DNA of 64,000 nt. Origin: Desulfosporosinus nitroreducens (GTDB lineage Bacteria > Bacillota > Desulfitobacteriia > Desulfitobacteriales > Desulfitobacteriaceae). The stretch covers positions 1 to 64,000 of the forward strand of contig NZ_JAMHFY010000022.1 of assembly GCF_023897015.1 (NCBI RefSeq), read 5' to 3'. The notes below the pieces were generated by a model that ran no database searches, was not told the DNA's origin, and saw nothing but the letters and a program-made list of their open reading frames with translations. Below are positions 1 through 64,000 of the stretch, piece after piece (the stretch's first letter is position 1; the number at the start of each line of letters is the position of its first letter). A program made the position numbers and the translations under genes.

Positions 1-17
1 TCAAACTCTCCAAAAAA
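1..17 (-). rRNA. 16S rRNA, 5' end only
   Basis: Read on the minus strand, the first bases end in TTTTTTGGAGAGTTTGA, the near-universal start of bacterial 16S rRNA. The gene continues off the left edge, so only about 15 nucleotides of it are here. The exact mature 5' end is estimated by comparison with Bacillus-type 16S. The boxA and promoters upstream support the assignment. Confidence 0.88.
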
Positions 18-102
18 AGTTATGTCACTTCAATGAAGAAGATGATTCGCTCATGATTTCTTTTGAAACTCTTTCGAATTTCTCTCATTGGCTGTCCTTG
101 TT

Positions 103-121
103 GTTTAGTTTTCAAAGACCA
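103..121 (-). promoter_or_regulatory. rRNA leader boxA-like antitermination site
   Basis: The minus strand reads TGGTCTTTGAAAACTAAAC about 90 bases before the 16S start. This matches the TCTTTGAAAACT leader motif of Firmicute rrn operons, where boxA recruits Nus factors for antitermination. The bases between it and the 16S start form the 5' processing region. Confidence 0.75.
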
Positions 122-153
122 TCATTTTCTTTGGCTGTTTAGGCCGGAGTTGT

Positions 154-182
154 ATCTTAGCATTTCCAACTTGCGTTGTCAA
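154..182 (-). promoter_or_regulatory. rrn promoter, proximal
   Basis: Minus strand TTGACA at 182-177 and TAAGAT at 159-154 with a 17-base spacer, placed just upstream of boxA and the 16S gene. It is a near-consensus sigma-A promoter. Confidence 0.7.
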
Positions 183-268
183 TAGCTAATTTCTTAACCT
201 TGAGTCAGATGCATAGAGTAGTAACTCTTGCCTTTCTGATTTACCAAGTGCGTTTGAGGCACCCAGTT

Positions 269-298
269 ATAATACCATTTTTCAAGATATGCTGTCAA
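269..298 (-). promoter_or_regulatory. rrn promoter, distal
   Basis: Minus strand TTGACA at 298-293 and TATTAT at 274-269 with an 18-base spacer. Together with the promoter at 154-182 it forms the tandem arrangement common upstream of rrn operons. I see no gene in 18-470. Confidence 0.55.
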
Positions 299-470
299 CG
301 ACTATTTTAATCCTATTGCTCTCAAACATTCACCTCAATGGAGCAAGGTTTATTATAATATCAAGATACTTACGTGCCGTTAATATGGTGTTTCAAGATT
401 AAAAAACCCAATTTGTAAGTCTTTTCATTTCAAGGGGTTTGGATACCGTACTATATTATAGCATTTGAAT

Positions 471-779
471 TTATATCATTTTTATACTCTGAATAAATTC
501 CGCATTAATAAGTTCGTTACCTTTTTTCGTTTCTACTTCAAGCCAATTTTCATTGACACCTATTATTATTCCCTTGACAGTAGTGCCAAAAGTCCCTGTA
601 GATATCAGACATTTCTTGCCAATGTATTTTTTGATGAGCTCGTTAGTCATTATAGCTACACCTTTCCTCTTCCTGATTTTTAACAGTACCGCCTTATTCA
701 CCGCACGTTGCTGTGGCAAAATGATAAAAAATATTATGAACAATGGCAAGTAGATCGCAATCCATGACCCTGCGTTCAA
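471..779 (-). CDS. small membrane-anchored protein with SH3/Sm-like C-terminal part
   Basis: A 102-residue reading frame from a TTG start preceded by an AAGGATGAGG ribosome site. Residues about 7-22 form one hydrophobic helix, followed by a basic stretch and a roughly 59-residue soluble part (from MTNELIKKYIGKK) rich in beta-forming residues, resembling small uncharacterised clostridial proteins that bind or coat something unknown. The soluble part has its own ATG at residue 44 with AAAGGTG nine bases upstream, so it may be made alone. The gene lies just upstream of, and in the same direction as, the rrn operon. Function unknown. Confidence 0.6.
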   Translation of the reverse strand: MNAGSWIAIYLPLFIIFFIILPQQRAVNKAVLLKIRKRKGVAIMTNELIKKYIGKKCLISTGTFGTTVKGIIIGVNENWLEVETKKGNELINAEFIQSIKMI

Positions 780-817
780 TAGACCTCATCCTTCACATTA
801 TATAGAATAATAATAGA

Positions 818-1681
818 TTAAATGCCTTCGACCCAACTCACCAAATACTCGGTATCTGGTGGTGTACTGATGCTTCCTATATCACTGATCTGCCATTTTC
901 CACTGATTCCTTGTTCTTTGGCAGTCAGTTCAAAATGACACATGGCAATCCCCATATCAACTCTTTGCAAATCATGAGCCATAAATTTAGCATAGCCCTT
1001 AGTGTGTTGGAGAAAGAAATGACTCTTATTAGTATCCTTCACAATCCTCCACGGTTGCTTATTGGAAGCTGAGGGTGCAAGTCGAAGCATTTCCAGAGGG
1101 GTTTCGTATTTCCCGGCCGCCGACTTAGACAAATGATGCCCAAAATCACTATTGAAGAAAAGCTCGCCCCATCCTTTTCTGTTTTTTGATCCGGCCGTAA
1201 ATCTCATAGCAGAATCGATCAAACTCTTTCTGTTGCTTGGATAACCAATCGGCGAGATACAAGGCAAAATCTCATGATCTTTTTGCTCAATCGCTTTAGC
1301 AAATTCACTTTTCTTAAAAGTACCTCCAAGCCAACAAGTGCCCAACCCTAAGGATGTAGCATATAAAACAACCTTCTCAAAGGAATATCCAAAATCCTCT
1401 AAATTTCTGTCGGCCTTTTCGACCACGGCAACAACATAGGTCGATGCACCTTTTATCACCCCATAAGTCCCTAGCTTTACGCTCGATTCTTTACGAGCAA
1501 GATCACTTTCGATGAGCTCAAATCTTACATTTCCTCCAAATGGACCCCTGGAAGTTGAAAAAAATCCACGCAACGTATCTTGAATCTCGGGCTTTAATGG
1601 TTGCTCTAAATAAGTCCGGACAGAAATTCTTTTTTTAACTATTTCAGTGATCGATGATCCAAGTAGTTGTTCATCCGACAT
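818..1681 (-). CDS. nitroreductase family protein (TM1586-like)
   Basis: About 287 residues of FMN-dependent nitroreductase fold, of the longer type in which two nitroreductase-like halves are joined (putative TM nitroreductase family). The N-terminal KKRISVRTY segment is the usual FMN-phosphate contact of the superfamily, and a second segment near residue 205 (PSASNKQPWRI) is the second typical nucleotide-binding block. The start is placed at an internal ATG because GGAGG lies eight bases before it; a longer frame beginning 30 bases upstream has no ribosome site. Substrate unknown. It stands alone, facing the small protein at 1980. Confidence 0.8.
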   Translation of the reverse strand: MSDEQLLGSSITEIVKKRISVRTYLEQPLKPEIQDTLRGFFSTSRGPFGGNVRFELIESDLARKESSVKLGTYGVIKGASTYVVAVVEKADRNLEDFGYSFEKVVLYATSLGLGTCWLGGTFKKSEFAKAIEQKDHEILPCISPIGYPSNRKSLIDSAMRFTAGSKNRKGWGELFFNSDFGHHLSKSAAGKYETPLEMLRLAPSASNKQPWRIVKDTNKSHFFLQHTKGYAKFMAHDLQRVDMGIAMCHFELTAKEQGISGKWQISDIGSISTPPDTEYLVSWVEGI

Positions 1682-1904
1682 ACCAAAACCTCCAAGAGTT
1701 TTATTTAACACTAACCACTATCTTTATAAGCACCTGTTTACGATACCCATTTCTAGGTTGCAAACGAAATGCTTCTAGCACACTATTATAGCAAATACTG
1801 GAGATTATAAAAGCTTTTTCACATAATGACTCTTTTCAAAATCTATGTCCGGAAACTAAAACTCTCTAAACACTTATAATATTTGTTTATCAAAGTTGTA
1901 AGTT

Positions 1905-1938
1905 ACAAAAAAATAGACCCCGGCTTAATACCGAAGTC
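1905..1938 (-). terminator. terminator after the 25-residue protein
   Basis: An 8-bp stem containing two G-U pairs (arms 1916-1923 and 1931-1938, 7-base loop), followed on the minus strand by a run of T. It ends the transcript of the small gene at 1980-2057. Confidence 0.6.
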
Positions 1939-1979
1939 ATCTAGAGAAGTATAATTACCTATGAATTTTCAAGATTGAA

Positions 1980-2057
1980 CTAAGATACTGGAGGAGTAAC
2001 TTTCTTCTCAGACTTCTTCTTCATTTTCTCCTTGTTCCTAGGACTTTTGTCTCCCAT
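1980..2057 (-). CDS. 25-residue lysine-rich protein (MGDKSP type)
   Basis: Too short for usual gene finders. It opens with ATG and reads MGDKSPRNKEKMKKKSEKK followed by six residues, stopping at TAG. TTGGAGG lies eight bases before the ATG and a rho-independent terminator follows 40 bases after the stop. From memory, short proteins starting MGDKSP and rich in lysine occur in many Clostridia and Bacilli without a known role. The extreme positive charge suggests contact with nucleic acid or membrane, but that is a guess. Confidence 0.7.
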   Translation of the reverse strand: MGDKSPRNKEKMKKKSEKKVTPPVS

Positions 2058-2281
2058 GAAACATACCTCCAATCAAACATTAACCCTAGTATTGCAGGTA
2101 AAACATTTTTCCATACATAATCTGTGCCTGTTCTCGGCATTAGGGTATAAACCACATATCCAGGGGTTAAATCTTATCCACCCCTAAATAAGGTTCCTTC
2201 AAAAAAACTTCTCAAACCTTTATGCTAAAGTTTTCATCAACACCTTTGCCCTCTAAGCATTGATGATTTGTCGCTGGTTAA

Positions 2282-2728
2282 TTATTCATCGTTTCTAGCT
2301 TGCCACTTAGTGAGTAAGCTAACAATCCCTAATACAATAAATAATACGATTGAAAACACAAATAAAATCATCCCACTATTATCCCCAGTGGAAATTGGTT
2401 TTTTCAAAGAATCCATGTTGAGATAAGCAACTGTTCCAGCCACGAATGCTGCCACCCCAATACCAAGGGCAATTTTTCCACCTACATTTTCATTTCTATT
2501 TTTAGGTCTAGGTCCAACGTAGGAATTATTCCATATAATTCGAGTCAAATAATAAGTCATACACCCTAGCATAATAACGAAAACATTCATGGGATACTGC
2601 AGCCAGCGGAAACCAAACCCACTGAGCCCAATGTCAATCAAAAGAAGGTAAAAGAGTAACATAAACGCTTGATTCCCGACCATGTTTCGTTTTTGAACTT
2701 GCATTTCATCTAAGTTAGTTCTACTCAT
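2282..2728 (-). CDS. four-helix membrane protein paired with HTH regulator
   Basis: About 148 residues with four hydrophobic segments (near residues 20-37, 45-65, 84-103 and 120-140) and a charged loop in the middle. It resembles DUF2178/DUF6773-like integral membrane proteins that are routinely encoded directly after a small XRE-type repressor. The chosen ATG (third codon of the longest frame) sits nine bases after GGGAGG and overlaps the end of the upstream regulator by eight bases, so the two are translationally coupled. The job of such pairs is not established; a membrane stress or signal sensor acting with the repressor is the usual guess. Confidence 0.7.
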   Translation of the reverse strand: MSRTNLDEMQVQKRNMVGNQAFMLLFYLLLIDIGLSGFGFRWLQYPMNVFVIMLGCMTYYLTRIIWNNSYVGPRPKNRNENVGGKIALGIGVAAFVAGTVAYLNMDSLKKPISTGDNSGMILFVFSIVLFIVLGIVSLLTKWQARNDE

Positions 2729-2930
2729 CTTCATCTTCCTCCCAAAATAGTTGATCGAGGGTTTTCCCTAATACTTTGCAGATAGAAACGCACAACTTAA
2801 TAGATGGATTATAATCCCCTTTTTCAATGGCATTAATGGTCTGCCGAGTTACTCCCGTGGCATCTGCCAGATCTTTTTGTGACATGTCTTTAGCCGCTCT
2901 TGAAGATTTCAACTTCAAATTTTTGCTCAT
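2721..2930 (-). CDS. XRE-family HTH regulator (YozG-like)
   Basis: A 69-residue protein that is nearly all one Cro/C1-type helix-turn-helix: residues about 17-36 (SQKDLADATGVTRQTINAIE) are the recognition motif and GDYNPSIKL follows, as in YozG and related regulators. The end is acidic (WEEDEDE). It has a GAGGTG ribosome site and overlaps the membrane-protein gene downstream. Likely a DNA-binding repressor of its own two-gene operon; no operator was identified. Confidence 0.85.
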   Translation of the reverse strand: MSKNLKLKSSRAAKDMSQKDLADATGVTRQTINAIEKGDYNPSIKLCVSICKVLGKTLDQLFWEEDEDE

Positions 2931-3012
2931 TCCAACACCTCAAGTATAATAGTAATACATTCTTATCTTTTTGTCAATTATATCATACATTTTGTATTAC
3001 CGATTTGTCATA

Positions 3013-3051
3013 AGGAAAAAATAAAACTCCTAGATGCTTTTATCTAGGAGT
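3013..3051 (-). terminator. terminator after the gamma-glutamyltranspeptidase remnant
   Basis: A perfect 10-bp inverted repeat (ACTCCTAGAT at 3026-3035 and its complement at 3042-3051) with a T-rich run on the minus-strand side, 19 bases past the stop at 3070. Confidence 0.75.
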
Positions 3052-3069
3052 CACTAAAACCTCCGCTAA

Positions 3070-4303
3070 TTACCACATGGCAATATGCCCATCCGCTCTT
3101 GGCTCTGTGCCTCCGGCTAACATCCCATCCGCGGTTCTCCAGATGATTTGACCGCGTCCAAAACTGGATGTATCCATCGACCATTTTATGTCATGTCCCC
3201 TGCGGACAAGTTCCTGAGCAATATGCTCTGGGAAAGAGTGTTCAATCTCGATGGTTTTCCCATTAATCCATTGCCAACAAGGTGCATCAAGGCTTGCTTG
3301 AGGATTCATATGATAATCGAGAGTGTTCATGACAACCTGAACATGTCCTTGAGGTTGCATAAATGCTCCCATAACTCCGAAGGGGCCAACTGGAAGGCTA
3401 TCTTTAGTTAAGAATCCAGGAATGATAGTATGGTAAGGCCTTTTACCCGGTTGAAGACAATTAGCGTGGTTGGGATCCAGGGAAAAATTATTCCCGCGAT
3501 TGTGAAGGCTAATCCCCGTCTCTGGGACGACCAATCCTGAACCGAATCCATCATAGTTGCTTTGAATAAACGAAACCATGTTTCCCTCCCCATCTGCTGT
3601 TGCCAAATAAACCGTCCCCCCCTTTCGGCGGGTTTCCAGGTTCGGGCTGAAGAGCTCTTTCTCCAATAAGCTTTCGGCGATCCGCAGCATATCCTTCCGA
3701 AAGAAGACCTTCAATATTTAATGACATCTGAGATGGATCGGCTATGTATTTCTTCCCGTCAGCAAATGCCAACTTTAGGGCCTCAATTTGAAGATGATAG
3801 GAATTTGCACACTCTTTCATCTCAAAATCAAACCCTTTTAAAATATTTAAAGCCATCAACGCGACTAATCCATGTCCGTTAGGAGGAATCTCCCATACCT
3901 CATAGCCACGATAATTTACGGAGATCGGGTTTACCCATTCAGGCTTGTAAGTATCTAAATCAACTTTCCTCAGAAAACCGTCGTAACGTTGAGAAAAATG
4001 AACGATCTTATCAGCTATGTCTCCATTGTAAAACGATTGAGCCTTTGTTTCAGCAATCGATTGTAGCGTTTGGGCCTGATCCGCAAACCTCCAGAGCTCC
4101 CCAATTTTTGGAGCACGCCCTTGAGGAGCAAACGTTCGAAACCAGTTCTCAAACTGCTCGCCTTTAAGCTCATGAACATATCGGTCAAAGGTGATCTCCC
4201 AATTCCTTCCTACCGTCGGAGAAATGGGGTAACCTTCTTCCGCATACTTTATGGCAGGTGCCATCACCTCGGTTAGGGGAAGCTTAGCAATATCGAAAAG
4301 CAA
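3070..4303 (-). pseudogene. gamma-glutamyltranspeptidase, truncated and frameshifted
   Basis: Two overlapping minus-strand frames together match a YwrD-type gamma-glutamyltranspeptidase (about 530 residues when intact). The first (3551-4303) begins at the PAIKYAEEGYPIS region, so roughly the first 125-150 residues are gone; an in-frame stop lies about 30 bases upstream. The second (3070-3714) holds the catalytic threonine segment (GGTVYLATADGEGN) and the C-terminal domain to the normal end. The frames are joined at a run of seven G on the minus strand (seven C at 3616-3622); six G would restore PPKGGTVYLATADG. The missing N-terminus makes it non-functional whatever the status of the frameshift. 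Confidence 0.85.
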
Positions 4304-4406
4304 AACTCTTTTTAATCTAGATTTGATTTGTCATACTTTTGACACATATCCTGGCTATAATTCAGTCATAAGGTTAAATTAACTAATCAAAAGGAGCGAA
4401 ACAATC

Positions 4407-4901
4407 ATGAGAAAAATGAAAACTTACATTGCAGCCGCCACAATTGTAGGACTTTTAGGGGTGACAGGAACTGCTTTTGCAGCAGTAATCGGTCAGACGC
4501 CTGCAGAAATTACAGCAGGATTAACTTCTAAAACTGTCGAACAGGTCACGGCAGAAAGAGCAACCGGAAAGACATACGCTACTATAGCAGATGAAGCAGG
4601 TAAGTTAGAAGAGTTCAAAGCACAAACTCTTGAGCAAAAGAAAGCAATCCTTGACCAAAGAGTAGCAGCCGGCAACCTTACTCAGGAACAAGCGGACGCA
4701 ATTTATAACTCACTAAAGACAAATCAAGCCACCTGCGACGGAACAGGTAGTGCAGCAATAGGAAAAAGCAAGGGAGCTGGATTTGGTCTGGGGCAGGGCC
4801 AAGGAATAGGTCAGGGTATGGGACGAAAAGGTAATGCAGGTCAACGCACTGGAGGCGGCTTTGGGGGCGGAATGGGCAGTGGAGCCTGCGTAAACTTCTA
4901 A
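4407..4901 (+). CDS. secreted DUF2680 protein with glycine-rich tail
   Basis: 164 residues. Residues 1-26 are a clear signal peptide (basic MRKMK, hydrophobic core, TAFAA cleavage site). Residues about 30-95 carry the DUF2680/YckD-type helical domain (QTPAEITAGL, KTYATIADEAGKL, LDQRVAAGNLTQEQAD). The last 50 residues are Gly/Gln-rich repeats such as GLGQGQGIGQGMG. Proteins like this are exported and of unknown role. AAGGAG lies upstream of the ATG, and a strong hairpin terminator follows the stop. Its upstream region abuts the broken transpeptidase gene. Confidence 0.8.
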   Translation: MRKMKTYIAAATIVGLLGVTGTAFAAVIGQTPAEITAGLTSKTVEQVTAERATGKTYATIADEAGKLEEFKAQTLEQKKAILDQRVAAGNLTQEQADAIYNSLKTNQATCDGTGSAAIGKSKGAGFGLGQGQGIGQGMGRKGNAGQRTGGGFGGGMGSGACVNF

Positions 4902-4917
4902 GCAGGCTTTAAAGTAG

Positions 4918-4957
4918 AAATACAGCTAGGAAACTATGATGTTTCCTAGCTGTATTT
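4918..4957 (+). terminator. terminator after the DUF2680 gene
   Basis: A 17-bp perfect stem (4918-4934 with 4941-4957, 6-base loop) ending in TATTTAATTT, 16 bases past the stop. The arms end in A and T runs, so it could act in both directions. I see nothing further in 4958-5204. Confidence 0.85.
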
Positions 4958-5204
4958 AATTTAGATCATACCTATTAACCAACCAAAGAAAATCATTGCT
5001 TTGCTTCTATCCACTATCATGAGTGAAATTAACTATCCATGTATTCATATTCATAAAAACTTAGTTTGTAATGGTTTTTTATATGATAATGAGGCGAAAA
5101 TATGGTAGTGTAGAGGGAGCATTTTTCCCTTTAAGTGTTAGCTTAATATCATTAAAATACATAGGAAATGTTGTGACAAGAGTGCAAAGATTGGAACTGG
5201 CGTT

Positions 5205-6119
5205 ATGAAGTTATATAATGCATACCCTATTGATGAGGAGCATCAAGGTCTTACGATTGAGGTCTACCTAAAACAGGTTCAGAAGTATTCAGGAAGAAAG
5301 ATTCAGAAGCTAACCCGACTAAAAGGAATTTTGCTTAACAAAAAGCCCGTTTTCTTACAGAAGAAGATTAAAACGGGAGATATTTTACGTGTACTGTCCC
5401 TTGAAGACTCGTCCTACGGAGTTGAACCGGAGTCAGGTCCAGTTGAAGTTTTGTACGAGGATAGTTATCTAATAGTATTGAATAAGCCCTCTGGTCTATT
5501 GGTACATCCTGCGGGCCAAACTTCCCGGGGTACGTTAAGCAATTACCTTGCCCATTACTATCAACAGCAGGGAGCAATCTGCACAGTTCGTCCAATACAC
5601 CGCCTGGATAGAGAAACTTCAGGGTGTGTTGTATTTGCCAAAGACAGCCATACCCAAGCCTTATTAGATGGCTTGCTGAAAGAAGGAACTCTAAAGCGCA
5701 CTTACCAAGCCGTGGTTCATGGTCTTATGGATCCTCCAACCGGAACCATCAATGCCCCAATCGGCTCACACCCTACCAAGCCGAACCGGCGCGCGGTAAA
5801 TCCCAAAGGGGACCAAGCCATTACCCATTACAAAACGATTCGGAGCTTTTCTGAAGTTTCACTGTTAGAACTAACTCTAGCCACCGGCAGGACTCATCAA
5901 ATCCGTGTTCATTTAACTCACGTTGGGCATCCAATTATCGGAGACAGGATGTATGGAAAGGGCTCGCCATTCATAACAGGTCAAGCTTTACACGCCTCAT
6001 TTTTACACTTCCCACACCCGGTTGAGGAGCGTGAAATTGCAGTTGAAGCTCCATTTCCAGCAGATTTTTTACGAGTACTAGAAAATCACTTTAGTTGTAG
6101 CCACGAACCAGAAAGTTAA
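5205..6119 (+). CDS. RluA-family pseudouridine synthase
   Basis: 304 residues. Residues about 10-65 form an S4-like RNA-binding region and residues 80-290 the catalytic domain. The signature HRLDRETSGCVVFAKD contains the catalytic aspartate near residue 135; later family blocks GRTHQIRVHL and HPIIGDRMYG are intact. It converts uridines in rRNA or tRNA to pseudouridine; which site cannot be read from sequence (RluD-like or a clostridial paralogue). It stands alone and converges with the MoaD-AOR operon across a shared terminator. Confidence 0.9.
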   Translation: MKLYNAYPIDEEHQGLTIEVYLKQVQKYSGRKIQKLTRLKGILLNKKPVFLQKKIKTGDILRVLSLEDSSYGVEPESGPVEVLYEDSYLIVLNKPSGLLVHPAGQTSRGTLSNYLAHYYQQQGAICTVRPIHRLDRETSGCVVFAKDSHTQALLDGLLKEGTLKRTYQAVVHGLMDPPTGTINAPIGSHPTKPNRRAVNPKGDQAITHYKTIRSFSEVSLLELTLATGRTHQIRVHLTHVGHPIIGDRMYGKGSPFITGQALHASFLHFPHPVEEREIAVEAPFPADFLRVLENHFSCSHEPES

Positions 6120-6153
6120 TCACTCCAAAAATAGGGGTAATCTCATTTTTCAT

Positions 6154-6196
6154 AAACAAGACCCCCATTACTACGTCATTAATGGGGGTTTTGTTT
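6154..6196. terminator. bidirectional terminator between converging genes
   Basis: Arms around ACCCCCATTA and its complement, extended by AAACAA/TTGTTT on the flanks, lie between the stops of the plus-strand pseudouridine synthase and the minus-strand MoaD-like gene, giving T runs in both directions. Confidence 0.85.
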
Positions 6197-6222
6197 ATTG
6201 TCCTGAAAATTTGCAGATTATT

Positions 6223-6471
6223 TTACCCTCCACTTGAAGGACTGAGTAATGCCAACTCATCGCCATCCTTGAGTAGCACAGAAAAACGCTTATTACCATT
6301 GATGTGTTGTTTGTTGACAAACATAATTGCCTGACTCAGCCGCTGTTCGGAGATATTTGGACAGCTTTGCATGACCTGATTTAACACCTGCTTTACTGTG
6401 CCTTCTTTTACAATCAGCTGCCTTATATTACAGTCAACACAAATCAACCCGAAAAACTTAACAGTAATCAT
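6223..6471 (-). CDS. MoaD/ThiS-like ubiquitin-fold protein
   Basis: 82 residues ending in SPSSGG, the di-glycine tail that MoaD/ThiS-type sulfur carriers use for adenylation and thiocarboxylation. The body has the beta-grasp pattern (MITVKFFG start, DGDELALLSP before the tail). Its start overlaps the stop of the aldehyde ferredoxin oxidoreductase gene by four bases (ATGA), so the two are translated together. Such MoaD-like genes commonly accompany AOR genes and are thought to serve synthesis of the bis-pterin tungsten cofactor of that enzyme. Confidence 0.85.
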   Translation of the reverse strand: MITVKFFGLICVDCNIRQLIVKEGTVKQVLNQVMQSCPNISEQRLSQAIMFVNKQHINGNKRFSVLLKDGDELALLSPSSGG

Positions 6472-8366
6472 ATACTATAGCCTTCCAAACCTAACTTTTT
6501 CAGTCTGCGTCTTGTTGGCACACCCTGTTCATCCCAGCCTCTGATTTTGTAGTAATCTTTAATGATTACATCCAATTTCACCTTACTGTCATCGTCATCT
6601 GCCCTTTGAAGTTCACTTGTAAGTCTCTTGGGGAGGGTATCGTCACTACTCTTCAAACCTTGTCTAATGTTGATAATTCTTTCCAGGTTGTAACCCCGTT
6701 CTCCGGTTTTGATAAATCTTCCGATAGTTGTTTCAAAGCCTGTCACTGATTTAATTGAATAAGGATGCGGCAGTATACCCATTACGTTAAAGCTCATTAA
6801 CCAAGAATGGTTATGCAAAAAGCCCACTAACCAACCAAAAGAAGGTATAACTTTGTTAATAAACCTCACAAGAATTTTATTGGGATTTTTTATCAGTGCC
6901 TGTGGTAATAACGAATAAGTGGTAAATAAACACGTTCCACCAGCTGATACTGCTTCCATGAGATCTTGAAAGAAAATCGTATAGGCAGCTTTTCCCTTGG
7001 AGATCCTCCCGCTAACATTCAGCCCCAGTCCTTCAAGCACAACAAGGTAACCGCCATTTAAGTGACACCCCCCTCTGTTTGCTGTTGCATACCCAAGTCC
7101 CATCCCCTGTGCTGCCCGAGGTTCATAGGCGGCAATTTCCAGACCTTTGACATTCATCGCAAAGTCATTGCCGCCATATTTATCTGCAATACGTCTTGTT
7201 CCTTCTGCCAATACATCACCAATTCCTTGCCGAGTTGCAACTTTTTTAACTAATTCCTCCAGACCTGCACAGTCGCCAAAGTTCAAGCCATTATTCCATA
7301 AGCCTTTTTCATTGAGTTCCATTGCAAAACCAACGCTGCTCCCAAAACTAATGGTATCAATTCCATACTCGTCGCATAGATGATTGAGGTTTAAGATACT
7401 TTGCATATCATTGTTAAGCAAATTGCTGCCTAATAACCCCATCGTCTCCAACTCAGGACCTTTAACATTTTTACCATAGGCTTTGACCACCCTGCCACAT
7501 TGAATTGGGCAAGTAACACAGCCCTTATTTTTTATTGTAAAATCTTGTCTTAATGTTTCACCATTAATCTTCTCAAAATCTTCATAACTTCCCCTTGAAT
7601 AATTCTTAGTAGCAAGTTGATTGCGAAAATTCATCATACTTACAAGCGACGCAGTTCCCAGCTTTGGCAACTGTTCCCCAGTAAGTAGATGTGATTTAAG
7701 CTTTTTAATCCAATTCAGGTTGTGCTTTTTAAAATTATCCCTGTCGTAAATTCTTATGTTCTCTGTTCCACTCGCAATAATACCTTTAAGATTTTTGAAA
7801 CCAAATACAGCGCCAACTCCCCCACGCCCCGCAGCCCGCTCTTCGCTGATAACAGCTGCATACCTTACCATGTTTTCGCCGGCTATACCAATGACGAATT
7901 TACCTATGTTTTTTCCACCCAACAAATTTTGTACTTCGCTTGTATTTTTTCCCCATAAATGTTCAGCATTTTTCATGGATATATCTTCATTCCGGATATC
8001 AATATATACCTTTCCCTTACTTTTTCCGCAAATGACCAATCCATCATAACCCGCACGCCTGAGATGTAATCCAAAGCTTCCGCCACAATTTGAGGAAACT
8101 AAAAGACCTGTTAAAGGGGAAATTGTGGACACATTAAACCTGGATGAACACGGTGACGTTGAACTGGTAAGAGGTGAAGTGGTGATTACAATAATGTTCT
8201 CCTCAGAAAATGCTTCCACCTTGCTCTTGAAAGAATCATAGATAATCTTGGCAGCCAGAGTCTTGCCTCCAATAAACATTTCTCTGTCTTTATCAGACAC
8301 GGGATAATCCTCAACTTTGCCACTGCTCAGATTTATCTTAGCAATTTTCTCAGCATAACCAAACAT
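6468..8366 (-). CDS. aor: aldehyde:ferredoxin oxidoreductase (tungsten type)
   Basis: 632 residues, normal length. The N-terminal domain (FIGGKTLAAKIIYD) and the pterin-binding region (AAGRGGVGAVFGFKNLKGI, near residues 178-196) are typical. The 4Fe-4S ligands are seen as C283, C286 and C290 in GCVTCPIQC plus C479 (GGTCLFT), at the spacing of the Pyrococcus enzyme. It oxidises aldehydes to acids or, with reduced ferredoxin, reduces acids to aldehydes in the cytoplasm. It lies six bases downstream of an alcohol dehydrogenase and overlaps a MoaD-like gene. Together these genes could interconvert acid, aldehyde and alcohol. Confidence 0.93.
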   Translation of the reverse strand: MFGYAEKIAKINLSSGKVEDYPVSDKDREMFIGGKTLAAKIIYDSFKSKVEAFSEENIIVITTSPLTSSTSPCSSRFNVSTISPLTGLLVSSNCGGSFGLHLRRAGYDGLVICGKSKGKVYIDIRNEDISMKNAEHLWGKNTSEVQNLLGGKNIGKFVIGIAGENMVRYAAVISEERAAGRGGVGAVFGFKNLKGIIASGTENIRIYDRDNFKKHNLNWIKKLKSHLLTGEQLPKLGTASLVSMMNFRNQLATKNYSRGSYEDFEKINGETLRQDFTIKNKGCVTCPIQCGRVVKAYGKNVKGPELETMGLLGSNLLNNDMQSILNLNHLCDEYGIDTISFGSSVGFAMELNEKGLWNNGLNFGDCAGLEELVKKVATRQGIGDVLAEGTRRIADKYGGNDFAMNVKGLEIAAYEPRAAQGMGLGYATANRGGCHLNGGYLVVLEGLGLNVSGRISKGKAAYTIFFQDLMEAVSAGGTCLFTTYSLLPQALIKNPNKILVRFINKVIPSFGWLVGFLHNHSWLMSFNVMGILPHPYSIKSVTGFETTIGRFIKTGERGYNLERIINIRQGLKSSDDTLPKRLTSELQRADDDDSKVKLDVIIKDYYKIRGWDEQGVPTRRRLKKLGLEGYSI

Positions 8367-8372
8367 AATTAC

Positions 8373-9572
8373 CTACTCCTTAATAATAAGATAAATTCTC
8401 ATTATATCCTCTTCATTCATAATCTTTGGCACAGGATAAAGCGGGTTGCTTTCTGCCAAAGCACGTTTTACCATCAAAGGAACATCACTCTCAATAATGC
8501 CGTTCACCTTGTTGGGAATCCCCATACTTTTATTGAGCATTTTAATTGCATGAATAAATTTAAATGATTTTTGTTCACTGTTATCGCCTGGTTCACTCAA
8601 ACCAACCATATCGGCAAGCTCGGCCAAAGGTTTGTGTGCCGACTTGCCATAGTATTCTAAAACATAAGGCAGGATGATAGCATTTGCCAATCCGTGAGGG
8701 ACTGAGTAAAATCCACCAAGCGTATGAGCAATCGCATGGACATAACCAACACCGACACGTGTAAATGCCAGACCTGCCAAAAATGAGGCTTCTTGCATGT
8801 TCTTACGCGCGGCAAGGTTTTGGCCGTTCGAATATGCTTCAAAAATGTTTTCGAAAATCAACTTTACTGCATCTCTACTGTACTGTTTTGTGGCTTTTGT
8901 GTTACTTCTGCCGATATAAGCTTCGACGGCATGTGTCAAAGCATCAATCCCGGTTGTCGAGGTAATACGTTGCGGCAGATTAACAGTAAGCACCGGGTCA
9001 AGCACTGCATACTGTGGAATTAGAGCAGTGTCATTGATTGCATACTTTTCATGGGTCCTGCTGTCCGTAATAACAGCCGCAATTGTGGTTTCACTGCCAG
9101 TACCGGAGGTTGTTGGAATAGCAACTAGAGGAGGAATTTTTTTCAAAACCTTAAATAACCCCTTCATTTGAGGAATGCTCTTTTTCGGTCTTGCTGCACG
9201 GGCACCTACACCCTTTGCACAATCAATTGGTGATCCGCCGCCAAAAGCTACTATACCTTTGCAATTGTTTGCATTGTACATCTGTAATGCTTCCTCAATA
9301 TTATCAATGGTTGGGTTCTGGACAGTTCGATCATATACCAGATAGTCAACGCCCTCATTGCTCAAGCCTTTAAGCAATCCATCCATTAGTCCCAGTGATG
9401 CAATCATTTTGTCAGTTACTATCAAAACGCTGTCAATACCCTTACTTTTAATTAGCTTTGGCAGCTTGTTCAAGCTGTTTTCTCCCTCTATCAACTCTGG
9501 CATACGCCAAGGCAACAAGTAAGAAATCCATTTGAAAACACATTGATAAATCCTGCAATACAATTGATACAT
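8373..9572 (-). CDS. iron-containing alcohol dehydrogenase
   Basis: 399 residues of the group III (iron-dependent) alcohol dehydrogenase family. Seen: the NAD(P)-binding GGGSPIDCAKG near residue 110, IPTTSGTGSE, and the metal-binding histidines in DALTHAVEAYIG, YVHAIAHTLGG and VPHGLANAI. The N-terminus carries an extra hydrophobic stretch of about 25 residues (YQLYCRIYQCVFKWISYLL) not usual in the family. The start is the ATG at 9572, nine bases after a GGGGGAGGG ribosome site. It lies directly before the aldehyde ferredoxin oxidoreductase, which suggests they share an aldehyde intermediate. Confidence 0.88.
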   Translation of the reverse strand: MYQLYCRIYQCVFKWISYLLPWRMPELIEGENSLNKLPKLIKSKGIDSVLIVTDKMIASLGLMDGLLKGLSNEGVDYLVYDRTVQNPTIDNIEEALQMYNANNCKGIVAFGGGSPIDCAKGVGARAARPKKSIPQMKGLFKVLKKIPPLVAIPTTSGTGSETTIAAVITDSRTHEKYAINDTALIPQYAVLDPVLTVNLPQRITSTTGIDALTHAVEAYIGRSNTKATKQYSRDAVKLIFENIFEAYSNGQNLAARKNMQEASFLAGLAFTRVGVGYVHAIAHTLGGFYSVPHGLANAIILPYVLEYYGKSAHKPLAELADMVGLSEPGDNSEQKSFKFIHAIKMLNKSMGIPNKVNGIIESDVPLMVKRALAESNPLYPVPKIMNEEDIMRIYLIIKE

Positions 9573-9747
9573 ACATATCACCCTCCCCCTCTTTAACATT
9601 GAGTCTCCTTAGTCCCTCGTTCAAGATCCTGCCCTTGTTTGAACTCCCACTAATTCTTATGCTTTCACCTAAAATTTACTTATCTTTTAGTTACTTATCC
9701 AAAAATATGATCACTTTTGTTATAATCCATTCTCTACTCCTTTCAGT

Positions 9748-9783
9748 AACATCTATCAGTCGTCCGACCGACCGATAGATGTT
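9748..9783. promoter_or_regulatory. palindromic operator candidate for the TetR regulator
   Basis: An interrupted palindrome with 10-base arms (AACATCTATC at 9748-9757, complement at 9774-9783) enclosing GTCG/CGAC-type repeats. GACCGACCG-like cores are typical TetR/AcrR operators. It lies between the tetR stop and the alcohol dehydrogenase start, where a repressor could control the adh-aor-moaD unit. It may also double as a hairpin. Confidence 0.6.
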
Positions 9784-9789
9784 AAATAA

Positions 9790-10365
9790 TTATTTAGCCT
9801 TTGATAATATTTTGGCAATGCCATCAATTGGAATCGTTTCCTCACCAAGCCTGCACTGAATTGTAAATCCGTCAATTGCTGCCAATATTATATATGATAA
9901 TACTCTATAGTCTGCTGAACTATCTTTTAACACCTTTCTTAAACCATTTTCCAGTGCAATTCTCCATTCTTTATACTTTTCCCTAAAACGTTGATTAAGG
10001 GGTTCATTGCTCGTTACTGCATCGCTAATAAGATAAAGATGCAACTTTCCCCTGGTTTCAGCCGTCGATATTCTTTCGAATACCACCCTTAATACTTCCT
10101 CCGCTATAAGGTTATGCTCGATATTGTCAATCCACGATAAAAGCTCTTCGGTAATTTTTTTAAGATGAATATCTGCAATGTCGTAAATAATATCACTCTT
10201 ATTAGAGTAGTAGTAATATAACGTCCCTTTACTTATGCCAACTTCTTTGGAGATATCAGCAAGACTGGTATTTTTGACACCTTTCTGGGCAATCAATTTA
10301 CTAGCTGCCTCAAGTATGCTTTGTCTCGTACTGATTAGTTGACTCCCTGTCTCTTCTTTACTCAT
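9790..10365 (-). CDS. TetR-family transcriptional regulator
   Basis: 191 residues. Residues about 13-60 form the TetR helix-turn-helix (STRQSILEAASKLI, NTSLADISKEVGISKGTLYYYYSNKSDII). The remainder is the all-helical ligand-binding domain, divergent as usual. The ATG has AGGTG upstream. It is the first gene of the run towards alcohol dehydrogenase and AOR, with a palindrome in the 217-base gap, so it probably represses that pathway in the absence of an aldehyde, acid or similar ligand. The ligand is unknown. Confidence 0.9.
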   Translation of the reverse strand: MSKEETGSQLISTRQSILEAASKLIAQKGVKNTSLADISKEVGISKGTLYYYYSNKSDIIYDIADIHLKKITEELLSWIDNIEHNLIAEEVLRVVFERISTAETRGKLHLYLISDAVTSNEPLNQRFREKYKEWRIALENGLRKVLKDSSADYRVLSYIILAAIDGFTIQCRLGEETIPIDGIAKILSKAK

Positions 10366-10423
10366 TTTTCACCTCATACCATTACCCAACTAACTAAAAA
10401 CATCTGGGCTTCATTTCGCAGTA

Positions 10424-10468
10424 AAAGACCCCACAATTCCCCAAAACGGAGGGGAATTGTGGGGTTTA
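10424..10468. terminator. bidirectional terminator
   Basis: A 15-bp perfect stem (10428-10442 with 10451-10465, 8-base loop) with flanking A and T runs, immediately after the stop of the Sec-ArsC gene; it ends that minus-strand transcript. Confidence 0.88.
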
Positions 10469-10804
10469 ACTATACTTCTCCTCTGCCTTAAAACCTATAA
10501 CCAGTTCGTTGTTCCGTACAACTAGGGGGCGGATAATAGCCTTTGGATTTACAGCCAGAAAATTGGCTACAGCCAATTCGTTAGAGTCCTCAAGTTCTTT
10601 CCCAAGTTCCTTGTAGGTTTTGCTTCTCTTATTCAGCAAACTCTGAACGAGAACACCCCCAAGTTTAGCAAGGTCATTCAGTTCTTCGACGGAGAGAGGG
10701 TTTTTTACAATATTGCGGTATTCAAACTTAACATTCTGTTGCAGAAGACCCGCTTCTGCTTTACGGCAAGTCGTTCACTGGGGAAAGCAATAAAATGTCA
10801 GCAT
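10466..10804 (-). CDS. ArsC/Spx-family protein with predicted selenocysteine
   Basis: Found by translating through a TGA. ATG at 10804 has AGGAGG nine bases upstream; the frame reads MLTFYCFPQ-TGA-TTCRKAEAG and continues to TAA at 10466, 112 residues in all with no other stop. It aligns with the ArsC-like family (for example Bacillus YusI, YPKCGTCRKA): the TGA sits exactly on the catalytic cysteine, giving a U-x-x-C pair, and the family arginine segment IIRPLVV is kept near residue 90. A hairpin (stem GCAGAAG/CTTCTGC, 5-base loop CGGGT) begins right after the TGA at a distance of 22 bases to the loop, within the usual bacterial SECIS range and with G in the loop. TATAAT lies at 10834-10829. 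It probably acts as a thiol/selenol oxidoreductase; the substrate is unknown. Confidence 0.85.
10741..10759 (-). promoter_or_regulatory. predicted bacterial SECIS hairpin
   Basis: Perfect 7-bp stem GCAGAAG/CTTCTGC with loop CGGGT inside the coding region, 22 bases after the in-frame TGA at 10777-10775. Known bacterial SECIS elements sit 16-37 bases from UGA to apical loop and carry G among the first two loop bases; both hold here. It would recruit SelB with Sec-tRNA. Confidence 0.7.
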
Positions 10805-10949
10805 TTTCTTTTTCCTCCTATGTCTAGGATTATATACCGTCTCTCCAAGAACTTGGATCTTATATTAAGAAGTAGGATGTACAATCAAAATATTTTTTAC
10901 AACCCAGTTTGGCAAGAGGCGAAAGGGGTGCATCGCATCTTGTTTATGA

Positions 10950-11522
10950 TTATAAGTTTATTATTATGTCCTCAAGAGCACGTTTGGGCACATGATGTAT
11001 CCCTTGCTGGTCTCTCCAATACTTTATGTCTCCTGATTCTCCTAGCTTGTCAATGACCACCACTTCTTTAGGTTTACCCAGGGCAATCACTGTTAAAATA
11101 GCAAAATGGCTAGGCAGATCTAATTCTTGAGCTAGTGCAACACGGTCAATCGAATTAAATTGGCACCCTCCTAAACCTTTTTCGACAGCACCTAACAATA
11201 TGCTCTGAACAGCAATTCCGTGGTCCCAAAAAATACCTTTACTAATACTTTGATCATGAAGAACGACCACGTATGCACTAGGCTGCTCCCCTTCTTGAGG
11301 CCCATCCCAGTCCTTAAAGTAGCCAGCCCATTTTAAGGTTTTAAAAATTCGATTATTAATTTCGGGCGTCTGGGATATTATGTACTTTAGCGCCTGAAGA
11401 TTCCCCCCCGTTGAAGAAAGCCTTGCAAGATCAACGAGGTCTTTTAAAGTCTCACGGGTTACCTCTGCGTCCTGATAAAATCGGCGATAAGTCCGGTTTT
11501 TTTCAATGAGTTTACGAATCAT
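10950..11522 (-). CDS. nitroreductase family protein
   Basis: About 190 residues of single-domain nitroreductase. EKNRTYRRF near the N-terminus and LSSTGGNLQALKY near residue 40 are the FMN-contacting blocks; GAVEKGLGGCQF and VIALGKPKE are the typical later motifs. The start is the ATG at 11522, ten bases after TTGGAGG; a frame starting three codons earlier places ATG against the ribosome site. It is an FMN flavoprotein using NAD(P)H, with unknown acceptor. It lies 145 bases upstream of the Sec-ArsC gene on the same strand. Confidence 0.85.
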   Translation of the reverse strand: MIRKLIEKNRTYRRFYQDAEVTRETLKDLVDLARLSSTGGNLQALKYIISQTPEINNRIFKTLKWAGYFKDWDGPQEGEQPSAYVVVLHDQSISKGIFWDHGIAVQSILLGAVEKGLGGCQFNSIDRVALAQELDLPSHFAILTVIALGKPKEVVVIDKLGESGDIKYWRDQQGIHHVPKRALEDIIINL

Positions 11523-11635
11523 ATTAAACATCCCTCCAAGAAGTTATATCTAATTCCAGTTGGACCGTCTCTTTGTTCTCAATAATATTATTTCCGTGGC
11601 AACCATTACCTTAAATGTCTCATGCCAGTGAGATC

Positions 11636-12151
11636 TTACTTTTTTATTCGGCTTAAGGCCAAATCCAAGGCCTCTTTAACCGTCTGTGCATAATCCAGTT
11701 TAATGCTTTTTCTTTCATCTAAATACTCTTCTTCATATGCTATGGTCCTCACTTTTTTAGCCCATCCGCCTGAAGGTTCCAGAATTACGACAGGTTTAAG
11801 GTTCAGGTATGCCGCAGATAATTCCCCCAGTGTGCCATTACCTCCACCCACCATTATTAAGGCATCCGAAGAATGAACAAGAATTAAGCTCCGATAATCA
11901 AAACTTAATCCTGTATTAATAGGAATGTCTATATATTTATTGGCCCTATCCATCGTATCTCCTGGTAAAATCCCTACTACTAGACCATTAGCCTCTTTGG
12001 CTCCTTTAGAAGCACACTCCATCACACCGTTTGTACCACCCGTTAAGAGAATTGCACCTCTAAGAGCAATTTCCCGGCCCATTTCTTGGGCCAATTGTTG
12101 CAACTCAGCAGATATGTCCCCTGATTGCCCGATAACCCCAATGCGTATCAA
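11636..12151 (-). CDS. TIGR00725-type nucleotide-binding protein (LOG-like fold)
   Basis: About 171 residues with the Rossmann-like fold of the possible lysine decarboxylase/LOG superfamily: LLTGGTNGVMECASKGAKE near residue 36 is the GG-x-x-G-x-M block and VGGGNGTLGELSAAY near residue 101 is the PGGxGTxxE equivalent, here as GGGNGTLGE. The TTG start reads MIRIGVIGQSGD, the family's normal beginning, with AAAGG nine bases before; an in-frame ATG three codons upstream abuts the ribosome site. Members are often annotated as DNA-processing or nucleotide-binding proteins; the true reaction is unknown. Confidence 0.78.
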   Translation of the reverse strand: MIRIGVIGQSGDISAELQQLAQEMGREIALRGAILLTGGTNGVMECASKGAKEANGLVVGILPGDTMDRANKYIDIPINTGLSFDYRSLILVHSSDALIMVGGGNGTLGELSAAYLNLKPVVILEPSGGWAKKVRTIAYEEEYLDERKSIKLDYAQTVKEALDLALSRIKK

Positions 12152-12216
12152 AATACTCATCCTTTCCGAAAAATGTATAGCCTTTGTATAATATGTCACT
12201 GAAAAGTAACATTATG

Positions 12217-12579
12217 CTAGCGTATTTTTGCCCCGAAAGGTATAAGCCCAAGTTTAGCAAATTTGAAATGCTGAAGCCCAAAGGGTACACCAACAATTGT
12301 TATACAAAATAGTGCACCTATAATCAGATGGGCTATGGCAAACTCCCATCCAAAAACGATCAGCCAAATGATATTAAAAATTAATCCGCCAGCTCCAAAA
12401 TGTCCTAGTTCTATTTCTTTTCCAAAAGGCCATAGTACAAATAACGAAATCTTGAAACATTGGAGGCCAAAGGGTATACCAATGATTGTTATGCACAATA
12501 AGGCCCCTGCTAAAAACCATAAAACTGAAGCAATAATACCTCCCAATAATAGCCAAATAATATTGCCAATTATGTTCAT
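12217..12579 (-). CDS. YccF-domain membrane protein
   Basis: 120 residues with two copies of the YccF repeat, each a hydrophobic hairpin followed by a conserved end: LLCITIIGIPFGLQCFKIS near residue 27 and FCITIVGVPFGLQHFK near residue 91. Four hydrophobic segments. YccF proteins are inner-membrane proteins of unknown role. It is the second gene of a two-gene unit with a 57-residue membrane protein just upstream (12-base gap). Confidence 0.88.
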   Translation of the reverse strand: MNIIGNIIWLLLGGIIASVLWFLAGALLCITIIGIPFGLQCFKISLFVLWPFGKEIELGHFGAGGLIFNIIWLIVFGWEFAIAHLIIGALFCITIVGVPFGLQHFKFAKLGLIPFGAKIR

Positions 12580-12591
12580 TTACACCCTCCT

Positions 12592-12765
12592 TTATTTAGT
12601 CATCACAGTCTGCAGTACAGGTAATCCATAATAAACAAGGGCAATAATAAATACTATGCTAATGGCCAACTTAAATAACTTCTTTAGAATGAAGCCGACG
12701 GTAGCGATCACTAAACCTCCAATTAGTATTTCTTGAAACCCTAACCCCCCGAAGAAATTCTCCAT
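12592..12765 (-). CDS. 57-residue membrane protein upstream of YccF
   Basis: Shorter than a 60-residue cut-off. It runs from ATG (GGAGAG nine bases upstream) to TAA, beginning MENFFGGLGFQEILIGG and carrying two hydrophobic stretches separated by a short basic turn (KKLFK). The YccF gene starts 12 bases after its stop with its own AAAGGAGG, so the two are cotranscribed. It may form a membrane complex with YccF; no known family recognised. Confidence 0.65.
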   Translation of the reverse strand: MENFFGGLGFQEILIGGLVIATVGFILKKLFKLAISIVFIIALVYYGLPVLQTVMTK

Positions 12766-13058
12766 AATTCATAACTCTCCTTCTAAAAGTTCTATAATAC
12801 ATTCTATATCACACTCTCCAAAGAAGGAAGACCCTATGGAAATACTTAAAAGACTGACATTCATGAAAAGATCAGCACTAATTTAAACCCTTCCCCGTTG
12901 AAGGGTAATCCATATTGAGGCATATGAGATTGTTGTTACAGAAATGAGCAACAATGGAGGAAATCGGGATTAAATATAGAATCTTAATATTTAAAACTTT
13001 CCGAAGATCCTTCTTTCCCTTAATTATTAAGTGCATTTGCTGAAAGGAGTATTAGTCT

Positions 13059-13859
13059 ATGTCGAAGCTTGATAATCCGCTAAATATATACAAGTTACTT
13101 CCAAAATCAAATTGCAAACTTTGTGGAGTAGCGACCTGCTTGGCGTTTGCTGCTGCTGTTATACAGGGACAAAAACGTCTCAATGAATGTCCACATCTAG
13201 AGAAAAATACAATCAAAGAACTTGATGGAAAGATTATCCGACAAATGACTGCCGAAAAGCAACTGAAGCAAGTACTCGTACCGTTGCAAGTTGAAATTTT
13301 CGCAATAGATTTCCCGGGGTCAGTAAAGCGACTGGGTGCTAAGCTTTCTGGCGATAAGTTAACAGTAAAGTGTCTTGGCAAAGACTTTACTGTTGATTCT
13401 AAGGGCAATGTTATATCTGACTGTCATATTAATGTTTGGGTAATTGTGCCTTTACTGAACTATATCATTAGAAGTGCGGGAATTGATCCTTCTGAAAAAT
13501 GGGTTCCTTTTAGGGAGCTTAGCAGCGACACGGTATGGAATTCATTTTTCGAACAAAGGTTTGAAAAACCTTTGAAGCAACTAATAGATAGCTATCCCGA
13601 TCTTATTGAAGATTTGATTTATATTTTTAACGGAAAGCCAGTAGAAACTAGTTTTACCTCCGATATTTCGCTTGTATTATACCCTTTGCCAAAGATTCCC
13701 TTACTTATTTGTTACAAGAAACCAGAAGAGGATCTAGAATCTAAGCTCAATGTTTTTTTCGATAGCACAGCGGGGGACAATCTCCAGATTGATTCAATCT
13801 ATAGGCTTTGCGTTGGACTTCTGGTAATGTTTCAAAAGATCTCTTCGAGACACATATAG
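13059..13859 (+). CDS. Fe-S motif protein with DUF3786 domain
   Basis: 266 residues. The N-terminal 35 residues carry a four-cysteine-type iron-sulfur motif (CKLCGVATCLAFAAAV then a Cys at 45) like that of the corrinoid iron-sulfur protein and CO dehydrogenase/acetyl-CoA synthase family. The remainder (about 80-260) is the DUF3786 domain, found in acetogens and sulfate reducers. This fusion suggests a cytoplasmic redox or corrinoid-linked role, not demonstrated. AAAGGAG precedes the ATG. No other Wood-Ljungdahl gene is nearby. The 290-base gap upstream holds only a short hairpin at 12887-12906. Confidence 0.75.
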   Translation: MSKLDNPLNIYKLLPKSNCKLCGVATCLAFAAAVIQGQKRLNECPHLEKNTIKELDGKIIRQMTAEKQLKQVLVPLQVEIFAIDFPGSVKRLGAKLSGDKLTVKCLGKDFTVDSKGNVISDCHINVWVIVPLLNYIIRSAGIDPSEKWVPFRELSSDTVWNSFFEQRFEKPLKQLIDSYPDLIEDLIYIFNGKPVETSFTSDISLVLYPLPKIPLLICYKKPEEDLESKLNVFFDSTAGDNLQIDSIYRLCVGLLVMFQKISSRHI

Positions 13860-13870
13860 ATATAAAACTC

Positions 13871-15037
13871 CTATTGAATGTTCTTCACAAGCTGTAATTG
13901 ATTCATCGGAGTTCCGACGTCTAACCTTCCCAATTCAGGTCTGCCAAAGATCCGAGCATTTTCATGCGTTGCCATACGATAGACCTCCAGCCTTGGGATT
14001 CCAGACTGAACCATCCAGTCTATCTCATCATACAAGCTCTCAGCATGAGGCACTTGATAAGCGCCGGCATCTGTGCCAACACCCAGTCGGACCTTTAAAC
14101 AATAAGCTTCATAGATTTTTGCCAAGTGAGCCTCCAGAATACGTTTCAAGGTATCAACTTCATGTGGGGAGTAACGATCGGATGGATATTTCAGTATATT
14201 CCCTATCGGTGACACCGTTGGAACCCAAGCAATGCTCTTTTCTCTCATCCGCTCAAGATCTTTGGTCGTCATATAATATCCGTGTTCAATTGAATCGACT
14301 CCAGCTTCTACAGCTAATGAGATTCCCTCTTCCCCACTGGCATGAGCCATGACAAGTATTTGACGTTCATGAGCCGCCTCGACGATCTCCCTTAATTCTT
14401 CTACCGTCCACTGATTAGGACCCACCCTCGAAAAATCATCAAACCGAATCAATCCTGTGACGATTACTTTAAGTTGGTCTATGCCTTGGTCGAAGAAGTC
14501 ACTCTCCTTTTCCTGCCATTCCTTAAGGTCTTGAAAGCCCCGACCAAGAAAACGGCCATACATTCCCGCTCGACCCACAGCCTCGTGAACTGATATGACC
14601 TTAGGCCCAGACCACAATCCTTCATTAACCTTGTTTTTTGCTTCCCAGGAGAATCCTGGTAAGTCTCCACCGTCGCGAATAGCAACAATTCCCATCTCCA
14701 GATATCGCTGTAAAAACACTTTAATGTTGTCCTCGATCAATAGAGGCTGAGCCCAATTTTCTAAGCACTGATAAAAATCCAGGCTGTCTAAAGCTAAATG
14801 AACATGGGCATCTAACCATCCAGGCAAAAGGAAATAGGAGCTCCATAGCAACGACGGTTCAGGGTGACTTTCTAAATGACTTAAAACCTTCAATGAGTTG
14901 ACCTTGCCATCCTTCCATTTTAAAAGCACAGGTTGAGAACACATACCCCGTTCATAGCTCCAGTACCCTGCGATGATCGTTTCCCCTTCATCGGGAATTT
15001 CAAAGATTTTTCGTTCTGAACTGCACGAAATGTACAC
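13871..15037 (-). CDS. amidohydrolase family protein
   Basis: 388 residues of the metal-dependent amidohydrolase superfamily (imidazolonepropionase/prolidase-like branch). Ligands seen: HVH in LDAHVHLAL near residue 80, H in VMAHASGEEG, H in DSIEHGYYM, and D in GVGTDAG. GTG start with GAGGGG upstream. It hydrolyses a C-N bond of an unknown substrate in the cytoplasm; no signal peptide is visible. It ends 11 bases from the convergent DUF3786 gene. Confidence 0.85.
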   Translation of the reverse strand: MYISCSSERKIFEIPDEGETIIAGYWSYERGMCSQPVLLKWKDGKVNSLKVLSHLESHPEPSLLWSSYFLLPGWLDAHVHLALDSLDFYQCLENWAQPLLIEDNIKVFLQRYLEMGIVAIRDGGDLPGFSWEAKNKVNEGLWSGPKVISVHEAVGRAGMYGRFLGRGFQDLKEWQEKESDFFDQGIDQLKVIVTGLIRFDDFSRVGPNQWTVEELREIVEAAHERQILVMAHASGEEGISLAVEAGVDSIEHGYYMTTKDLERMREKSIAWVPTVSPIGNILKYPSDRYSPHEVDTLKRILEAHLAKIYEAYCLKVRLGVGTDAGAYQVPHAESLYDEIDWMVQSGIPRLEVYRMATHENARIFGRPELGRLDVGTPMNQLQLVKNIQ

Positions 15038-15108
15038 CCTATTTATCCCCTCTCTATCCTAAGTAGAAGTTATTCTCAATCTTGTCTTTCTTGCCAGATA
15101 TTTACCTA

Positions 15109-15153
15109 AAAGAGCAAGAAGCACCCAGTTAAAGGGTTTAGCTTCTTGCTCTT
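15109..15153 (-). terminator. terminator after the aminotransferase
   Basis: A 13-bp stem (AAGAGCAAGAAGC and complement, 15110-15122 with 15141-15153) with T's on the minus-strand side, just past the aminotransferase stop. Confidence 0.75.
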
Positions 15154-15175
15154 ATTTACACCCGGACCCACAGTC

Positions 15176-16360
15176 TTATTTTAGTTCTTCAATCAATGCC
15201 TTAAAGCCGGGCAGTGCTTTCACGATTGTTTCATAAGCAACACAATAGGCAATTCGGACATAACCAGGGCATCCAAATGCAGACCCAGGAACTATGAGAA
15301 TATTTTTCTTATTAGCCAAACTGCAGAATTCGGCATCGTTTTCAATAGGGGATTTGACAAACATGTAAAATGCACCTTCAGGTTTTATACATTGGTAGCC
15401 ATAGGACAAGAGCTCTTTATAAAGAAGTTCCCGATTCCTATTATAAGCCTCAAGATCCACCTTTGCATCCAAACATTTTACAATGACGCGCTGGAATAAT
15501 GCCGGTGCGTTAACAAAACCTAAAATGCGATTTGCAATATTGGCTGCAGAAATAATATTTTCAAAATCGGTAGCTTGATCTGAAATCATCAGATAGCCTA
15601 TTCTTTCGCCAGGAAGCGAAAGGGATTTGCTGTACGAGTATCCGACGATCGTATTTGCATAATATTTCGATAAGTATGGTACCTCAGCCTGATCGTAAGC
15701 AAGCTCTCGATACGGTTCATCGGCAATCAGATATATATCTGTGCTAAATTCCTTTTGCTTCTCTCTCAGTATTTCAGAAAGCTTGATTATAGTTTCTTCC
15801 GAATAGATAACCCCTGTTGGATTATTAGGAGAATTGATGATAACCGCTTTGGTTTTAGGGGTAATTTTATCCTTGAATTCTTTAAGATTCGGTTGGAAAT
15901 CAATCGTATTAGGCGACACTGCAATTAATTCACCATCGAAGTTTTTGACGTAGTTTCTGTACTCTCCGAAAAATGGTGCAAAAGTAATTACCTCATCCTT
16001 TGGATTAAGTAAGGTTTTCAAAATAACATTTAACCCGCCTGCTGCGCCGACGGTCATAAGAATACTGTTATGGGTAATTGTGGTACCAAATTTATCATTG
16101 ATAGATTTGGCAATCGCTGCCCTAACTTCTTCATACCCTGAATTATTCATATATCCATGAATACCTATATCATTTTTATCATTTACAATCTCTAAAATTG
16201 CCTTCTTCACTTCTTCAGGCGGTTCAACATTGGGGTTTCCAAGGCTAAAATCGAAAACATTTTCCGCACCGTAAATTCCTGCTAACCTTTTACCCTCCTC
16301 AAACATTGCCCGAATTACAGAACTGTTTTTAACCTGCTCATGCATTTTTTCTGAAATCAT
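15176..16360 (-). CDS. PLP-dependent class I/II aminotransferase
   Basis: About 394 residues of fold-type I aminotransferase. Seen: substrate loop GNPNVEPP, PNNPTGVIYS, LIADEPYRELAY, and the lysine of SYSKSLSLPGERIGY that forms the Schiff base with pyridoxal phosphate; FVKSPIENDAEF and VRIAYC close the domain. The start is the ATG ten bases after AGAAAGG rather than an upstream TTG. The sequence resembles clostridial aspartate/alanine-type transaminases; the amino donor cannot be fixed. Monocistronic, with its own terminator. Confidence 0.88.
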   Translation of the reverse strand: MISEKMHEQVKNSSVIRAMFEEGKRLAGIYGAENVFDFSLGNPNVEPPEEVKKAILEIVNDKNDIGIHGYMNNSGYEEVRAAIAKSINDKFGTTITHNSILMTVGAAGGLNVILKTLLNPKDEVITFAPFFGEYRNYVKNFDGELIAVSPNTIDFQPNLKEFKDKITPKTKAVIINSPNNPTGVIYSEETIIKLSEILREKQKEFSTDIYLIADEPYRELAYDQAEVPYLSKYYANTIVGYSYSKSLSLPGERIGYLMISDQATDFENIISAANIANRILGFVNAPALFQRVIVKCLDAKVDLEAYNRNRELLYKELLSYGYQCIKPEGAFYMFVKSPIENDAEFCSLANKKNILIVPGSAFGCPGYVRIAYCVAYETIVKALPGFKALIEELK

Positions 16361-16484
16361 ACCGCTCAAACCTTTCTTCTTTAACTAATATTAGAAATTG
16401 GGAGAAGTCGTATTTTTAAATTGAGAAATAAGTTCCCTTCAAGATTTCGATAAAAAATCTGATAATCCTGCCAGCACTTTATTA

Positions 16485-17084
16485 TTAACGTTTTTTATGT
16501 TTCGAGCCGTGAAAATAATAAAAAATCGCTGTGCAAAAAGCTGCCGCAATTTTTGCAAGAAGATCCATTGAAGTGTCTTCAAGTCCGCCCTTTACCATGT
16601 TCGTCTTAAATAAATAATCCCCTACAAACTCAAACATTTCCCATAGAGTGCCTAGGGCGATTGCAACGCTAAAAGCAACAATTACTGCAAATAATCTAAA
16701 TCGTTGCTCCGTAATTTCTTGTCTCTTTTCGAAAATTCCTTTTATCAAATAAAGTGCTATGATAACAGCATAGCTCCCAAATATTGCATGGAGAAATAAA
16801 TCCCACCACCAAAATACTACATAGAAATTCTTGATTTCCCCCAAGAATTGTGCAAAAAAGATAAATACTAGGGCTATTGTTTGAAAGCCAGAAGGTAGAA
16901 GGATATTTCTTTGATTAGCAATACGGGTAACTATGAAAGGACTAATCAGACAAACGACAGCGAGCATCGCCAAACTTAGGTTCTTCCATTGTCTAAACGC
17001 AACATTCACAATAGCTGTATATATAAGAATTGTCTCAAAACACAATGCCATTCCAATTGACAGCTTACTGCTTCGATTATTCAT
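16485..17084 (-). CDS. membrane protein, YjdF/DUF2238-like
   Basis: 199 residues with five or six hydrophobic helices. The central WWWDLFLHAIFGSYAV and later GTLWEMFEFVGDYLF plus DTSMDLLAKIAAAF are the conserved segments of YjdF/DUF2238-type membrane proteins; the histidine, glutamates and aspartates within membrane helices hint at metal or lipid chemistry but nothing is proven. AAGGAG lies upstream of the ATG. It follows the GlmL-like gene by 50 bases on the same strand and could share its transcript. Confidence 0.7.
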   Translation of the reverse strand: MNNRSSKLSIGMALCFETILIYTAIVNVAFRQWKNLSLAMLAVVCLISPFIVTRIANQRNILLPSGFQTIALVFIFFAQFLGEIKNFYVVFWWWDLFLHAIFGSYAVIIALYLIKGIFEKRQEITEQRFRLFAVIVAFSVAIALGTLWEMFEFVGDYLFKTNMVKGGLEDTSMDLLAKIAAAFCTAIFYYFHGSKHKKR

Positions 17085-17135
17085 TAGAGCAAGACTCCTT
17101 CCGAACGGAATCTATGGGGAGGCCTTTATCATGAT

Positions 17136-18008
17136 CTAATTTTCCACTCCAAATGATTCACGCATTAATTGCCAAGCCGCTTTTCGGTAGGTGGCGGCTA
17201 AACTTCCCAAGGATGACATAATACAATCTTTATCTAATAAAATTGCGATTTTTTCTTCTGAAAACAGTGTACCCTCCATCCCCATAATGCTTTCCCGGAA
17301 AATTTCAAGGCCATTAGGTAACTGAGTTAGTGCCACACCTGTTCCAACAATCCACCGAATATTACTTAAATCTCTTGGCCCACAGTTTCCCGAGACACCA
17401 CTATGTCGTTTTAGAGCAATTGTTATTGCGGCGGAAGTTATCTCAGCGCTAAAGACCATCTGTTCAGGTGTTTCCGGTCTGGATGTAATAAGTTTTTCCC
17501 ATTCTTCTCCATGATGCTCTACGATTCTATTTTCACCAATCAGCCTTACCAAGGGTAAAGGATTAATAAGAACACCCAAATCCTCTTCAACCGTTCGTTG
17601 AGGCACTGGTCCAGAAGTTAGCGAATACAAATTTGTCGCTATCGCTCCAACATCAAGTACCAGGACTTCTCCTACTTCCTCATAGATCAGTTTAGCAGCA
17701 TTCATAATAGCTTCAGTGGCCGGCAAAAACCCGCCCCTGAGAACAATTGCTCCATTCACTTTCATAGTGTGAATTTTCGGCACTGAACTTACACCATAAA
17801 AAGGTATATCCCCTAAACAACCAATAGGTCCGATATCTTTCTCTAAATCAGTAACAGCAAATTGTAACCCAGTTCGAAAATCCCCATCGTATTCAGTCCT
17901 TAGAGAGATCCCTTGCCCTAGTAAAAGTGGATTTTCCGTGTCTAGATTGGCAAATGCTTTCACAACTATTGTTTCATTACCAATTTCGGCGACTAATACC
18001 TTTTGCAT
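17136..18008 (-). CDS. GlmL/MutL-like ASKHA ATPase fragment family
   Basis: About 290 residues resembling the GlmL (MutL) accessory proteins of glutamate/ornithine mutases, an ASKHA-fold ATPase family: N-terminal VAEIGNETIVVKAF as the phosphate-1 block, VLVLDVGAIATNLYSL as phosphate-2, and WIVGTGVALTQLPNG as the adenosine block. It is shorter than GlmL (about 460 residues) and no mutase is encoded near it. The start is the ATG after AGGAGAG. It could be a reactivase for an adenosylcobalamin enzyme elsewhere, or an independent activator. Confidence 0.65.
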   Translation of the reverse strand: MQKVLVAEIGNETIVVKAFANLDTENPLLLGQGISLRTEYDGDFRTGLQFAVTDLEKDIGPIGCLGDIPFYGVSSVPKIHTMKVNGAIVLRGGFLPATEAIMNAAKLIYEEVGEVLVLDVGAIATNLYSLTSGPVPQRTVEEDLGVLINPLPLVRLIGENRIVEHHGEEWEKLITSRPETPEQMVFSAEITSAAITIALKRHSGVSGNCGPRDLSNIRWIVGTGVALTQLPNGLEIFRESIMGMEGTLFSEEKIAILLDKDCIMSSLGSLAATYRKAAWQLMRESFGVEN

Positions 18009-18220
18009 ACTCTCTCTCCTCACTTTGGCAACTTATTGGCATCTATTATCGTACCCCAAAAAAGAAAAAGTACCCGAAGCGGTTATTAAACCTGAAATAT
18101 AGATAAGGTTATTTATGGAAGGAGAACCAACAACTTGTACTATATTTTCAGGTAGTCAGCATGTATACTTCACTGTACGAGGCCTTAAAGATAGTAAGCA
18201 ACAGGAAAGGGGTAGTACTA

Positions 18221-18889
18221 GTGAAAAAAAGTATTTTGTTAATGACATTAGTTATAATAGCTATTATCGCCTCAGCTTCCGTAACCCAAGCTGCAACATT
18301 AAAGGCAGGATCAACAGGTTCAGAAATCAGTATGTTGCAATCAGAGCTCCAAACCTTAAATTACGATGTTGGCCCGGTGGACGGAATTTTCGGAAGTAAA
18401 ACCAGAGCCGCTGTTCAGGCATTTCAACGTGACAATAATTTATTAGTGGATGGAATTGTCGGTCCACAAACACAAGAAGCCTTGAAAAAAGCAAGTATTT
18501 TAAAATCAAATACTTCGCCTCAGGAAAAAACTAACCAAATAATAAGTACAGCCAAAAGTTTCTTAGGAGTTCCCTACAAATGGGGAGGTACCACTCCTTC
18601 AGGCTTCGACTGCTCTGGCTTCACCCGTTATGTTTTTGCCAGCCAAAGTATTTCTTTGCCGCGTGTTAGCATTGATCAATATGGAGTAGGAACCCCAGTA
18701 GCCTTTAACAATCTTATTCCAGGTGACTTGGTTTTCTTTAACCTTGTCTCAGGAAAGCAAGTAAGTCATGTAGGCATCTATATTGGAGATAATCAATTTA
18801 TCAGTGCAACCAGCAGTAAGGGCATTGCTATTTATAGCTTTACTCCCTATTGGGCAAATGCCTATGTAGGGGCGAAACGTATCTATTAA
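18221..18889 (+). CDS. secreted NlpC/P60 peptidoglycan endopeptidase
   Basis: 222 residues from a GTG start eight bases after AAAGGGG. Residues 1-25 are a signal peptide (VKKSILLM..., ending VTQAA). Residues about 28-87 are a peptidoglycan-binding type 1 domain (GSTGSEISMLQSELQTLNY, DGIFGSKTRAAVQAFQ). Residues about 100-222 are an NlpC/P60 cysteine peptidase with catalytic Cys near 131 (FDCSGF) and His near 183 (SHVGIYIG). It cleaves peptide stems of the cell wall outside the cell. Single gene with a strong terminator shared with the GIY-YIG gene. Confidence 0.92.
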   Translation: MKKSILLMTLVIIAIIASASVTQAATLKAGSTGSEISMLQSELQTLNYDVGPVDGIFGSKTRAAVQAFQRDNNLLVDGIVGPQTQEALKKASILKSNTSPQEKTNQIISTAKSFLGVPYKWGGTTPSGFDCSGFTRYVFASQSISLPRVSIDQYGVGTPVAFNNLIPGDLVFFNLVSGKQVSHVGIYIGDNQFISATSSKGIAIYSFTPYWANAYVGAKRIY

Positions 18890-18989
18890 ACATTCCTCAA
18901 ATATTAAAAGCAGTGTGAAGAATTAATTTGCTAACTTAGCTTGACGAGGCAATCTTGTTTAGATGAAAGTTTAAATTTTCACCAAATAA

Positions 18990-19023
18990 CGTCAAAGGCC
19001 ACGCATACGCGTGGCCTTTGACG
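18990..19023. terminator. bidirectional terminator
   Basis: A 15-bp perfect stem (18990-19004 with 19009-19023, 4-base loop) between the convergent NlpC/P60 and GIY-YIG genes. The plus-strand side continues GATTTCATTT. Confidence 0.8.
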
Positions 19024-19026
19024 ATT

Positions 19027-19377
19027 TCATTTCATATAAAACTCAACTTCTTGTTTCGCCATTTTTTCTTCCCAATCCATTTGTAACAACGCTAAATCAT
19101 CTTTATAATCGGTTTTTGTTTCATCCTTGTCGTATTCGAGATTCTCTAACACCTCAATTGTGAAGCTCTCTTCCCCATATTCTTTCCATTCCTTTTGTAA
19201 CTCTCGGTTAGGATAAGCACCCAATTCCAATTTGAACTTGGTGCTGTTTAGGGTCGCTCTCAAATTTTGTGTTCCTTCAATTAGATATTTATTATTGTGC
19301 TTAGACCGGATAATCAAAACTCCCATATCTGGTTTCATTTGTAGATATTGTTGTTTCAACTCTTTCTTTCTGTCCAT
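19027..19377 (-). CDS. GIY-YIG nuclease family protein
   Basis: 116 residues with a GIY-YIG-like start (GVLIIRSKHNNKYLIEGTQNL near residues 19-40), then LNSTKFKLELGAYPN and EEYGEESFTIEVLENLE-type segment, as in the small stand-alone GIY-YIG proteins of Firmicutes. The GIY and YIG tripeptides are degenerate (GVL, YLI), so nuclease activity is doubtful. Four bases separate it from the upstream DUF6530 gene, so they form one operon. Function unknown. Confidence 0.75.
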   Translation of the reverse strand: MDRKKELKQQYLQMKPDMGVLIIRSKHNNKYLIEGTQNLRATLNSTKFKLELGAYPNRELQKEWKEYGEESFTIEVLENLEYDKDETKTDYKDDLALLQMDWEEKMAKQEVEFYMK

Positions 19378-19381
19378 TAGT

Positions 19382-19861
19382 TTAATATCCCATCTCCTTA
19401 AGAATCCTGCTTAGAGTACTCAACCGTTCCCCCATCAGCTCGTCATCAATACTGAGCGCCTGGCTGAATAACTTTATGTCTTCATTAATTTTTTCATTAT
19501 CCGTACATACTGCTACTGTCATAGCGTCACCTTGTAAGCCCACCCTGTCTATGACAGGATTGTCAGTATCGTATAATTTTTCATATCGATAAGCCTCTCT
19601 GAAATGCAGTTTTGCTCTGCATATTAAAATTGCAAGATCAAGGACACGATGAAGGGGTAGTTCCTCAGACTGTCTTGACCATTTTTCTCCCGTATATCTC
19701 CATACTTTAGCTGATACATCTACCTTACCTCGATCATTCCACTGCGCTAAACCTAATGAAAGACCTTTTGCATCTGAATTATAGGCATATCTGCCATCAA
19801 CATTTTCATAGTTCTCTGAAATAATAACTGGTTTATGTTTTAAAGTGGTCGGTATTTTCAT
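19382..19861 (-). CDS. DUF6530 family protein
   Basis: 159 residues of a soluble protein matching, from memory, the DUF6530 family (KPVIISENYENVDGRYAYNS, LSLGLAQWNDRGKVDVSAKV, EELPLHRVLDLAILICRAK). The start is the ATG eight bases after GGAGG. No membrane or signal segment and no catalytic motif I can name. Cotranscribed with the GIY-YIG-like gene downstream. An AT-rich palindrome near 19893-19912 lies just upstream and could be an operator. Confidence 0.7.
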   Translation of the reverse strand: MKIPTTLKHKPVIISENYENVDGRYAYNSDAKGLSLGLAQWNDRGKVDVSAKVWRYTGEKWSRQSEELPLHRVLDLAILICRAKLHFREAYRYEKLYDTDNPVIDRVGLQGDAMTVAVCTDNEKINEDIKLFSQALSIDDELMGERLSTLSRILKEMGY

Positions 19862-19892
19862 TATCTCTACCTCCAAAATTTTGATCAACCTT

Positions 19893-19912
19893 AGTAATTT
19901 AGTAAATTACTA
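19893..19912. promoter_or_regulatory. AT-rich palindrome upstream of the DUF6530 operon
   Basis: TAGTAATTTAGTAAATTACTA-like palindrome about 30 bases before the DUF6530 start, in the position of an operator. No regulator gene is adjacent. Confidence 0.35.
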
Positions 19913-19960
19913 ATTCACTGTACTTAGTATAGACTTTCTGACAAGTAAAGTCAAACAACA

Positions 19961-19988
19961 TAAAAGACCGCCACAATTAGTGACGGTC
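19961..19988 (-). terminator. hairpin with minus-strand T run
   Basis: Stem GACCGCCAC / GTGACGGTC (one mismatch, 5-base loop) followed on the minus strand by TTTTA. It would end a minus-strand transcript from about 20160, where a 34-residue hydrophobic frame lies. Confidence 0.6.
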
Positions 19989-20056
19989 AGATAGAACTAC
20001 TTCTTCTTTTATTTAAATCGCCCCAAAGCCTGCACTGTGGTTATAAACTCTGTGAT

Positions 20057-20161
20057 TTATCCGATAGTTGGCTTATCACTTAGCGCTGCTAATGGGATGC
20101 TATTCATGATGGACATAAGAAGCATGCCGAGAACCATAATGGTCGATCCAATAAGAGCCAT
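20057..20161 (-). CDS. possible 34-residue hydrophobic peptide
   Basis: ATG to TAA frame beginning MALIGSTIMVLGMLLMSIMN, one hydrophobic helix rich in methionine, followed by LSDKPTIG. A terminator-like hairpin follows 70 bases on. There is no good ribosome site (AAAAAG only), so it may be a remnant or not translated. Confidence 0.3.
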   Translation of the reverse strand: MALIGSTIMVLGMLLMSIMNSIPLAALSDKPTIG

Positions 20162-20258
20162 CTTTTTGTATTACATAAGTAAATCCTATAGGAAATATTC
20201 TTCAACTGCGTGACGTTCTAATTCTATTTCCGTTTTAGTTAATAAGGGAGGTGAAGAA

Positions 20259-20768
20259 GTGTCCACGAAGAAAAATCCGTTTAATGAGCATTGCATGGAA
20301 ACTTGGTACCAACAAACAGTCATAAAACTATACAGTTTTACTTACGCTCTTCTCCAGAATCGAGAAGAGGCAGAGGATATTACTCAAGAAGCCTATTTTC
20401 GCTGTCTAAGGAAAGACACGAAGAATTTTCCACCCTATCCTTATCTTAAAAAGGTAGCACGTAATCTTATTTACGATCGATATCGCCACTGGCAAAAAAA
20501 CGACAGTCAAATCAAGGAACATTCCCTGTCCGAGGATGTTTCTGCCCCGGAAGAAAAATGGGTAACTCGTGCCTTGGTACAAGAACTTATGAAACAACTT
20601 CCAGAACAGTATAGTCAAGTTTTAGAGCTTCGCATTATCAAAGGGTATTCGCGCAAGGAAACGGCAGAACGCATGGAACGCAGTGAGGATGCCATTCGTG
20701 GGTTACAGTACAGAGCTCTTCAATCTTTACGGGATTTATTTAATGTCACAGATGAGAATGGAGGATAA
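20259..20768 (+). CDS. ECF-type RNA polymerase sigma factor
   Basis: 169 residues. Residues about 15-80 are sigma region 2 (LYSFTYALLQNREEAEDITQEAYFRCL, then YLKKVARNLIYDRYRHW) and residues about 108-160 are region 4 (LPEQYSQVLELRIIKGYSRKETAERMERSEDAIRGLQYRAL). GTG start with GGGAGGTG upstream. The next gene begins nine bases later and encodes a membrane protein with a cytoplasmic N-terminus, probably its anti-sigma partner. Target promoters unknown. Confidence 0.92.
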   Translation: MSTKKNPFNEHCMETWYQQTVIKLYSFTYALLQNREEAEDITQEAYFRCLRKDTKNFPPYPYLKKVARNLIYDRYRHWQKNDSQIKEHSLSEDVSAPEEKWVTRALVQELMKQLPEQYSQVLELRIIKGYSRKETAERMERSEDAIRGLQYRALQSLRDLFNVTDENGG

Positions 20769-20777
20769 TTAATAACT

Positions 20778-22286
20778 ATGAAAACAAACGACAACTTTGC
20801 TCAAAAGTCCCCAGAGCAAGAGTTAGACGATTTTATCAATGCTCTAAATCTGGAACGGCAACCTATTGAAAGCACCAATGAGGATGTCGCTGAACTTCAG
20901 TCACTGACTAGAAGAATCAAAAACCTGCGCCCAGCTGTTAACCCCCGCGAACAGTTTACTCTTCAGTTACAAGAAAAACTTCTAAGAGGGCCCAAACCTC
21001 AGAAAAGATTCTTGCCATGGAGTACACTTGTTTCAAGTATCTTAGTTATTATTTTCTTGATTTCCCCTTGGTCTCATTCGAACAAAGATCTTGTCTTAGC
21101 AATGGAACAGAAAGTGAAACAACTTGAAAACTATCATGGAATACTAGAAAAGACCAGTTCAAATGCCGCTGGTGAAACTCAGATCATCCAGCGAATCGAG
21201 ATTTGGTCAGTGGGGAATAAATATGCAACCCGCAGCGAAGAAGGAATAGTAACGGTCAATAACGGAGAAAGTCGTTGGATAAGTCAACCGAAAAGCAGAG
21301 AAATCACTTTACTGCCTATTTACCTTGATCCGCATGATTTCGACTTACAGGAAGAAGCCTCAAGAGCTAAGCAATATCCTCACAAAATCGTAGGTGAAGA
21401 AACTATTGCCGGACATGAAGCTACTCGTATAGAAATCGAACCTCCTGGCGGGCTACCCTATTATCTGTGGATTGATACGGAAACGCATTTACCAATTCAG
21501 CTTCAGACCGCTATGCAGAAGTCCCTACAAACGACCTTTACGTTCGTGACTCTCGAAACAAACACTCAAATTCCTAATTCAACCTTCAACTATGATCCCC
21601 CTGAGGGATATCGGATAATAGATCAGAATCCTGATAAACCCGCAGTCACCTTGGCCGGAGCTATTACCATCAGTGGTCTCACTCCTCTTCAACTCTCAGA
21701 AAAACCTCAACGAATGTTTGCTTCCTCTAACCGTATCGTCTTTGACTTTATAGATACGATTGTGATTGAGTCTAAAGCAACGACTCCTTTCGTTCTCTCG
21801 CCTCTCGCAACTCTAGGGCAAGCTGAAGGAGGCCCCTTAGAAATATTGCCAGATAGTCTTCGTTGGCAGCAAAACGGACTAGAAATTCAAGTTCAGGGAC
21901 AACGATCTGAGGAATTAGCAAAACAATTAACGAATAGTATTGCTATCCCCGCAGAAGGCCAAGTCCTCCCAAGTCAATCAAAAGTTAAGGTTGAAATCGA
22001 TATGGAGATAGTAAAAAACAATCAACAGCAGGTTGATGCAGGAAGCAGTCCTTGGCAACTTGACCCTGCACAAGTGGCCTTTACATTCGCAGTTCTAAAA
22101 ATATCCCCTGAAGGGATCCAAGGTGAACCGCCATTTGATTACAACTCCCTAAAAGTTACTTCCAATACTGGTACAGACGCCACGATTCAAATATTAGAGG
22201 GTCCGGTCAAGGTAGTTTACCTCAAACGTTTAATTCGCCAAGATCAAAGCGGCATATGGACAGTAGTTGGCTATGACCCTAGGTAA
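20778..22286 (+). CDS. membrane protein with LolA-like extracellular domain, likely anti-sigma partner
   Basis: 502 residues. Residues 1-77 are cytoplasmic and charged, residues about 80-98 form a single membrane helix, and the rest lies outside. Residues about 105-280 resemble the outer-membrane lipoprotein carrier LolA/LppX fold found in Gram-positive surface proteins (GILEKTSSNAAGETQII, IAGHEATRIEIEPPGGLPYYLWIDTETHLPIQ, STFNYDPPEGYRI). The C-terminal 200 residues are unassigned. Position directly after an ECF sigma gene suggests the N-terminus binds the sigma factor while the outer domain senses an envelope signal. No classical zinc HXXXCXXC anti-sigma motif is present. Confidence 0.7.
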   Translation: MKTNDNFAQKSPEQELDDFINALNLERQPIESTNEDVAELQSLTRRIKNLRPAVNPREQFTLQLQEKLLRGPKPQKRFLPWSTLVSSILVIIFLISPWSHSNKDLVLAMEQKVKQLENYHGILEKTSSNAAGETQIIQRIEIWSVGNKYATRSEEGIVTVNNGESRWISQPKSREITLLPIYLDPHDFDLQEEASRAKQYPHKIVGEETIAGHEATRIEIEPPGGLPYYLWIDTETHLPIQLQTAMQKSLQTTFTFVTLETNTQIPNSTFNYDPPEGYRIIDQNPDKPAVTLAGAITISGLTPLQLSEKPQRMFASSNRIVFDFIDTIVIESKATTPFVLSPLATLGQAEGGPLEILPDSLRWQQNGLEIQVQGQRSEELAKQLTNSIAIPAEGQVLPSQSKVKVEIDMEIVKNNQQQVDAGSSPWQLDPAQVAFTFAVLKISPEGIQGEPPFDYNSLKVTSNTGTDATIQILEGPVKVVYLKRLIRQDQSGIWTVVGYDPR

Positions 22287-22319
22287 CCCTGCTCGAATAA
22301 AGGCTTGTTTCTAGGCAGA

Positions 22320-22360
22320 ATAAAGGGGTTCCCAGAAGTGTATTCTGAGAACCCCTTTAT
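22320..22360 (+). terminator. terminator after the sigma factor operon
   Basis: Long stem AAAGGGGTTC / GAACCCCTTT with a small internal mismatch (22320-22337 with 22343-22360), about 35 bases past the stop. Confidence 0.75.
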
Positions 22361-22379
22361 CATATTCTCCGATATAACC

Positions 22380-22416
22380 AAGCCCATAATGCTTGCTTTC
22401 CAAGTATTATGGGCTT
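22380..22416 (-). terminator. hairpin, probable terminator of the lipoprotein pair
   Basis: AAGCCCATAAT and its exact complement (22380-22390, 22406-22416) just downstream of the minus-strand lipoprotein stop at 22442. The T run is weak. Confidence 0.5.
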
Positions 22417-22441
22417 GGTTTCCGGTTATTCAATCGCTTTA

Positions 22442-23305
22442 CTAATCTAAAAAGTTGCTATTTGTTAATCGAATCATTTCTACTTTGGAATCTGCTTTGA
22501 CATCCTGGTTTAACAGCGAATTATCATCCTTGTCTAAGTCAAAAATAATTAACTGCCCATCTCCAAGATCGTAAAAACCTGCAAGTTTACCTTCCCCGTG
22601 CCGACTTTCTAACTGTTTATAGTCTGAACCGTAGTTATCAAACACATCTTTGGCTATATCTCCTATTTTACTTCCCCTATTTGTCGGAAATTGTGCCGAG
22701 GTGGTCTCAATTTCGAGAACCTGTCCGGAGTCCTTTCCTACAATAACGGTAACTCCTTTATCATAGGTTCTCTTGTTCCATGACTCTGGAAAATGACCTG
22801 GCTCTTCGTGGTACTCCTCCTTAAAGACACTTCCTAATATCTCATTAACCTGACTTTGACTGTCACCAAGTTGGATTTGTCCAATGCTCGGGCGCTTATC
22901 AGTATCAGCCTGTTCATCTTTCAGTATTGTAATCTCATCAGCTGTTGCCTGAACTGGATATGATTCAGCAACTGGCCCAATGAACCTCACTTCTACTTTT
23001 AAGTTTTCCTGCAACGCATCAAAATTGGAATTCACTACATTGTCCGCAGATTTTTCATTGATCTTAGTCTTTTGGGTTACTTTAATTGAAGCCTGGTCAT
23101 AAGGCTTAGAGCCTTTTTCCCCTTCGACTAAAATAGTTCCAAGAATCTCCCCTGATTGGTTCTTAGTCAACTTGATGACGGTACCAACAATATCTGTTTT
23201 ATTGGTACCTTGTAAATCTCCAGGATTTTGAGAGTTAGCTAAACCGCATCCAGAAAGCATAAATATCCCTACTAAGGAAATAGCAATTAATTTAATTATT
23301 TTCAT
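22442..23305 (-). CDS. lipoprotein with DUF4309-like/YjgB C-terminal region
   Basis: About 287 residues starting MKIIKLIAISLVGIFMLSGCG, a lipoprotein signal whose lipobox Cys is near residue 20. Residues about 30-130 are a beta-rich part (GTVIKLTKNQSGEILGTILVEGEK). Residues about 140-285 (IGQIQLGDSQSQVNEILGS, EEYHEEPGHFPESWNKRTYDKG) form a YjgB/DUF4309-like domain resembling that of the upstream gene. It is anchored outside the membrane; function unknown. It overlaps or nearly touches the upstream lipoprotein gene, so the two are an operon. Confidence 0.7.
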   Translation of the reverse strand: MKIIKLIAISLVGIFMLSGCGLANSQNPGDLQGTNKTDIVGTVIKLTKNQSGEILGTILVEGEKGSKPYDQASIKVTQKTKINEKSADNVVNSNFDALQENLKVEVRFIGPVAESYPVQATADEITILKDEQADTDKRPSIGQIQLGDSQSQVNEILGSVFKEEYHEEPGHFPESWNKRTYDKGVTVIVGKDSGQVLEIETTSAQFPTNRGSKIGDIAKDVFDNYGSDYKQLESRHGEGKLAGFYDLGDGQLIIFDLDKDDNSLLNQDVKADSKVEMIRLTNSNFLD

Positions 23306-23322
23306 TCTCCCTCTGCAATTAG

Positions 23323-23964
23323 TTACCACTGTCGCCCCGGATCATCAGCCATACTGTTAACAGTACCTGCAGGATGAAGCACAAGATAATGATCCATCAC
23401 TGGATCAGAATTGCTGGCAGTCGGCAGTGGGAATATAAACTCTATCTTGAATTCCGGCCCAGCTGTATATCCGATGATTTCTTCTCCATTAACTTTCACG
23501 TCATAAGCTGGAGTTCCATAAACTTCTTTTGTTTTCGCAAGAGAAAGCTGCTGCAGCTGTTTATCAAAGGATCGAACCTCAAAAATCCGGGAACCTTTGT
23601 TAAAACCAAAAACCACTGAATGTTTTGAGTAGGTAGCATAGGTCCCTTTGGCAGCAGCGACCCAATCGGTTTTATCAGGTTCCCCCCATTGACTCTTTAC
23701 ATCTTCTATTACGGTTGCCTTCACTGGAAAAGTACTGTTAATGACTTTCCCTTGCTCCGCTAATTGCTTCATATTCAATAATAACTCTCTCGTCGCATCT
23801 GAGGTTTGAGGTGCAGTTGACGATGAAGGGGTTTGAGCAGCAGAATCTGGTTGAATCGGCGGTTTTTCACTCTGCGAATTTGCTGGGGAGCATCCTATAA
23901 CAAGGGACAAAGTGAGTGCAGCCACTATCCATTTCAAAGTCTTTCTTTTAGCTGGTATGTTCAT
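23323..23964 (-). CDS. YjgB-like (DUF4309) lipoprotein
   Basis: 213 residues. MNIPAKRKTLKWIVAALTL then VIGCS gives a lipoprotein signal with Cys near residue 25, followed by a Ser/Pro-rich linker (residues 28-57) and a DUF4309-type domain (VKATVIEDVKSQWGEPDKTDWVAA, GTYATYSKHSVVFGFNKG, IFEVRSFDKQLQQLSLAKTKEVYG). Members sit on the outer face of the membrane; role unknown. First gene of a two-gene lipoprotein operon. Confidence 0.8.
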   Translation of the reverse strand: MNIPAKRKTLKWIVAALTLSLVIGCSPANSQSEKPPIQPDSAAQTPSSSTAPQTSDATRELLLNMKQLAEQGKVINSTFPVKATVIEDVKSQWGEPDKTDWVAAAKGTYATYSKHSVVFGFNKGSRIFEVRSFDKQLQQLSLAKTKEVYGTPAYDVKVNGEEIIGYTAGPEFKIEFIFPLPTASNSDPVMDHYLVLHPAGTVNSMADDPGRQW

Positions 23965-24140
23965 GTTGTAAATTCTCCTCCCGAAAATTGAAGTGAAGGT
24001 ATATCACCCCTTTTATGAATAGACGTGATTCATAAAGTAATTCTGACACATCACAAGCCCAATGATCATAATACACCCAGCGCCATCTTGAGTTCCGAAG
24101 CTTCAAAACTGGATAACCTTCGTTTTTAAGATAAAATCAA

Positions 24141-24809
24141 TTAAATCTCTGATCTCTTTTTCACCATCGACCACAAGTATGGTTCCTTTAGCCATGCACG
24201 TAATCCCTCCATGTTTACGTAAAAAACCAGATCAAAAATTAAGCCGCCTAATACTATCGAGGATAAGAGATCTAAAATAACATGCTGCTTAATAAATTGG
24301 GTCGCTAAAATAATTAAGATAGCGGTGATATAAACTATAGCTACATTTAAATAATTTTTAGCAGGATACCTGTTAATCGCTTTAATCATTAAAAAGCTCA
24401 ATAGAACATGAATACTTGGAAAGGCGTTAAAGGGCTGGTCATTATTATAAACAAACGCAATCAGCATAGTCAAAAAGTCATTCCCCACAAGATCGGGCCT
24501 TTGGACATTCGTTTGAAAAAAGAAATAAATCCCGTAAGATATCAATAATCCAAGATTAATAGCCAACAACGTTCGGTAATAGATTTTTTTATCTTTAAAG
24601 CAAAAGAAAGTTAACGTTCCAAATATGAAGAAATACCATGATAGATAGGGCAAAACAAATATTTTTAGAAATGGAACACCTTGGTCTAAGTCGGTAACTA
24701 AGCTATGGGTACCCCGGTTAGCATTATTGAGCAAAACATAAATAATATTCGAAATTGGAATTGACAACATTAAAAAAAGGGGCATGAGATTTTTGATTAT
24801 CTTTTGCAT
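24141..24809 (-). CDS. PAP2-family membrane phosphatase-like protein
   Basis: About 222 residues with six hydrophobic helices. The PAP2/inositol phosphorylceramide synthase-like active site is seen as NAFPSIHVLLSFLM and TQFIKQHVILDLLSS, which supply the two catalytic histidines and the aspartate; the first PAP2 motif is weak. It likely removes phosphate from a lipid or transfers a lipid headgroup at the membrane. The start is uncertain: the frame opens at a TTG overlapping the stop of the glycosyltransferase, but the ATG at 24809 after AAAGGAAG is preferred. Same operon as the glycosyltransferase. Confidence 0.75.
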   Translation of the reverse strand: MQKIIKNLMPLFLMLSIPISNIIYVLLNNANRGTHSLVTDLDQGVPFLKIFVLPYLSWYFFIFGTLTFFCFKDKKIYYRTLLAINLGLLISYGIYFFFQTNVQRPDLVGNDFLTMLIAFVYNNDQPFNAFPSIHVLLSFLMIKAINRYPAKNYLNVAIVYITAILIILATQFIKQHVILDLLSSIVLGGLIFDLVFYVNMEGLRAWLKEPYLWSMVKKRSEI

Positions 24810-24850
24810 CTCTTTTAATCTTCCTTTCGTCTGATAACTATATGCTAAAA

Positions 24851-25999
24851 TCAACTCGTTTTTTTCTTATTTCTTGGATTCATCATTAACTCAAGCATAT
24901 TATTAACAGTCTGTTCTGCGGAGTGACCGAGTAAAGCGAATGACGCTTTCTCCCGCATTTCCTCAATCTCCTGTGGATGACTCAAGAAGCGGCTAAGCAG
25001 TTCTTCCAATTCTTCTTCTGTCCCTGCAACCTTTCCCGCACCAATACGTTGCACAAAATTTGCATTATGTTCTTCTTGACCTGGTATGGGCTGATAAATC
25101 ACAAGCGGTAAGTGCTTCGTCAGCGCCTCAGTAACCGTTAAGCCTCCGGCCTTGGTTACGATCAGATCAGTTACTGACATTAGTTCTTCCATGTTATCTG
25201 CGTACCCTAACCGTACCATGGGATTACGAGCCTTTGCAGCCATTTCATGCAAAGAGTTATACAATTTTTTATTATTTCCACAAACAATAATTGACTGTAC
25301 CGGGACTTCTGAATCTGCAAGCTTTTTGCAAATTCTTTTTGTGCTTTCCAAACTTCCGTGCGCTCCCATTACAAGAAAGGTAGGCAGATCTTGTTTGATA
25401 CCCAGCTTGGAGATAATTAACTCTCGGTCTATCTTCTTTTCAAATTTCGGACTAATTGGGATTCCTGTCACGTGTATCCGTTGCGAGAGAATTCCCTCTG
25501 TCACTAACATTTCCTTAACTTCTTCACAAGCCGCTATATAGCAATCCACACCCGGATGCACCCAATGACTGTGAACAGTGTAATCCGTAATTACGGTGAT
25601 CACCGGAGCCTGGAGAATATGTTCTAGCCTCAGCTGAGCTAGAATCGAAGAAACAGTAGGATAAGTGCACACAATAAGATCCGGATTAAATTCCTGAATA
25701 TATTTGAGGAAATCAGATCGACCTAATTGGTTCAAAAAACACTGAATCCTTGAATTAGGACTTAGCTTCGATGTTTGATAATAGAATTTCCCCCACAGCT
25801 TTGGTGAATGTTTGATCAACTCAAAGTAGAGTTTTTTTACCACGCTATTAAATCGCTTACTCAAAAAATCGCCGAAATCTAAATGAGTTACAATTGCCGA
25901 TGGTTCCTTGATACGCAGTCCCTCGATAACTGCTTCAGCCGCCCGCAAATGTCCGTTTCCAAATGCTGCAGAAAATACGAGAATTCTTAACTCCTTCAA
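24851..25999 (-). CDS. MGDG synthase/UgtP-like glycosyltransferase
   Basis: 382 residues of glycosyltransferase family 28. The N-terminal FSAAFGNGHLRAAEAVIEGL is the MGDG synthase/UgtP signature; the C-terminal half has VMGAHGSLESTKRI, DLIVTKAGGLTVTEALTKHLP and PGQEEHNANFV, which bind the UDP-sugar. It transfers glucose or galactose to diacylglycerol at the cytoplasmic face of the membrane, making glycolipids. TTG start. The PAP2-like gene overlaps or follows it closely, so the pair may work on lipid anchors. Confidence 0.88.
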   Translation of the reverse strand: MKELRILVFSAAFGNGHLRAAEAVIEGLRIKEPSAIVTHLDFGDFLSKRFNSVVKKLYFELIKHSPKLWGKFYYQTSKLSPNSRIQCFLNQLGRSDFLKYIQEFNPDLIVCTYPTVSSILAQLRLEHILQAPVITVITDYTVHSHWVHPGVDCYIAACEEVKEMLVTEGILSQRIHVTGIPISPKFEKKIDRELIISKLGIKQDLPTFLVMGAHGSLESTKRICKKLADSEVPVQSIIVCGNNKKLYNSLHEMAAKARNPMVRLGYADNMEELMSVTDLIVTKAGGLTVTEALTKHLPLVIYQPIPGQEEHNANFVQRIGAGKVAGTEEELEELLSRFLSHPQEIEEMREKASFALLGHSAEQTVNNMLELMMNPRNKKKTS

Positions 26000-26510
26000 C
26001 TCTAGGCCCCCCTCTCAATAACCTTCTTTAACAACCCTATTAGTAATATGAACCACCTAGGCTATATGGCGATGCACCTTAAGTGAACTGATTCAGCTAA
26101 ATTTAAACATCGAGACTTCGGTGGGAGACTCTACCCCCACCGAAGCAGAGCACGGGGTCCCACTCCCACTTCTAGAAGCGAGAGTTTCACGATTTGATAA
26201 AAGACATTGTTTAGGTCATAACTGCATTATAAGTTTTAGTTCTTAAAATAATGTAAGGCTAATTCTTAGGAAATTCTTAAAATTAGGTTAAAAAGTCTTT
26301 GGACGATTGACTGGGATCTAAAATTGGCAATAGCAAACTCACTCATATTTACCTGACATAATAAATATGGCTAATACTAAGCTTCATGATTTAGACGTAA
26401 AATCTTTGGTTTTTAACTTCATTATTTTTATTTTTCTCTTTTTCGTTGACATAGATTTCAAGATAACGAGATAGAGAGACGGGACCTTCGGAAAAAATAA
26501 AATGAAGTTT
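26000..26510. other. 511-base intergenic stretch with two hairpins
   Basis: No convincing gene. It holds a 10-bp hairpin at 26116-26145 (CTTCGGTGGG arm), a second hairpin at 26163-26184 centred on CTTCTAGAAG, and AT-rich sequence after. The block CCCACTCCCACTTCTAGAAGCGAGAG is reminiscent of right ends of IS200/IS605-type elements, but no transposase remnant is visible. Confidence 0.35.
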
Positions 26511-26556
26511 AAAAAGGACTTGTACCACTTTTCAAGTGATCACAAGTCCTTTTTTA
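26511..26556. terminator. bidirectional terminator
   Basis: AAAAAGGACTTGT and its complement enclose an inner ACTT/AAGT stem, with A and T runs on both sides; lies about 105 bases past the MFS transporter stop on the minus strand. Confidence 0.8.
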
Positions 26557-26662
26557 GTAACTTAGCGAATTTCAGTATTAATTGTTGTACTTACTCGTTA
26601 GACCCTCAATCTCATGATGTAACTCATCAAGGATTTGAAAGGATAATCCTAAATATACATTG

Positions 26663-27910
26663 TTACAGTTCAGGCTTTGAGATTGGCTTACCAGCCTCAA
26701 TTAGCACTTTGTTACCTAGCAAGAAAAATCCCTGAATAAACAGGAGCAAGCCAGTTCCTATCAGGAGCCACTCTATTTTAATGATGTCAGCAAGTGGTCC
26801 AAACAAAAGCATCCCTAACGGCAACATCGTGCTTGCTATCATCCCTAAGACACCAAATACTCTTCCTAGAAAATTGGCCTCTACTTTCTCCTGTAATAAT
26901 ACCGTAGAGGGTGTATTAAAGAGCGGCAACGCAATTCCGGCTAACCCCATGATAGTTAGATAAATCCAAAAAACAGGAACAACTCCAAGGGCAAAGGTAC
27001 AGACTCCAATAAGGAGGCTTGCCAGTGTCATCGAGTGAATCCTATTTTTAAAACCACCCCAAGAAGCCATAATGAGGCCACCCAAGATCATGCCGATAGA
27101 AAAGGTTATTTCGATGGCCGTTAAACGCCAAACATCGTCACCAAAACTTCGTGCAACCTGCAGCGGCGTTAAAAAGGAAACAGGTGCAATTAAAAAAAAG
27201 AAGAATGTGCAAAACAGAAAGAACCTCTTGATATACGCATGATTTTTAATGTAGTTAAAACCTTCATGCATATCACTGAAATAGCTCGTTGTTTGCTTTG
27301 CTTGGGCTTTCATATGAACAGGAACATGCAAAAACAAAAATAAAACCAAAACCGCAATGGCTGCTGTAAAAACATCTATAAAGAAAATCATTTCGATGGT
27401 AACCATGGTGAGCAGTGCACCGCTCACCATGGGAGACACCAGCATAACTATAGCTTGTATACTTCCGTTTGTTGCGTTAACCTTAGTTAGTTTATCCTCC
27501 GGTACAATTTGCGGAAGGAAGGCTCCTATCGCCGGCATTTGGATTGCTGACCCGAGAGCTCGTATGGCAGATGTCACAAAGAGCAACCATAGCGAACCAT
27601 AGCCCGTCAGAAACAATATGGCTAAAACTAATGTTGATAATGCAATCATAGAATCAGAAAGAATAATCAATGTTTTTCGATTATAGCGGTCAGCCCATAC
27701 CCCTGCAAACGGGGAAAGAAGCAAGGTCGGAAGAAAACCGCAAATAATGGCGATCGTCATCATCATACCTGACCGTGTTGTTAATGTGATGTGCCACATA
27801 ATTGCATACTGAACCAGTGATGATCCAAAAAGTGATATGGTCTGGCTAGCCAAAAACAGGATAATATTCTTTTTCCAATCTGTATTCAAGTCTAAAATGT
27901 TTCTCTCCAT
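26663..27910 (-). CDS. MFS transporter (macrolide-efflux type)
   Basis: 415 residues with about 12 hydrophobic helices. The loop between helices 2 and 3 reads GVWADRYNRKTLIILSD, the MFS signature motif A in the MefA/DinB-like efflux branch (MFS_3). ATG with GAGGTAAAGG upstream. It probably exports drugs or metabolites using the proton gradient; substrate unknown. No regulator is adjacent. Confidence 0.87.
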   Translation of the reverse strand: MERNILDLNTDWKKNIILFLASQTISLFGSSLVQYAIMWHITLTTRSGMMMTIAIICGFLPTLLLSPFAGVWADRYNRKTLIILSDSMIALSTLVLAILFLTGYGSLWLLFVTSAIRALGSAIQMPAIGAFLPQIVPEDKLTKVNATNGSIQAIVMLVSPMVSGALLTMVTIEMIFFIDVFTAAIAVLVLFLFLHVPVHMKAQAKQTTSYFSDMHEGFNYIKNHAYIKRFFLFCTFFFFLIAPVSFLTPLQVARSFGDDVWRLTAIEITFSIGMILGGLIMASWGGFKNRIHSMTLASLLIGVCTFALGVVPVFWIYLTIMGLAGIALPLFNTPSTVLLQEKVEANFLGRVFGVLGMIASTMLPLGMLLFGPLADIIKIEWLLIGTGLLLFIQGFFLLGNKVLIEAGKPISKPEL

Positions 27911-28076
27911 CCTTTACCTCGTGAAATTCATAATGACGGAACAACATCTCTAATTCTATCACTCCAACTTTATAGGCTCTTCTGCCTGATTGCAACTTAA
28001 TATATGTTATTATTTCATATCGAGTGTTTTTTATAAATGAAGGACAAGCACTTATCATATACGGATAAGGCCGATG

Positions 28077-28120
28077 AATCAAGAGGGAACTCAGCTAAAA
28101 GGCCGAGTTCCCTCTTGATT
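28077..28120. repeat. 16-bp inverted repeat
   Basis: AATCAAGAGGGAACTC (28077-28092) and its exact complement (28105-28120) form a long hairpin between the MFS and kinase genes. There is no clear T run; it could still be a terminator for the kinase gene. Confidence 0.6.
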
Positions 28121-28212
28121 CATTACACATTTAATTTCTGAACCCGTGTTAGAATTCAAACTTACTTCCTCTTGGGCTTTTTTCTATAACGCTCACATTT
28201 TTGTGAATATAT

Positions 28213-28887
28213 TCACTTACTACCCATTCGGAAAAGTACAATAACATCTTTAATAAAGTCTTGAACATTTAGACTCTCAGGCTTCGCCTGATTATACCAT
28301 TTACGTACCGTCTCTATTATCCATAGCGGAAGGGCTCTTCCATCAAACAAGTGGTAATATTCCTTATATCCTTCTTTCAAGTATTCCCACCTTTTATCGT
28401 TTCCCGGTTTCATATATTCAGAGACATCCAGAAGTTTAGCTTTGCCTTCGTGGAGGAGTACGTTCTTTAAATGAATATCTCTAGGATTTAATCCTCTGCC
28501 GAGTACATAGTTTATCGCATTATCTACGTCTTCAATGACCTGCTTTGGGATATGAATGCCTTTTAAGAGACAATCGTACAGAGTTATTCCCTCTTCAAAA
28601 CGAATTACTAGAAAATTAAATCCTCTGCCATAATACACAGGAAAGTACTCCGAGTGACCTAGTTTTAAATAAACCTCATTTTCTTGTTCTAACTTACCTA
28701 ATTTATCATTACTAAACACTTTGAAAGCGTAGTGTGGCAAATACAAAAAACGAAATACCGCGGCATCTGTTCCTACACCTATACACTCGAATTTGTTAGA
28801 ATCTCCCTTTACTGTAACAAGCTCATTTTCTCCATTAGATGTGACTTTTAATTTACTTAGTTCTTTCTCGACAATATCCCATTCCAT
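28213..28887 (-). CDS. small protein kinase-like protein (YrzF type)
   Basis: About 224 residues. A shortened eukaryotic-like kinase fold: GVGTDAAVFRF (glycine loop, near residue 38), AFKVF (lysine), LNPRDIHLKNVLL near residue 139 (catalytic loop, with Asp in RDIHLKN) and LLDVSEY in place of DFG. This matches Bacillus YrzF/YabT-like small kinases. It probably phosphorylates a protein or small molecule; the target is unknown. The start is the ATG ten bases after AAAGGAT. Confidence 0.78.
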   Translation of the reverse strand: MEWDIVEKELSKLKVTSNGENELVTVKGDSNKFECIGVGTDAAVFRFLYLPHYAFKVFSNDKLGKLEQENEVYLKLGHSEYFPVYYGRGFNFLVIRFEEGITLYDCLLKGIHIPKQVIEDVDNAINYVLGRGLNPRDIHLKNVLLHEGKAKLLDVSEYMKPGNDKRWEYLKEGYKEYYHLFDGRALPLWIIETVRKWYNQAKPESLNVQDFIKDVIVLFRMGSK

Positions 28888-28998
28888 TAAGCACACATCC
28901 TTTATCTAATGTTGCACCAGGTCTTCGCAATTCCCCTGATATGAACTTAACTATCACTGGATGTTAAAATTATCTTTTATAGAATTGTGGCAGCTGCA

Positions 28999-29027
28999 TT
29001 AAAGGCCACCAGTAAGTTGGCGGCCTT
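28999..29027 (-). terminator. terminator of the proCBA operon
   Basis: AAGGCCACCA/TGGCGGCCTT stem (one mismatch) 14 bases past the proA stop, with TTTAATG on the minus-strand side. Confidence 0.7.
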
Positions 29028-29040
29028 CTATTCAAACCAG

Positions 29041-30291
29041 TTATTTTACTATTTGTCCATCCCCATAAACAATATATTTGATCGTAGTCAATTCTCTCAG
29101 ACCCATTGGTCCACGGGCATGTAACTTTTGAGTACTTATTCCAATCTCAGCTCCAAAGCCGAATCGTCCACCGTCTGTGAAACGAGTTGATGCATTGACA
29201 TAAACAGCGGCTGCATCAATTTCTCTTAAAAACCGCTGAGCCCTCGTATAATTCTCAGTGATAATAGTTTCAGAATGTTTGGTACTGTATTTGTAAATGT
29301 GATCCAGGGCACCATCAAGCCCAGACACAACTTTAACGCTTAAAATTAGGTCCAGATGTTCTGCCACCCAGTCTTCCTCTATAGCAGGAACGGCATAAGA
29401 TAAGATTTCACACGTTCTAGAACAACCTTTAATTTCGACTTGATTTTTTCTAAGCTCTTCTCCAATTAGTGGGAGAAAGTTTTCTGCGACTGCATCATCT
29501 ACGAGCATAGTTTCCAAGGCATTGCAGACTCCTGGATTTTGGGTCTTAGCATTTATAACAATGGGAATGGCCTTATCATAATCTGCGTCTCGATCAACAA
29601 AAGCATGACACATACCAGTTCCGGTTTCAATCACTGGTACGGTGGCATTTTGTACCACTGTTTGAATCAGCCCAGCACCCCCTCTGGGAATAATGACATC
29701 TACATAATCATTTAAACGCATCAGTTGCTGAACCCATTCCCGATTAGTCTCTGTAATCAATTGGATACATCCTGACGGCAATCCGATCTCTTCAGCAGCT
29801 TCCGCAATTACTCTTGCCAAAACCTTATTGCTTTCTAAAGCCTCCGACCCTCCCCTGAGAATGACCACATTTCCAGATTTCAGACACAAGGCAGCCGCAT
29901 CGACCGTCACATTGGGTCGTGCTTCATAGATCATCGCTACAACCCCTAAAGGAACCCGAGTCTGTTGAATACGCAAGCCATTCGGACGCGTCCAAACTTC
30001 CCCTTCTCCCACAGGGTCTCGTAATGCAACAACCTCTTTAAGGGATTGACTTATCTGTGCAATGCTCGCGGAAGTCAACCTTAAACGATTGACAAGACTC
30101 TTCTTAAGACCTTTCTCTTCGGCCGCTTGAACATCGAGGCTATTTGCCTTAAGGATTTCTCCCTCATTTTTCAGGAGCGCCTCGGACATTGAGATTAACG
30201 CATCATTTTTGGACTCTGTGCTGGCAAAAGCCAACTGACGAGCCGCTTGTTTAGCTCTTTGCCCAATTTCGATTAATTCTGGGTGAAACAT
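29041..30291 (-). CDS. proA: gamma-glutamyl phosphate reductase
   Basis: 416 residues, normal length. It reduces gamma-glutamyl phosphate with NADPH to glutamate semialdehyde, the second step of proline synthesis. Seen: PLGVVAMIYEARPNVT, the cofactor region KSGNVVILRGGSEA, the catalytic cysteine in NPGVCNALETMLVD near residue 255, and GPMGLRELTTIKYIV at the end. Third gene of proC-proB-proA, 52 bases after proB. Confidence 0.97.
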   Translation of the reverse strand: MFHPELIEIGQRAKQAARQLAFASTESKNDALISMSEALLKNEGEILKANSLDVQAAEEKGLKKSLVNRLRLTSASIAQISQSLKEVVALRDPVGEGEVWTRPNGLRIQQTRVPLGVVAMIYEARPNVTVDAAALCLKSGNVVILRGGSEALESNKVLARVIAEAAEEIGLPSGCIQLITETNREWVQQLMRLNDYVDVIIPRGGAGLIQTVVQNATVPVIETGTGMCHAFVDRDADYDKAIPIVINAKTQNPGVCNALETMLVDDAVAENFLPLIGEELRKNQVEIKGCSRTCEILSYAVPAIEEDWVAEHLDLILSVKVVSGLDGALDHIYKYSTKHSETIITENYTRAQRFLREIDAAAVYVNASTRFTDGGRFGFGAEIGISTQKLHARGPMGLRELTTIKYIVYGDGQIVK

Positions 30292-30343
30292 AAGCAGTGA
30301 CCTCCCACCATTAAACTTACCTTCTTATAAATTATTCGAGTAA

Positions 30344-31462
30344 TTAATCCACCATAAGTGTCATGTTATCACGGTGAACTACTTCTTCACCATCAAAATC
30401 TGCAATTAGTTGATGAATTTTCTCAGAATGCATTCCTTTTACCGTCTGAACTTCATCATTACTCAACTCTACGACTCCTCTGGCAATCTCCTCTCCCTGC
30501 GTATTGACAATCCGAACGATTTCTTTACGTTCCCAACTCCCCTCAGCAGCTATAATTCCTTTCGCCAGCAGACTTTTGCCTTCTTTCACAAGGGCCTTGG
30601 CAGCGCCATCATCGACTTGAATACTGCCTTCAGTTAACCCTGCATAAGCAATCCAGCGTTTCCGACCTGCAAGACGATGCTTTAATGGCTGAAAATATGT
30701 TCCCTCTGGTCCTTGACCCTTGGTCAAGAAGGTGAGTTCTCGGAGTCGCGTAAAATTCAAAAGCAGCATCCCAATTCCAAAACGAGTAGCTATTTTGGCT
30801 GCCCTAAGTTTAGTGACCATCCCTCCAGTCCCTAATAGGCTTCCAGCCCCGCTCGCCATGCTTTCAACTGCAGAGACCTCTGATACTTCTTTAATAAGCT
30901 GTGCCGACTCATCCTTTTTTGGATTGGCGGTATACAAGCCATCCACATCTGTTAAAATGACTAACAAGTCTGCACCGACAAGCCCTGCCACTAAGGCTGA
31001 CAGAGTATCATTATCTCCAAAACAGAGCTCATCCACCGCAACTGTGTCGTTTTCATTAATAATAGGCACGACTTGTAAACGCAGTAATTTCTCCAGAGTA
31101 TTTTGGGCGTTCCTATAGTGTGATGATTGCGCCAAATCTATACGAGATAATAAAACTTGAGCCCCTACAATACCATGCCGTTCGAGATTTCGAGTATACA
31201 TCTCAATGAGCACCCCTTGACCAACTGCAGCAACGGCTTGTTTACCTGCTAAATCCCGGGGCCGAGCTTGGAGCTTCAGTTGACCCATTCCTGCAGCCAC
31301 CGCACCCGAAGAAACAATAATGCACTCCACCCCATTTTCCTTTAAGGCAGCGACAACAGAGACGATCTCAGTTATCGCTTGTTCATCTAAACCGCCATGA
31401 GGATGGTTCAAACTGCTGCTCCCTATTTTCAAGACAACCCTGCGCACTTCACTTAATGTCAC
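30344..31462 (-). CDS. proB: glutamate 5-kinase
   Basis: 372 residues: amino acid kinase domain (RRVVLKIGSSSL, IVSSGAVAAGMGQL, INENDTVAVDE, FGDNDTLSALVAGLV) followed by a PUA domain from about residue 275 (GSIQVDDGAAKAL). It phosphorylates glutamate, the committed step of proline synthesis, normally feedback-inhibited by proline through the kinase domain. The GTG start at 31462 follows GGAGAG and overlaps the proC stop by four bases; a longer frame upstream is not used. Confidence 0.95.
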   Translation of the reverse strand: MTLSEVRRVVLKIGSSSLNHPHGGLDEQAITEIVSVVAALKENGVECIIVSSGAVAAGMGQLKLQARPRDLAGKQAVAAVGQGVLIEMYTRNLERHGIVGAQVLLSRIDLAQSSHYRNAQNTLEKLLRLQVVPIINENDTVAVDELCFGDNDTLSALVAGLVGADLLVILTDVDGLYTANPKKDESAQLIKEVSEVSAVESMASGAGSLLGTGGMVTKLRAAKIATRFGIGMLLLNFTRLRELTFLTKGQGPEGTYFQPLKHRLAGRKRWIAYAGLTEGSIQVDDGAAKALVKEGKSLLAKGIIAAEGSWERKEIVRIVNTQGEEIARGVVELSNDEVQTVKGMHSEKIHQLIADFDGEEVVHRDNMTLMVD

Positions 31463-32268
31463 TCTGAATACTCTCCTTCCAAATCTTCCGCGCGCCGTGC
31501 ACAAGCCTTTGCCGCATTCAGCACGGTTTCAGCCAATTTCTCATCCGTAAATACATTTAAAGCCGCATACGTCGTACCATTAGGCGAAGTCACTTCTTCA
31601 CGCAGTTTTCCAGGCGATTTATCGCTTTCTGCGATCATCTTCCCCGAACCAATCAAGGTTTCAAGAACCAATATCTCAGCCTCTTCTTCGCTAAGCCCTA
31701 ATTCTACGCCTGCTTTTATTAAGCTCTCGGCGAATAGATAAAAATATGCTGGCCCGCTTCCACTAATGGCTGTTAAGGCATTGATATTTTTTTCTGGAAC
31801 CCACATGATCCGCCCAGTAGCCGAAAAGATCTTCTCCCCTATTTCGGCCTGTTCTTCTGTAACATTATCTCCGCGTACCAATCCAGTCATGGAATGAAGC
31901 ACTGCCGTTGAAGTATTCGGCATCGCCCGTACCACAGCAACCCCTGGCAAGTATTTATAAAAGACCTTCAATGGGACACCCGCTGCCACACTAATAACCA
32001 GTTTATCCTTCAATGAAAAATCCTTCAAATCTTTAAGGACAGCTTGAACATCCTTCGGCTTTACCGCAATGATCAAGACACGAGAATCTTCCACGAGCTC
32101 CATTAATGGAGCTGCAATAACATTATATCTATCAACCAAGCCTTGGAGCCGTCCGCGATTGGAAAGATTAGTCACTCGAATCTCAAGTGAACTATTTGAC
32201 TGCTTAAGACCACTGATCATAGCCTCCGCAATATTTCCCCCACCAATAAAACCAATTGACTGAGTCAT
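31459..32268 (-). CDS. proC: pyrroline-5-carboxylate reductase
   Basis: 269 residues. N-terminal Rossmann motif GFIGGGNIAEAMISG, AVKPKDV near residue 67, and the C-terminal P5CR signature (SGSGPAYFYLFAESLIKAGVELGL, EEVTSPNGTTYAAL). Reduces pyrroline-5-carboxylate to proline with NAD(P)H. First gene of proC-proB-proA; about 0.93 kb of repeats separates its start from the T-box leader at 33198-33445 that probably controls it. Confidence 0.96.
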   Translation of the reverse strand: MTQSIGFIGGGNIAEAMISGLKQSNSSLEIRVTNLSNRGRLQGLVDRYNVIAAPLMELVEDSRVLIIAVKPKDVQAVLKDLKDFSLKDKLVISVAAGVPLKVFYKYLPGVAVVRAMPNTSTAVLHSMTGLVRGDNVTEEQAEIGEKIFSATGRIMWVPEKNINALTAISGSGPAYFYLFAESLIKAGVELGLSEEEAEILVLETLIGSGKMIAESDKSPGKLREEVTSPNGTTYAALNVFTDEKLAETVLNAAKACARRAEDLEGEYSE

Positions 32269-32419
32269 TCTTTACACCCTTTCATAACCCTTTAATCTTA
32301 TCAACCTTGGCCTACCTTTAATAGCATGCCAATCCAGCGATCCAGTAAACCAAACATATGTGAACGGGCATTGCCCCTACTTCCAGACTTCTAAAACCCC
32401 CATTGCCTCCTTACTTTCA

Positions 32420-33185
32420 CGACCCCCAAGAATAAATCTAAGAACCGTCCCCACGTCCCCCCCGTTCCCACCCCCGTCGACCAGAAAGAAAGGGGACAAT
32501 TGCTTAGTGAACCCATTCGTGGGTGTTCACGCTAAAGCGAGTGCCGATGCTGAAGGGCCAATTTCGCCCAGGTTCACATCCTGCGCCACCCAGAGGTTGG
32601 CGAAATTCCTTCAGCATCTAACGCCAGTGAACGGGAACGTGGGTGAACGGGCAATTTCCCCTGACTTTCACAGACCCCAAAGACGAACCCAAGACCGTCC
32701 CCACGTCCCCCTCATTCCCACCCCCGATCGACCAGAAAGAAGGGGGACAATTGCTTAGTGAACCCATTCGTGGGTGTTCACGCTAAAGCGAGTGCCGATG
32801 CTGAAGGGCCAATTTTGCCCAGGTTCACATCCTGCGCCACCCAGAGGTTGGCGAAATTCCTTCAGCATCTAACGAGCCAGTGAACGGGAACGTGGGTGAA
32901 CGGGCAATTTCCCCTGACTTTCACAGACCCCAAAGTCAAACCCAAGACCGTCCCTAACGTCTCCCCGTCCCCTCGTTCCTACCCCCGTCGACCAGAAAGA
33001 TAGGGGACAATTGCATAGTGAACCCATTCGTGGGTGTTCACGATAAAGCGAGTGCCGATGCTGAAGGGCCAATTTCGCCCAGGTTCACTTCCTGCACCAC
33101 CCAGAGGTTGGCGAAATTCCTTCAGCTTCCAACGAGCTAGTGAACGGGAACGTGGGTGAACGGGCAATTTCCCCTGACTTTCACA
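32420..33185. repeat. three tandem ~255-bp structured repeats
   Basis: The units begin at the recurring GACCCCAAAG near 32420, 32673, 32926 and end at 33185 (periods 253, 253, 260). The first unit differs most at its start, and part of another copy is visible at about 32358-32419. Each unit holds a C-rich head (CCGTCCCCACGTCCCC) and then nested inverted repeats: GGGGACAATTGC with GGGCAATTTCCCC, GTGAAC with GTTCAC, and GATGCTGAAGG...AATTTCGCC with GGCGAAATT...CCTTCAGCATC. Open frames inside are by-products. The head resembles REP-type elements seen in this group of bacteria. The block separates the proline T-box from proC. Confidence 0.85.
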
Positions 33186-33197
33186 GACCCCAAAGAC

Positions 33198-33445
33198 CTA
33201 AAAAAAGGCCCCTTTCATCCTCATCAAGGACGAAAGAAGCCTTCCGCGGTACCACCTTTATTGCCAATGCCAACTCTATAGTGCCAGATTGATCCAACAA
33301 AATTCCGCATAACGGTGGAAAAACCGTCCGATTCTTCATCAGAGCATCACGACTGGGGTTCTGATATCGAAGGCAGAAAAACTCTCAGCAATTGCTTTTC
33401 TCTCTGAACGCCACCGTCTACCATACTGGGTCGGTCCCATGCTTT
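33198..33445 (-). promoter_or_regulatory. T-box riboswitch leader, probable proline specificity
   Basis: The minus strand carries the T-box AAGGTGGTACCGCGG (33258-33244), followed by a terminator stem and a run of seven T ending at 33198. Upstream, AGTA (33427-33424) and the opposing GAACCCCAG (33361-33353) look like the two sides of the Stem I specifier loop; CCC there is a proline codon followed by the usual purine. T-box RNAs bind uncharged tRNA and prevent termination. The next genes downstream on this strand are proC-proB-proA, as expected for a proline T-box, although tandem repeats lie between. Confidence 0.85.
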
Positions 33446-33542
33446 ATTCAATATCTAGTTAATTACACTCTATCTTATTCATCCAAATATTTCAAGTGCC
33501 AATAAAAATATAAGCTTTATGCAAAACCGAAGCAAGTACGCC

Positions 33543-34604
33543 CTACTTTAGCGCCTCAACCACAGCATTGCCCATTTCTCGAGTTCCCAGTACTTTATCT
33601 CCTGGTTTTGCTAAATCAGGAGTTCTGTACCCCTCTTGCAAAACGCGTTCAATCGCTCTCTCGATTTTCTGAGCTTCATCCTCTAATCCGAAGGAATAGC
33701 GTAACATTAATGCTCCCGAGAGAATTGTAGCTAAGGGATTGGCAATATTCTTACCAGCAATATCCGGCGCCGATCCATGAGCTGGTTCGTAGAGTCCTTT
33801 ACTCCCGTTTAAGCTTGCCGAGGAGATCATTCCGATCGACCCCATTAGCATAGACGCCAAATCTGTAAGGATATCTCCGAACATATTTTCCGTAACGATA
33901 ACATCAAATTGCTCTGGTAAACGAACTAATTGCATAGCTGCATTATCCACATACATATGGGTTAATTCGACCTCTGGATAATTTTTTGCAACTTCAAGGG
34001 TTATCTCTCTCCAAAAACGAGAAGATTCTAGTACATTTGCTTTGTCTACTGAGCAAAGTTTCTTACGTCGCTTAACTGCCGTTTGGAAACCCAGCTCTAC
34101 AATGCGCTTAATTTCTTCCTCAGTATACACCAACGTGTCAAACGCACTTCTTGGGTTTGTTCCTCTCCCCTTCTCACCAAAGTAGAGTCCGCCTGTCAGT
34201 TCACGCAGAACTACCAGATCAACGTTCTTAACCACTTCGGTACGAAGAGTTGAGGCCTCTACTAACATCGGGAGCATTTTCACAGGACGAATATTAGCGA
34301 ACAGACCTAACGCCTTTCTAATCGCCAGTAACCCCCCCAACTCTGGGCGTTGTGGAGCAGGAAGGGTATCCCACTTTGGCCCTCCTACAGAACCTAATAA
34401 AATCGCATCAGCTGCCTGAGCTGCTGCTAATGTTGCATCCGGCAAAGCCTTGCCCACTTCGTCAATAGCAGCTCCACCAATCAACCCATACTCAAAATTA
34501 AGTTTGGTCGCATGATCTTTTAATACTGCTTCTAATACCTTAACAGCTTCCGGAGTAATCTCTACCCCAATACCATCTCCTGGAAGAACTAGAACATTAG
34601 GCAT
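33543..34604 (-). CDS. leuB: 3-isopropylmalate dehydrogenase
   Basis: 353 residues starting [15 protein letters not shown]. Family blocks present: [24 protein letters not shown], the catalytic region [31 protein letters not shown] and [18 protein letters not shown]. It oxidatively decarboxylates 3-isopropylmalate with NAD in leucine synthesis. The start chosen follows AAGGGAGAAG and overlaps the end of the leuD remnant by eight bases. Last gene of the ilv-leu operon. Confidence 0.97.
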
Positions 34605-34932
34605 TTTTTCTTCTCCCTTCAACATAAGGAATAAGACCACCAGCACGTATCAATTCCAGCATAAAAGGAGGAAAAGAGTGAGCCTGGAACTGGCTTTTTG
34701 TTGTCCTATTCTTGATAATACCTGTCGCAAGATCTACTTCTATCTCATCTCCCGGAGAAATTCCGGCTACCGCTTCAGGGCATTCCATAATTGACAAACT
34801 AATATTAAGCGCATTGCGATAGAAAATCCGCGCAAACGACTCGGCAATTACTACTTTTATACCACAAGCCTTAATGGCGATCGGAGCATGTTCGCGCGAG
34901 GAACCGCATCCGAAGTTTTTGCCGCCGACCAT
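34597..34932 (-). pseudogene. leuD: 3-isopropylmalate dehydratase small subunit, N-terminus missing
   Basis: 111 residues correspond to LeuD from [21 protein letters not shown] to the normal C-terminus. A complete protein is about 163 residues, so the first 50 or so are absent. Homology can be read a few codons upstream (to about 34950), then TGA at 34959-34957 stops the frame. No ribosome site precedes the first ATG. The intact leuA stop lies only 50 bases upstream and leuC, which should stand between, is absent. A single deletion from the leuA-leuC gap into leuD explains this. Function is very unlikely. Confidence 0.85.
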
Positions 34933-34982
34933 AATGTATTCAATGAAGTTTATCTTTCATGGAACACTGCTTTGCTCTCTCC

Positions 34983-36515
34983 TTAGCTCTCGTTTTTCTC
35001 GAGTATTTCAATCCACCCTCGTGAGAAGGCACGGTTCACAGCCTGGAGATAACCTCGTACACTTGCTTCAATTATATCTGTGCTTACTCCACGCCCAGCA
35101 ACTAAATTCTCACCGAATTTCACACTAACCGTTACTTCTCCTTGGGCATCTTCTCCACCATCGAGAGCTTGCAAGGAATAGTGAATCAATTCACCTTGGG
35201 TTCCCAGAACTTTATCAATGGCTTTAAATGCCGCATCAACTGGTCCATCCCCACACGCCGCATCTGCTAACCGTTGCCCCTGAAACATAAGCCCGACAGT
35301 AGCCGTAGGAACCAGATGGGTCCCACTTGAGACCTGCAAATAATCTAAGTTTATCAGATCCGTTTTCTCTTTTTGCTCGTCTGCCAGGGAGAACAAATCT
35401 GATGTTGTTACTTCTTTCTTGCGATCTGCCAATAGTTTAAACCGAGAAAACAGCTCTTCAAATCGGCCCTCTTCCAAATTAAGCCCCAAATCTGCCAGCC
35501 TTTGCTGAACCGCATGTCGCCCTGAGTGTTTTCCTAAGACAATAGATTCCACATCAATCCCTATCACACTTGGTGACATGATTTCGTAAGTGGATCGTTC
35601 TTTAAGCATTCCATCTTGGTGAATACCCGATTCGTGAGCAAAAGCGTTCTTACCCACAATCGCCTTGTTATGTTGAATCATCATGCCTGTTAAACGGCTT
35701 ACTAATTGACTGGTTCTGGCAATTTCCGCTGTCACAATACTAGTTTCAACATTAAACTGGTCCTTGCGGGTGTGCAAAGCCATGACAAGTTCCTCTAAAG
35801 CCGCATTCCCTGCCCGTTCCCCGATCCCATTAACCGTACACTCTAACTGATGCACACCTACCCCAACAGCGGCAAGGGAGTTCGCTACCGCCAGTCCCAA
35901 ATCATTGTGGCAATGGACACTGACTTTGACCTTCTCAATCCCAACTGTACGCTCCATGATCGATTGCAAAAATGCAGCATACTCTTCGGGTGTCGCATAC
36001 CCCACAGTATCCGGAATGTTAAGGACCGTTGCTCCTGCTTGAATAACACCAGAGAAAACTTTAGCTAGAAAATCTACATCACTGCGGGACGCATCTTCGG
36101 CACTAAACTCAATGTCACTTACTTTGGATTTTGCCAATCGAACTGCCTGAATGGCTTGTTCAAGAACATCGTCGGGGGATTTTTGTAATTTATAAAGCAT
36201 ATGAATCGGCGAGGTGGCAATAAAGGTATGAATGCGCGGAGACTCTGCACCGGAAATTGCTTCCCAGGCACGTTCAATATCTTTGGCATTAGCCCGCGCA
36301 AGGGCAGCCACACTTACGTTTCTTACTTCTTGAGCAATCCTGCGCACTCCCTCAAAATCTCCAGGGGAGGCAATAGGAAATCCTGCTTCGAGAACATTAA
36401 CCCCTAGCTTACTTAGTTGATGTGCGATTTGCAATTTTTCATCTGCGTTAAGTGCTACTCCTGGAGATTGTTCACCATCTCTAAGCGTAGTATCAAAGAT
36501 CTCGATCCGACGCAT
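34983..36515 (-). CDS. leuA: 2-isopropylmalate synthase
   Basis: 510 residues, normal length. The catalytic TIM barrel starts [14 protein letters not shown] and includes [20 protein letters not shown] and [14 protein letters not shown]; the C-terminal leucine-sensing domain (about 390-510) ends with the usual [11 protein letters not shown]-type segment. Condenses acetyl-CoA with 2-ketoisovalerate, the first step of leucine synthesis. Lies 49 bases after ilvC. Confidence 0.97.
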
Positions 36516-36564
36516 CCCTTTAACTTCCTTCCAAACTATATAACTTCACTTTAAAAAGCATACT

Positions 36565-37563
36565 CTATTCGTGCTTTTTCAACCAACTCATCATACCTCT
36601 GAGTTGTTCTCCAACCTTTTCAATCGGATGATTTGCTTCGTTACGAGTCATAGCATTAAAGGCCGGACGATTTGCTTGGTTTTCAAGTAACCAAGCTTTT
36701 GCAAAGCGACCGTCTTGAATTTCTTCTAGCACACGTTTCATCTCTTTACGGGTTTCTTGATTAACAATTCGCTTACCGATGGTCATATCTCCATATTGAG
36801 CTGTATCTGACACTGAATATCTCATCCAACTCATGCCGCCTTCATACATTAGGTCAACTATGAGTTTTAGCTCGTGTAAGCATTCAAAGTAAGCAATTTC
36901 CGGCTGATAGCCTGCCTCGACCAATGTGTCAAAACCTGCTTTAACCAGTTCGGATGCTCCTCCGCAAAGGACTGCCTGCTCACCAAAAAGGTCAGTTTCT
37001 GTTTCTTCTCCAAAGGTCGTTTCCAGAACTCCCGCTTTGGTAGAGCCAATTCCTTTGGCATAGGCCAAGGCTAATTCTTTGGCTTTCCCAGAGGCATCCT
37101 GATGAACGGCAATCAAGGCAGGTACTCCTGCACCTTCTGTATAGGTTCTGCGCACTAAATGGCCTGGGCTTTTTGGTGCCACCATAAAGACATCGACATC
37201 GCTTGGAGGAACAATTTGTCCAAAATGAATATTGAATCCGTGAGAAAAGACTAAAGCCTTTCCTGAGGTAAGATGCTTTTTAATCTCTTCATTATAAACT
37301 TTACTTTGGGTTTCATCTGGAAGCAGAATTTGAATAACATCAGCTCGCTTGGCTGCCTCTTCAACTGTCATAACTTCAAAGCCTGCTGCTTGTGCACGTT
37401 CTGTACGCGCACTGCCTGGACGAAGTCCGATTACAACGTTAAGGCCTGAATCTTTCAGGTTTTGAGCTTGTGCATGTCCTTGACTGCCATAACCCATTAC
37501 TGCGATTACCTTGCCTTTTAACAACTCCAGATTAGCATCTACTTCGTAATACATTTTCGCCAT
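36565..37563 (-). CDS. ilvC: ketol-acid reductoisomerase
   Basis: 332 residues, class I length. [17 protein letters not shown] is the NADPH-binding loop; later [40 protein letters not shown] and the C-terminal metal-binding [20 protein letters not shown] are intact. It isomerises and reduces acetolactate in valine and isoleucine synthesis. Within the ilvE-ilvB-ilvN-ilvC-leuA operon. Confidence 0.97.
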
Positions 37564-37640
37564 TTTTATAACTTCCTTTCAACTTTAACCTTTTCTAAAA
37601 ATAAACCATGTATATTATACTACACAATGGAAATCTTTCT

Positions 37641-38120
37641 CTATGCTTCAGATCGCAAAATTGCAACCTTCCCAGTGCGAACTAACTCAAGTAATCCATA
37701 AGGTTGAATTGCATGAACAAACGCATCAATTTTCGGGATATCACCCGTTAACTCTACGGTAATATTTGTCCTTCCCATATCCACAACCCGACCTCGGAAA
37801 ATATCAACCGTTTGAAGCACCGCGGATCGTGTTTCCGCGCTGACCTGAACGCGAATTAAAGCAAGTTCTCGATCGACGGCACTTTCGCCAGTCAAATCTG
37901 AAACTGAGTGAACAACCACTAATTTACTCAGTTGATTCCTTACTTGCTCAATAATTTGATCATCCCCATTTACGACAATTGTCATTCGCGAAAGCTCCGG
38001 ATCTTCCGTCTGACAAACCGTGAGACTATCGATGTTATAACCCCTACGCGTGAACAATCCTGCAACCCGGATCAATACGCCAGGATTGTTTTCCACAAGG
38101 ACTGCAAGTGTATGCAACAT
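37641..38120 (-). CDS. ilvN: acetolactate synthase regulatory subunit
   Basis: 159 residues, an N-terminal ACT domain (LAVLVENNPGVLIRVAGLFTRRGYNIDSLTVCQTEDPELSRMTI) and a C-terminal ACT-like domain. It binds the catalytic subunit IlvB and gives feedback inhibition by valine. Four bases separate it from ilvB. Also named ilvH in related species. Confidence 0.96.
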   Translation of the reverse strand: MLHTLAVLVENNPGVLIRVAGLFTRRGYNIDSLTVCQTEDPELSRMTIVVNGDDQIIEQVRNQLSKLVVVHSVSDLTGESAVDRELALIRVQVSAETRSAVLQTVDIFRGRVVDMGRTNITVELTGDIPKIDAFVHAIQPYGLLELVRTGKVAILRSEA

Positions 38121-38124
38121 ATTA

Positions 38125-39813
38125 TTACCTCACTATCATTTCAGTAATGTCTTTACCAGGTGGAACCATGGGTAAAACATTTTCATGCTCTGATATTGTA
38201 ATATCAACCAGAACTGGACCAGGATGTTTAAACGCCTCCTCAAGGGCACCGCGTACCTGCTCTGCGGAATTAACACTGATTCCACGAATACCGTAAGCCT
38301 CTGCTACTTTAACAAAATCTGGGTTACCTTGCAGTTGAATCTGACTATACCGCTCATTATAAAACATTTTCTGCATTTGTCGAACCATTCCAAGAACCCC
38401 ATTGTTTAGTAAGATAATTTTTACAGGAAGTTTATTCTGAGCAATTGTCCCTAACTCTTGGATCGACATCTGAAAAGATCCATCCCCTGTTATCAATACG
38501 ACCTTATCGTTCGGGCGAGCAATTTGTGCTCCAACTGCGGCAGGCAGCCCATAACCCATCACACCAAGTCCGCTGCTGGTCGCGTAATTGCGCGGATTAA
38601 CTGTCGGATAATATTGAGCAGCCCACATTTGATGCTGCCCTACATCTGTAGTGACAATTGTATCTCCTCCAGCAATTTCTCCCAAACATTCCATGACCAT
38701 CGGTGGTGTGAGTCTGTCCTTGTCATACTGTATAGTATTTTTTTCCCTCCAGTCACGCAACTGATTCCACCAGTCTGTCACATCAGGATTTGCGAATCCT
38801 GGCAAAGCTTCTAGAATCTCTGCCAAGACTTGGCGGGCATCCCCAACAATTTGTATCTCTGTTTTTACTACTTTGCTGATCTCTACAGGATCGATGTCGA
38901 TATGAATAACTTTAGCCTTAGTCGCGAAACGATGCCCCATGCCACTTGTTACACGGTCATCAAAGCGCACACCCACTGCAATAAGCAAGTCACAATCATC
39001 CACAGCATAGTTTGCAGTCACAGTTCCGTGCATTCCCACCATACCAAGTGAATTAGGATGTTCTAAAGGAAGGCTGCCAATTCCCATTAAGGTTGTGACA
39101 ACCGGCACTGCCGTTTTATCTGCAAATAGTCTTAAGACGTCTTCGGCTCCGGCAGTGACAACCCCACCACCTGCATAAAGCACTGGCTTACGAGATTCTG
39201 AAAGCACCTTGGCCACTTCTTCTATCTTACCGTTGTTTGCTTGGCCAAATACTTTGTACCCCTTCAATTTCATCTCGTTTGAAAAGGGAACCACATTTTC
39301 TTGAGCTAGAACGTCCTTCGGTAGGTCGATGAGAACGGGCCCAGGGCGACCGGTCCGTGCGATATAAAAAGCCTCTTTGACAATCCTAGGCAGATCCCGC
39401 GGATCCTTAACTAAATATGAGTGCTTGGTAATTGGCATTGTAATCCCTATGATGTCCACCTCTTGGAAAGAATCTGAGCCGATGGAACCCGTAGAGACCT
39501 GTCCTGTCAAAACAACTAATGGAATAGAGTCTAAAAAAGCATTAGCGATACCTGTCACCAAATTCGTAGCTCCCGGTCCGGAGGTGCCTAAACAAACCCC
39601 TACTTTTCCAGTAACTCTTGAATAACCATCGGCTGCAAAAACGACCCCTTGTTCATGACGTCCTAATACATGTCGAATTGGACTATCTAAAAGTGCATCA
39701 TATAATGGAAGTAATACCCCGCCCGGATAACCAAAAATGACGTCAACACCTTCTTGCTGTAAAGCATTTAATAAGATGGTGGCCCCTTTAATTCCAGTTC
39801 TTTCTTCACTCAT
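38125..39813 (-). CDS. ilvB: acetolactate synthase catalytic subunit
   Basis: 562 residues with the thiamine-diphosphate enzyme layout: N-terminal PYR domain (FGYPGGVLLPLYDAL, the catalytic glutamate in GRHEQGVVFAADGY), central FAD domain, and C-terminal PP domain with GDGSFQMSIQELGTIAQNKLPVKIILLNN. Condenses two pyruvates, or pyruvate and 2-ketobutyrate. AGGGAGG precedes the ATG. Translationally close to ilvN. Confidence 0.97.
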   Translation of the reverse strand: MSEERTGIKGATILLNALQQEGVDVIFGYPGGVLLPLYDALLDSPIRHVLGRHEQGVVFAADGYSRVTGKVGVCLGTSGPGATNLVTGIANAFLDSIPLVVLTGQVSTGSIGSDSFQEVDIIGITMPITKHSYLVKDPRDLPRIVKEAFYIARTGRPGPVLIDLPKDVLAQENVVPFSNEMKLKGYKVFGQANNGKIEEVAKVLSESRKPVLYAGGGVVTAGAEDVLRLFADKTAVPVVTTLMGIGSLPLEHPNSLGMVGMHGTVTANYAVDDCDLLIAVGVRFDDRVTSGMGHRFATKAKVIHIDIDPVEISKVVKTEIQIVGDARQVLAEILEALPGFANPDVTDWWNQLRDWREKNTIQYDKDRLTPPMVMECLGEIAGGDTIVTTDVGQHQMWAAQYYPTVNPRNYATSSGLGVMGYGLPAAVGAQIARPNDKVVLITGDGSFQMSIQELGTIAQNKLPVKIILLNNGVLGMVRQMQKMFYNERYSQIQLQGNPDFVKVAEAYGIRGISVNSAEQVRGALEEAFKHPGPVLVDITISEHENVLPMVPPGKDITEMIVR

Positions 39814-39839
39814 ACATTTCCCTCCCTAAACGTTTGTTT

Positions 39840-40721
39840 CTAACTGCTGTAAATATCAGGACCATTGACATGGGTATGGGCCCTAAATGCCTCCAGAAGT
39901 TTTATAAAGGCTGGACCGGGAATGCCATCCCCGATCTCACGTCCATCTGCATTGATTACCGGAATCAATTCAGCTGCCGTACCAGTGAGAAAACACTCGT
40001 CAGCAGTATATAAATCATGACGAGTAAATAACTCTTCCTTCACTTCAATTTTAAGTTCTTTAGCGAGCTGAATTACAGTATTTCGCGTAATGCCCTCTAG
40101 TATTCCTGCCGAAAGAGGGGGGGTCAATAAGACGTCGTTACGATAAATAAAAATATTATCTGCAGTCCCCTCTGCCACATATCCATCTTGGGTGAGCATA
40201 ATAGCTTCTATGACACCAGCCTGAGTGCTCTCGATTTTCGCAAGTATATTGTTAAGATAATTAAGAGATTTAATTCTTGGGTTTAAGGAATCAGGATTAT
40301 TCCTACGGATCGCCACAGTTTTCACTTCTAAACCTTGCTCATACATACTTGGCTCAAAGAGCTTAATTTGTTCAGCTATACAAATGATAGTAGCCTTTGA
40401 ACATTTTCGGGGATCTAGGCCGAGGTCGCCTTTACCTCGTGACACCACCAAGCGAATATATGCATCTTTTAAACCATTTTGGCGGAGCGTTTCCAAAATG
40501 ACCTCTTGCATCTCTTTCTTATTAATACCAATGGTTAAGTTGATCGATTTCGCAGATTCATAGAGGCGTTTTAAGTGTTCTTCTAATTTAAACACTCGAC
40601 CATGGTTGGCGCGAATTCCTTCAAAAATACCGTCACCATATAAAAACCCGTGATCAAAAACGGATATTTTTGCGTCTTCTTCAGAAACAAAAGAACCATT
40701 CAAGTAAATAATCAGACCCAT
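39840..40721 (-). CDS. ilvE: branched-chain amino acid aminotransferase
   Basis: 293 residues of fold-type IV PLP enzyme. Start YLNGSFVSEEDAKISVFDHGFLYGDGIFEGIRA; the Schiff-base lysine is in NPRIKSLNYLNNILAK near residue 160; later AEGTADNIFI and TPPLSAGILEGITR. It transfers amino groups to the branched-chain keto acids in the last step of valine, isoleucine and leucine synthesis. First gene of the operon, directly behind the ykkC-type leader RNA and its terminator. Confidence 0.95.
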   Translation of the reverse strand: MGLIIYLNGSFVSEEDAKISVFDHGFLYGDGIFEGIRANHGRVFKLEEHLKRLYESAKSINLTIGINKKEMQEVILETLRQNGLKDAYIRLVVSRGKGDLGLDPRKCSKATIICIAEQIKLFEPSMYEQGLEVKTVAIRRNNPDSLNPRIKSLNYLNNILAKIESTQAGVIEAIMLTQDGYVAEGTADNIFIYRNDVLLTPPLSAGILEGITRNTVIQLAKELKIEVKEELFTRHDLYTADECFLTGTAAELIPVINADGREIGDGIPGPAFIKLLEAFRAHTHVNGPDIYSS

Positions 40722-40749
40722 CTAACCAACCCTCCTATAAACTAGTGTA

Positions 40750-40808
40750 AAAATTAAAAACCCCAAGCGCAGTCCCCTAGTAACGTGGAACTTTCCGCTT
40801 GGGTTTTT
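40750..40808 (-). terminator. attenuator terminator of the ilvE leader
   Basis: Stem AACCCAAGCG... / CGCTTGGGGTT (minus strand) followed by a T-rich run (GTTTTTAATTTTT), placed between the riboswitch and the ilvE start. Premature termination here would be prevented when the aptamer is bound. Confidence 0.75.
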
Positions 40809-40925
40809 TCTACCCACGGTGTAAACCCATTATGGATTCTGTACCGCTTGGACCAGTCAGGTTCTCCCCGGTCTGTTGACCTCTATCCCTTTTCGGGGGG
40901 GAGCATATCCTCGGAACCCTAGGTA
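40809..40925 (-). promoter_or_regulatory. ykkC-type riboswitch, ppGpp-like subclass
   Basis: The minus strand shows the conserved ykkC blocks: CTAGGGTTCCG (40922-40912), CTGACTGGTCCAAGCGG (40860-40844) and ACACCG near 40821-40816. In this RNA superfamily guanidine, PRPP and ppGpp subtypes exist; ppGpp types were described upstream of ilvE and other amino-acid genes in Desulfitobacterium-like bacteria. Position before ilvE favours ppGpp. It is expected to turn the ilv-leu operon on in starvation by opposing the terminator that follows. Confidence 0.8.
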
Positions 40926-40972
40926 CACTTCCTTTTGTGTTATATTACATTTGTATTGAGAACGTTGTGTAT

Positions 40973-41001
40973 ATGATACAGAATACATTCTAAAGTGTCA
41001 A
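40973..41001 (-). promoter_or_regulatory. promoter of the ilv-leu leader
   Basis: TTGACA (41001-40996), 17-base spacer, TATCAT (40978-40973) on the minus strand, about 45 bases before the conserved riboswitch sequence. Confidence 0.7.
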
Positions 41002-41043
41002 CCCTAATTTACTAATATTGTGCGAAATTCCTTTAGAATTTCC

Positions 41044-41073
41044 TTGTCAAAGCTGGATAGAACAATGTATAAT
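41044..41073 (+). promoter_or_regulatory. promoter of hom-thrB
   Basis: TTGTCA (41044-41049), 18-base spacer, TATAAT (41068-41073), 46 bases before the hom start. Confidence 0.65.
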
Positions 41074-41119
41074 GTCCACTATGCAGATACATTTGTTTTT
41101 TTGAGAGGAGTAAATTATC

Positions 41120-42412
41120 ATGTCCATTAAAATAGGTATTTTGGGTTTAGGCACTGTTGGATGCGGTATAGTACAAGTATTGCAACAGAATGCAGTCGAC
41201 ATTCAAACTCGCACCCACTGCGACCTTCAAATCAAAGCAATACTTGACCGTGACCTTCAACGTGAAAGGGATATTAGCGGAGACTTTCTCCTCACAGATC
41301 AACCGGAAGCAGTTCTTCATGACCCAGAAATCGACATTATCGTGGAAGTAATGGGAGGAATTGAACCTGCCCGTACATTTATTTTAGACGCTTTGCAACA
41401 TGGAAAAAGCGTGGTTACCGCAAATAAAGATCTAATTGCAGTTCATGGTCATGAACTTCTTGATGCCGCAAATGCCGCAGGGAAAGATCTTTACTTTGAA
41501 GCAAGTGTCGGAGGTGGAATTCCGATTATTGCGGCTCTAAAAGAGTCCCTGGCTGCCAATCGAATTACACATGTACTTGGAATCATCAACGGAACGACTA
41601 ACTACATCCTTACTGCCATGGCTGAACAGGGGCGTGAGTATGCAGAAGTCTTAGCTGAAGCACAACAATTGGGGTATGCCGAAGCTGACCCTTCTTCGGA
41701 TGTTGATGGCCTTGATGCAGCACGCAAACTTGCTATCCTTGCTTCTCTCGCATTTAATTCACGAGTTGCTCTCAATGATGTTTTTGTAGAAGGTATCTCT
41801 AAAATCACTCGCGAGGATCTGACCTATGCTGCTGAGCTTGGTTGTACCATCAAGCTTTTAGCCGTTGCTAAACACCAAGATGAAGGGATCGAAGTTCGAG
41901 TTCATCCGGCTATATTGCCTCTTTCTCATCCCCTCGCCTCTGTAAGCGGTGTTTTTAATGCTATTTATGTAGTAGGAGATGCTGTCGGAGAAACTATGTT
42001 TTACGGGCGTGGAGCAGGTTCACTCCCCACAGGCAGTGCGATAATATCCGATATTATGCGCATAGCACGTAACATCCAATCCAACTCAACTTCTTCTATT
42101 AATTGTACTTGTTACCTGGACCTGCCCCTTAAAGCTGTCTCTGATTTCTATACTGCCTTTTATATCCGTTTGCTTGTTAAAGACGAACCCCGTGTCCTTG
42201 CTACCCTAGCTTTACTTTTCGCTGAAGCGAACATTAGTTTTGCTTCCATTATCCAAAAACCTCGCGGAGCGGATCAGGCAGAAATAGTCTTAGTTACTCA
42301 CCCATGCAGAGAAGGGGCACTTCAAGAAGCCCTTGATTCTGTCAAGGCCTACAGCAAGGTCCTTAGCATTGACAATGTCATTCGTTTTGAGAAAGAGGAC
42401 CAGAAATCATAA
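41120..42412 (+). CDS. hom: homoserine dehydrogenase
   Basis: 430 residues. The N-terminal Rossmann domain begins GILGLGTVGCGIVQVL; catalytic part has TANKDLIAVHG, EASVGGGIPII, NGTTNYILTAM and GYAEADPSSDVDGLDAARKL. Residues about 350-430 are an ACT domain, usually a site for threonine feedback. Reduces aspartate semialdehyde to homoserine. Cotranscribed with thrB 27 bases downstream. Confidence 0.97.
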   Translation: MSIKIGILGLGTVGCGIVQVLQQNAVDIQTRTHCDLQIKAILDRDLQRERDISGDFLLTDQPEAVLHDPEIDIIVEVMGGIEPARTFILDALQHGKSVVTANKDLIAVHGHELLDAANAAGKDLYFEASVGGGIPIIAALKESLAANRITHVLGIINGTTNYILTAMAEQGREYAEVLAEAQQLGYAEADPSSDVDGLDAARKLAILASLAFNSRVALNDVFVEGISKITREDLTYAAELGCTIKLLAVAKHQDEGIEVRVHPAILPLSHPLASVSGVFNAIYVVGDAVGETMFYGRGAGSLPTGSAIISDIMRIARNIQSNSTSSINCTCYLDLPLKAVSDFYTAFYIRLLVKDEPRVLATLALLFAEANISFASIIQKPRGADQAEIVLVTHPCREGALQEALDSVKAYSKVLSIDNVIRFEKEDQKS

Positions 42413-42439
42413 ATATCCCATTTAAAATGAGGGAGGAAT

Positions 42440-43336
42440 ATGATGTTCCGAATAAAGATACCGGCTACTTCCGCCAATCTCGGACCTGGTTTTGATTGTT
42501 TGGGAATGGCCCTTCAACTTTACAATACGATCACAGTAGAAACTAAACGCCCCTTTCGAATTTCTTTAACTGGTTCTTACAAAGAGGGCATTCCAGCGGA
42601 TGAAAGCAATCTTGTCTGGCGAACTATGTGTCATTTTTGGGACCTTATCCACTACCCTGTCCCAACTGTCGATTTAACCTTTGAAAATTGCATTCCTCCT
42701 GCCCGGGGTTTAGGCAGCAGTTCTGCAGCAATTGTTGGTGGACTTGCAACCGCAAACGCAATTGCCGGATCACCTTATACAAAGTTAGAGTTACTACAGG
42801 TTGCCAATGCCTTAGAAGGACATCCGGACAATGTCACCCCCGCATTATATGGTGGCGTGACTTTATCTGTTCCTACAGAAAAGGGTGTACTTCCAAGAGT
42901 CTTAGCTCAATCCCCTAATCTAAAGGCGGTAGTCATTATCCCGGATACACCCCTCAATACCAAAAAAGCGCGCGGTATCCTGCCGCCGCAAGTTCATCGT
43001 AAGGATGCCGTTTTTAATATTTCCCATGTTTCACTGCTAACTGAAGCCTTCATTCGTGAAGAGTATTCCCTTTTAAAGGAAGCCATGTGTGATAAGCTTC
43101 ACCAAAGTCAACGCGCTGCGCTTATTCCCGGCTTACTCGAAACATTGGAAGCGGCTCTTCAAGCTGGGGCTTATGGTGCTGCACTTAGTGGATCCGGCCC
43201 TACACTGTTGGCCCTCATTCCCAGAAGCTTTACAGAGGATGTCTCCCTAAGCATGACAAATATGTTAGAAAAGCACGGTAATATCGCTCAGGCTATGGTC
43301 CTTGAGATTGATGCGAACGGAGCTTCATCGATTTAG
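42440..43336 (+). CDS. thrB: homoserine kinase
   Basis: 298 residues of the GHMP kinase family: PATSANLGPGFDCLGMAL at the start, the ATP loop PPARGLGSSSAAIVGG near residue 90, and the C-terminal GAYGAALSGSGPTLLAL. Phosphorylates homoserine for threonine synthesis. Follows hom; threonine synthase is not in the window. Ends with a terminator at 43421. Confidence 0.96.
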   Translation: MMFRIKIPATSANLGPGFDCLGMALQLYNTITVETKRPFRISLTGSYKEGIPADESNLVWRTMCHFWDLIHYPVPTVDLTFENCIPPARGLGSSSAAIVGGLATANAIAGSPYTKLELLQVANALEGHPDNVTPALYGGVTLSVPTEKGVLPRVLAQSPNLKAVVIIPDTPLNTKKARGILPPQVHRKDAVFNISHVSLLTEAFIREEYSLLKEAMCDKLHQSQRAALIPGLLETLEAALQAGAYGAALSGSGPTLLALIPRSFTEDVSLSMTNMLEKHGNIAQAMVLEIDANGASSI

Positions 43337-43420
43337 GCAACTTTTATGTGTTCCATATAGCCAATATAGGACTTGCTCTCACTACAGAACGTCTATAATC
43401 TTCGCTTTATCAAATCATTC

Positions 43421-43449
43421 AGCCCGCCTTAAAAGGTGGGCTTTTCTTT
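43421..43449 (+). terminator. terminator of hom-thrB
   Basis: Stem AGCCCGCC/GGTGGGCT (one G-U) with AAAA loop and TTTTCTTT tail, about 85 bases past the thrB stop. Confidence 0.8.
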
Positions 43450-43605
43450 ATTTCACCCTTCATTTGTCTTTTGTTGCAGTATATTAAACGTGGACAAACG
43501 CTCACTAACCTTATGGTCTGGTTGTATAAACAATTGGACGTAATCTGACATATCCTAATAGAAACACAATATTATTCTCAGCGCTTAGAAAGGAAGAAGA
43601 ATCCT

Positions 43606-43935
43606 ATGAATAAAAATTATAACTCAATTCAATTATTCAAGAAAAATAGGGGAACGGATAACTCATCTCATGAGCAACTACCCAAAGAAGACTTGCCTGA
43701 TCCTGAACAGCAAGTATCTGAACTCATTATTCGACCACTGGAGTTAAAGGAAAAGGGGAATTCCCCAGTATCAACTTCTGAGCCATCTCCACTCTCTCCG
43801 GGTATTTCAAAAATACTGGAAACACTGCTTCCCATATTTAACACCAACCGCAAAGATAATTTCCAACTGGACTTAGAAAAATATAAAGATGTACTAAAGT
43901 GGCCAATATGGTCGATTTTCAAGAAACCACAGTAA
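43606..43935 (+). CDS. hypothetical protein
   Basis: 109 residues with a good ribosome site (GGAAG before the ATG). No signal or membrane segment. The middle is rich in Pro, Ser and Glu (residues about 20-65) and looks disordered; the C-terminus (LEKYKDVLKWPIWSIFKKPQ) is amphipathic with two tryptophans. No family recognised. The opposite-strand frame is a shadow. Confidence 0.5.
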   Translation: MNKNYNSIQLFKKNRGTDNSSHEQLPKEDLPDPEQQVSELIIRPLELKEKGNSPVSTSEPSPLSPGISKILETLLPIFNTNRKDNFQLDLEKYKDVLKWPIWSIFKKPQ

Positions 43936-44015
43936 TTCTAGTATAAAGAAAATCGGCTAACATCTAACCGCCGCTGTTTGCAGAATTAAGGTCAGCATAC
44001 AGCGGCTCTAATCCT

Positions 44016-44927
44016 TCAGTGAATAGAGACAACCTCATCAGGATCAGCAGATTTTAAGCTATCTAAGTATTTGACTGCCTGCAAGGCCGCTGTTCCCCCT
44101 TCTCCGGCTGCCTTAATCAGTTGATAAGGTTGGCCGGTGCAGTCTCCCGCAGCATATAAACCCGGCATACTTGTCTCCAGTTTATGATTGACCTTAATAG
44201 CGGCCTCCTCCATTTCCAAGCCAGACACCAACTGCTCGGCAGGTAAGGTGTCTCTCAATATAAAGACCCCATCAACGATCAATTGTTCCTCCCCTAGGTC
44301 AAGTTGCTCCACCTTTTGATCCCCTGTGATTTTCTTAGCTTTGCTTTTTTTGATCTCAACTCGTGGATCAAGCTTCAGTATTTCACAGTAATAAGGAATA
44401 TAGTAGACTTTAGAACAAATATTTGCCATATAGTTAGCTTCGTCTTCCCCTTCTTGATTGTAAGAAATGATAGCTACCTTTTTATCTTTATATAAGGGTC
44501 CATCACATGTTGCACAATACCCTACTCCGCGACCCAGTAATTCAGCTTCCCCAGACAATAGTTTTCCTGCTGATACACCTGTTGCAATAATTATGGTATC
44601 CGCTTCAAAGGATTTTTCTTTGCCTATCAGTGTATATGGCGGCCCAGGATAAATATTTGTCACTTTAAACAGCGTGATTGGTATGTCCTTTTCCTTTACG
44701 TGGTCTAGGAACCGTTGCCGTAATTCTTCCCCTCCAATTTCCGGGAAACCAAGCCAGTTGTCCACTTGTGGAGCTTTCGAGAGTTTGGGACTGCAAAATT
44801 CAGAACCCAGTAATACAAAATCACGATTTCTAATTTTAGCATTAAGGGCCGCTGATAACCCTGCTGGTCCGCACCCTATAATGGCTAATTCATAGTGATC
44901 TTTTAGTGTATGAAGATCTTCTGACAT
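44016..44927 (-). CDS. thioredoxin reductase-like FAD/NAD(P) oxidoreductase
   Basis: 303 residues. FAD-binding AIIGCGPAGLSAALNA at the start, IIATGVSAGKLL in the middle, the redox pair GVGYCATCDGPLYKDK near residue 137, and the second FAD block GLYAAGDCTGQPYQLIKAAGEG at the end. It transfers electrons from a pyridine nucleotide through the CxxC pair; the partner may be a thioredoxin or a small thiol protein. The NAD(P) motif is atypical (VAIISYNQEGEDEAN), so ferredoxin-type input is also possible. The start is the ATG nine bases after AGGAGG. Confidence 0.85.
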   Translation of the reverse strand: MSEDLHTLKDHYELAIIGCGPAGLSAALNAKIRNRDFVLLGSEFCSPKLSKAPQVDNWLGFPEIGGEELRQRFLDHVKEKDIPITLFKVTNIYPGPPYTLIGKEKSFEADTIIIATGVSAGKLLSGEAELLGRGVGYCATCDGPLYKDKKVAIISYNQEGEDEANYMANICSKVYYIPYYCEILKLDPRVEIKKSKAKKITGDQKVEQLDLGEEQLIVDGVFILRDTLPAEQLVSGLEMEEAAIKVNHKLETSMPGLYAAGDCTGQPYQLIKAAGEGGTAALQAVKYLDSLKSADPDEVVSIH

Positions 44928-44989
44928 CAATAGCATCCTCCTTTATATATAGATCGACTTGTTATAGTCTTTCCCGAATGATGATAATA

Positions 44990-45024
44990 CATAAAGACTA
45001 AAATTGATTTTTTAGTCTTTTATG
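44990..45024. repeat. inverted repeat between divergent genes
   Basis: CATAAAGACTAAAA and its complement (one extra base) separated by six bases, lying between the divergent TrxR-like and PadR genes; candidate operator for PadR. Confidence 0.45.
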
Positions 45025-45148
45025 CTCTAAGTTTAGTTTCAGGTTTGTTTCCTTTTTCATGTTCTAGCGATTGACGGTTTGGCTATATAATAGTAGAATA
45101 TACACAATAAACCTATGTGCACGGTGATATTAGCTGAGGAGTACATAT

Positions 45149-45547
45149 ATGAACGAAAATATTGATAAAAATGCCTTAACGATCCCCATTGAGCGCTCCA
45201 TTCAAGCTGAATTGCTTCTTCTCTTGGGACAAAAGGCTTCTCATGGGTATGAGCTGATTCAACGCTTGAACGATGCAGATTTTAAAAGCGGAGAAGCAGA
45301 TACTGCAACAGTCTATCGAAATCTAAGACGTATGGATAAGGATGGCCTTATTAACTCCCATTGGGAGGTTGGTGAATCTGGCCCAGGCAGGCGACTTTAT
45401 CAATTAACTCCTCAAGGGGAGGAGTCTTTAAAGATTTGGGTTCAATACATTTCTCAACAAAAGGCCAAGCTGGAGATTTTCTTGCAAGCTTATAGCCAGT
45501 ATGAACACTCTCTATTTAATGAGGAAAATGGGGTGCATAAACCTTGA
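45149..45547 (+). CDS. PadR-family transcriptional regulator
   Basis: 132 residues. The winged helix spans residues about 15-85 (LLLLLGQKASHGYELIQRLNDADF, EADTATVYRNLRRMDKDGLI, SGPGRRLYQLTPQGEESL), followed by a helical dimerisation tail. It likely represses a nearby operon in response to a ligand. Its stop overlaps the start of the binding-protein-like gene downstream. Confidence 0.9.
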   Translation: MNENIDKNALTIPIERSIQAELLLLLGQKASHGYELIQRLNDADFKSGEADTATVYRNLRRMDKDGLINSHWEVGESGPGRRLYQLTPQGEESLKIWVQYISQQKAKLEIFLQAYSQYEHSLFNEENGVHKP

Positions 45548-46368
45548 GCATTTTATCGAAAACTCTCAGAATTATCCATGCTGGTGCCTTACAACAAGTG
45601 ATAACAAAATGTGTTGAACACTTTTCCAGCCATAATGTAAATCTAACATTTGAGGCGACCGGAGTTGGTTCAAGGGAGGGAGCGAAGCGCTTATTATCTG
45701 GAGAAAACTATGACATTATTGCACTTGCTGATCAGTCACTCTTTGCAGAATTGCTGGTCCCCGATTTAGTGAAAAGTTATTATATTTTTGCAGCTGATCA
45801 AATTGTGATTGGATATAGTCAACTTTCAAAGGGGAGCGAGGAGATTAATCAAGAGAATTGGTTTGAAACTCTACTGGATCCTCAAGTTACTTTTGCCCGT
45901 TCTGACCATCATCTTGATCCTTGCGGCTATAGAACACTGATGGTTTGGCAATTGTCTGAATCCTTCTATTCAAGACCTGGCCTATACTCAAAAATGGAAT
46001 CAGCCTGTATCCCCTACTCGCTTTACCCTAAATCATTGGATCTTGCAAGTGCTCTAGTTAATGGTAAGGTTGATTATGCTTTTCTTTATTCTTCTGAGGC
46101 TGAACAGCTGGGACTTCCCTATATTACGCTGCCGTCGAAGGTCAACCTCTCAAACCCTGCTCATGCAAATTTTTATGACCAGGCGGCTGTATCCGTAGAA
46201 AGCAAAGTCCCTGGGAAGAATATTATCATCCATGGTAAACCCATTGAATTTGCAATTGGCATATCTAAAGAAGGTCAAGAACATGAATTGGCACAATCCT
46301 TTGTCGAACTGCTGACTGGACCTGAGGGCAATTCAATATTAGAAGAATGTGGACTTATCCCCTGCTAA
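45544..46368 (+). CDS. WtpA/ModA-like substrate-binding protein without signal peptide
   Basis: 274 residues. The body matches extracellular molybdate/tungstate-binding proteins (LRIIHAGALQQVITKCVEHF; EATGVGSREGAKRLLSGENYDIIALADQ; FVELLTGPEGNSILEECG), but the protein starts at TTG overlapping the PadR stop and shows no signal peptide or lipobox, so it appears cytoplasmic. Tight coupling to PadR suggests it is a sensory ligand-binding unit rather than a transporter component. The ligand may be an oxyanion, given the chromate-type transporter downstream. Confidence 0.7.
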   Translation: MSILSKTLRIIHAGALQQVITKCVEHFSSHNVNLTFEATGVGSREGAKRLLSGENYDIIALADQSLFAELLVPDLVKSYYIFAADQIVIGYSQLSKGSEEINQENWFETLLDPQVTFARSDHHLDPCGYRTLMVWQLSESFYSRPGLYSKMESACIPYSLYPKSLDLASALVNGKVDYAFLYSSEAEQLGLPYITLPSKVNLSNPAHANFYDQAAVSVESKVPGKNIIIHGKPIEFAIGISKEGQEHELAQSFVELLTGPEGNSILEECGLIPC

Positions 46369-46449
46369 TTTCTCTGTAATGACACAGAAAAATGCATGTG
46401 ACTATTCTCTTGTGAAATGTGAAACAAATTAAGGGGGGGGGACATTAGC

Positions 46450-47712
46450 GTGGAGATTAGCTCCAACAACGAGAATAAACCTTCATCGGAACTGCCCAGA
46501 TTGGTGGGCCTCTTTGAAATTGCCAAAACGGTTCTTCACATTGGACTCGTGTCGTATAGTTTAGCCGCGCTTGGTGAAGCAAAGAAATCTCTGGTCGATA
46601 AGAAAAACTGGATGACAGATGAGGAATATCTAAACGGGTTAGCTCTTTCCCAGCTCTTGCCCGGAGCGCCTGCTGTAAATTTAAATTCATACATTGGCTA
46701 TTTCCTGAGAGGTTTTTCTGGAAGCTTAGTTGCCACGGTTTTTTTCGTAATTCCTTGTTTTATACTCATGGTCATTCTTACCCACCTTTATCTGAACTAT
46801 AACGATATTCCCTTAGTAACCGCGTTGTTTAAGGGTGTAGGTGCATTAGTTGTAGGCCTTGTACTAAACACCATTATCGATCTCTGGAAAAGAGGGGTAA
46901 ACTCCCCTCAATTAACGATTTTAGCAGTTAGTGGTTTTCTTATGATTTATTTCTTGAAAGTTAACATCATCTCACTTCTCTTTGTTGCAGGAGTCACAAG
47001 CCTAGTGTTTACTTTCCTGACTATTCACTTTTCCAGTTGGAAAGCATTGATGGATCAACGGTTTTGGATCGCTAAAAAGACCTCTCAAAAACCCAACATG
47101 ACTGTTAAATTTGTGTTTAGCAAAAAAAAATACATAATTATGTTAATTATGCTTGCAACGCTCATTACTATTAATTTTGTCATAAATTTTAGCAATCCGA
47201 CTTTTCAACAGCTTGGAAACACTTTCTTTAAGATCGGGGGATTAACTTTTGGGAGTGGCTATGCAATGCTCCCATTTATTCAGGATTCAATGGTCAATCA
47301 ATATCATTTTCTCACTGATCAAGAATTCGGGGTCGCCCTCGCCTTGAGCTTACTAACTCCTGGTCCGGTCACTGTAATTTCTGCCTTTATCGGCTACAAA
47401 GTGGCTGGATTATTTGGGGCAGCCCTAGCTATGGCCAATATGTATTTACCTGCTTTCGCTGTAGTTAATCTTATTTCCGATCTTTATAATCGAGCTGGTA
47501 AGATTGATATTATCAAAATGGTGATTACCGGAATTGTAGCTGCCTTTATCGGCACGTTATGGGCTGTAATAATTAAATTAGCTGGGAGTTCCTTAATTGA
47601 TTTCCAGACCATCGGAATCGCCCTAGCAGCTTTTCTCGTACAACGCTTTACTAAAATCGACACTCTCTGGATCATAATCTCTGGAGCATTGCTCTCACTC
47701 CTAATGTTTTAA
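46450..47712 (+). CDS. chrA: chromate transporter, two-domain CHR family
   Basis: 420 residues with 10-12 hydrophobic helices in two homologous halves. The first carries GLALSQLLPGAPAVNLNSYIGYFLRGFSG and the second GVALALSLLTPGPVTVISAFIGYKVAGLFGA, the two CHR signatures. Such proteins export chromate or import/export related oxyanions. GTG start behind a G-rich ribosome site. It lies 82 bases after the binding-protein-like gene. Confidence 0.85.
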   Translation: MEISSNNENKPSSELPRLVGLFEIAKTVLHIGLVSYSLAALGEAKKSLVDKKNWMTDEEYLNGLALSQLLPGAPAVNLNSYIGYFLRGFSGSLVATVFFVIPCFILMVILTHLYLNYNDIPLVTALFKGVGALVVGLVLNTIIDLWKRGVNSPQLTILAVSGFLMIYFLKVNIISLLFVAGVTSLVFTFLTIHFSSWKALMDQRFWIAKKTSQKPNMTVKFVFSKKKYIIMLIMLATLITINFVINFSNPTFQQLGNTFFKIGGLTFGSGYAMLPFIQDSMVNQYHFLTDQEFGVALALSLLTPGPVTVISAFIGYKVAGLFGAALAMANMYLPAFAVVNLISDLYNRAGKIDIIKMVITGIVAAFIGTLWAVIIKLAGSSLIDFQTIGIALAAFLVQRFTKIDTLWIIISGALLSLLMF

Positions 47713-47866
47713 TGAAACACGGATAAAGGACACTTCCTTCAATGTCCCTTGTATCATCGACTTAATCTTGACAAGGATCGGTCAAGGATTATCATAGACA
47801 AATAAAAGGTTAACTGGACGGTTGCAATTAACGACTTTTATATTTATAGTCTAAGTAAATAATTCA

Positions 47867-47887
47867 CGAGACCACTAGCTGGTCTCG
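47867..47887 (+). terminator. hairpin downstream of chrA
   Basis: CGAGACC/GGTCTCG stem with 7-base loop followed by ATTTATAAT; modest terminator in the 239-base gap before the aminoacylase gene. Confidence 0.45.
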
Positions 47888-47951
47888 ATTTATAATATAC
47901 GGTTAAAGTAGCAAGAATAACAAAGTTAGAATAATTGGGTGGTGAAATTGA

Positions 47952-49523
47952 GTGTACTGTGATCTCATAATAAAGAATGGTTTTATTATTGATGGTTCAG
48001 GAAAGCCTGGATTCTATGGTGATCTAGCTGTATCTCAAGGAAAGATCATCGAAATATCAACCAAAATCGAATTCCAAGCTGAAAGAATCATTGATGCTTT
48101 TGGCTTAACGGTATGCCCTGGTTTTATCGACCCCCACGCGCATGAAGAGCTTACCGTTTTATCCAGTGGTAGGTTTGAAGAGTATTTACGTCAAGGAGTA
48201 ACGACGACGATTAGTGGAAACTGTGGGCATTCCATAACTCCCTATTCTTCGGATAATATTTATAAGTATATGGTTAAAAAAGGGCTTATTTCAGTAAAGT
48301 CGATGGAACAAAATAAGCGTGTGGGATTGGCCTGGGCGGATTTTCCCAGTTATATAGACGTTATCAGGAACAAAGGAACCAACTTGAATATGGGATTTCT
48401 CTTAGGGCATGGAACTTTAAGATGGAGTATTATAGGTGACACAAAGCATAGGAAACCAACAGCTCAAGAAGAAAGCAAAATTATTCATTTGGTTGAAGAG
48501 GGCATGGAACAAGGGGCCTTAGGGATCTCAACTGGCCTGACCTATAGCCCCAGCAAATATGCTGAAACAGATGAAATCATAGAACTTGCCAAGGCAGTAA
48601 AAAAATACGATGGAATATATACATCCCATATTCGAAACTATCTGGGCACCTTGGAAGCCGTCCAGGAAGCTGTAACTATTGGCAAAGCAACAGGCATACG
48701 AGTACAGGTGTCCCATCTGACGCCGAATTGTCCTGAGGGATTTGATGAAATATTAGTTGCCAGGCAACAAGGTTTGGAAATCGCAGTTGATACTATCCCG
48801 AAGAGCAGTGGGCACTTCAGGAGAAAAGATCGGTTATTTCAGTATTTAACTACACTTGATTCCATCCTGACTTCAGAAGAAAGACGTAAATTAATAAAAA
48901 GAATACGCTTTAAAGATCACCTCACGGTTATCAATGCCGATGATCCGTCCATGGAAACTCGAACCATAAAGGAACTTGCGTTAGAGGGTAAGATGAGCGT
49001 TAATGAACTAATCCTCGATCTATTAGAAAATGATCGTCATGAACTGACCTTCTGTCAAGGAGGACTTATCCGACAGGATTTCCCAGGAACGCCTTATCCT
49101 AATAACATAGCCCAAAATCCACTTGTGATGGTTGGTTCGGATAGAGTATCCGGGGAATTCGACGACCCATATGCCTGGTATGAATTATTTAGAAAAGGTT
49201 CTTTTCCGCTATTTATTAGTTTGTGTCGACAAAGCGGTGTGAGATTAGAAGAGATTATCCGAAGGATTACTTCCTTACCGGCACAACAATTTCGGTTGAG
49301 TAATAGAGGTACGCTCTCTACAGGAAAGTCAGCCGATATCACCATCATCGATATGGATAATTACTCTTATCCCTTCAACCCTGAAACAGACTATAAAAAC
49401 CCCTTTACTATGGCTAAAGGGGTTAAGTATACGATCATCAATGGCAAAGCAGCCTTGGAAGATGGAATAATAAAACAAATAAATTCGGGCCAATTATTAT
49501 CAAGAAATGGCAAAGTTTTATGA
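47952..49523 (+). CDS. N-acyl-D-amino-acid deacylase family amidohydrolase
   Basis: 523 residues of the D-aminoacylase branch of the amidohydrolase superfamily. Metal ligands: HAHEE in FIDPHAHEELTVL near residue 60, GNCG near residue 92, a histidine in YTSHIRNY and in VQVSHLTPN; the aspartate block is VMVGSDRVSG near residue 397. GTG start with GGTGGTG upstream. It hydrolyses N-acyl-D-amino acids or similar amides in the cytoplasm; the actual substrate is unknown. Confidence 0.87.
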   Translation: MYCDLIIKNGFIIDGSGKPGFYGDLAVSQGKIIEISTKIEFQAERIIDAFGLTVCPGFIDPHAHEELTVLSSGRFEEYLRQGVTTTISGNCGHSITPYSSDNIYKYMVKKGLISVKSMEQNKRVGLAWADFPSYIDVIRNKGTNLNMGFLLGHGTLRWSIIGDTKHRKPTAQEESKIIHLVEEGMEQGALGISTGLTYSPSKYAETDEIIELAKAVKKYDGIYTSHIRNYLGTLEAVQEAVTIGKATGIRVQVSHLTPNCPEGFDEILVARQQGLEIAVDTIPKSSGHFRRKDRLFQYLTTLDSILTSEERRKLIKRIRFKDHLTVINADDPSMETRTIKELALEGKMSVNELILDLLENDRHELTFCQGGLIRQDFPGTPYPNNIAQNPLVMVGSDRVSGEFDDPYAWYELFRKGSFPLFISLCRQSGVRLEEIIRRITSLPAQQFRLSNRGTLSTGKSADITIIDMDNYSYPFNPETDYKNPFTMAKGVKYTIINGKAALEDGIIKQINSGQLLSRNGKVL

Positions 49524-49542
49524 AGAATACTGATATTCAAAT

Positions 49543-50106
49543 TTAGGGTTCTAAGGGTTCTAAGGGTTCTAAACGAGCTTTAAATAAATCTATATAGACT
49601 CTTTTTCCACGTATAGCCCTGCTCTCAAATAAAACAACTTCCTTTACCGAGAATTCACCCAGCTTCGCAGATTGAACAGCAGAAATATCTATACTGTCAA
49701 AATTGGGACGAGAGGCTAGGGTTACATGCGGTTTAAATTGCCGTTCTTCCAACTCAAAGCTCTTGTTTTTGAGTTCACTATGCAGTTCATCCCTCAGTCT
49801 ATTTAGGTCAGTTAAACTTCCATTTACCGCGGTCCACAAAGTATGAGGCCGTTTAAAAGAAGGAAATGCCCCTAATCCGACTATATTTAAATCAAAGGGT
49901 TTATAGTTGCTTGCGACTCTAGAAAGTGTTTCAGTAAGTGCAGGAATCTTACTGTCATCTAATTCCCCTAAAAACTCTAGGGTTATATGAAAATTATCTT
50001 GTGATTTGAAAGACCCATTAACCCCAAGAAGTCTTAGCTCTGACTGAAATTCCAGCAGGGCTTGTTTAATTTCAGCTGGCAAATCCACTCCAATGAATAA
50101 TCTCAT
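49543..50106 (-). CDS. thpR: RNA 2',3'-cyclic phosphodiesterase
   Basis: 187 residues of the 2H phosphoesterase family, with the two catalytic histidine motifs HITLEFLG near residue 40 and HVTLAS near residue 126. Opens 2',3'-cyclic phosphates on RNA in vitro; the cellular role is unclear. The C-terminus ends LEPLEPLEP, encoded by three copies of a 9-base repeat at 49546-49572. Tandem with the YcxB-like gene 16 bases upstream. Confidence 0.92.
   Translation of the reverse strand: MRLFIGVDLPAEIKQALLEFQSELRLLGVNGSFKSQDNFHITLEFLGELDDSKIPALTETLSRVASNYKPFDLNIVGLGAFPSFKRPHTLWTAVNGSLTDLNRLRDELHSELKNKSFELEERQFKPHVTLASRPNFDSIDISAVQSAKLGEFSVKEVVLFESRAIRGKRVYIDLFKARLEPLEPLEP
49546..49572. repeat. 9-base tandem repeat (GGGTTCTAA x3)
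   Basis: Three exact copies lying at the 3' end of thpR just before its stop; each adds Leu-Glu-Pro. Confidence 0.9.
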
Positions 50107-50122
50107 AAGTATTCTCCTTATT

Positions 50123-50650
50123 TTAGTTCACTCGACCAACCTTCTTATTTAATAATGCCAGAAACTCTTTCTTTTTATCATGGTTCTCAAATATTCTAGT
50201 CGGAATAATGTGTGCTGAATCAGCATTTACATAGATAAAAATATGTTCTTTGTCTTCAACAATATTTTCTACAGCATTGAATGGAGTCCTTGCTTCACTG
50301 TGTTCACTATTATCAACAATTTCGGTTTCAGATATCGCCAAATTATGAGTTCCAACCACACTATGGTTTTTCCCTTCAGCAAGCATCTTTGTGATTTTCC
50401 TTGAGACGATCTTCCTTATACGTTTTGGGTAAAATGCAACCCAATATATGTACAAGAGAATAAAAACAACTAACCAGTACCCTAACGGCATATTCGTAAA
50501 ATTCCTAATTATGAAGGGTAAGATTAAAAAAGATAACGAAAAAATATACCGTTGTAAAAAAAACGACCGCCTCGCTAATTTAGAATAGGTAATATGGAAG
50601 ATATTGAATTCAATGAGATCCTGTTTATTTAATTCGTACTTAAAATTCAC
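50123..50650 (-). CDS. YcxB-like membrane protein
   Basis: 175 residues. Two adjacent membrane helices (about residues 30-48 and 54-72) and a C-terminal YcxB-like domain of about 70 residues (SETEIVDNSEHSEARTPFNAVENIVEDKEHIFIYVN, AHIIPTRIF). The typical order in the family is short N-terminus, two helices and soluble PH-like tail. Function unknown. Cotranscribed with thpR. Confidence 0.78.
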   Translation of the reverse strand: MNFKYELNKQDLIEFNIFHITYSKLARRSFFLQRYIFSLSFLILPFIIRNFTNMPLGYWLVVFILLYIYWVAFYPKRIRKIVSRKITKMLAEGKNHSVVGTHNLAISETEIVDNSEHSEARTPFNAVENIVEDKEHIFIYVNADSAHIIPTRIFENHDKKKEFLALLNKKVGRVN

Positions 50651-50716
50651 ATCGTTTCTCCTTTCAATTACTGGAAACTAAAATACCCTTTCCCCCTTGA
50701 AAATTAATCTGTAATT

Positions 50717-51418
50717 TCATGTTTTCTCTCCTAAACAATATCTAATAACACTCTCTGCGTGTATCTTCGCAGTATTTAGGAACGGAATATTAAACTCATC
50801 CTTTGTAAGAATAAGGGGTAATTCTGTACAGCCCAAGATTAACCCCTCAATCTTTTCCTCATTAACCATTTGTTCAACAATCCTGAGCAAGCCGTTGCGT
50901 GTTTCCTCCAGAAATTGTCCCAGTTCTATCTCCGTCATTAGTTTATGCTGAATATAATCTTGGTCCTCTTGTCTGGGCACAACAATGGAGATGTTATTGA
51001 CATCAAATTCTTTTTGAAAAAAGTTTGCTTGCATTGTAAAACTCGTTCCAAGCAGTCCAACCCTTTTTAATCCCATTTCTTTGGCCTTTTTACTTGTCTC
51101 TTCAACAATACTAATCAAAGGAATCGGAGATGCACTCCTTAATCGATCAAATACAATATGCGGGGTATTTGCTGAAATTATTCCAAAATCAGCGCCAGCT
51201 TTGTATAGAGTATCTATTCCTTTCAATAACCACCCAATCAAGTCCTCCCAACGTTTCTGTCCAACTAAGTTAAGTAAAGTATAAATATCCATGCTGTAAA
51301 TGATAATCTCAGGTAAACTTTCTCCACCTCGCTGTTTACGGTAATGGTCAATCATTAACCGGTAGTAATCTAGTGTGGCCTCCGGCCCAAAACCACCTAT
51401 CATCCCAACTTTTTTCAC
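50717..51418 (-). CDS. aspartate/glutamate racemase family protein
   Basis: 233 residues. MIGGFGPEATLDYYR start and the second catalytic site GLILGCTELPLIL near residue 192 are typical. The first active-site position reads ISANTPH, where a cysteine is often found (CNT), so it belongs to the branch with a substituted first cysteine and may have a different substrate or no racemase activity. It follows no obvious partner. Confidence 0.82.
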   Translation of the reverse strand: MKKVGMIGGFGPEATLDYYRLMIDHYRKQRGGESLPEIIIYSMDIYTLLNLVGQKRWEDLIGWLLKGIDTLYKAGADFGIISANTPHIVFDRLRSASPIPLISIVEETSKKAKEMGLKRVGLLGTSFTMQANFFQKEFDVNNISIVVPRQEDQDYIQHKLMTEIELGQFLEETRNGLLRIVEQMVNEEKIEGLILGCTELPLILTKDEFNIPFLNTAKIHAESVIRYCLGEKT

Positions 51419-51660
51419 AAATGATGCCCTCCCTTAAGTTCTATTATGACCCAAGTTTTGCTGTCCAACCTTAATCTTTATAAGGATTAACGCATTTATA
51501 GAATGTACTTCAACTCACCGTCAGACGACTCATTAGACTTTTAGGGCTTCCATGATTTACAATATTTCCGACCCTCTTAATAGCTTGTTTCCCAACGTAT
51601 AAATATAAAGATAAATTTGCTGAAAATACGGGGAAAATGCTTTTTAATAGGAGGAAGATA

Positions 51661-51783
51661 ATGGGAATATCAGGGAAGCTATCCGATTTGAAGATTTTGA
51701 TAGCTTTATTTGGAAATGCCTCTATAAAAGAAATCATTCAGTTTAAAGAATTAAGAAATATAACTAATCCTAAAGTTGCTTAA
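51661..51783 (+). CDS. possible 40-residue protein
   Basis: ATG with AGGAGG six bases upstream opens a 40-codon frame starting MGISGKLSDLKILIALFGN, with a hydrophobic core and a charged tail. The ribosome site is strong, but no family is recognised and the opposite-strand frame is also open. It lies in the gap between the racemase and GyrI-like genes, facing the latter. Confidence 0.45.
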   Translation: MGISGKLSDLKILIALFGNASIKEIIQFKELRNITNPKVA

Positions 51784-51830
51784 TTCCCATAGTTAATAGG
51801 CTGGTCAAAGATTTCAACACTTATAAGAGC

Positions 51831-52446
51831 TTACTCCACTTTAAAACGCAGGACGGTTTTAAGCTTCTCTGGCTGAACCTTACGTGCATCCGAAAGATAG
51901 ATTTCTCTGTGAATCTTTGTTATCCGACTCAGATTATTACTAATACAATAATCTTTCATGATTGAAAAACTTTTTGTCTCATCATCATAAGGCCCTATGT
52001 GTAACATTTGAACACATAGCCCTTCTTCTAAACAACCAAATCTCACTCGCTCAAGCAGAGGGTGAGGTTTTTTGAGTTTTACTCTGTTTATAAATTGCAG
52101 AGCCAACTCATCCGTCATAAAATCAGGTTGTCTAATCATGATAGTGTATATCAAACTGTTTTTATCTAATATTTCCTTAGCCCTTGCTTCTTCTGCTAAA
52201 TCCCAAAGACCTTCAAGTGGAAATACGGAAAAATCAAAATACCCCTCTGGAATAATATCTTTTTTAGGCGACATTTTAACAGCGTAAGATAAAGAATACA
52301 GAACTCCAATAGCTTCAGAAAATTCTTCAGAATTAGGATTGCCTTTTCCATCAATCATTAAAAATTTAAATTTGGGTAGTAACAAGTTCAGGTTTATTTT
52401 TAGGCAAATACAGCTCCTTGTCATGTTTTTTCCACTCATATTTCAT
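51831..52446 (-). pseudogene. GyrI-like domain protein, frameshifted near the start
   Basis: The body matches GyrI-like small-molecule-binding proteins (KFLMIDGKGNPNSEEFSEAIGVLYSLSYAVKMSPKK, YFDFSVFPLEGLWDLAEE, GLCVQMLHIGPYDDE). The natural start is the ATG at 52446-52444 eight bases after GGAGG, encoding MKYEWKKHDKELYLPKNKP; after about residue 23 this frame runs into TAA and the rest continues in another frame (junction near 52372-52380, net shift of one base). A frame from 52439 simulates an intact gene but begins out of frame. Frameshift mutation or sequencing error. Confidence 0.75.
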
Positions 52447-52559
52447 CTTTTGTTCCTCCCCTGTCCGTCAATTTGGTTGTAACTCAAAAAACGACATATC
52501 GTTTCCAAAAAATTTTAGTTTCAATCTGTTCAGCTGATGCTTATAGTGGTCTAGCTATA

Positions 52560-52994
52560 TCATTTCAGTTTCTTCTTATACCCCTTATGCGTGTCAGGAT
52601 TATATCCTGCGGATTCGTAAAATTTACAAGCATCAATTCTATTAGTGTCTGTGACTAGAATTATTTGTGAGCAGTTGTTTTCGAAAGCTTTTTTTTCAAG
52701 CTCCGATATCAGTGCTTTCCCAACCCCATGATTTCTATATTTATTATCAACGATCATATTTTCCAGCACCATAAAAGGTTTACAATCTCCATACAGCTCC
52801 CCACAGATGATTCCCATTACAGAACCTATTAGCTGATTATTTTCTACAGCACTAAGCAATAAGTATGAATCATCCTCATGAAACTTGCAGAAATTTTCAT
52901 ACATACTTTCAATAGAAGACTCTTCATTCCAAAATTGCTTGTATAGCACTGCAAGTTGAGGAATATCTTCTGCAATCATGTCTCGAATTATCAT
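52560..52994 (-). CDS. GNAT-family N-acetyltransferase
   Basis: 144 residues. Acetyl-CoA-binding block VLENMIVDNKYRNHGVGKALISELEKKAFEN (R/Q-x-x-G-x-G/A type, near residues 77-107) and NRIDACKFYESAGYN at the end. It transfers an acetyl group to an unidentified amine. Single gene, AGGTTG upstream. Confidence 0.87.
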   Translation of the reverse strand: MIIRDMIAEDIPQLAVLYKQFWNEESSIESMYENFCKFHEDDSYLLLSAVENNQLIGSVMGIICGELYGDCKPFMVLENMIVDNKYRNHGVGKALISELEKKAFENNCSQIILVTDTNRIDACKFYESAGYNPDTHKGYKKKLK

Positions 52995-53100
52995 TTTTTC
53001 AACCTCCGCCTTAAGTGTACCTATTTTATCTTTTTTTTCATTCTCTCCATATATTGTTCATTAAATATATTATAGACATTGGACATCATACAATCTATAA

Positions 53101-53106
53101 TATAAT
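53101..53106 (+). promoter_or_regulatory. -10 element of the ilvD promoter candidate
   Basis: TATAAT preceded at a 16-base spacing by TTGGAC (53079-53084), 34 bases before the ilvD start. Moderate match. Confidence 0.4.
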
Positions 53107-53139
53107 TATACAACGTATTATAAGAGAGGTGTTTATAGA

Positions 53140-54801
53140 ATGAATAGTGATGCAGTAACCAAGACTTCACCACACCGCGCATTGTTTCATGCGCTGGGAT
53201 TGACCAATGAGGAAATAGAACGTCCCTTGATCGGCATCGTAAGTTCTCAAAACGATATCGTCCCAGGGCATATGAATCTCGATAAAATTGTAGACGCTGT
53301 AAAATTGGGTGTAGCCATGGCTGGAGGAACTCCTCTTGTTTTCCCTGCGATTGCTGTATGTGACGGCCTGGCGATGGGACATCAGGGGATGAAGTATTCT
53401 CTTGTCACTAGAGAATTGATTGCTGACTCTACTGAAGCCATGACACTAGCTCATGCCTTTGATGCACTGGTTATGGTTCCAAACTGTGACAAAAATGTTC
53501 CTGGATTGTTAATGGCTGCAGCAAGGTTAAACGTTCCAACCATATTCGTCAGCGGCGGACCGATGCTTGCAGGCAAAGTGGATGGGCAAAAGGTTAGCTT
53601 TTCCAGTGTTTCAGAAGCAGTCAGCCAATTTCAGGCAGGAAAAATCACTAAAAAAAAATTACGAGAATTTGAAAATAAAGGGTGCCCAACCTGTGGTTCC
53701 TGTTCAGGCATGTATACAGCCAATAGTATGAACTGCCTTACAGAAGTGTTGGGAATGGGGTTGCAAGGGAATGGAACTATCCCTGCGGTTTATTCTTCTC
53801 GTATTCAGCTAGCAAAGCGCGCGGGTATGCAGATTATGGAGTTACTGAAAAAGAATATCCTGCCAAGAGATATTATGACTAAGGATACCTTTGAAAATGC
53901 TTTGACCTTAGATATGGCCTTGGGTTGCAGTACCAACAGCATGTTGCATCTTCCTGCGATTGCTCACGAATGCGGTATTGAATTAAATCTTGAAATCGCT
54001 AATGAAATTAGTGACAAAACTCCTAATCTATGCCACCTCGCGCCTGCCGGGCATAACTTTGTAGAGGAGCTCGATGAAGCTGGCGGCATTTACGCGGTTA
54101 TGAATGAAGTCAATAAATTAGGTTTGCTTAAAACAGATTTAATAACTTGCTCAGGTAAAACTGTAGGAGAAAACATCGCAGGTTGCCTCAATAAAAATAC
54201 TGAGGTAATCAGGCCTGTCGAAAATCCCTACAGTACAACAGGTGGGATTGCTGTATTAAAGGGAAACCTGGCTCCTGATTCCTGCGTTGTCAAGCGTTCC
54301 GCCGTGGCCCCAGAAATGCTTAAACACGAAGGCCCGGCAAAAGTATTTGACTGCGAAGAAGATGCCATGCAAGCAATTACTTCCGGCGGAATCACAGCAG
54401 GAGATGTTATTGTAATCCGGTATGAAGGCCCTAAAGGCGGACCAGGCATGCGAGAAATGTTAAATCCCACTTCGGCTATTATGGGATCAGGACTTGGAGG
54501 AAGCGTCGCACTGATTACCGATGGGCGATTCAGTGGTGCCACCAGAGGCGCGGCAATCGGTCATGTTTCTCCTGAAGCAGCGGTAGGAGGAAATATCGCC
54601 TTGATAGAAAACGGAGACATTATCCAAATTGACATTATGGCAAATGAAATCAATTTTGTTATAAGTGACGCAGAACTAGAAAAACGAAGAGCAAATTGGA
54701 AGCCAAGAAAACCAAAAATTGTAACCGGATACCTTTCGAGATATGCCGCCCTGGTAACGTCAGGAAACAGAGGCGCAATTTTAGAAATTCAAAAGCAATA
54801 G
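53140..54801 (+). CDS. ilvD: dihydroxy-acid dehydratase
   Basis: 553 residues. Iron-sulfur cysteines in [10 protein letters not shown] near residue 122 and [26 protein letters not shown] near residue 191; later [18 protein letters not shown] and [17 protein letters not shown]. It dehydrates dihydroxy acids to keto acids in valine and isoleucine synthesis. It is unlinked to the ilv-leu operon. Strong terminator follows. Confidence 0.97.
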
Positions 54802-54810
54802 CATAACACA

Positions 54811-54856
54811 AAAGCAACCAGCAACCGCATTCGAGTTTCGCTGGTTGCTTTTTTTT
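54811..54856 (+). terminator. terminator of ilvD
   Basis: AAAGCAACCAGC and complement (54811-54822, 54840-54851) followed by eight or more T. Confidence 0.88.
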
Positions 54857-54887
54857 CGGCAAGTTTGACGGTTCTCTTAACCACCAG

Positions 54888-55262
54888 CTAACTCAACGAT
54901 AAATTCTCTTCCATAATTTCTTTTTGCGCTTTCTTACTTAGTTTTCCTACAACTAATTCATACGACATATCTATCATTTGTTTTAAAATATCATCGGGCA
55001 CATCGCCATCTAAATACAAAGAGTTCCAGTGTTCTTTATTCATATAATAGCCTGCAACTATATGTTGATAATTTTCTCGCAGGGATTGCGTAAATAGTGG
55101 ATCGCATTTCAATGTAATAATCGCTTTTTTATCTTTATCTCCACCTTGCATAGCAAACATTTTTCCACCAATGAGATATCTTGTCGCATCCCATTCCACC
55201 TTGAAATCCTTTTGTGATCCTTTCTTAGAAAGACAGTACTCGTCAAGCCATTCATATTTCAT
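54888..55262 (-). CDS. MmcQ/YjbR family protein
   Basis: 124 residues of the small YjbR/MmcQ fold (DUF419): FKVEWDATRYLIGGKMFAM, AIITLKCDPLFTQSLRENYQHIVAGYYMNKEHWNSLYLDGDVPDD, MSYELVVGKLSKK. Often described as DNA-binding; role unknown. The stop is close to, and converges with, the ilvD terminator. Confidence 0.88.
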   Translation of the reverse strand: MKYEWLDEYCLSKKGSQKDFKVEWDATRYLIGGKMFAMQGGDKDKKAIITLKCDPLFTQSLRENYQHIVAGYYMNKEHWNSLYLDGDVPDDILKQMIDMSYELVVGKLSKKAQKEIMEENLSLS

Positions 55263-55432
55263 TTTAAAATTGCTCCATTTCCAATAATCTCTAGCAAATT
55301 GATATAGTCAAAGCCTTCTCTGTTAACTTATAATCACTTTGTTTTTCCTGTCTTATGGTTATCATCATTTGCAAATAACTTCCTTCTAAAAGTTAAATAA
55401 TCATAGTTAGAGGCATTAATGTTTGAAATGCG

Positions 55433-56092
55433 CTATTGTGCGCTGTCTTCACCTAACTTTTGAGCATAGATGAACATGTCTGTCGTGCAGTTGCCGTCAC
55501 TTTCAGGGTATAAATCTCGGTGAAGCTGCAGTATCCTTAAATTGTTCTTCCCTAGTGTTTTCCGAATAAAGTCTTCCGAGTAATAGTTGAAGAATATGTA
55601 ATCGTCAGGACTAAAACTAGTTGTTTCAAAACCCGATTTTACTCCCTCCATACAACTCAAATATAAGAAGCCATCCCTGCTTAATACTGAACTTATATCA
55701 TTAACAAGTTTCTCAGCTTCCTCATTTAATAAATGGGGTAAACAGAATGATAATATAACTGCATCGTATACCTCATCATTTAAATTCAGGTCTCTGATAT
55801 CTCCAACCAAGAAGTTTACCTTTAGAGATACGACGTTTGCTCGCGCACGATTAATCATCTCTGCTGAAAGATCGATGCCTAAGATCTCAAAGTCTTTATT
55901 TGATTCGATCAAGAGCTTTGCAGCATTTCCAGGACCACATCCTACATCTAAAATCTTTGCACCAGGCAATAAAATATCGCAGAACCCCTTTAATTTACTC
56001 TTATAACTCTCGAAATCCATGAACTTGCTTTGATATGAATCCGCATGTTTATCGTATGTTTCTATCGTCTTCAGCGTTTTATCCAAATCCAA
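55433..56092 (-). CDS. class I SAM-dependent methyltransferase
   Basis: 219 residues. SAM motif I ILDVGCGPGNAAKLL near residue 48, motif II GIDLSAEMINRAR and FLVGDIRDLNL, then YDAVILSFCLPHLL. It is a cytoplasmic methyltransferase whose target is unknown. Single gene. Confidence 0.87.
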   Translation of the reverse strand: MDLDKTLKTIETYDKHADSYQSKFMDFESYKSKLKGFCDILLPGAKILDVGCGPGNAAKLLIESNKDFEILGIDLSAEMINRARANVVSLKVNFLVGDIRDLNLNDEVYDAVILSFCLPHLLNEEAEKLVNDISSVLSRDGFLYLSCMEGVKSGFETTSFSPDDYIFFNYYSEDFIRKTLGKNNLRILQLHRDLYPESDGNCTTDMFIYAQKLGEDSAQ

Positions 56093-56202
56093 TCATCCTT
56101 TTTTTCCTTTATAGGAGCACCATGCTAGATGAAATAATCATCTGAAGAAACTCACTTGACTTGGTGTCCAGTAAAAATAAGATCTGGCTACTTATCCCTC
56201 AC

Positions 56203-56952
56203 TTATAAATTCGCTAAAAGCTTTGCAAACTTTTTATCTGAGAGAATTTCATTTGTTACAAATTCTCCGTTATAAAATAAACTATAGGTTGTAAATGGGG
56301 CAGGTGCATTTTGGGCCTGTTCAGTCGTTTGATACTTTACAACTCGAAAGGCTATCCCCTTGCTCTCTGCTGTCTCCACAATTAAGGACACATATTTTTC
56401 AGTAAAGGGACATTGATTACTGTAAAATAATACAAAACCCTGTTCATCTATTTTCGCATCTTTTGCACAAGACTTAAAGCATGGCTTCTCAATATTTTCT
56501 TCAAAAGGAAGATACATAAGTTCATAGTAAGGTAACGCAGTATCCGCTAACAAAAAGCCTTTATATTTTAAGTATTTGGGATCTGACAAAAAGGTCATTT
56601 TACTTTTTGAAGAAAGAACTGCTAATCCCTTCTTGCCTTTTCTTTTGCTGTCGTCAATACACTCATTCAAAAGTTCATTGGAGATTCCTTGACCTTTGTA
56701 CTTGCCTGAAACCCATAAACAATTAATAAACATATACCCTTCAGCGTTTATGGGACACCAAGCTTTTTCAGCAGGTATATATTCGATAAAGACTTTTCCT
56801 CTGACATCCCCTTTTTTAAATACAAGGCCATCCGCAAACCGTTCCGCCATCCATGCTTTTTTCGACATAACTTGACAGTCGTTGTTATCTGAAATAGCAC
56901 AGCAAATATGTTCTTCCTCAAGGTTATCCTTAGTAATTGTAATGATGTTCAT
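56203..56952 (-). CDS. GNAT N-acetyltransferase with YoaP C-terminal domain
   Basis: 249 residues. The GNAT half (about 1-150) contains NCLWVSGKYKGQGISNELLNECIDDSKRKGKKGLAVL, the acetyl-CoA loop; the C-terminal half (about 180-249) has the YoaP-type block FVLFYSNQCPFTEKYV with a lone Cys and a thioredoxin-like layout. The start is the ATG eight bases after GAGGAGG; an upstream frame is not used. Substrate unknown. Confidence 0.85.
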   Translation of the reverse strand: MNIITITKDNLEEEHICCAISDNNDCQVMSKKAWMAERFADGLVFKKGDVRGKVFIEYIPAEKAWCPINAEGYMFINCLWVSGKYKGQGISNELLNECIDDSKRKGKKGLAVLSSKSKMTFLSDPKYLKYKGFLLADTALPYYELMYLPFEENIEKPCFKSCAKDAKIDEQGFVLFYSNQCPFTEKYVSLIVETAESKGIAFRVVKYQTTEQAQNAPAPFTTYSLFYNGEFVTNEILSDKKFAKLLANL

Positions 56953-57033
56953 CAACATTCCTCCTCGCATAAGCTTTAAATGACCTAATGGACTCAAGCA
57001 TATAAATAAAATCGAAATACTGTAAACTCATTA

Positions 57034-57876
57034 TTAAATAGTTTCGCCCATTGACGGTAGCATTGGTTCGTACATCATGATTGCGTGATTCTCTGTGATA
57101 AATTCATCACCTATTTGCTTGTTGTCAGCGTCAAGAACCTTTCGCCTAATTGCATTATGACGTATGTAACCCCCCCACCATTCATGAGTAATCAGATGGT
57201 CACTTTCATAAACCTCATATTTTTGAGTCATCAACTGTTCGCTTCTCCATTCTCCATGTAGTTCTGAGTCGCTTATCCAGAGCAAAAGTTGATAGTTTTG
57301 AGTAGTATTATTTCTAATTTGTAAGTCAACATAATTGTAAACAACAGTAGCCCCGCTTCCGAATGGTTGTGTCCGGTTGCTATCAGGAAAAACGTCATGT
57401 GTATGGCGCCAGCGTTCTGTGACGGTTAACGGTGTATGAATTGCCATCCAATATATGAGATTAGAAAGTTGACAAAGGCCACCTCCCACCCCCGGACAAA
57501 ATGATCCGTTTGTTAGAACCATCCCTTCCTTAAATCCTTTTGCCTTTGAAGGTTTACCAACTAGACGCCAGAGAGAAAATGTTTCACCTGGCTTTAATAT
57601 TAAACCATGTATTTTAACTGAAGCCAGTTTTAGATTAGTTACCTTGTTTTGCTGGAGCCACATATCTACATTTCTCAGGCGTCTATATAATGGAGTGCTA
57701 TGGCTAGCGATAAGATAAGGAAGAGGAGTTTCCTTGATACCAGACGCATACTTAATGGATCTATGAAAAATCCACTGAAAATAGCGACGCCAAGTATAAT
57801 ACAACTTCCCAAGAAGCATACGTAAATCTGAACGTTTAACCGGACGCTCAGAGTGAAAAAGAGTATTGAACTTCAA
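57034..57876 (-). CDS. VanW family protein
   Basis: 280 residues. The VanW domain spans about residues 60-210 (LKPGETFSLWRLVGKPSKAKGFKEGMVL, CPGVGGGLCQLSNLIYWMA, PLTVTERWRHTHD, PFGSGATVVYNYVDLQ). No signal peptide is obvious. VanW occurs in vancomycin-resistance clusters but most homologues are of unknown role; no Van genes lie nearby. Confidence 0.88.
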   Translation of the reverse strand: MKFNTLFHSERPVKRSDLRMLLGKLYYTWRRYFQWIFHRSIKYASGIKETPLPYLIASHSTPLYRRLRNVDMWLQQNKVTNLKLASVKIHGLILKPGETFSLWRLVGKPSKAKGFKEGMVLTNGSFCPGVGGGLCQLSNLIYWMAIHTPLTVTERWRHTHDVFPDSNRTQPFGSGATVVYNYVDLQIRNNTTQNYQLLLWISDSELHGEWRSEQLMTQKYEVYESDHLITHEWWGGYIRHNAIRRKVLDADNKQIGDEFITENHAIMMYEPMLPSMGETI

Positions 57877-57928
57877 TACTACCCACTCCCCTCATCATCA
57901 AATGTTCTGTGTTAAAAGCTCTTCCTGA

Positions 57929-58105
57929 CTACTCCTTTGCAAATCTCTTTAAGAAAAAGTACACCCACTGCCATTTATCCCATGCCGAGGGCCTCTTGTA
58001 AATATAATAACCCCAGAATAAATTCCAGGGTAACTTCTTTACGTCCCAACCGCTTGCATCTTATCTTGGTGTTGTAAACACTCTGTTTTGGACGAAGTAG
58101 CGCAT
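57929..58105 (-). pseudogene. broken small tryptophan-rich frame
   Basis: Read through one TAA (58063-58061), the frame from an ATG at 58105 gives a plausible protein: a segment starting MRYFVQNRVFTTPR, the stop, then a Trp/Tyr/Lys-rich tail including PWNLFWGYYIYKRPSAWDKW and FFLKRFAKE before TAG. The composition looks coding, and the tail has no usable start of its own. The stop is TAA, so not selenocysteine. It lies between VanW and the hydrolase genes on their strand. Could be a decayed gene or chance. Confidence 0.35.
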
Positions 58106-58115
58106 TCCCCTAAGA

Positions 58116-58991
58116 TTACTCAGATTCTTGAAGAAAACTAAAGATCCTTTGGTTGATATAGTTAAGAGTTTTAGCGTTTAAAAAATGACCACTTCCCTGC
58201 AAGCATTCGCCAGCAACCAAGTTTGGAATGATCACCTTCGCCTGAGGCAGGATTTTGCTAGCCGGAAAGAAAATATCCTTTTCTCCTGCCAATACGAGCG
58301 TTGGGGCTGTAAAATCTTTCAATTCTTCTGCCGTAGCTAACCGTGGCATTTTTGTTTCTAGTTTTACATTACGGAACACCGAACCAATCACTTGTAGGGA
58401 TTTTTCGTCTACTTCATCGTTAAATATAGGACGAACAGCCCTTAGCAAGCGCTCATTACTTGGCGACCAGCGGTACACTAGCATAGGAATCAATATTTCA
58501 AAAACCATCCTTTTCAATGACCCGGTCTCAATGCCTGAGGGTACGATTAAAACCGCTTTCGATATTCTCTCATGGGCATATGCAGCAGTTCGCAAGATTA
58601 TTCCAGCACCATATGATGGCCCAATCATCGGGGCTTTTTGGATTTTTAAGAAATCCAGAAGATCTACCACCCATTTTCCAAAGCTATCATCCTTGGGCGA
58701 AATACGTTTCTCTGAACTCTTACCGGGATGGCCTATAGTGTCGGGCGCATATATCCTATAATGCTTTGTCAATGGTAAAAACCAAGACAAAGTAATAGGG
58801 TTAACAGTGTTTCCTCCCTGGAATATAATCAACGGAGGTGCCTCCTGCGGTCCTGTAACGAGAACATTTGTTAATCCAAAACGAGTTTCAATCAATTGCT
58901 GTTGAACTATGAGATTAAGTTGTTCTAACAAACTGTCGTAAAGTTGCAAGATTTCTGCCTGGCCTTGACTAGTGCGATAAATACTTGCCAT
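58116..58991 (-). CDS. alpha/beta hydrolase
   Basis: 291 residues. Oxyanion region LIIFQGGNTVNPIT near residue 53, nucleophile in PMIGPSYGAGIILR (G-x-S-x-G, Ser near residue 125), acid in TLVLAGEKDIFFP and histidine in LQGSGHFLNAKT. Substrate unknown. GGGGAAG precedes the ATG. Confidence 0.9.
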   Translation of the reverse strand: MASIYRTSQGQAEILQLYDSLLEQLNLIVQQQLIETRFGLTNVLVTGPQEAPPLIIFQGGNTVNPITLSWFLPLTKHYRIYAPDTIGHPGKSSEKRISPKDDSFGKWVVDLLDFLKIQKAPMIGPSYGAGIILRTAAYAHERISKAVLIVPSGIETGSLKRMVFEILIPMLVYRWSPSNERLLRAVRPIFNDEVDEKSLQVIGSVFRNVKLETKMPRLATAEELKDFTAPTLVLAGEKDIFFPASKILPQAKVIIPNLVAGECLQGSGHFLNAKTLNYINQRIFSFLQESE

Positions 58992-59141
58992 CTACACACT
59001 TCCCCTTTAAACTCTAAAGCATCGCTCTCAAGTGCTACTTCGTCTAACTTATCCCATGCCGCTTTTCAGACATTGATTAAACATGGATATAAGTTTGCTG
59101 ACGCGCCCTTAAAAACCCCTCTTCCCTTACGTTGTTACTGG

Positions 59142-59507
59142 TTATAGATTAGTCGATGACTTATCGACCCTAGTTTCAATAACTATGGATAATACCAACA
59201 TAGAAATTACTAAAATCAATAGGATTGAGGAACGGTCATAGAACATTTTGAATAGTTCGACCGACCATCGATTTCCCCAATCGTCATCTGTTATTATCCA
59301 ATAAGCAATTTTATTGGATATCCCAATTCCATCATGCACACCAGGTAATAAACTGTGTGTGTAATTTTGAGCTAAGCTGATATTTGCCATTATTGAAACT
59401 AATGATAAAACAAGCATAGTCTTTGAAAATTTGAAGTTATCCGTTAGGCTTGATAAGTAGATAAATAGCCCCACAACAACGATAATAAGCACACTCACGA
59501 AAACCAT
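59142..59507 (-). CDS. small membrane protein
   Basis: 121 residues with three hydrophobic segments (about 1-20, 28-47, 93-112) and an extended outer loop (HSLLPGVHDGIGISNKIAYWIITDDDWGNRW). Good ribosome site (GGGGAGG). No family recognised. Confidence 0.55.
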   Translation of the reverse strand: MVFVSVLIIVVVGLFIYLSSLTDNFKFSKTMLVLSLVSIMANISLAQNYTHSLLPGVHDGIGISNKIAYWIITDDDWGNRWSVELFKMFYDRSSILLILVISMLVLSIVIETRVDKSSTNL

Positions 59508-59741
59508 TAGTTCCTCCCCTTCCTAATTGCATTACAAAAGCATTCTCACTGCCAAAAAGCACTTTAACTAATCATTTCTTTTAGCTGTTTTGAAGTAACC
59601 CCGCCCAAAATTCAGGTCCATAAGCATACTCAGACAAGGCTACTTAACTACGTTCCACGTATTCCTTAAGTCTAGTTGTTACTTTCATATCTCAGGGATA
59701 TACTGTATGACTGCCCTTACAATTTTCTTTATATCTTTACT

Positions 59742-59942
59742 CTATTTTGTTACATTCGTAGTAATCTTATATTCGATGTATTGAAACAATAAGTACGTTA
59801 ATATACTGAAACTTGCGATTAACACCAGCAAAAGAATCACCCTATGTTTTTCGCTAACCCGTATCATCGTTACTATTTTATAGAACAGAAGTAATGGTAC
59901 CACTAGATAAATTGCTACTGCAATTGTCAGGATCATACTCAA
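59742..59942 (-). CDS. 66-residue two-helix membrane protein
   Basis: Two hydrophobic helices (residues about 3-26 and 34-56) with a short basic turn (RVSEKHR). Start uncertain (TTG or an ATG two codons later; weak ribosome site). No family recognised. The 280 bases between it and 60223 hold only a terminator. Confidence 0.45.
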   Translation of the reverse strand: MSMILTIAVAIYLVVPLLLFYKIVTMIRVSEKHRVILLLVLIASFSILTYLLFQYIEYKITTNVTK

Positions 59943-60161
59943 CCAACATCAACACCCAACTACACTTCGTAAATTACAGTCTGAATTAGATATTCTACGA
60001 ACATGTTCTAAAAATCTTAACATCCATTATTTTAAGCCGGCTAATTATTACAAATACCTTAAACTATCCTAAATTAGAAATTCGACAAACATCTTACATG
60101 TCCTTCATTTAATTCTATTATTAACCTATACACCCAGAATTGAGATCCATCTCCAGCTTGG

Positions 60162-60194
60162 CAAAATAAAAAAGCCCCCAATATTGGAGGCTCT
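60162..60194 (-). terminator. terminator of the CoA-disulfide reductase operon
   Basis: AGCCCCCAATATTGGAGGCT hairpin (60173-60192) followed on the minus strand by TTTTTTATTTT, about 30 bases past the stop. Confidence 0.8.
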
Positions 60195-60223
60195 CAGCCG
60201 AAATTCCGTCTTGCTTAGACCAC

Positions 60224-62005
60224 CTATTCTGAACATATCCCACAATCACTCTGCTTTTTCTTATAATCACTGATCTCTTTTCCCGTATCACTCTTCACAA
60301 CTTGGGTATCGGGATCGACGCTTTGTTTTTCTGACGTCGCTACAGGAGCAACACAAGGAGGTTTTAAAGGCGACATAAGACAAGATTTATAGCCACCGGT
60401 GAGATTTTTAACGTTATATCCATTTTGGGTTAAGATCCTGGAAGCCACATACCCTCTGAGCCCAATTTGGCAATATTCCAAGATCTCTTTAGTTTTATCG
60501 AGCTCCCCTAACCTTGCTCTCAAACTATCCACCGGAATGTGGAGTGCTCCCTCAAGGTGTCCATTATTATATTCTGTTTCTGTACGGACATCCACTAAGA
60601 TCGTTTTTTCTCGGTCATAATCCAAAAATTCCTCGATCGACATGATATCCACTCTGCCAGTCAGGACATTCTCCGCAACAAAACCCGCCATATTGACGGG
60701 ATCTTTTGCTGAAGAATAAGGTGGTGCGTAGCAAAGCTCCAATTCCGTCAAATCTGAGACAGTTCCCCCCAGTCTTATAACCGTTGCAATGACGTCGATT
60801 CTCTTATCTACACCAACACTGCCAACGCCCTGCGCTCCTAAGATTTTACCTTCTTCATTAAAGATCAGTTTCAAGGTCATCATGAATCCTCCAGGATAGT
60901 ATGAGGCATGAGACAGTGGATGAACGGTAATTGTTTTATAAGGAATATTAAGGTGTTTCAGAGTCCGCTCATTATTACCGGTACTAGCTGCTGTTAAACC
61001 GAAGACCTTAATAATCGAAGTACCCTGGATTCCCTTATAAGAAGTCCTTAGACCTGCGATATTGTCCGCTGCTATTCGACCTTGTTTGTTAGCTGGCCCT
61101 GCAAGTGGAATCACGGTCGTTTGCTTGTTGACAAAATCATCGACTTCGATGGCATCCCCAACTGCATAGACATTTTCCACATTAGTAGCCATGTATTTGT
61201 CAACTAAGATATGGCCTTTGGGACCGATCTTAATTCCACTTTCTTTAAGAAATCCTGTATCTGGAACAACTCCTATGGCCAAGATCACAAGATCCGTAAC
61301 CAATGTTTTCCCACTGTTAAGGATTATCTCCACACTGCTTCCCTGATCCCTAAATGAATTGACTCCATCATTTAAGATGAGCTTCACGCCATGATCTAAA
61401 AGTTCCTTTTCCATAGCTCCGACTATATCCAAGTCGAAAGGTGCCAAGACATGTGGGGCTGCTTCAACTAATGTAACGTCAAGCCCTCGATGTTTTAGAT
61501 TCTCTGCCATTTCCACACCGATAAAGCCGCCGCCTACGACGACCGCACTATTGGTTCCCTCTTTGTCCACATAGGCTTTGATCTGATCAGTGTCCGGTAT
61601 ATTTCTTAAAGTTAAGATTCTCTGACTATTGACACCTTCTATGGGAGGTGTAATCGCTTTTGCTCCGGGGGATAAAACAAGGTAATCATAAATTTCTTTA
61701 TAAGTACCATTGTTCTTGGTTCTGACCGTTACTGCTTTATTACGGGTATCTAAATCAATTACCTCGCTGTTGATTCTTACGTCGATATTAAATCGACTCT
61801 TCATGCTTTCTGGAGTCTGGACTATAAGGCTCTCTCTTTCTTTGATGGTCCCTCCAATATAATAGGGTAAACCGCAATTTGCAAAAGAAATGTACTCATC
61901 CCTTTCAAACATAATAATCTCCGCGGTTTCATCGAGTCTTCTAAGCCTCGCTGCTGCAGATGCCCCTCCAGCAACACCACCAATAATCAAAACCTTTTTA
62001 CTCAC
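60224..62005 (-). CDS. CoA-disulfide reductase/NADH oxidase-like protein with rhodanese domain
   Basis: 593 residues. FAD-binding IIGGVAGGASAAARLRRL, the redox cysteine in SFANCGLPYYIGG near residue 44, NAD-binding VVVGGGFIGVEMAENL near residue 155, and the dimerisation domain to about 450. Residues about 465-545 form a rhodanese domain with active-site Cys in LEYCQIGLRGYVA. The last 45 residues are a tail ending KKQSDCGICSE, with a CxxC pair. It likely reduces CoA-disulfide or persulfides with NAD(P)H in the cytoplasm. Fourth gene after fmdB-like, ferredoxin and coiled-coil genes. Confidence 0.9.
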   Translation of the reverse strand: MSKKVLIIGGVAGGASAAARLRRLDETAEIIMFERDEYISFANCGLPYYIGGTIKERESLIVQTPESMKSRFNIDVRINSEVIDLDTRNKAVTVRTKNNGTYKEIYDYLVLSPGAKAITPPIEGVNSQRILTLRNIPDTDQIKAYVDKEGTNSAVVVGGGFIGVEMAENLKHRGLDVTLVEAAPHVLAPFDLDIVGAMEKELLDHGVKLILNDGVNSFRDQGSSVEIILNSGKTLVTDLVILAIGVVPDTGFLKESGIKIGPKGHILVDKYMATNVENVYAVGDAIEVDDFVNKQTTVIPLAGPANKQGRIAADNIAGLRTSYKGIQGTSIIKVFGLTAASTGNNERTLKHLNIPYKTITVHPLSHASYYPGGFMMTLKLIFNEEGKILGAQGVGSVGVDKRIDVIATVIRLGGTVSDLTELELCYAPPYSSAKDPVNMAGFVAENVLTGRVDIMSIEEFLDYDREKTILVDVRTETEYNNGHLEGALHIPVDSLRARLGELDKTKEILEYCQIGLRGYVASRILTQNGYNVKNLTGGYKSCLMSPLKPPCVAPVATSEKQSVDPDTQVVKSDTGKEISDYKKKQSDCGICSE

Positions 62006-62074
62006 TGCTTATCCTCCTTAGGTTCAGAATACCTTTTTCGACTATCTCTTTAACCATCTTACACTGTTGAAGCC

Positions 62075-62284
62075 TCATTGCTGGTCATCAAGCAAGCGCA
62101 GTAACCGTTCTCGTTCCTCTTCTAAATCCTCTCGTTCTGCCACCATTCTTGTTTGCACTGAATGAAAGGGCCAGCGGGCTTTTAAGTCGGCTAATTTTTC
62201 CTCCACATCTTTTAGAAGCAGCATTAGCTTCTGCTGATCTTTACAGGGTTCTCTTTTATTGATCCATTGTCCTTCCTCATCCAT
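62075..62284 (-). CDS. small coiled-coil protein
   Basis: 69 residues starting MDEEGQWINKREPCKDQQ, then almost entirely a predicted coiled coil (LLLKDVEEKLADLKARW, EREDLEEERERLLRLLDDQQ). The start overlaps the ferredoxin stop by eight bases and follows GGAGAGGG; a longer frame upstream is only a shadow of the ferredoxin gene. Function unknown; probably an accessory of the redox operon. Confidence 0.7.
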   Translation of the reverse strand: MDEEGQWINKREPCKDQQKLMLLLKDVEEKLADLKARWPFHSVQTRMVAEREDLEEERERLLRLLDDQQ

Positions 62285-62477
62285 TCGATTCCCTCTCCTC
62301 TGACGAGGTAAACGTAATTGCGCCATGCATACACGATTCCATACAAGCCTCACACTCAATACAAATTGCAGGGTCCACAACTGGCAGATGTGAAAAAATA
62401 GTGATCGCTTGAACAGGGCATGCATTAACACAGCGTTTACACCCGCGACACAGTTTTTCTAAGATGAACGCGGCCAT
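62277..62477 (-). CDS. 2[4Fe-4S] ferredoxin
   Basis: 66 residues with two complete clusters: CRGCKRCVNACP near residue 10 and CIECEACMESCMHG near residue 39, with AAFILEKL at the start. A low-potential electron carrier, probably feeding the CoA-disulfide reductase or another redox enzyme in this operon. Confidence 0.93.
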   Translation of the reverse strand: MAAFILEKLCRGCKRCVNACPVQAITIFSHLPVVDPAICIECEACMESCMHGAITFTSSEERESNG

Positions 62478-62533
62478 CTATCTGCAACTCCTCTCATTAA
62501 GAGAAACACACGGTTTCTCGCTTAGCAGCCTGC

Positions 62534-62737
62534 TCAGCCAAAGCCGCGAGGAGCTGAGTTTGGTGCTCCTTGGGACCCTTTATCTCCAGTTGACCCCATG
62601 ACATTGACCGTTGTAAACCGCTGTTTTATCTGATTTCCTCCACATATTGGGCAACTCTGTTGGTCTTTTTGACTAATCGTACAAAAGATTGAAAACTTAT
62701 GCCCACACGATTGGCACACCAAATCATAACTTGGCAT
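62534..62737 (-). CDS. FmdB-like zinc ribbon protein
   Basis: 67 residues: MPSYDLVCQSCGHKF and SCPICGGNQIKQRF give a CxxC...CxxC zinc ribbon of the FmdB regulatory family. The glycine/serine-rich tail ends PRGFG. First gene behind the leader at 62781-62858; role unknown, possibly regulation of the redox operon. Confidence 0.85.
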   Translation of the reverse strand: MPSYDLVCQSCGHKFSIFCTISQKDQQSCPICGGNQIKQRFTTVNVMGSTGDKGSQGAPNSAPRGFG

Positions 62738-62780
62738 TTGATTAAACCTCCCTTATTGACCCATTATTTAAATATAATCT

Positions 62781-62858
62781 CGAGAATAATTTAGCCAGCC
62801 GCTGTTACAATAACCCATCCCTTTATCATTGATCGTGCCGCTTACTATATTATTCTCG
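62781..62858 (-). promoter_or_regulatory. structured 5' leader of the fmdB operon
   Basis: A perfect 10-bp closing stem (CGAGAATAAT at 62781-62790 with ATTATTCTCG at 62849-62858) encloses about 58 bases that can fold further (for example CAATGA with TTATTG). It lies within the transcript between the promoter at 62892-62920 and the fmdB start. I do not recognise a known riboswitch class. Confidence 0.5.
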
Positions 62859-62891
62859 CCCCCATATACCCCCATACCGTATCATATTTAT

Positions 62892-62920
62892 AATATATTC
62901 GCCTCTCTTTAATTTGTCAA
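62892..62920 (-). promoter_or_regulatory. promoter of the fmdB operon
   Basis: TTGACA (62920-62915), 17-base spacer, TATATT (62897-62892) on the minus strand. Confidence 0.7.
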
Positions 62921-63034
62921 CCCTTCTGACCTATTCATTCTCTTTAATAATTTTTGGGTAACTGTGTAACTATTCATAACTGGTTCGTGGTCCCTTTGAC
63001 CGCAATCCTGCATTTAATGTTGCCATTACGACAT

Positions 63035-63074
63035 CGTTCCATCCATACTGTTAAATAACAGTATGGATGGAACG
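63035..63074. repeat. 40-base perfect palindrome
   Basis: Two 19-base arms (63035-63053 and 63056-63074) separated by two bases, 30 bases past the cytochrome stop. No T run; could be a terminator hairpin or an operator. Confidence 0.7.
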
Positions 63075-63103
63075 AGTCTAAAAAACTCATTTAAACTCTA
63101 AAT

Positions 63104-64000
63104 TTATGGGTTTTCGGCGGTGCGATCGTGACACTTATGACACGAATCTGCCCCTTGATCTTCGGGGTTCTGTTCGCATTCACTTCCAATCACCAAGGGT
63201 ATCTTGAACGTTTTCCCGGTCACCCGACTACTTAGATTCCAGGCCTCTCCCTCATGACGCAAAAAAGGTAAAGCTTCCCCCTTAGACGTCACAAGAATTT
63301 CATCCCCCATTTTCAAGGTCGGAAATTTCGGATTCGTAACCTGCTTTTGCATTTGAAGAGCTAAGTCCTCCTGACTCTCAAGTTTCTTAGTCAGAGGAGG
63401 TTGATCTTTAGTTCCATGACAATCGAGGCATTGAATATGAACAGCCTCATGTTGGGATGTGTATAATTCGCCATCTCCCATCGTATCAAGTCCAGTATGA
63501 CAATCAATACAGTCTAGACTCACTTCACAACGGGCAAAGAGTTCACCGGGCAAATAATAATCCCTCACGCGATCCGTCCAAGTTAAGTCTCCAGCCTGCC
63601 AATCTAGTGTGACTTTGTCGATATCAGGCCGTGCAGTAAATTTCATTTGAATTGGATCATGGGTCCCTTGGTTATGACATTGGTTACATTGGGTATAAGG
63701 AATTTGGGTTGTCAGGCGGTGAACCATTCCGCGCCCGCTTTGATTCTCCTTAATGGTCGTATCATTGCCGATATAAGTATGAGTTGGGTTGGTCAAGACA
63801 TGACAGGCTTCACAACCATTTCCCAGAACGTTTCCATTCGCTTCGCCCTTTTGATTACTCAGGTATGTTGAACCTTTTGAAGCCTCTTGTTCTGTAGTCG
63901 CTAGGAGAGGATTATTTGAGGCCAAGAGTAAATCTCCTCCGCTTTGATGACATTGACTCAGACAACTCTGTTGAAATATTTCTTCATTAGGTCGCCCCTG
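63104..64000 (-). CDS. multihaem cytochrome c, 5' end outside the window
   Basis: The frame stays open to the right edge, giving 298 residues of C-terminal part. Haem-binding motifs read CEACH, CNQCH, CIDCH, CLDCH and CHKCH, and near the edge CLSQCH, which has three residues between the cysteines instead of two. The protein must be exported to receive haem. Such cytochromes carry electrons to extracellular or periplasmic-side acceptors; which one cannot be seen. A start at an internal TTG (63925) would cut off the first haem motif and is unlikely. Confidence 0.85.
   Translation of the reverse strand, partial: QGRPNEEIFQQSCLSQCHQSGGDLLLASNNPLLATTEQEASKGSTYLSNQKGEANGNVLGNGCEACHVLTNPTHTYIGNDTTIKENQSGRGMVHRLTTQIPYTQCNQCHNQGTHDPIQMKFTARPDIDKVTLDWQAGDLTWTDRVRDYYLPGELFARCEVSLDCIDCHTGLDTMGDGELYTSQHEAVHIQCLDCHGTKDQPPLTKKLESQEDLALQMQKQVTNPKFPTLKMGDEILVTSKGEALPFLRHEGEAWNLSSRVTGKTFKIPLVIGSECEQNPEDQGADSCHKCHDRTAENP

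Follow-up and report, generated by a model that had tools for sequence, protein, structure and literature searches.

On the minus strand of the window (the whole stretch of 64,000 nucleotides analysed here), direct reading yields a frame from 10804 to 10466 that starts with ATG (10804–10802), ends with TAA (10468–10466) and comprises 113 codons including the stop. The encoded protein has 112 amino acids, starts with MLTFYCFPQ-U-TTCRKAEAGLLQQ... and contains a single in-frame TGA, around which the sequence reads F-P-Q-U-T-T-C-R-K-A. An earlier note on this DNA had described a 113-codon frame with a good ribosome site and one TGA. All of this was confirmed (GGAGG, TGA at codon 10), as was the position of the frame; the strand, which had not been given, is the minus strand. 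If the plus strand of 10466–10804 is taken as the coding strand, the translation in the same frame is unrelated. The features of the locus are:

10466..10804, minus strand: gene of a predicted selenoprotein, Spx/ArsC-like, 112 amino acids, selenocysteine (Sec) at residue 10 (frame, family models, homologues, dN/dS)
10775..10777, minus strand: in-frame TGA (UGA), codon 10, inferred Sec, aligned with Cys10 of Spx (homologue alignment)
10741..10759, minus strand: SECIS-like hairpin GCAGAAG-CGGGT-CTTCTGC (pairing and conservation)
10814..10818, minus strand: ribosome-binding site GGAGG, 9 nt before the ATG (direct reading)
10428..10465, minus strand: intrinsic terminator-like stem, 15 pairs, directly after the stop codon (sequence)
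10766..10768, minus strand: codon of Cys13, the presumed resolving cysteine of U-x-T-C (motif in homologues)
10787..10789, minus strand: codon of Cys6, third invariant cysteine-type residue of the clade (homologue alignment)

Since the terminator-like stem stands right behind the stop codon, the gene appears to close its own transcription unit. The window neighbours with a family match comprise an AOR-like oxidoreductase, an iron alcohol dehydrogenase, a TetR regulator, TIGR00725, YccF and a CODH/ACS-gamma-like protein. No family match was obtained for the gene next upstream; from its appearance we take it to be nitroreductase-like.

Family and fold

With cysteine in place of U, the protein reaches 78.8 bits with the Spx/MgsR model TIGR01617 (cut-off 75.05) and 58.7 bits with the Pfam ArsC model (cut-off 24); a six-frame search of the genome gave 72.4 bits for TIGR01617, just under the cut-off. 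The cut-offs of the Spx model NF002459 (73.6 bits vs. 123), the arsC model TIGR00014 (42.5 bits vs. 106) and the ArsC_rel_Se_1 model NF041106 (24.4 bits vs. 85) were not reached. The genome holds one other TIGR01617 match, a paralogue without TGA. For structure prediction and family scan an alignment of 23 clade members (A3) was used; 22 of the 23 match NF041106 weakly, with a best E-value of 7.2e-11. The AlphaFold model computed from these sequences has a mean pLDDT of 89.5 and a pTM of 0.80, and the first six Foldseek rows are ArsC-like proteins and Spx (TM 0.84–0.88). Searching the PDB returned Spx at 1.7e-15 and also ArsC-like proteins; the nearest structures include complexes of Spx with alphaCTD.

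In a tree of 68 rows, computed without the near-duplicates L017, L022, L036 and L037, the Sec rows split from the cysteine-containing Spx and YffB-like rows with a support of 93/88, which is below the 95/80 mark of the tree tool; a long-branched paralogue stands apart. The earlier note had proposed an ArsC/Spx-family selenoprotein. The family assignment holds, and its scope has become a clade instead of one odd gene, nearer to Spx than to arsenate reductase.

Conservation and distribution of the in-frame TGA

The collected clade comprises 56 distinct genes in 55 genomes; 14 of these genes belong to the genus and 42 to other members of the phylum. They are represented by 57 rows, including L036, which is identical to L023; the frameshifted genes L025 and L026 and the contig-end fragment L042 were left out, and the Sec gene L117 of another ArsC branch was handled apart. 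Codon 10 is TGA in 56/56 distinct genes, with cysteine in none and TAA or TAG in none. It is aligned with Cys10 of Spx and followed by Cys13, in line with the earlier claim that the TGA takes the place of the catalytic cysteine in a U-x-x-C pair. The signature of the clade is C-x3-U-x-T-C, residues 6, 12 and 13 being C, T and C in 57/57 rows. Its invariants are C6, U10, T12, C13, K15 and N58, and R92 is found in 56/57 rows.

Among 29 genomes of the genus, 18 match P0001, two of which (G009 and G010) match a paralogue type only. The remaining 16 carry the gene, which is apparently intact in 13 (14 copies, two of them in G020), frameshifted in two (G003 and G011) and a contig-end fragment in one (G026). 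In 13 of the 29 genus genomes the gene was not detected. Beyond the genus, one genome (G049) came from searches of the order and the class around the window, and 16 more from a phylum sample of 398 genomes. The class of G140 carries the gene in 29 of 63 genomes, four of which had been counted before; the class search centred on G131 comprised three genomes in total. The matches without stop, 22 from the phylum sample and 5 from the class of G140, are Spx, MgsR-like or YffB-like by sequence (our own labels), and no cysteine member of the clade is among them. In plasmid and phage collections all matching records (107 and 21) are less than 60% identical, those shown ranging from 31 to 39%.

Downstream of the TGA, 55 of the 56 genes have no further stop before residue 100; the exception is L167, from a draft genome, which loses the frame after about residue 80. 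Comparison of the window gene with 11 genus rows gave dN/dS values of 0.079–0.257 after the TGA, single values being rough as several dS exceed 1. Purifying selection acts on the region downstream of the TGA. That a nonsense mutation had broken a Spx/ArsC gene might be supposed from the frameshifted copies of two genus species (L025, L026) and from the lost frame of L167. However, the recurrence of TGA at one codon in all 56 distinct genes, never as TAA, TAG or a cysteine codon, together with the open frame and the dN/dS values behind it, makes a pseudogene a practically negligible explanation. Conservation of the TGA in relatives, named in the earlier note as a check, is borne out; the decayed downstream frame that it had named as contrary evidence was looked for, and the relatives gave low dN/dS instead, with the frameshifts of L025, L026 and L167 told apart.

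The frameshifts of L025 (Desulfosporosinus sp. SRJS8) and L026 (D. fructosivorans) lie after the Sec codon. The gene seems to be in the course of being lost in some species of the genus. In UBA8487, two near-identical copies (L021 and L022) are separated by about 4.7 kb, and a similar gene of the MCGRYSF type (HMCES-like by eye) follows each of them.

The downstream hairpin and the selenocysteine machinery

The perfect stem of 7 bp starts 15 nt past the UGA, spans +18 to +36 counted from the U of the UGA, and encloses a loop with G that starts 22 nt past the UGA. The earlier note had the stem and the G in the loop right; its 22 bases, given there as the distance from hairpin start to loop, are the distance from UGA to loop. 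Taken on its own the window hairpin stands out only mildly: all seven positions also pair in 147 of 5000 synonymous-codon shuffles, and an equally good or better fold arises in 51 of 200 dinucleotide shuffles. The strength of the hairpin case comes from its conservation in relatives, not from the window hairpin by itself.

The Desulfosporosinus stem GCAGAAG/CTTCTGC is replaced by GCGAAAG/CTTTCGC in several distant members at the same register, so that both sides of the stem have changed between lineages (A-U to G-C and G-C to A-U); the hairpin thus recurs in relatives, as the earlier note had suggested checking. In this fixed register the mean number of pairs is 6.92 of 7 in 13 genus rows and 5.53 in 17 distant rows vs. 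2.22 in nine cysteine Spx rows; synonymous-codon shuffles reached these means in 0/2000, 0/2000 and 1135/2000 cases, respectively. In the first register, the 25 rows added later form a mean of 3.68 of the 7 pairs, because many of them use a second register (AGCCAG-GGC-CTGGCT type). The first register is found in 28 of 51 distinct rows and the second in 17, so that 45 fit either and 6 neither, while 3 of 9 cysteine Spx rows also pass this loose either-register test. Column shuffles reached the observed covariation score or the fraction paired in 0 of 300 cases. A slide of the register by -2 gives a similar covariation score (0.232 against 0.223), hence only the fraction paired (0.695 vs. at most 0.465) separates the register.

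The median energy of the best hairpin is -6.8 in the 57 Sec rows, -1.5 in the nine cysteine Spx rows and -6.1 in five YffB-like rows including the Sec gene L117; values of -5 or below occur in 42/57, 1/9 and 3/5 rows, respectively. This measure separates the Sec rows from cysteine Spx, but not from the small YffB-like set. A free-folding codon-shuffle test on 53 rows gave a weak signal (mean z -0.73, 45 rows below zero, 6 below 0.05), vs. mean z values of -0.13 for cysteine Spx and -0.38 for a control stretch of the Sec rows. Within the genus, synonymous-codon identity is 0.83 in codons 11–22, 0.72 in codons 2–9 and 0.61 from codon 26 onwards (codons 11–22 vs. codon 26 on, p 0.002). Its maximum over 12-codon stretches (0.89) lies at codons 14–25, which cover the hairpin. 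The Rfam model SECIS_1 has no match in the own genome or in 14 control genomes and is hence uninformative. A SECIS-like hairpin shortly downstream of the UGA is present in the clade, yet some members have it at a shifted position or in a weak form.

The window belongs to a 5.46 Mb assembly (completeness 99.99%, contamination 4.6%) of a sulfate-reducing Desulfosporosinus, family Desulfitobacteriaceae. Among named relatives, Desulfosporosinus lacus DSM 15449 comes closest, its protein being 97% identical. The genes selA, selB and selC, the search for which had been suggested with the original observation, are present: two selB genes above the curated cut-off and two tRNA-Sec genes with anticodon UCA are located on the same two contigs (C95 and C66), and the C95 cluster contains selA (TIGR00474, 596 bits vs. 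a cut-off of 267.9). Genes of glycine/sarcosine/betaine reductase lie in the latter cluster too, among them grdA, a known selenoprotein gene whose in-frame TGA is the U of CFVUTAA. Four stretches at the two sel clusters were scanned for a selD motif, with no match.

At 88000–106000 of C95 (L120), a second selenocysteine kit consists of tRNA-Sec, selB, thioredoxin reductase, a thioredoxin-like gene (by eye) and selA; it is embedded in the glycine/sarcosine/betaine reductase cluster with grdA. Its tRNA-Sec is strongly unlike the C66 copy, and a similar tRNA occurs in G010 and G020 among the matches listed for the 29 genus genomes. Two tRNA-Sec genes were previously reported for Desulfosporosinus orientis, according to the accessible part of the source (PMC5330540).

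With 100 candidates scored per genome, tRNA-Sec of at least 64 bits is among the matches listed in 25 of 29 genus genomes; the tally of 28/29 above the cut-off includes matches of about 47–49 bits, which are serine tRNAs in the window genome. G005, G019, G025 and G026 are without a strong tRNA-Sec among the matches listed at this number of candidates. Two of them, G005 and G025, carry an intact TGA gene, and the absence of a tRNA-Sec of at least 64 bits from their listed matches may be explained by draft assemblies and limited candidate scoring.

Within the phylum sample, selB is above the cut-off in 17/17 carriers of the clade gene (own genome included) vs. 263/398 genomes overall; the probability of finding it by chance in all 16 foreign carriers is 0.0011, related genomes not being independent. 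It was found by eye in 4 of 11 genomes with no-stop matches only (Fisher p 0.0003 vs. 17/17, with the same dependence among relatives). G307, which has the separate Sec gene L117, is selB-positive as well. This survey is that of the 398 genomes, with G049, the other genomes of the G140 class and most genus genomes outside it.

The TGA might also be read otherwise, as cysteine by a special tRNA or as tryptophan by leaky readthrough. However, both UCA-anticodon tRNAs that were found are tRNA-Sec by ARAGORN (run on part of the genome) and Rfam, and the hairpin as well as the presence of selB in all carriers of the phylum sample speak against such decoding, which we regard as very improbable.

Predicted function and known relatives

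Based on this dataset, we consider it highly likely that the gene encodes a selenoprotein of the Spx/ArsC type with thioredoxin (Trx) fold and Sec at UGA10, which acts as a dispensable stand-alone redox enzyme in anaerobes, is not a dedicated arsenate reductase and is probably no regulator of RNA polymerase. UGA codon 10 would be decoded by SelB and tRNA-Sec, aided by the downstream hairpin. As the C-x3-U-x-T-C motif and the fold suggest, the selenol of Sec10 would act as the nucleophile towards a substrate in oxidised form, such as a disulfide. Cys13 would then resolve the bond by forming an intramolecular Se-S, and regeneration may involve Cys6 or thioredoxin.

A different possibility is a Sec analogue of Spx, in which selenium would serve as the redox switch and the protein would control stress genes by binding to RNA polymerase. 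The best curated family of the window protein is Spx/MgsR, Spx-alphaCTD complexes are among the nearest solved structures, Arg92 is kept in 56/57 rows, and position 60 carries Lys or Arg in 57/57. However, Gly52 is found in 9/9 cysteine Spx rows vs. 4/57 Sec rows, Arg91 of Spx is mostly replaced in the Sec rows, the C-terminal part of Spx is missing (131 vs. 112 amino acids), and the score with NF002459 is far below its cut-off. Substitution G52R of Spx breaks the contact with alpha-CTD. This mutant is listed among activation-defective ones in PMC2801614. The loss of Gly52 and the missing C-terminal extension speak against RNA-polymerase binding; binding of the Spx type by the clade protein appears unlikely from these residues, and we assign the Sec analogue of Spx a low probability. 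An Spx-like expression switch that senses via Se-S formation of Sec10 with Cys13 (or Cys6) is, to our judgement, quite improbable. If it existed, strict anaerobes might respond with it at far lower potentials than with cysteine Spx, and the switch would work only with selenium available.

Reduction of arsenate or a similar oxyanion, with Sec as the nucleophile, has also been considered. The window protein has an ArsC fold, and Arg92 corresponds to an arginine of ArsC. A review (PMC13188914) includes arsenate reductases that contain Sec (UxxS). However, the TIGR00014 score is less than half of its cut-off, no ars-operon family is among the window neighbours that gave a family, and inspection of protein beginnings by eye revealed no ars cluster in the 30 contexts listed. 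An arsenate reductase is therefore an unlikely reading.

Since the neighbourhoods change and the residues are unlike those of Spx, a general selenol/thiol oxidoreductase is held most likely, and this is probably the role of the clade as predicted from its sequences. Clustering of neighbours by blastp, a crude approach, found no family in more than four lineages and named no partner or substrate. By eye, the neighbours include ABC transporters, GntR-type regulators and HMCES-like, ZIP-type, GDPD-like and AmmeMemoRadiSam-like genes. In four related genomes (L099, L103, L106 and L107) the gene follows two AmmeMemoRadiSam-pair-like genes (by eye).

With Spx/MgsR (TIGR01617, NF002459) the clade shares the Trx-like ArsC fold, the redox pair at positions 10 and 13, Arg92 and Pro93, and a gap-free alignment up to residue 109. 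It differs by Sec in place of Cys10, by the loss, in most rows, of Gly52 and Arg91 and by lacking the C-terminal extension; moreover, Cys6 and Asn58 are each found in 57/57 clade rows vs. 0/9 in Spx. Cys6 was rejected as a mark of the Sec clade alone, as it also occurs in the cysteine YffB-like genes L116 and L168–L172. This branch shares C-x3-C-x-T/S-C and an Asn at the place of Asn58, but has Cys for Sec and an insert in the second half, and it lies on the Spx side of the 93/88 split (L116 and L168 being the ones included in the tree). To judge from the motif, the clade seems to have the C-x3-C-x-T/S-C arrangement of this neighbouring branch in a form with selenium.

Selenoproteins of the ArsC family as such are known. 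The part of the review PMC13188914 at hand lists an 'Arsenate reductase' with UxxS (TIGR00014) and an 'Arsenate reductase-like protein' with UxxC (NF041106), and the same two are listed in the accessible part of PMC9312934. ArsC_rel_Se_1 (NF041106) has in common with the clade the ArsC superfamily, UxxC and one Sec; it is set apart by the model score alone, not by a tree, the window protein being far below the cut-off. The Sec arsenate reductase of TIGR00014 also is an ArsC-superfamily protein with Sec, whereas the clade has UxxC instead of UxxS and does not reach the model. ArsC-like predicted selenoproteins have been described for Desulfotalea psychrophila and Desulfuromonas acetoxidans (PMC1794560, partial text); these are likewise ArsC homologues of anaerobes, compared here by description only. 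The UXX-star glutaredoxin-like proteins (NF041114, NF041211, NF041212) share the Trx fold and Sec at the redox motif, but match over about the first 47 residues only, with 17.9–29.5 bits vs. cut-offs of 66–100.

The word Spx is absent from the main text of PMC13188914, and no Spx-like entry was found in its table; PMC12013277 does not mention ArsC or Spx. A literature search for an Spx-like selenoprotein found none, although Haft and co-workers may have described one earlier. The clade may be regarded as an ArsC-superfamily selenoprotein variant that was not found in the inventory consulted. As the NCBIfam seleno models tried do not flag the gene, annotation likely misses it or truncates it at residue 9.

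The finding adds a coherent clade to the prokaryotic selenoproteome, which is Sec-only in all distinct genes collected. Many Trx-fold selenoproteins have cysteine counterparts; a Sec-only clade is thus a clean case for what selenium gives beyond sulfur.

Outside the clade, L117 of G307 is a gene of the ArsC/YffB branch that has an in-frame TGA but carries Ala where the resolving cysteine would stand (PSUTSARK). It has a hairpin of its own (AAGCCAA-GGC-TTGGCTT) in a selB-positive genome, and is apparently a separate gain of Sec.
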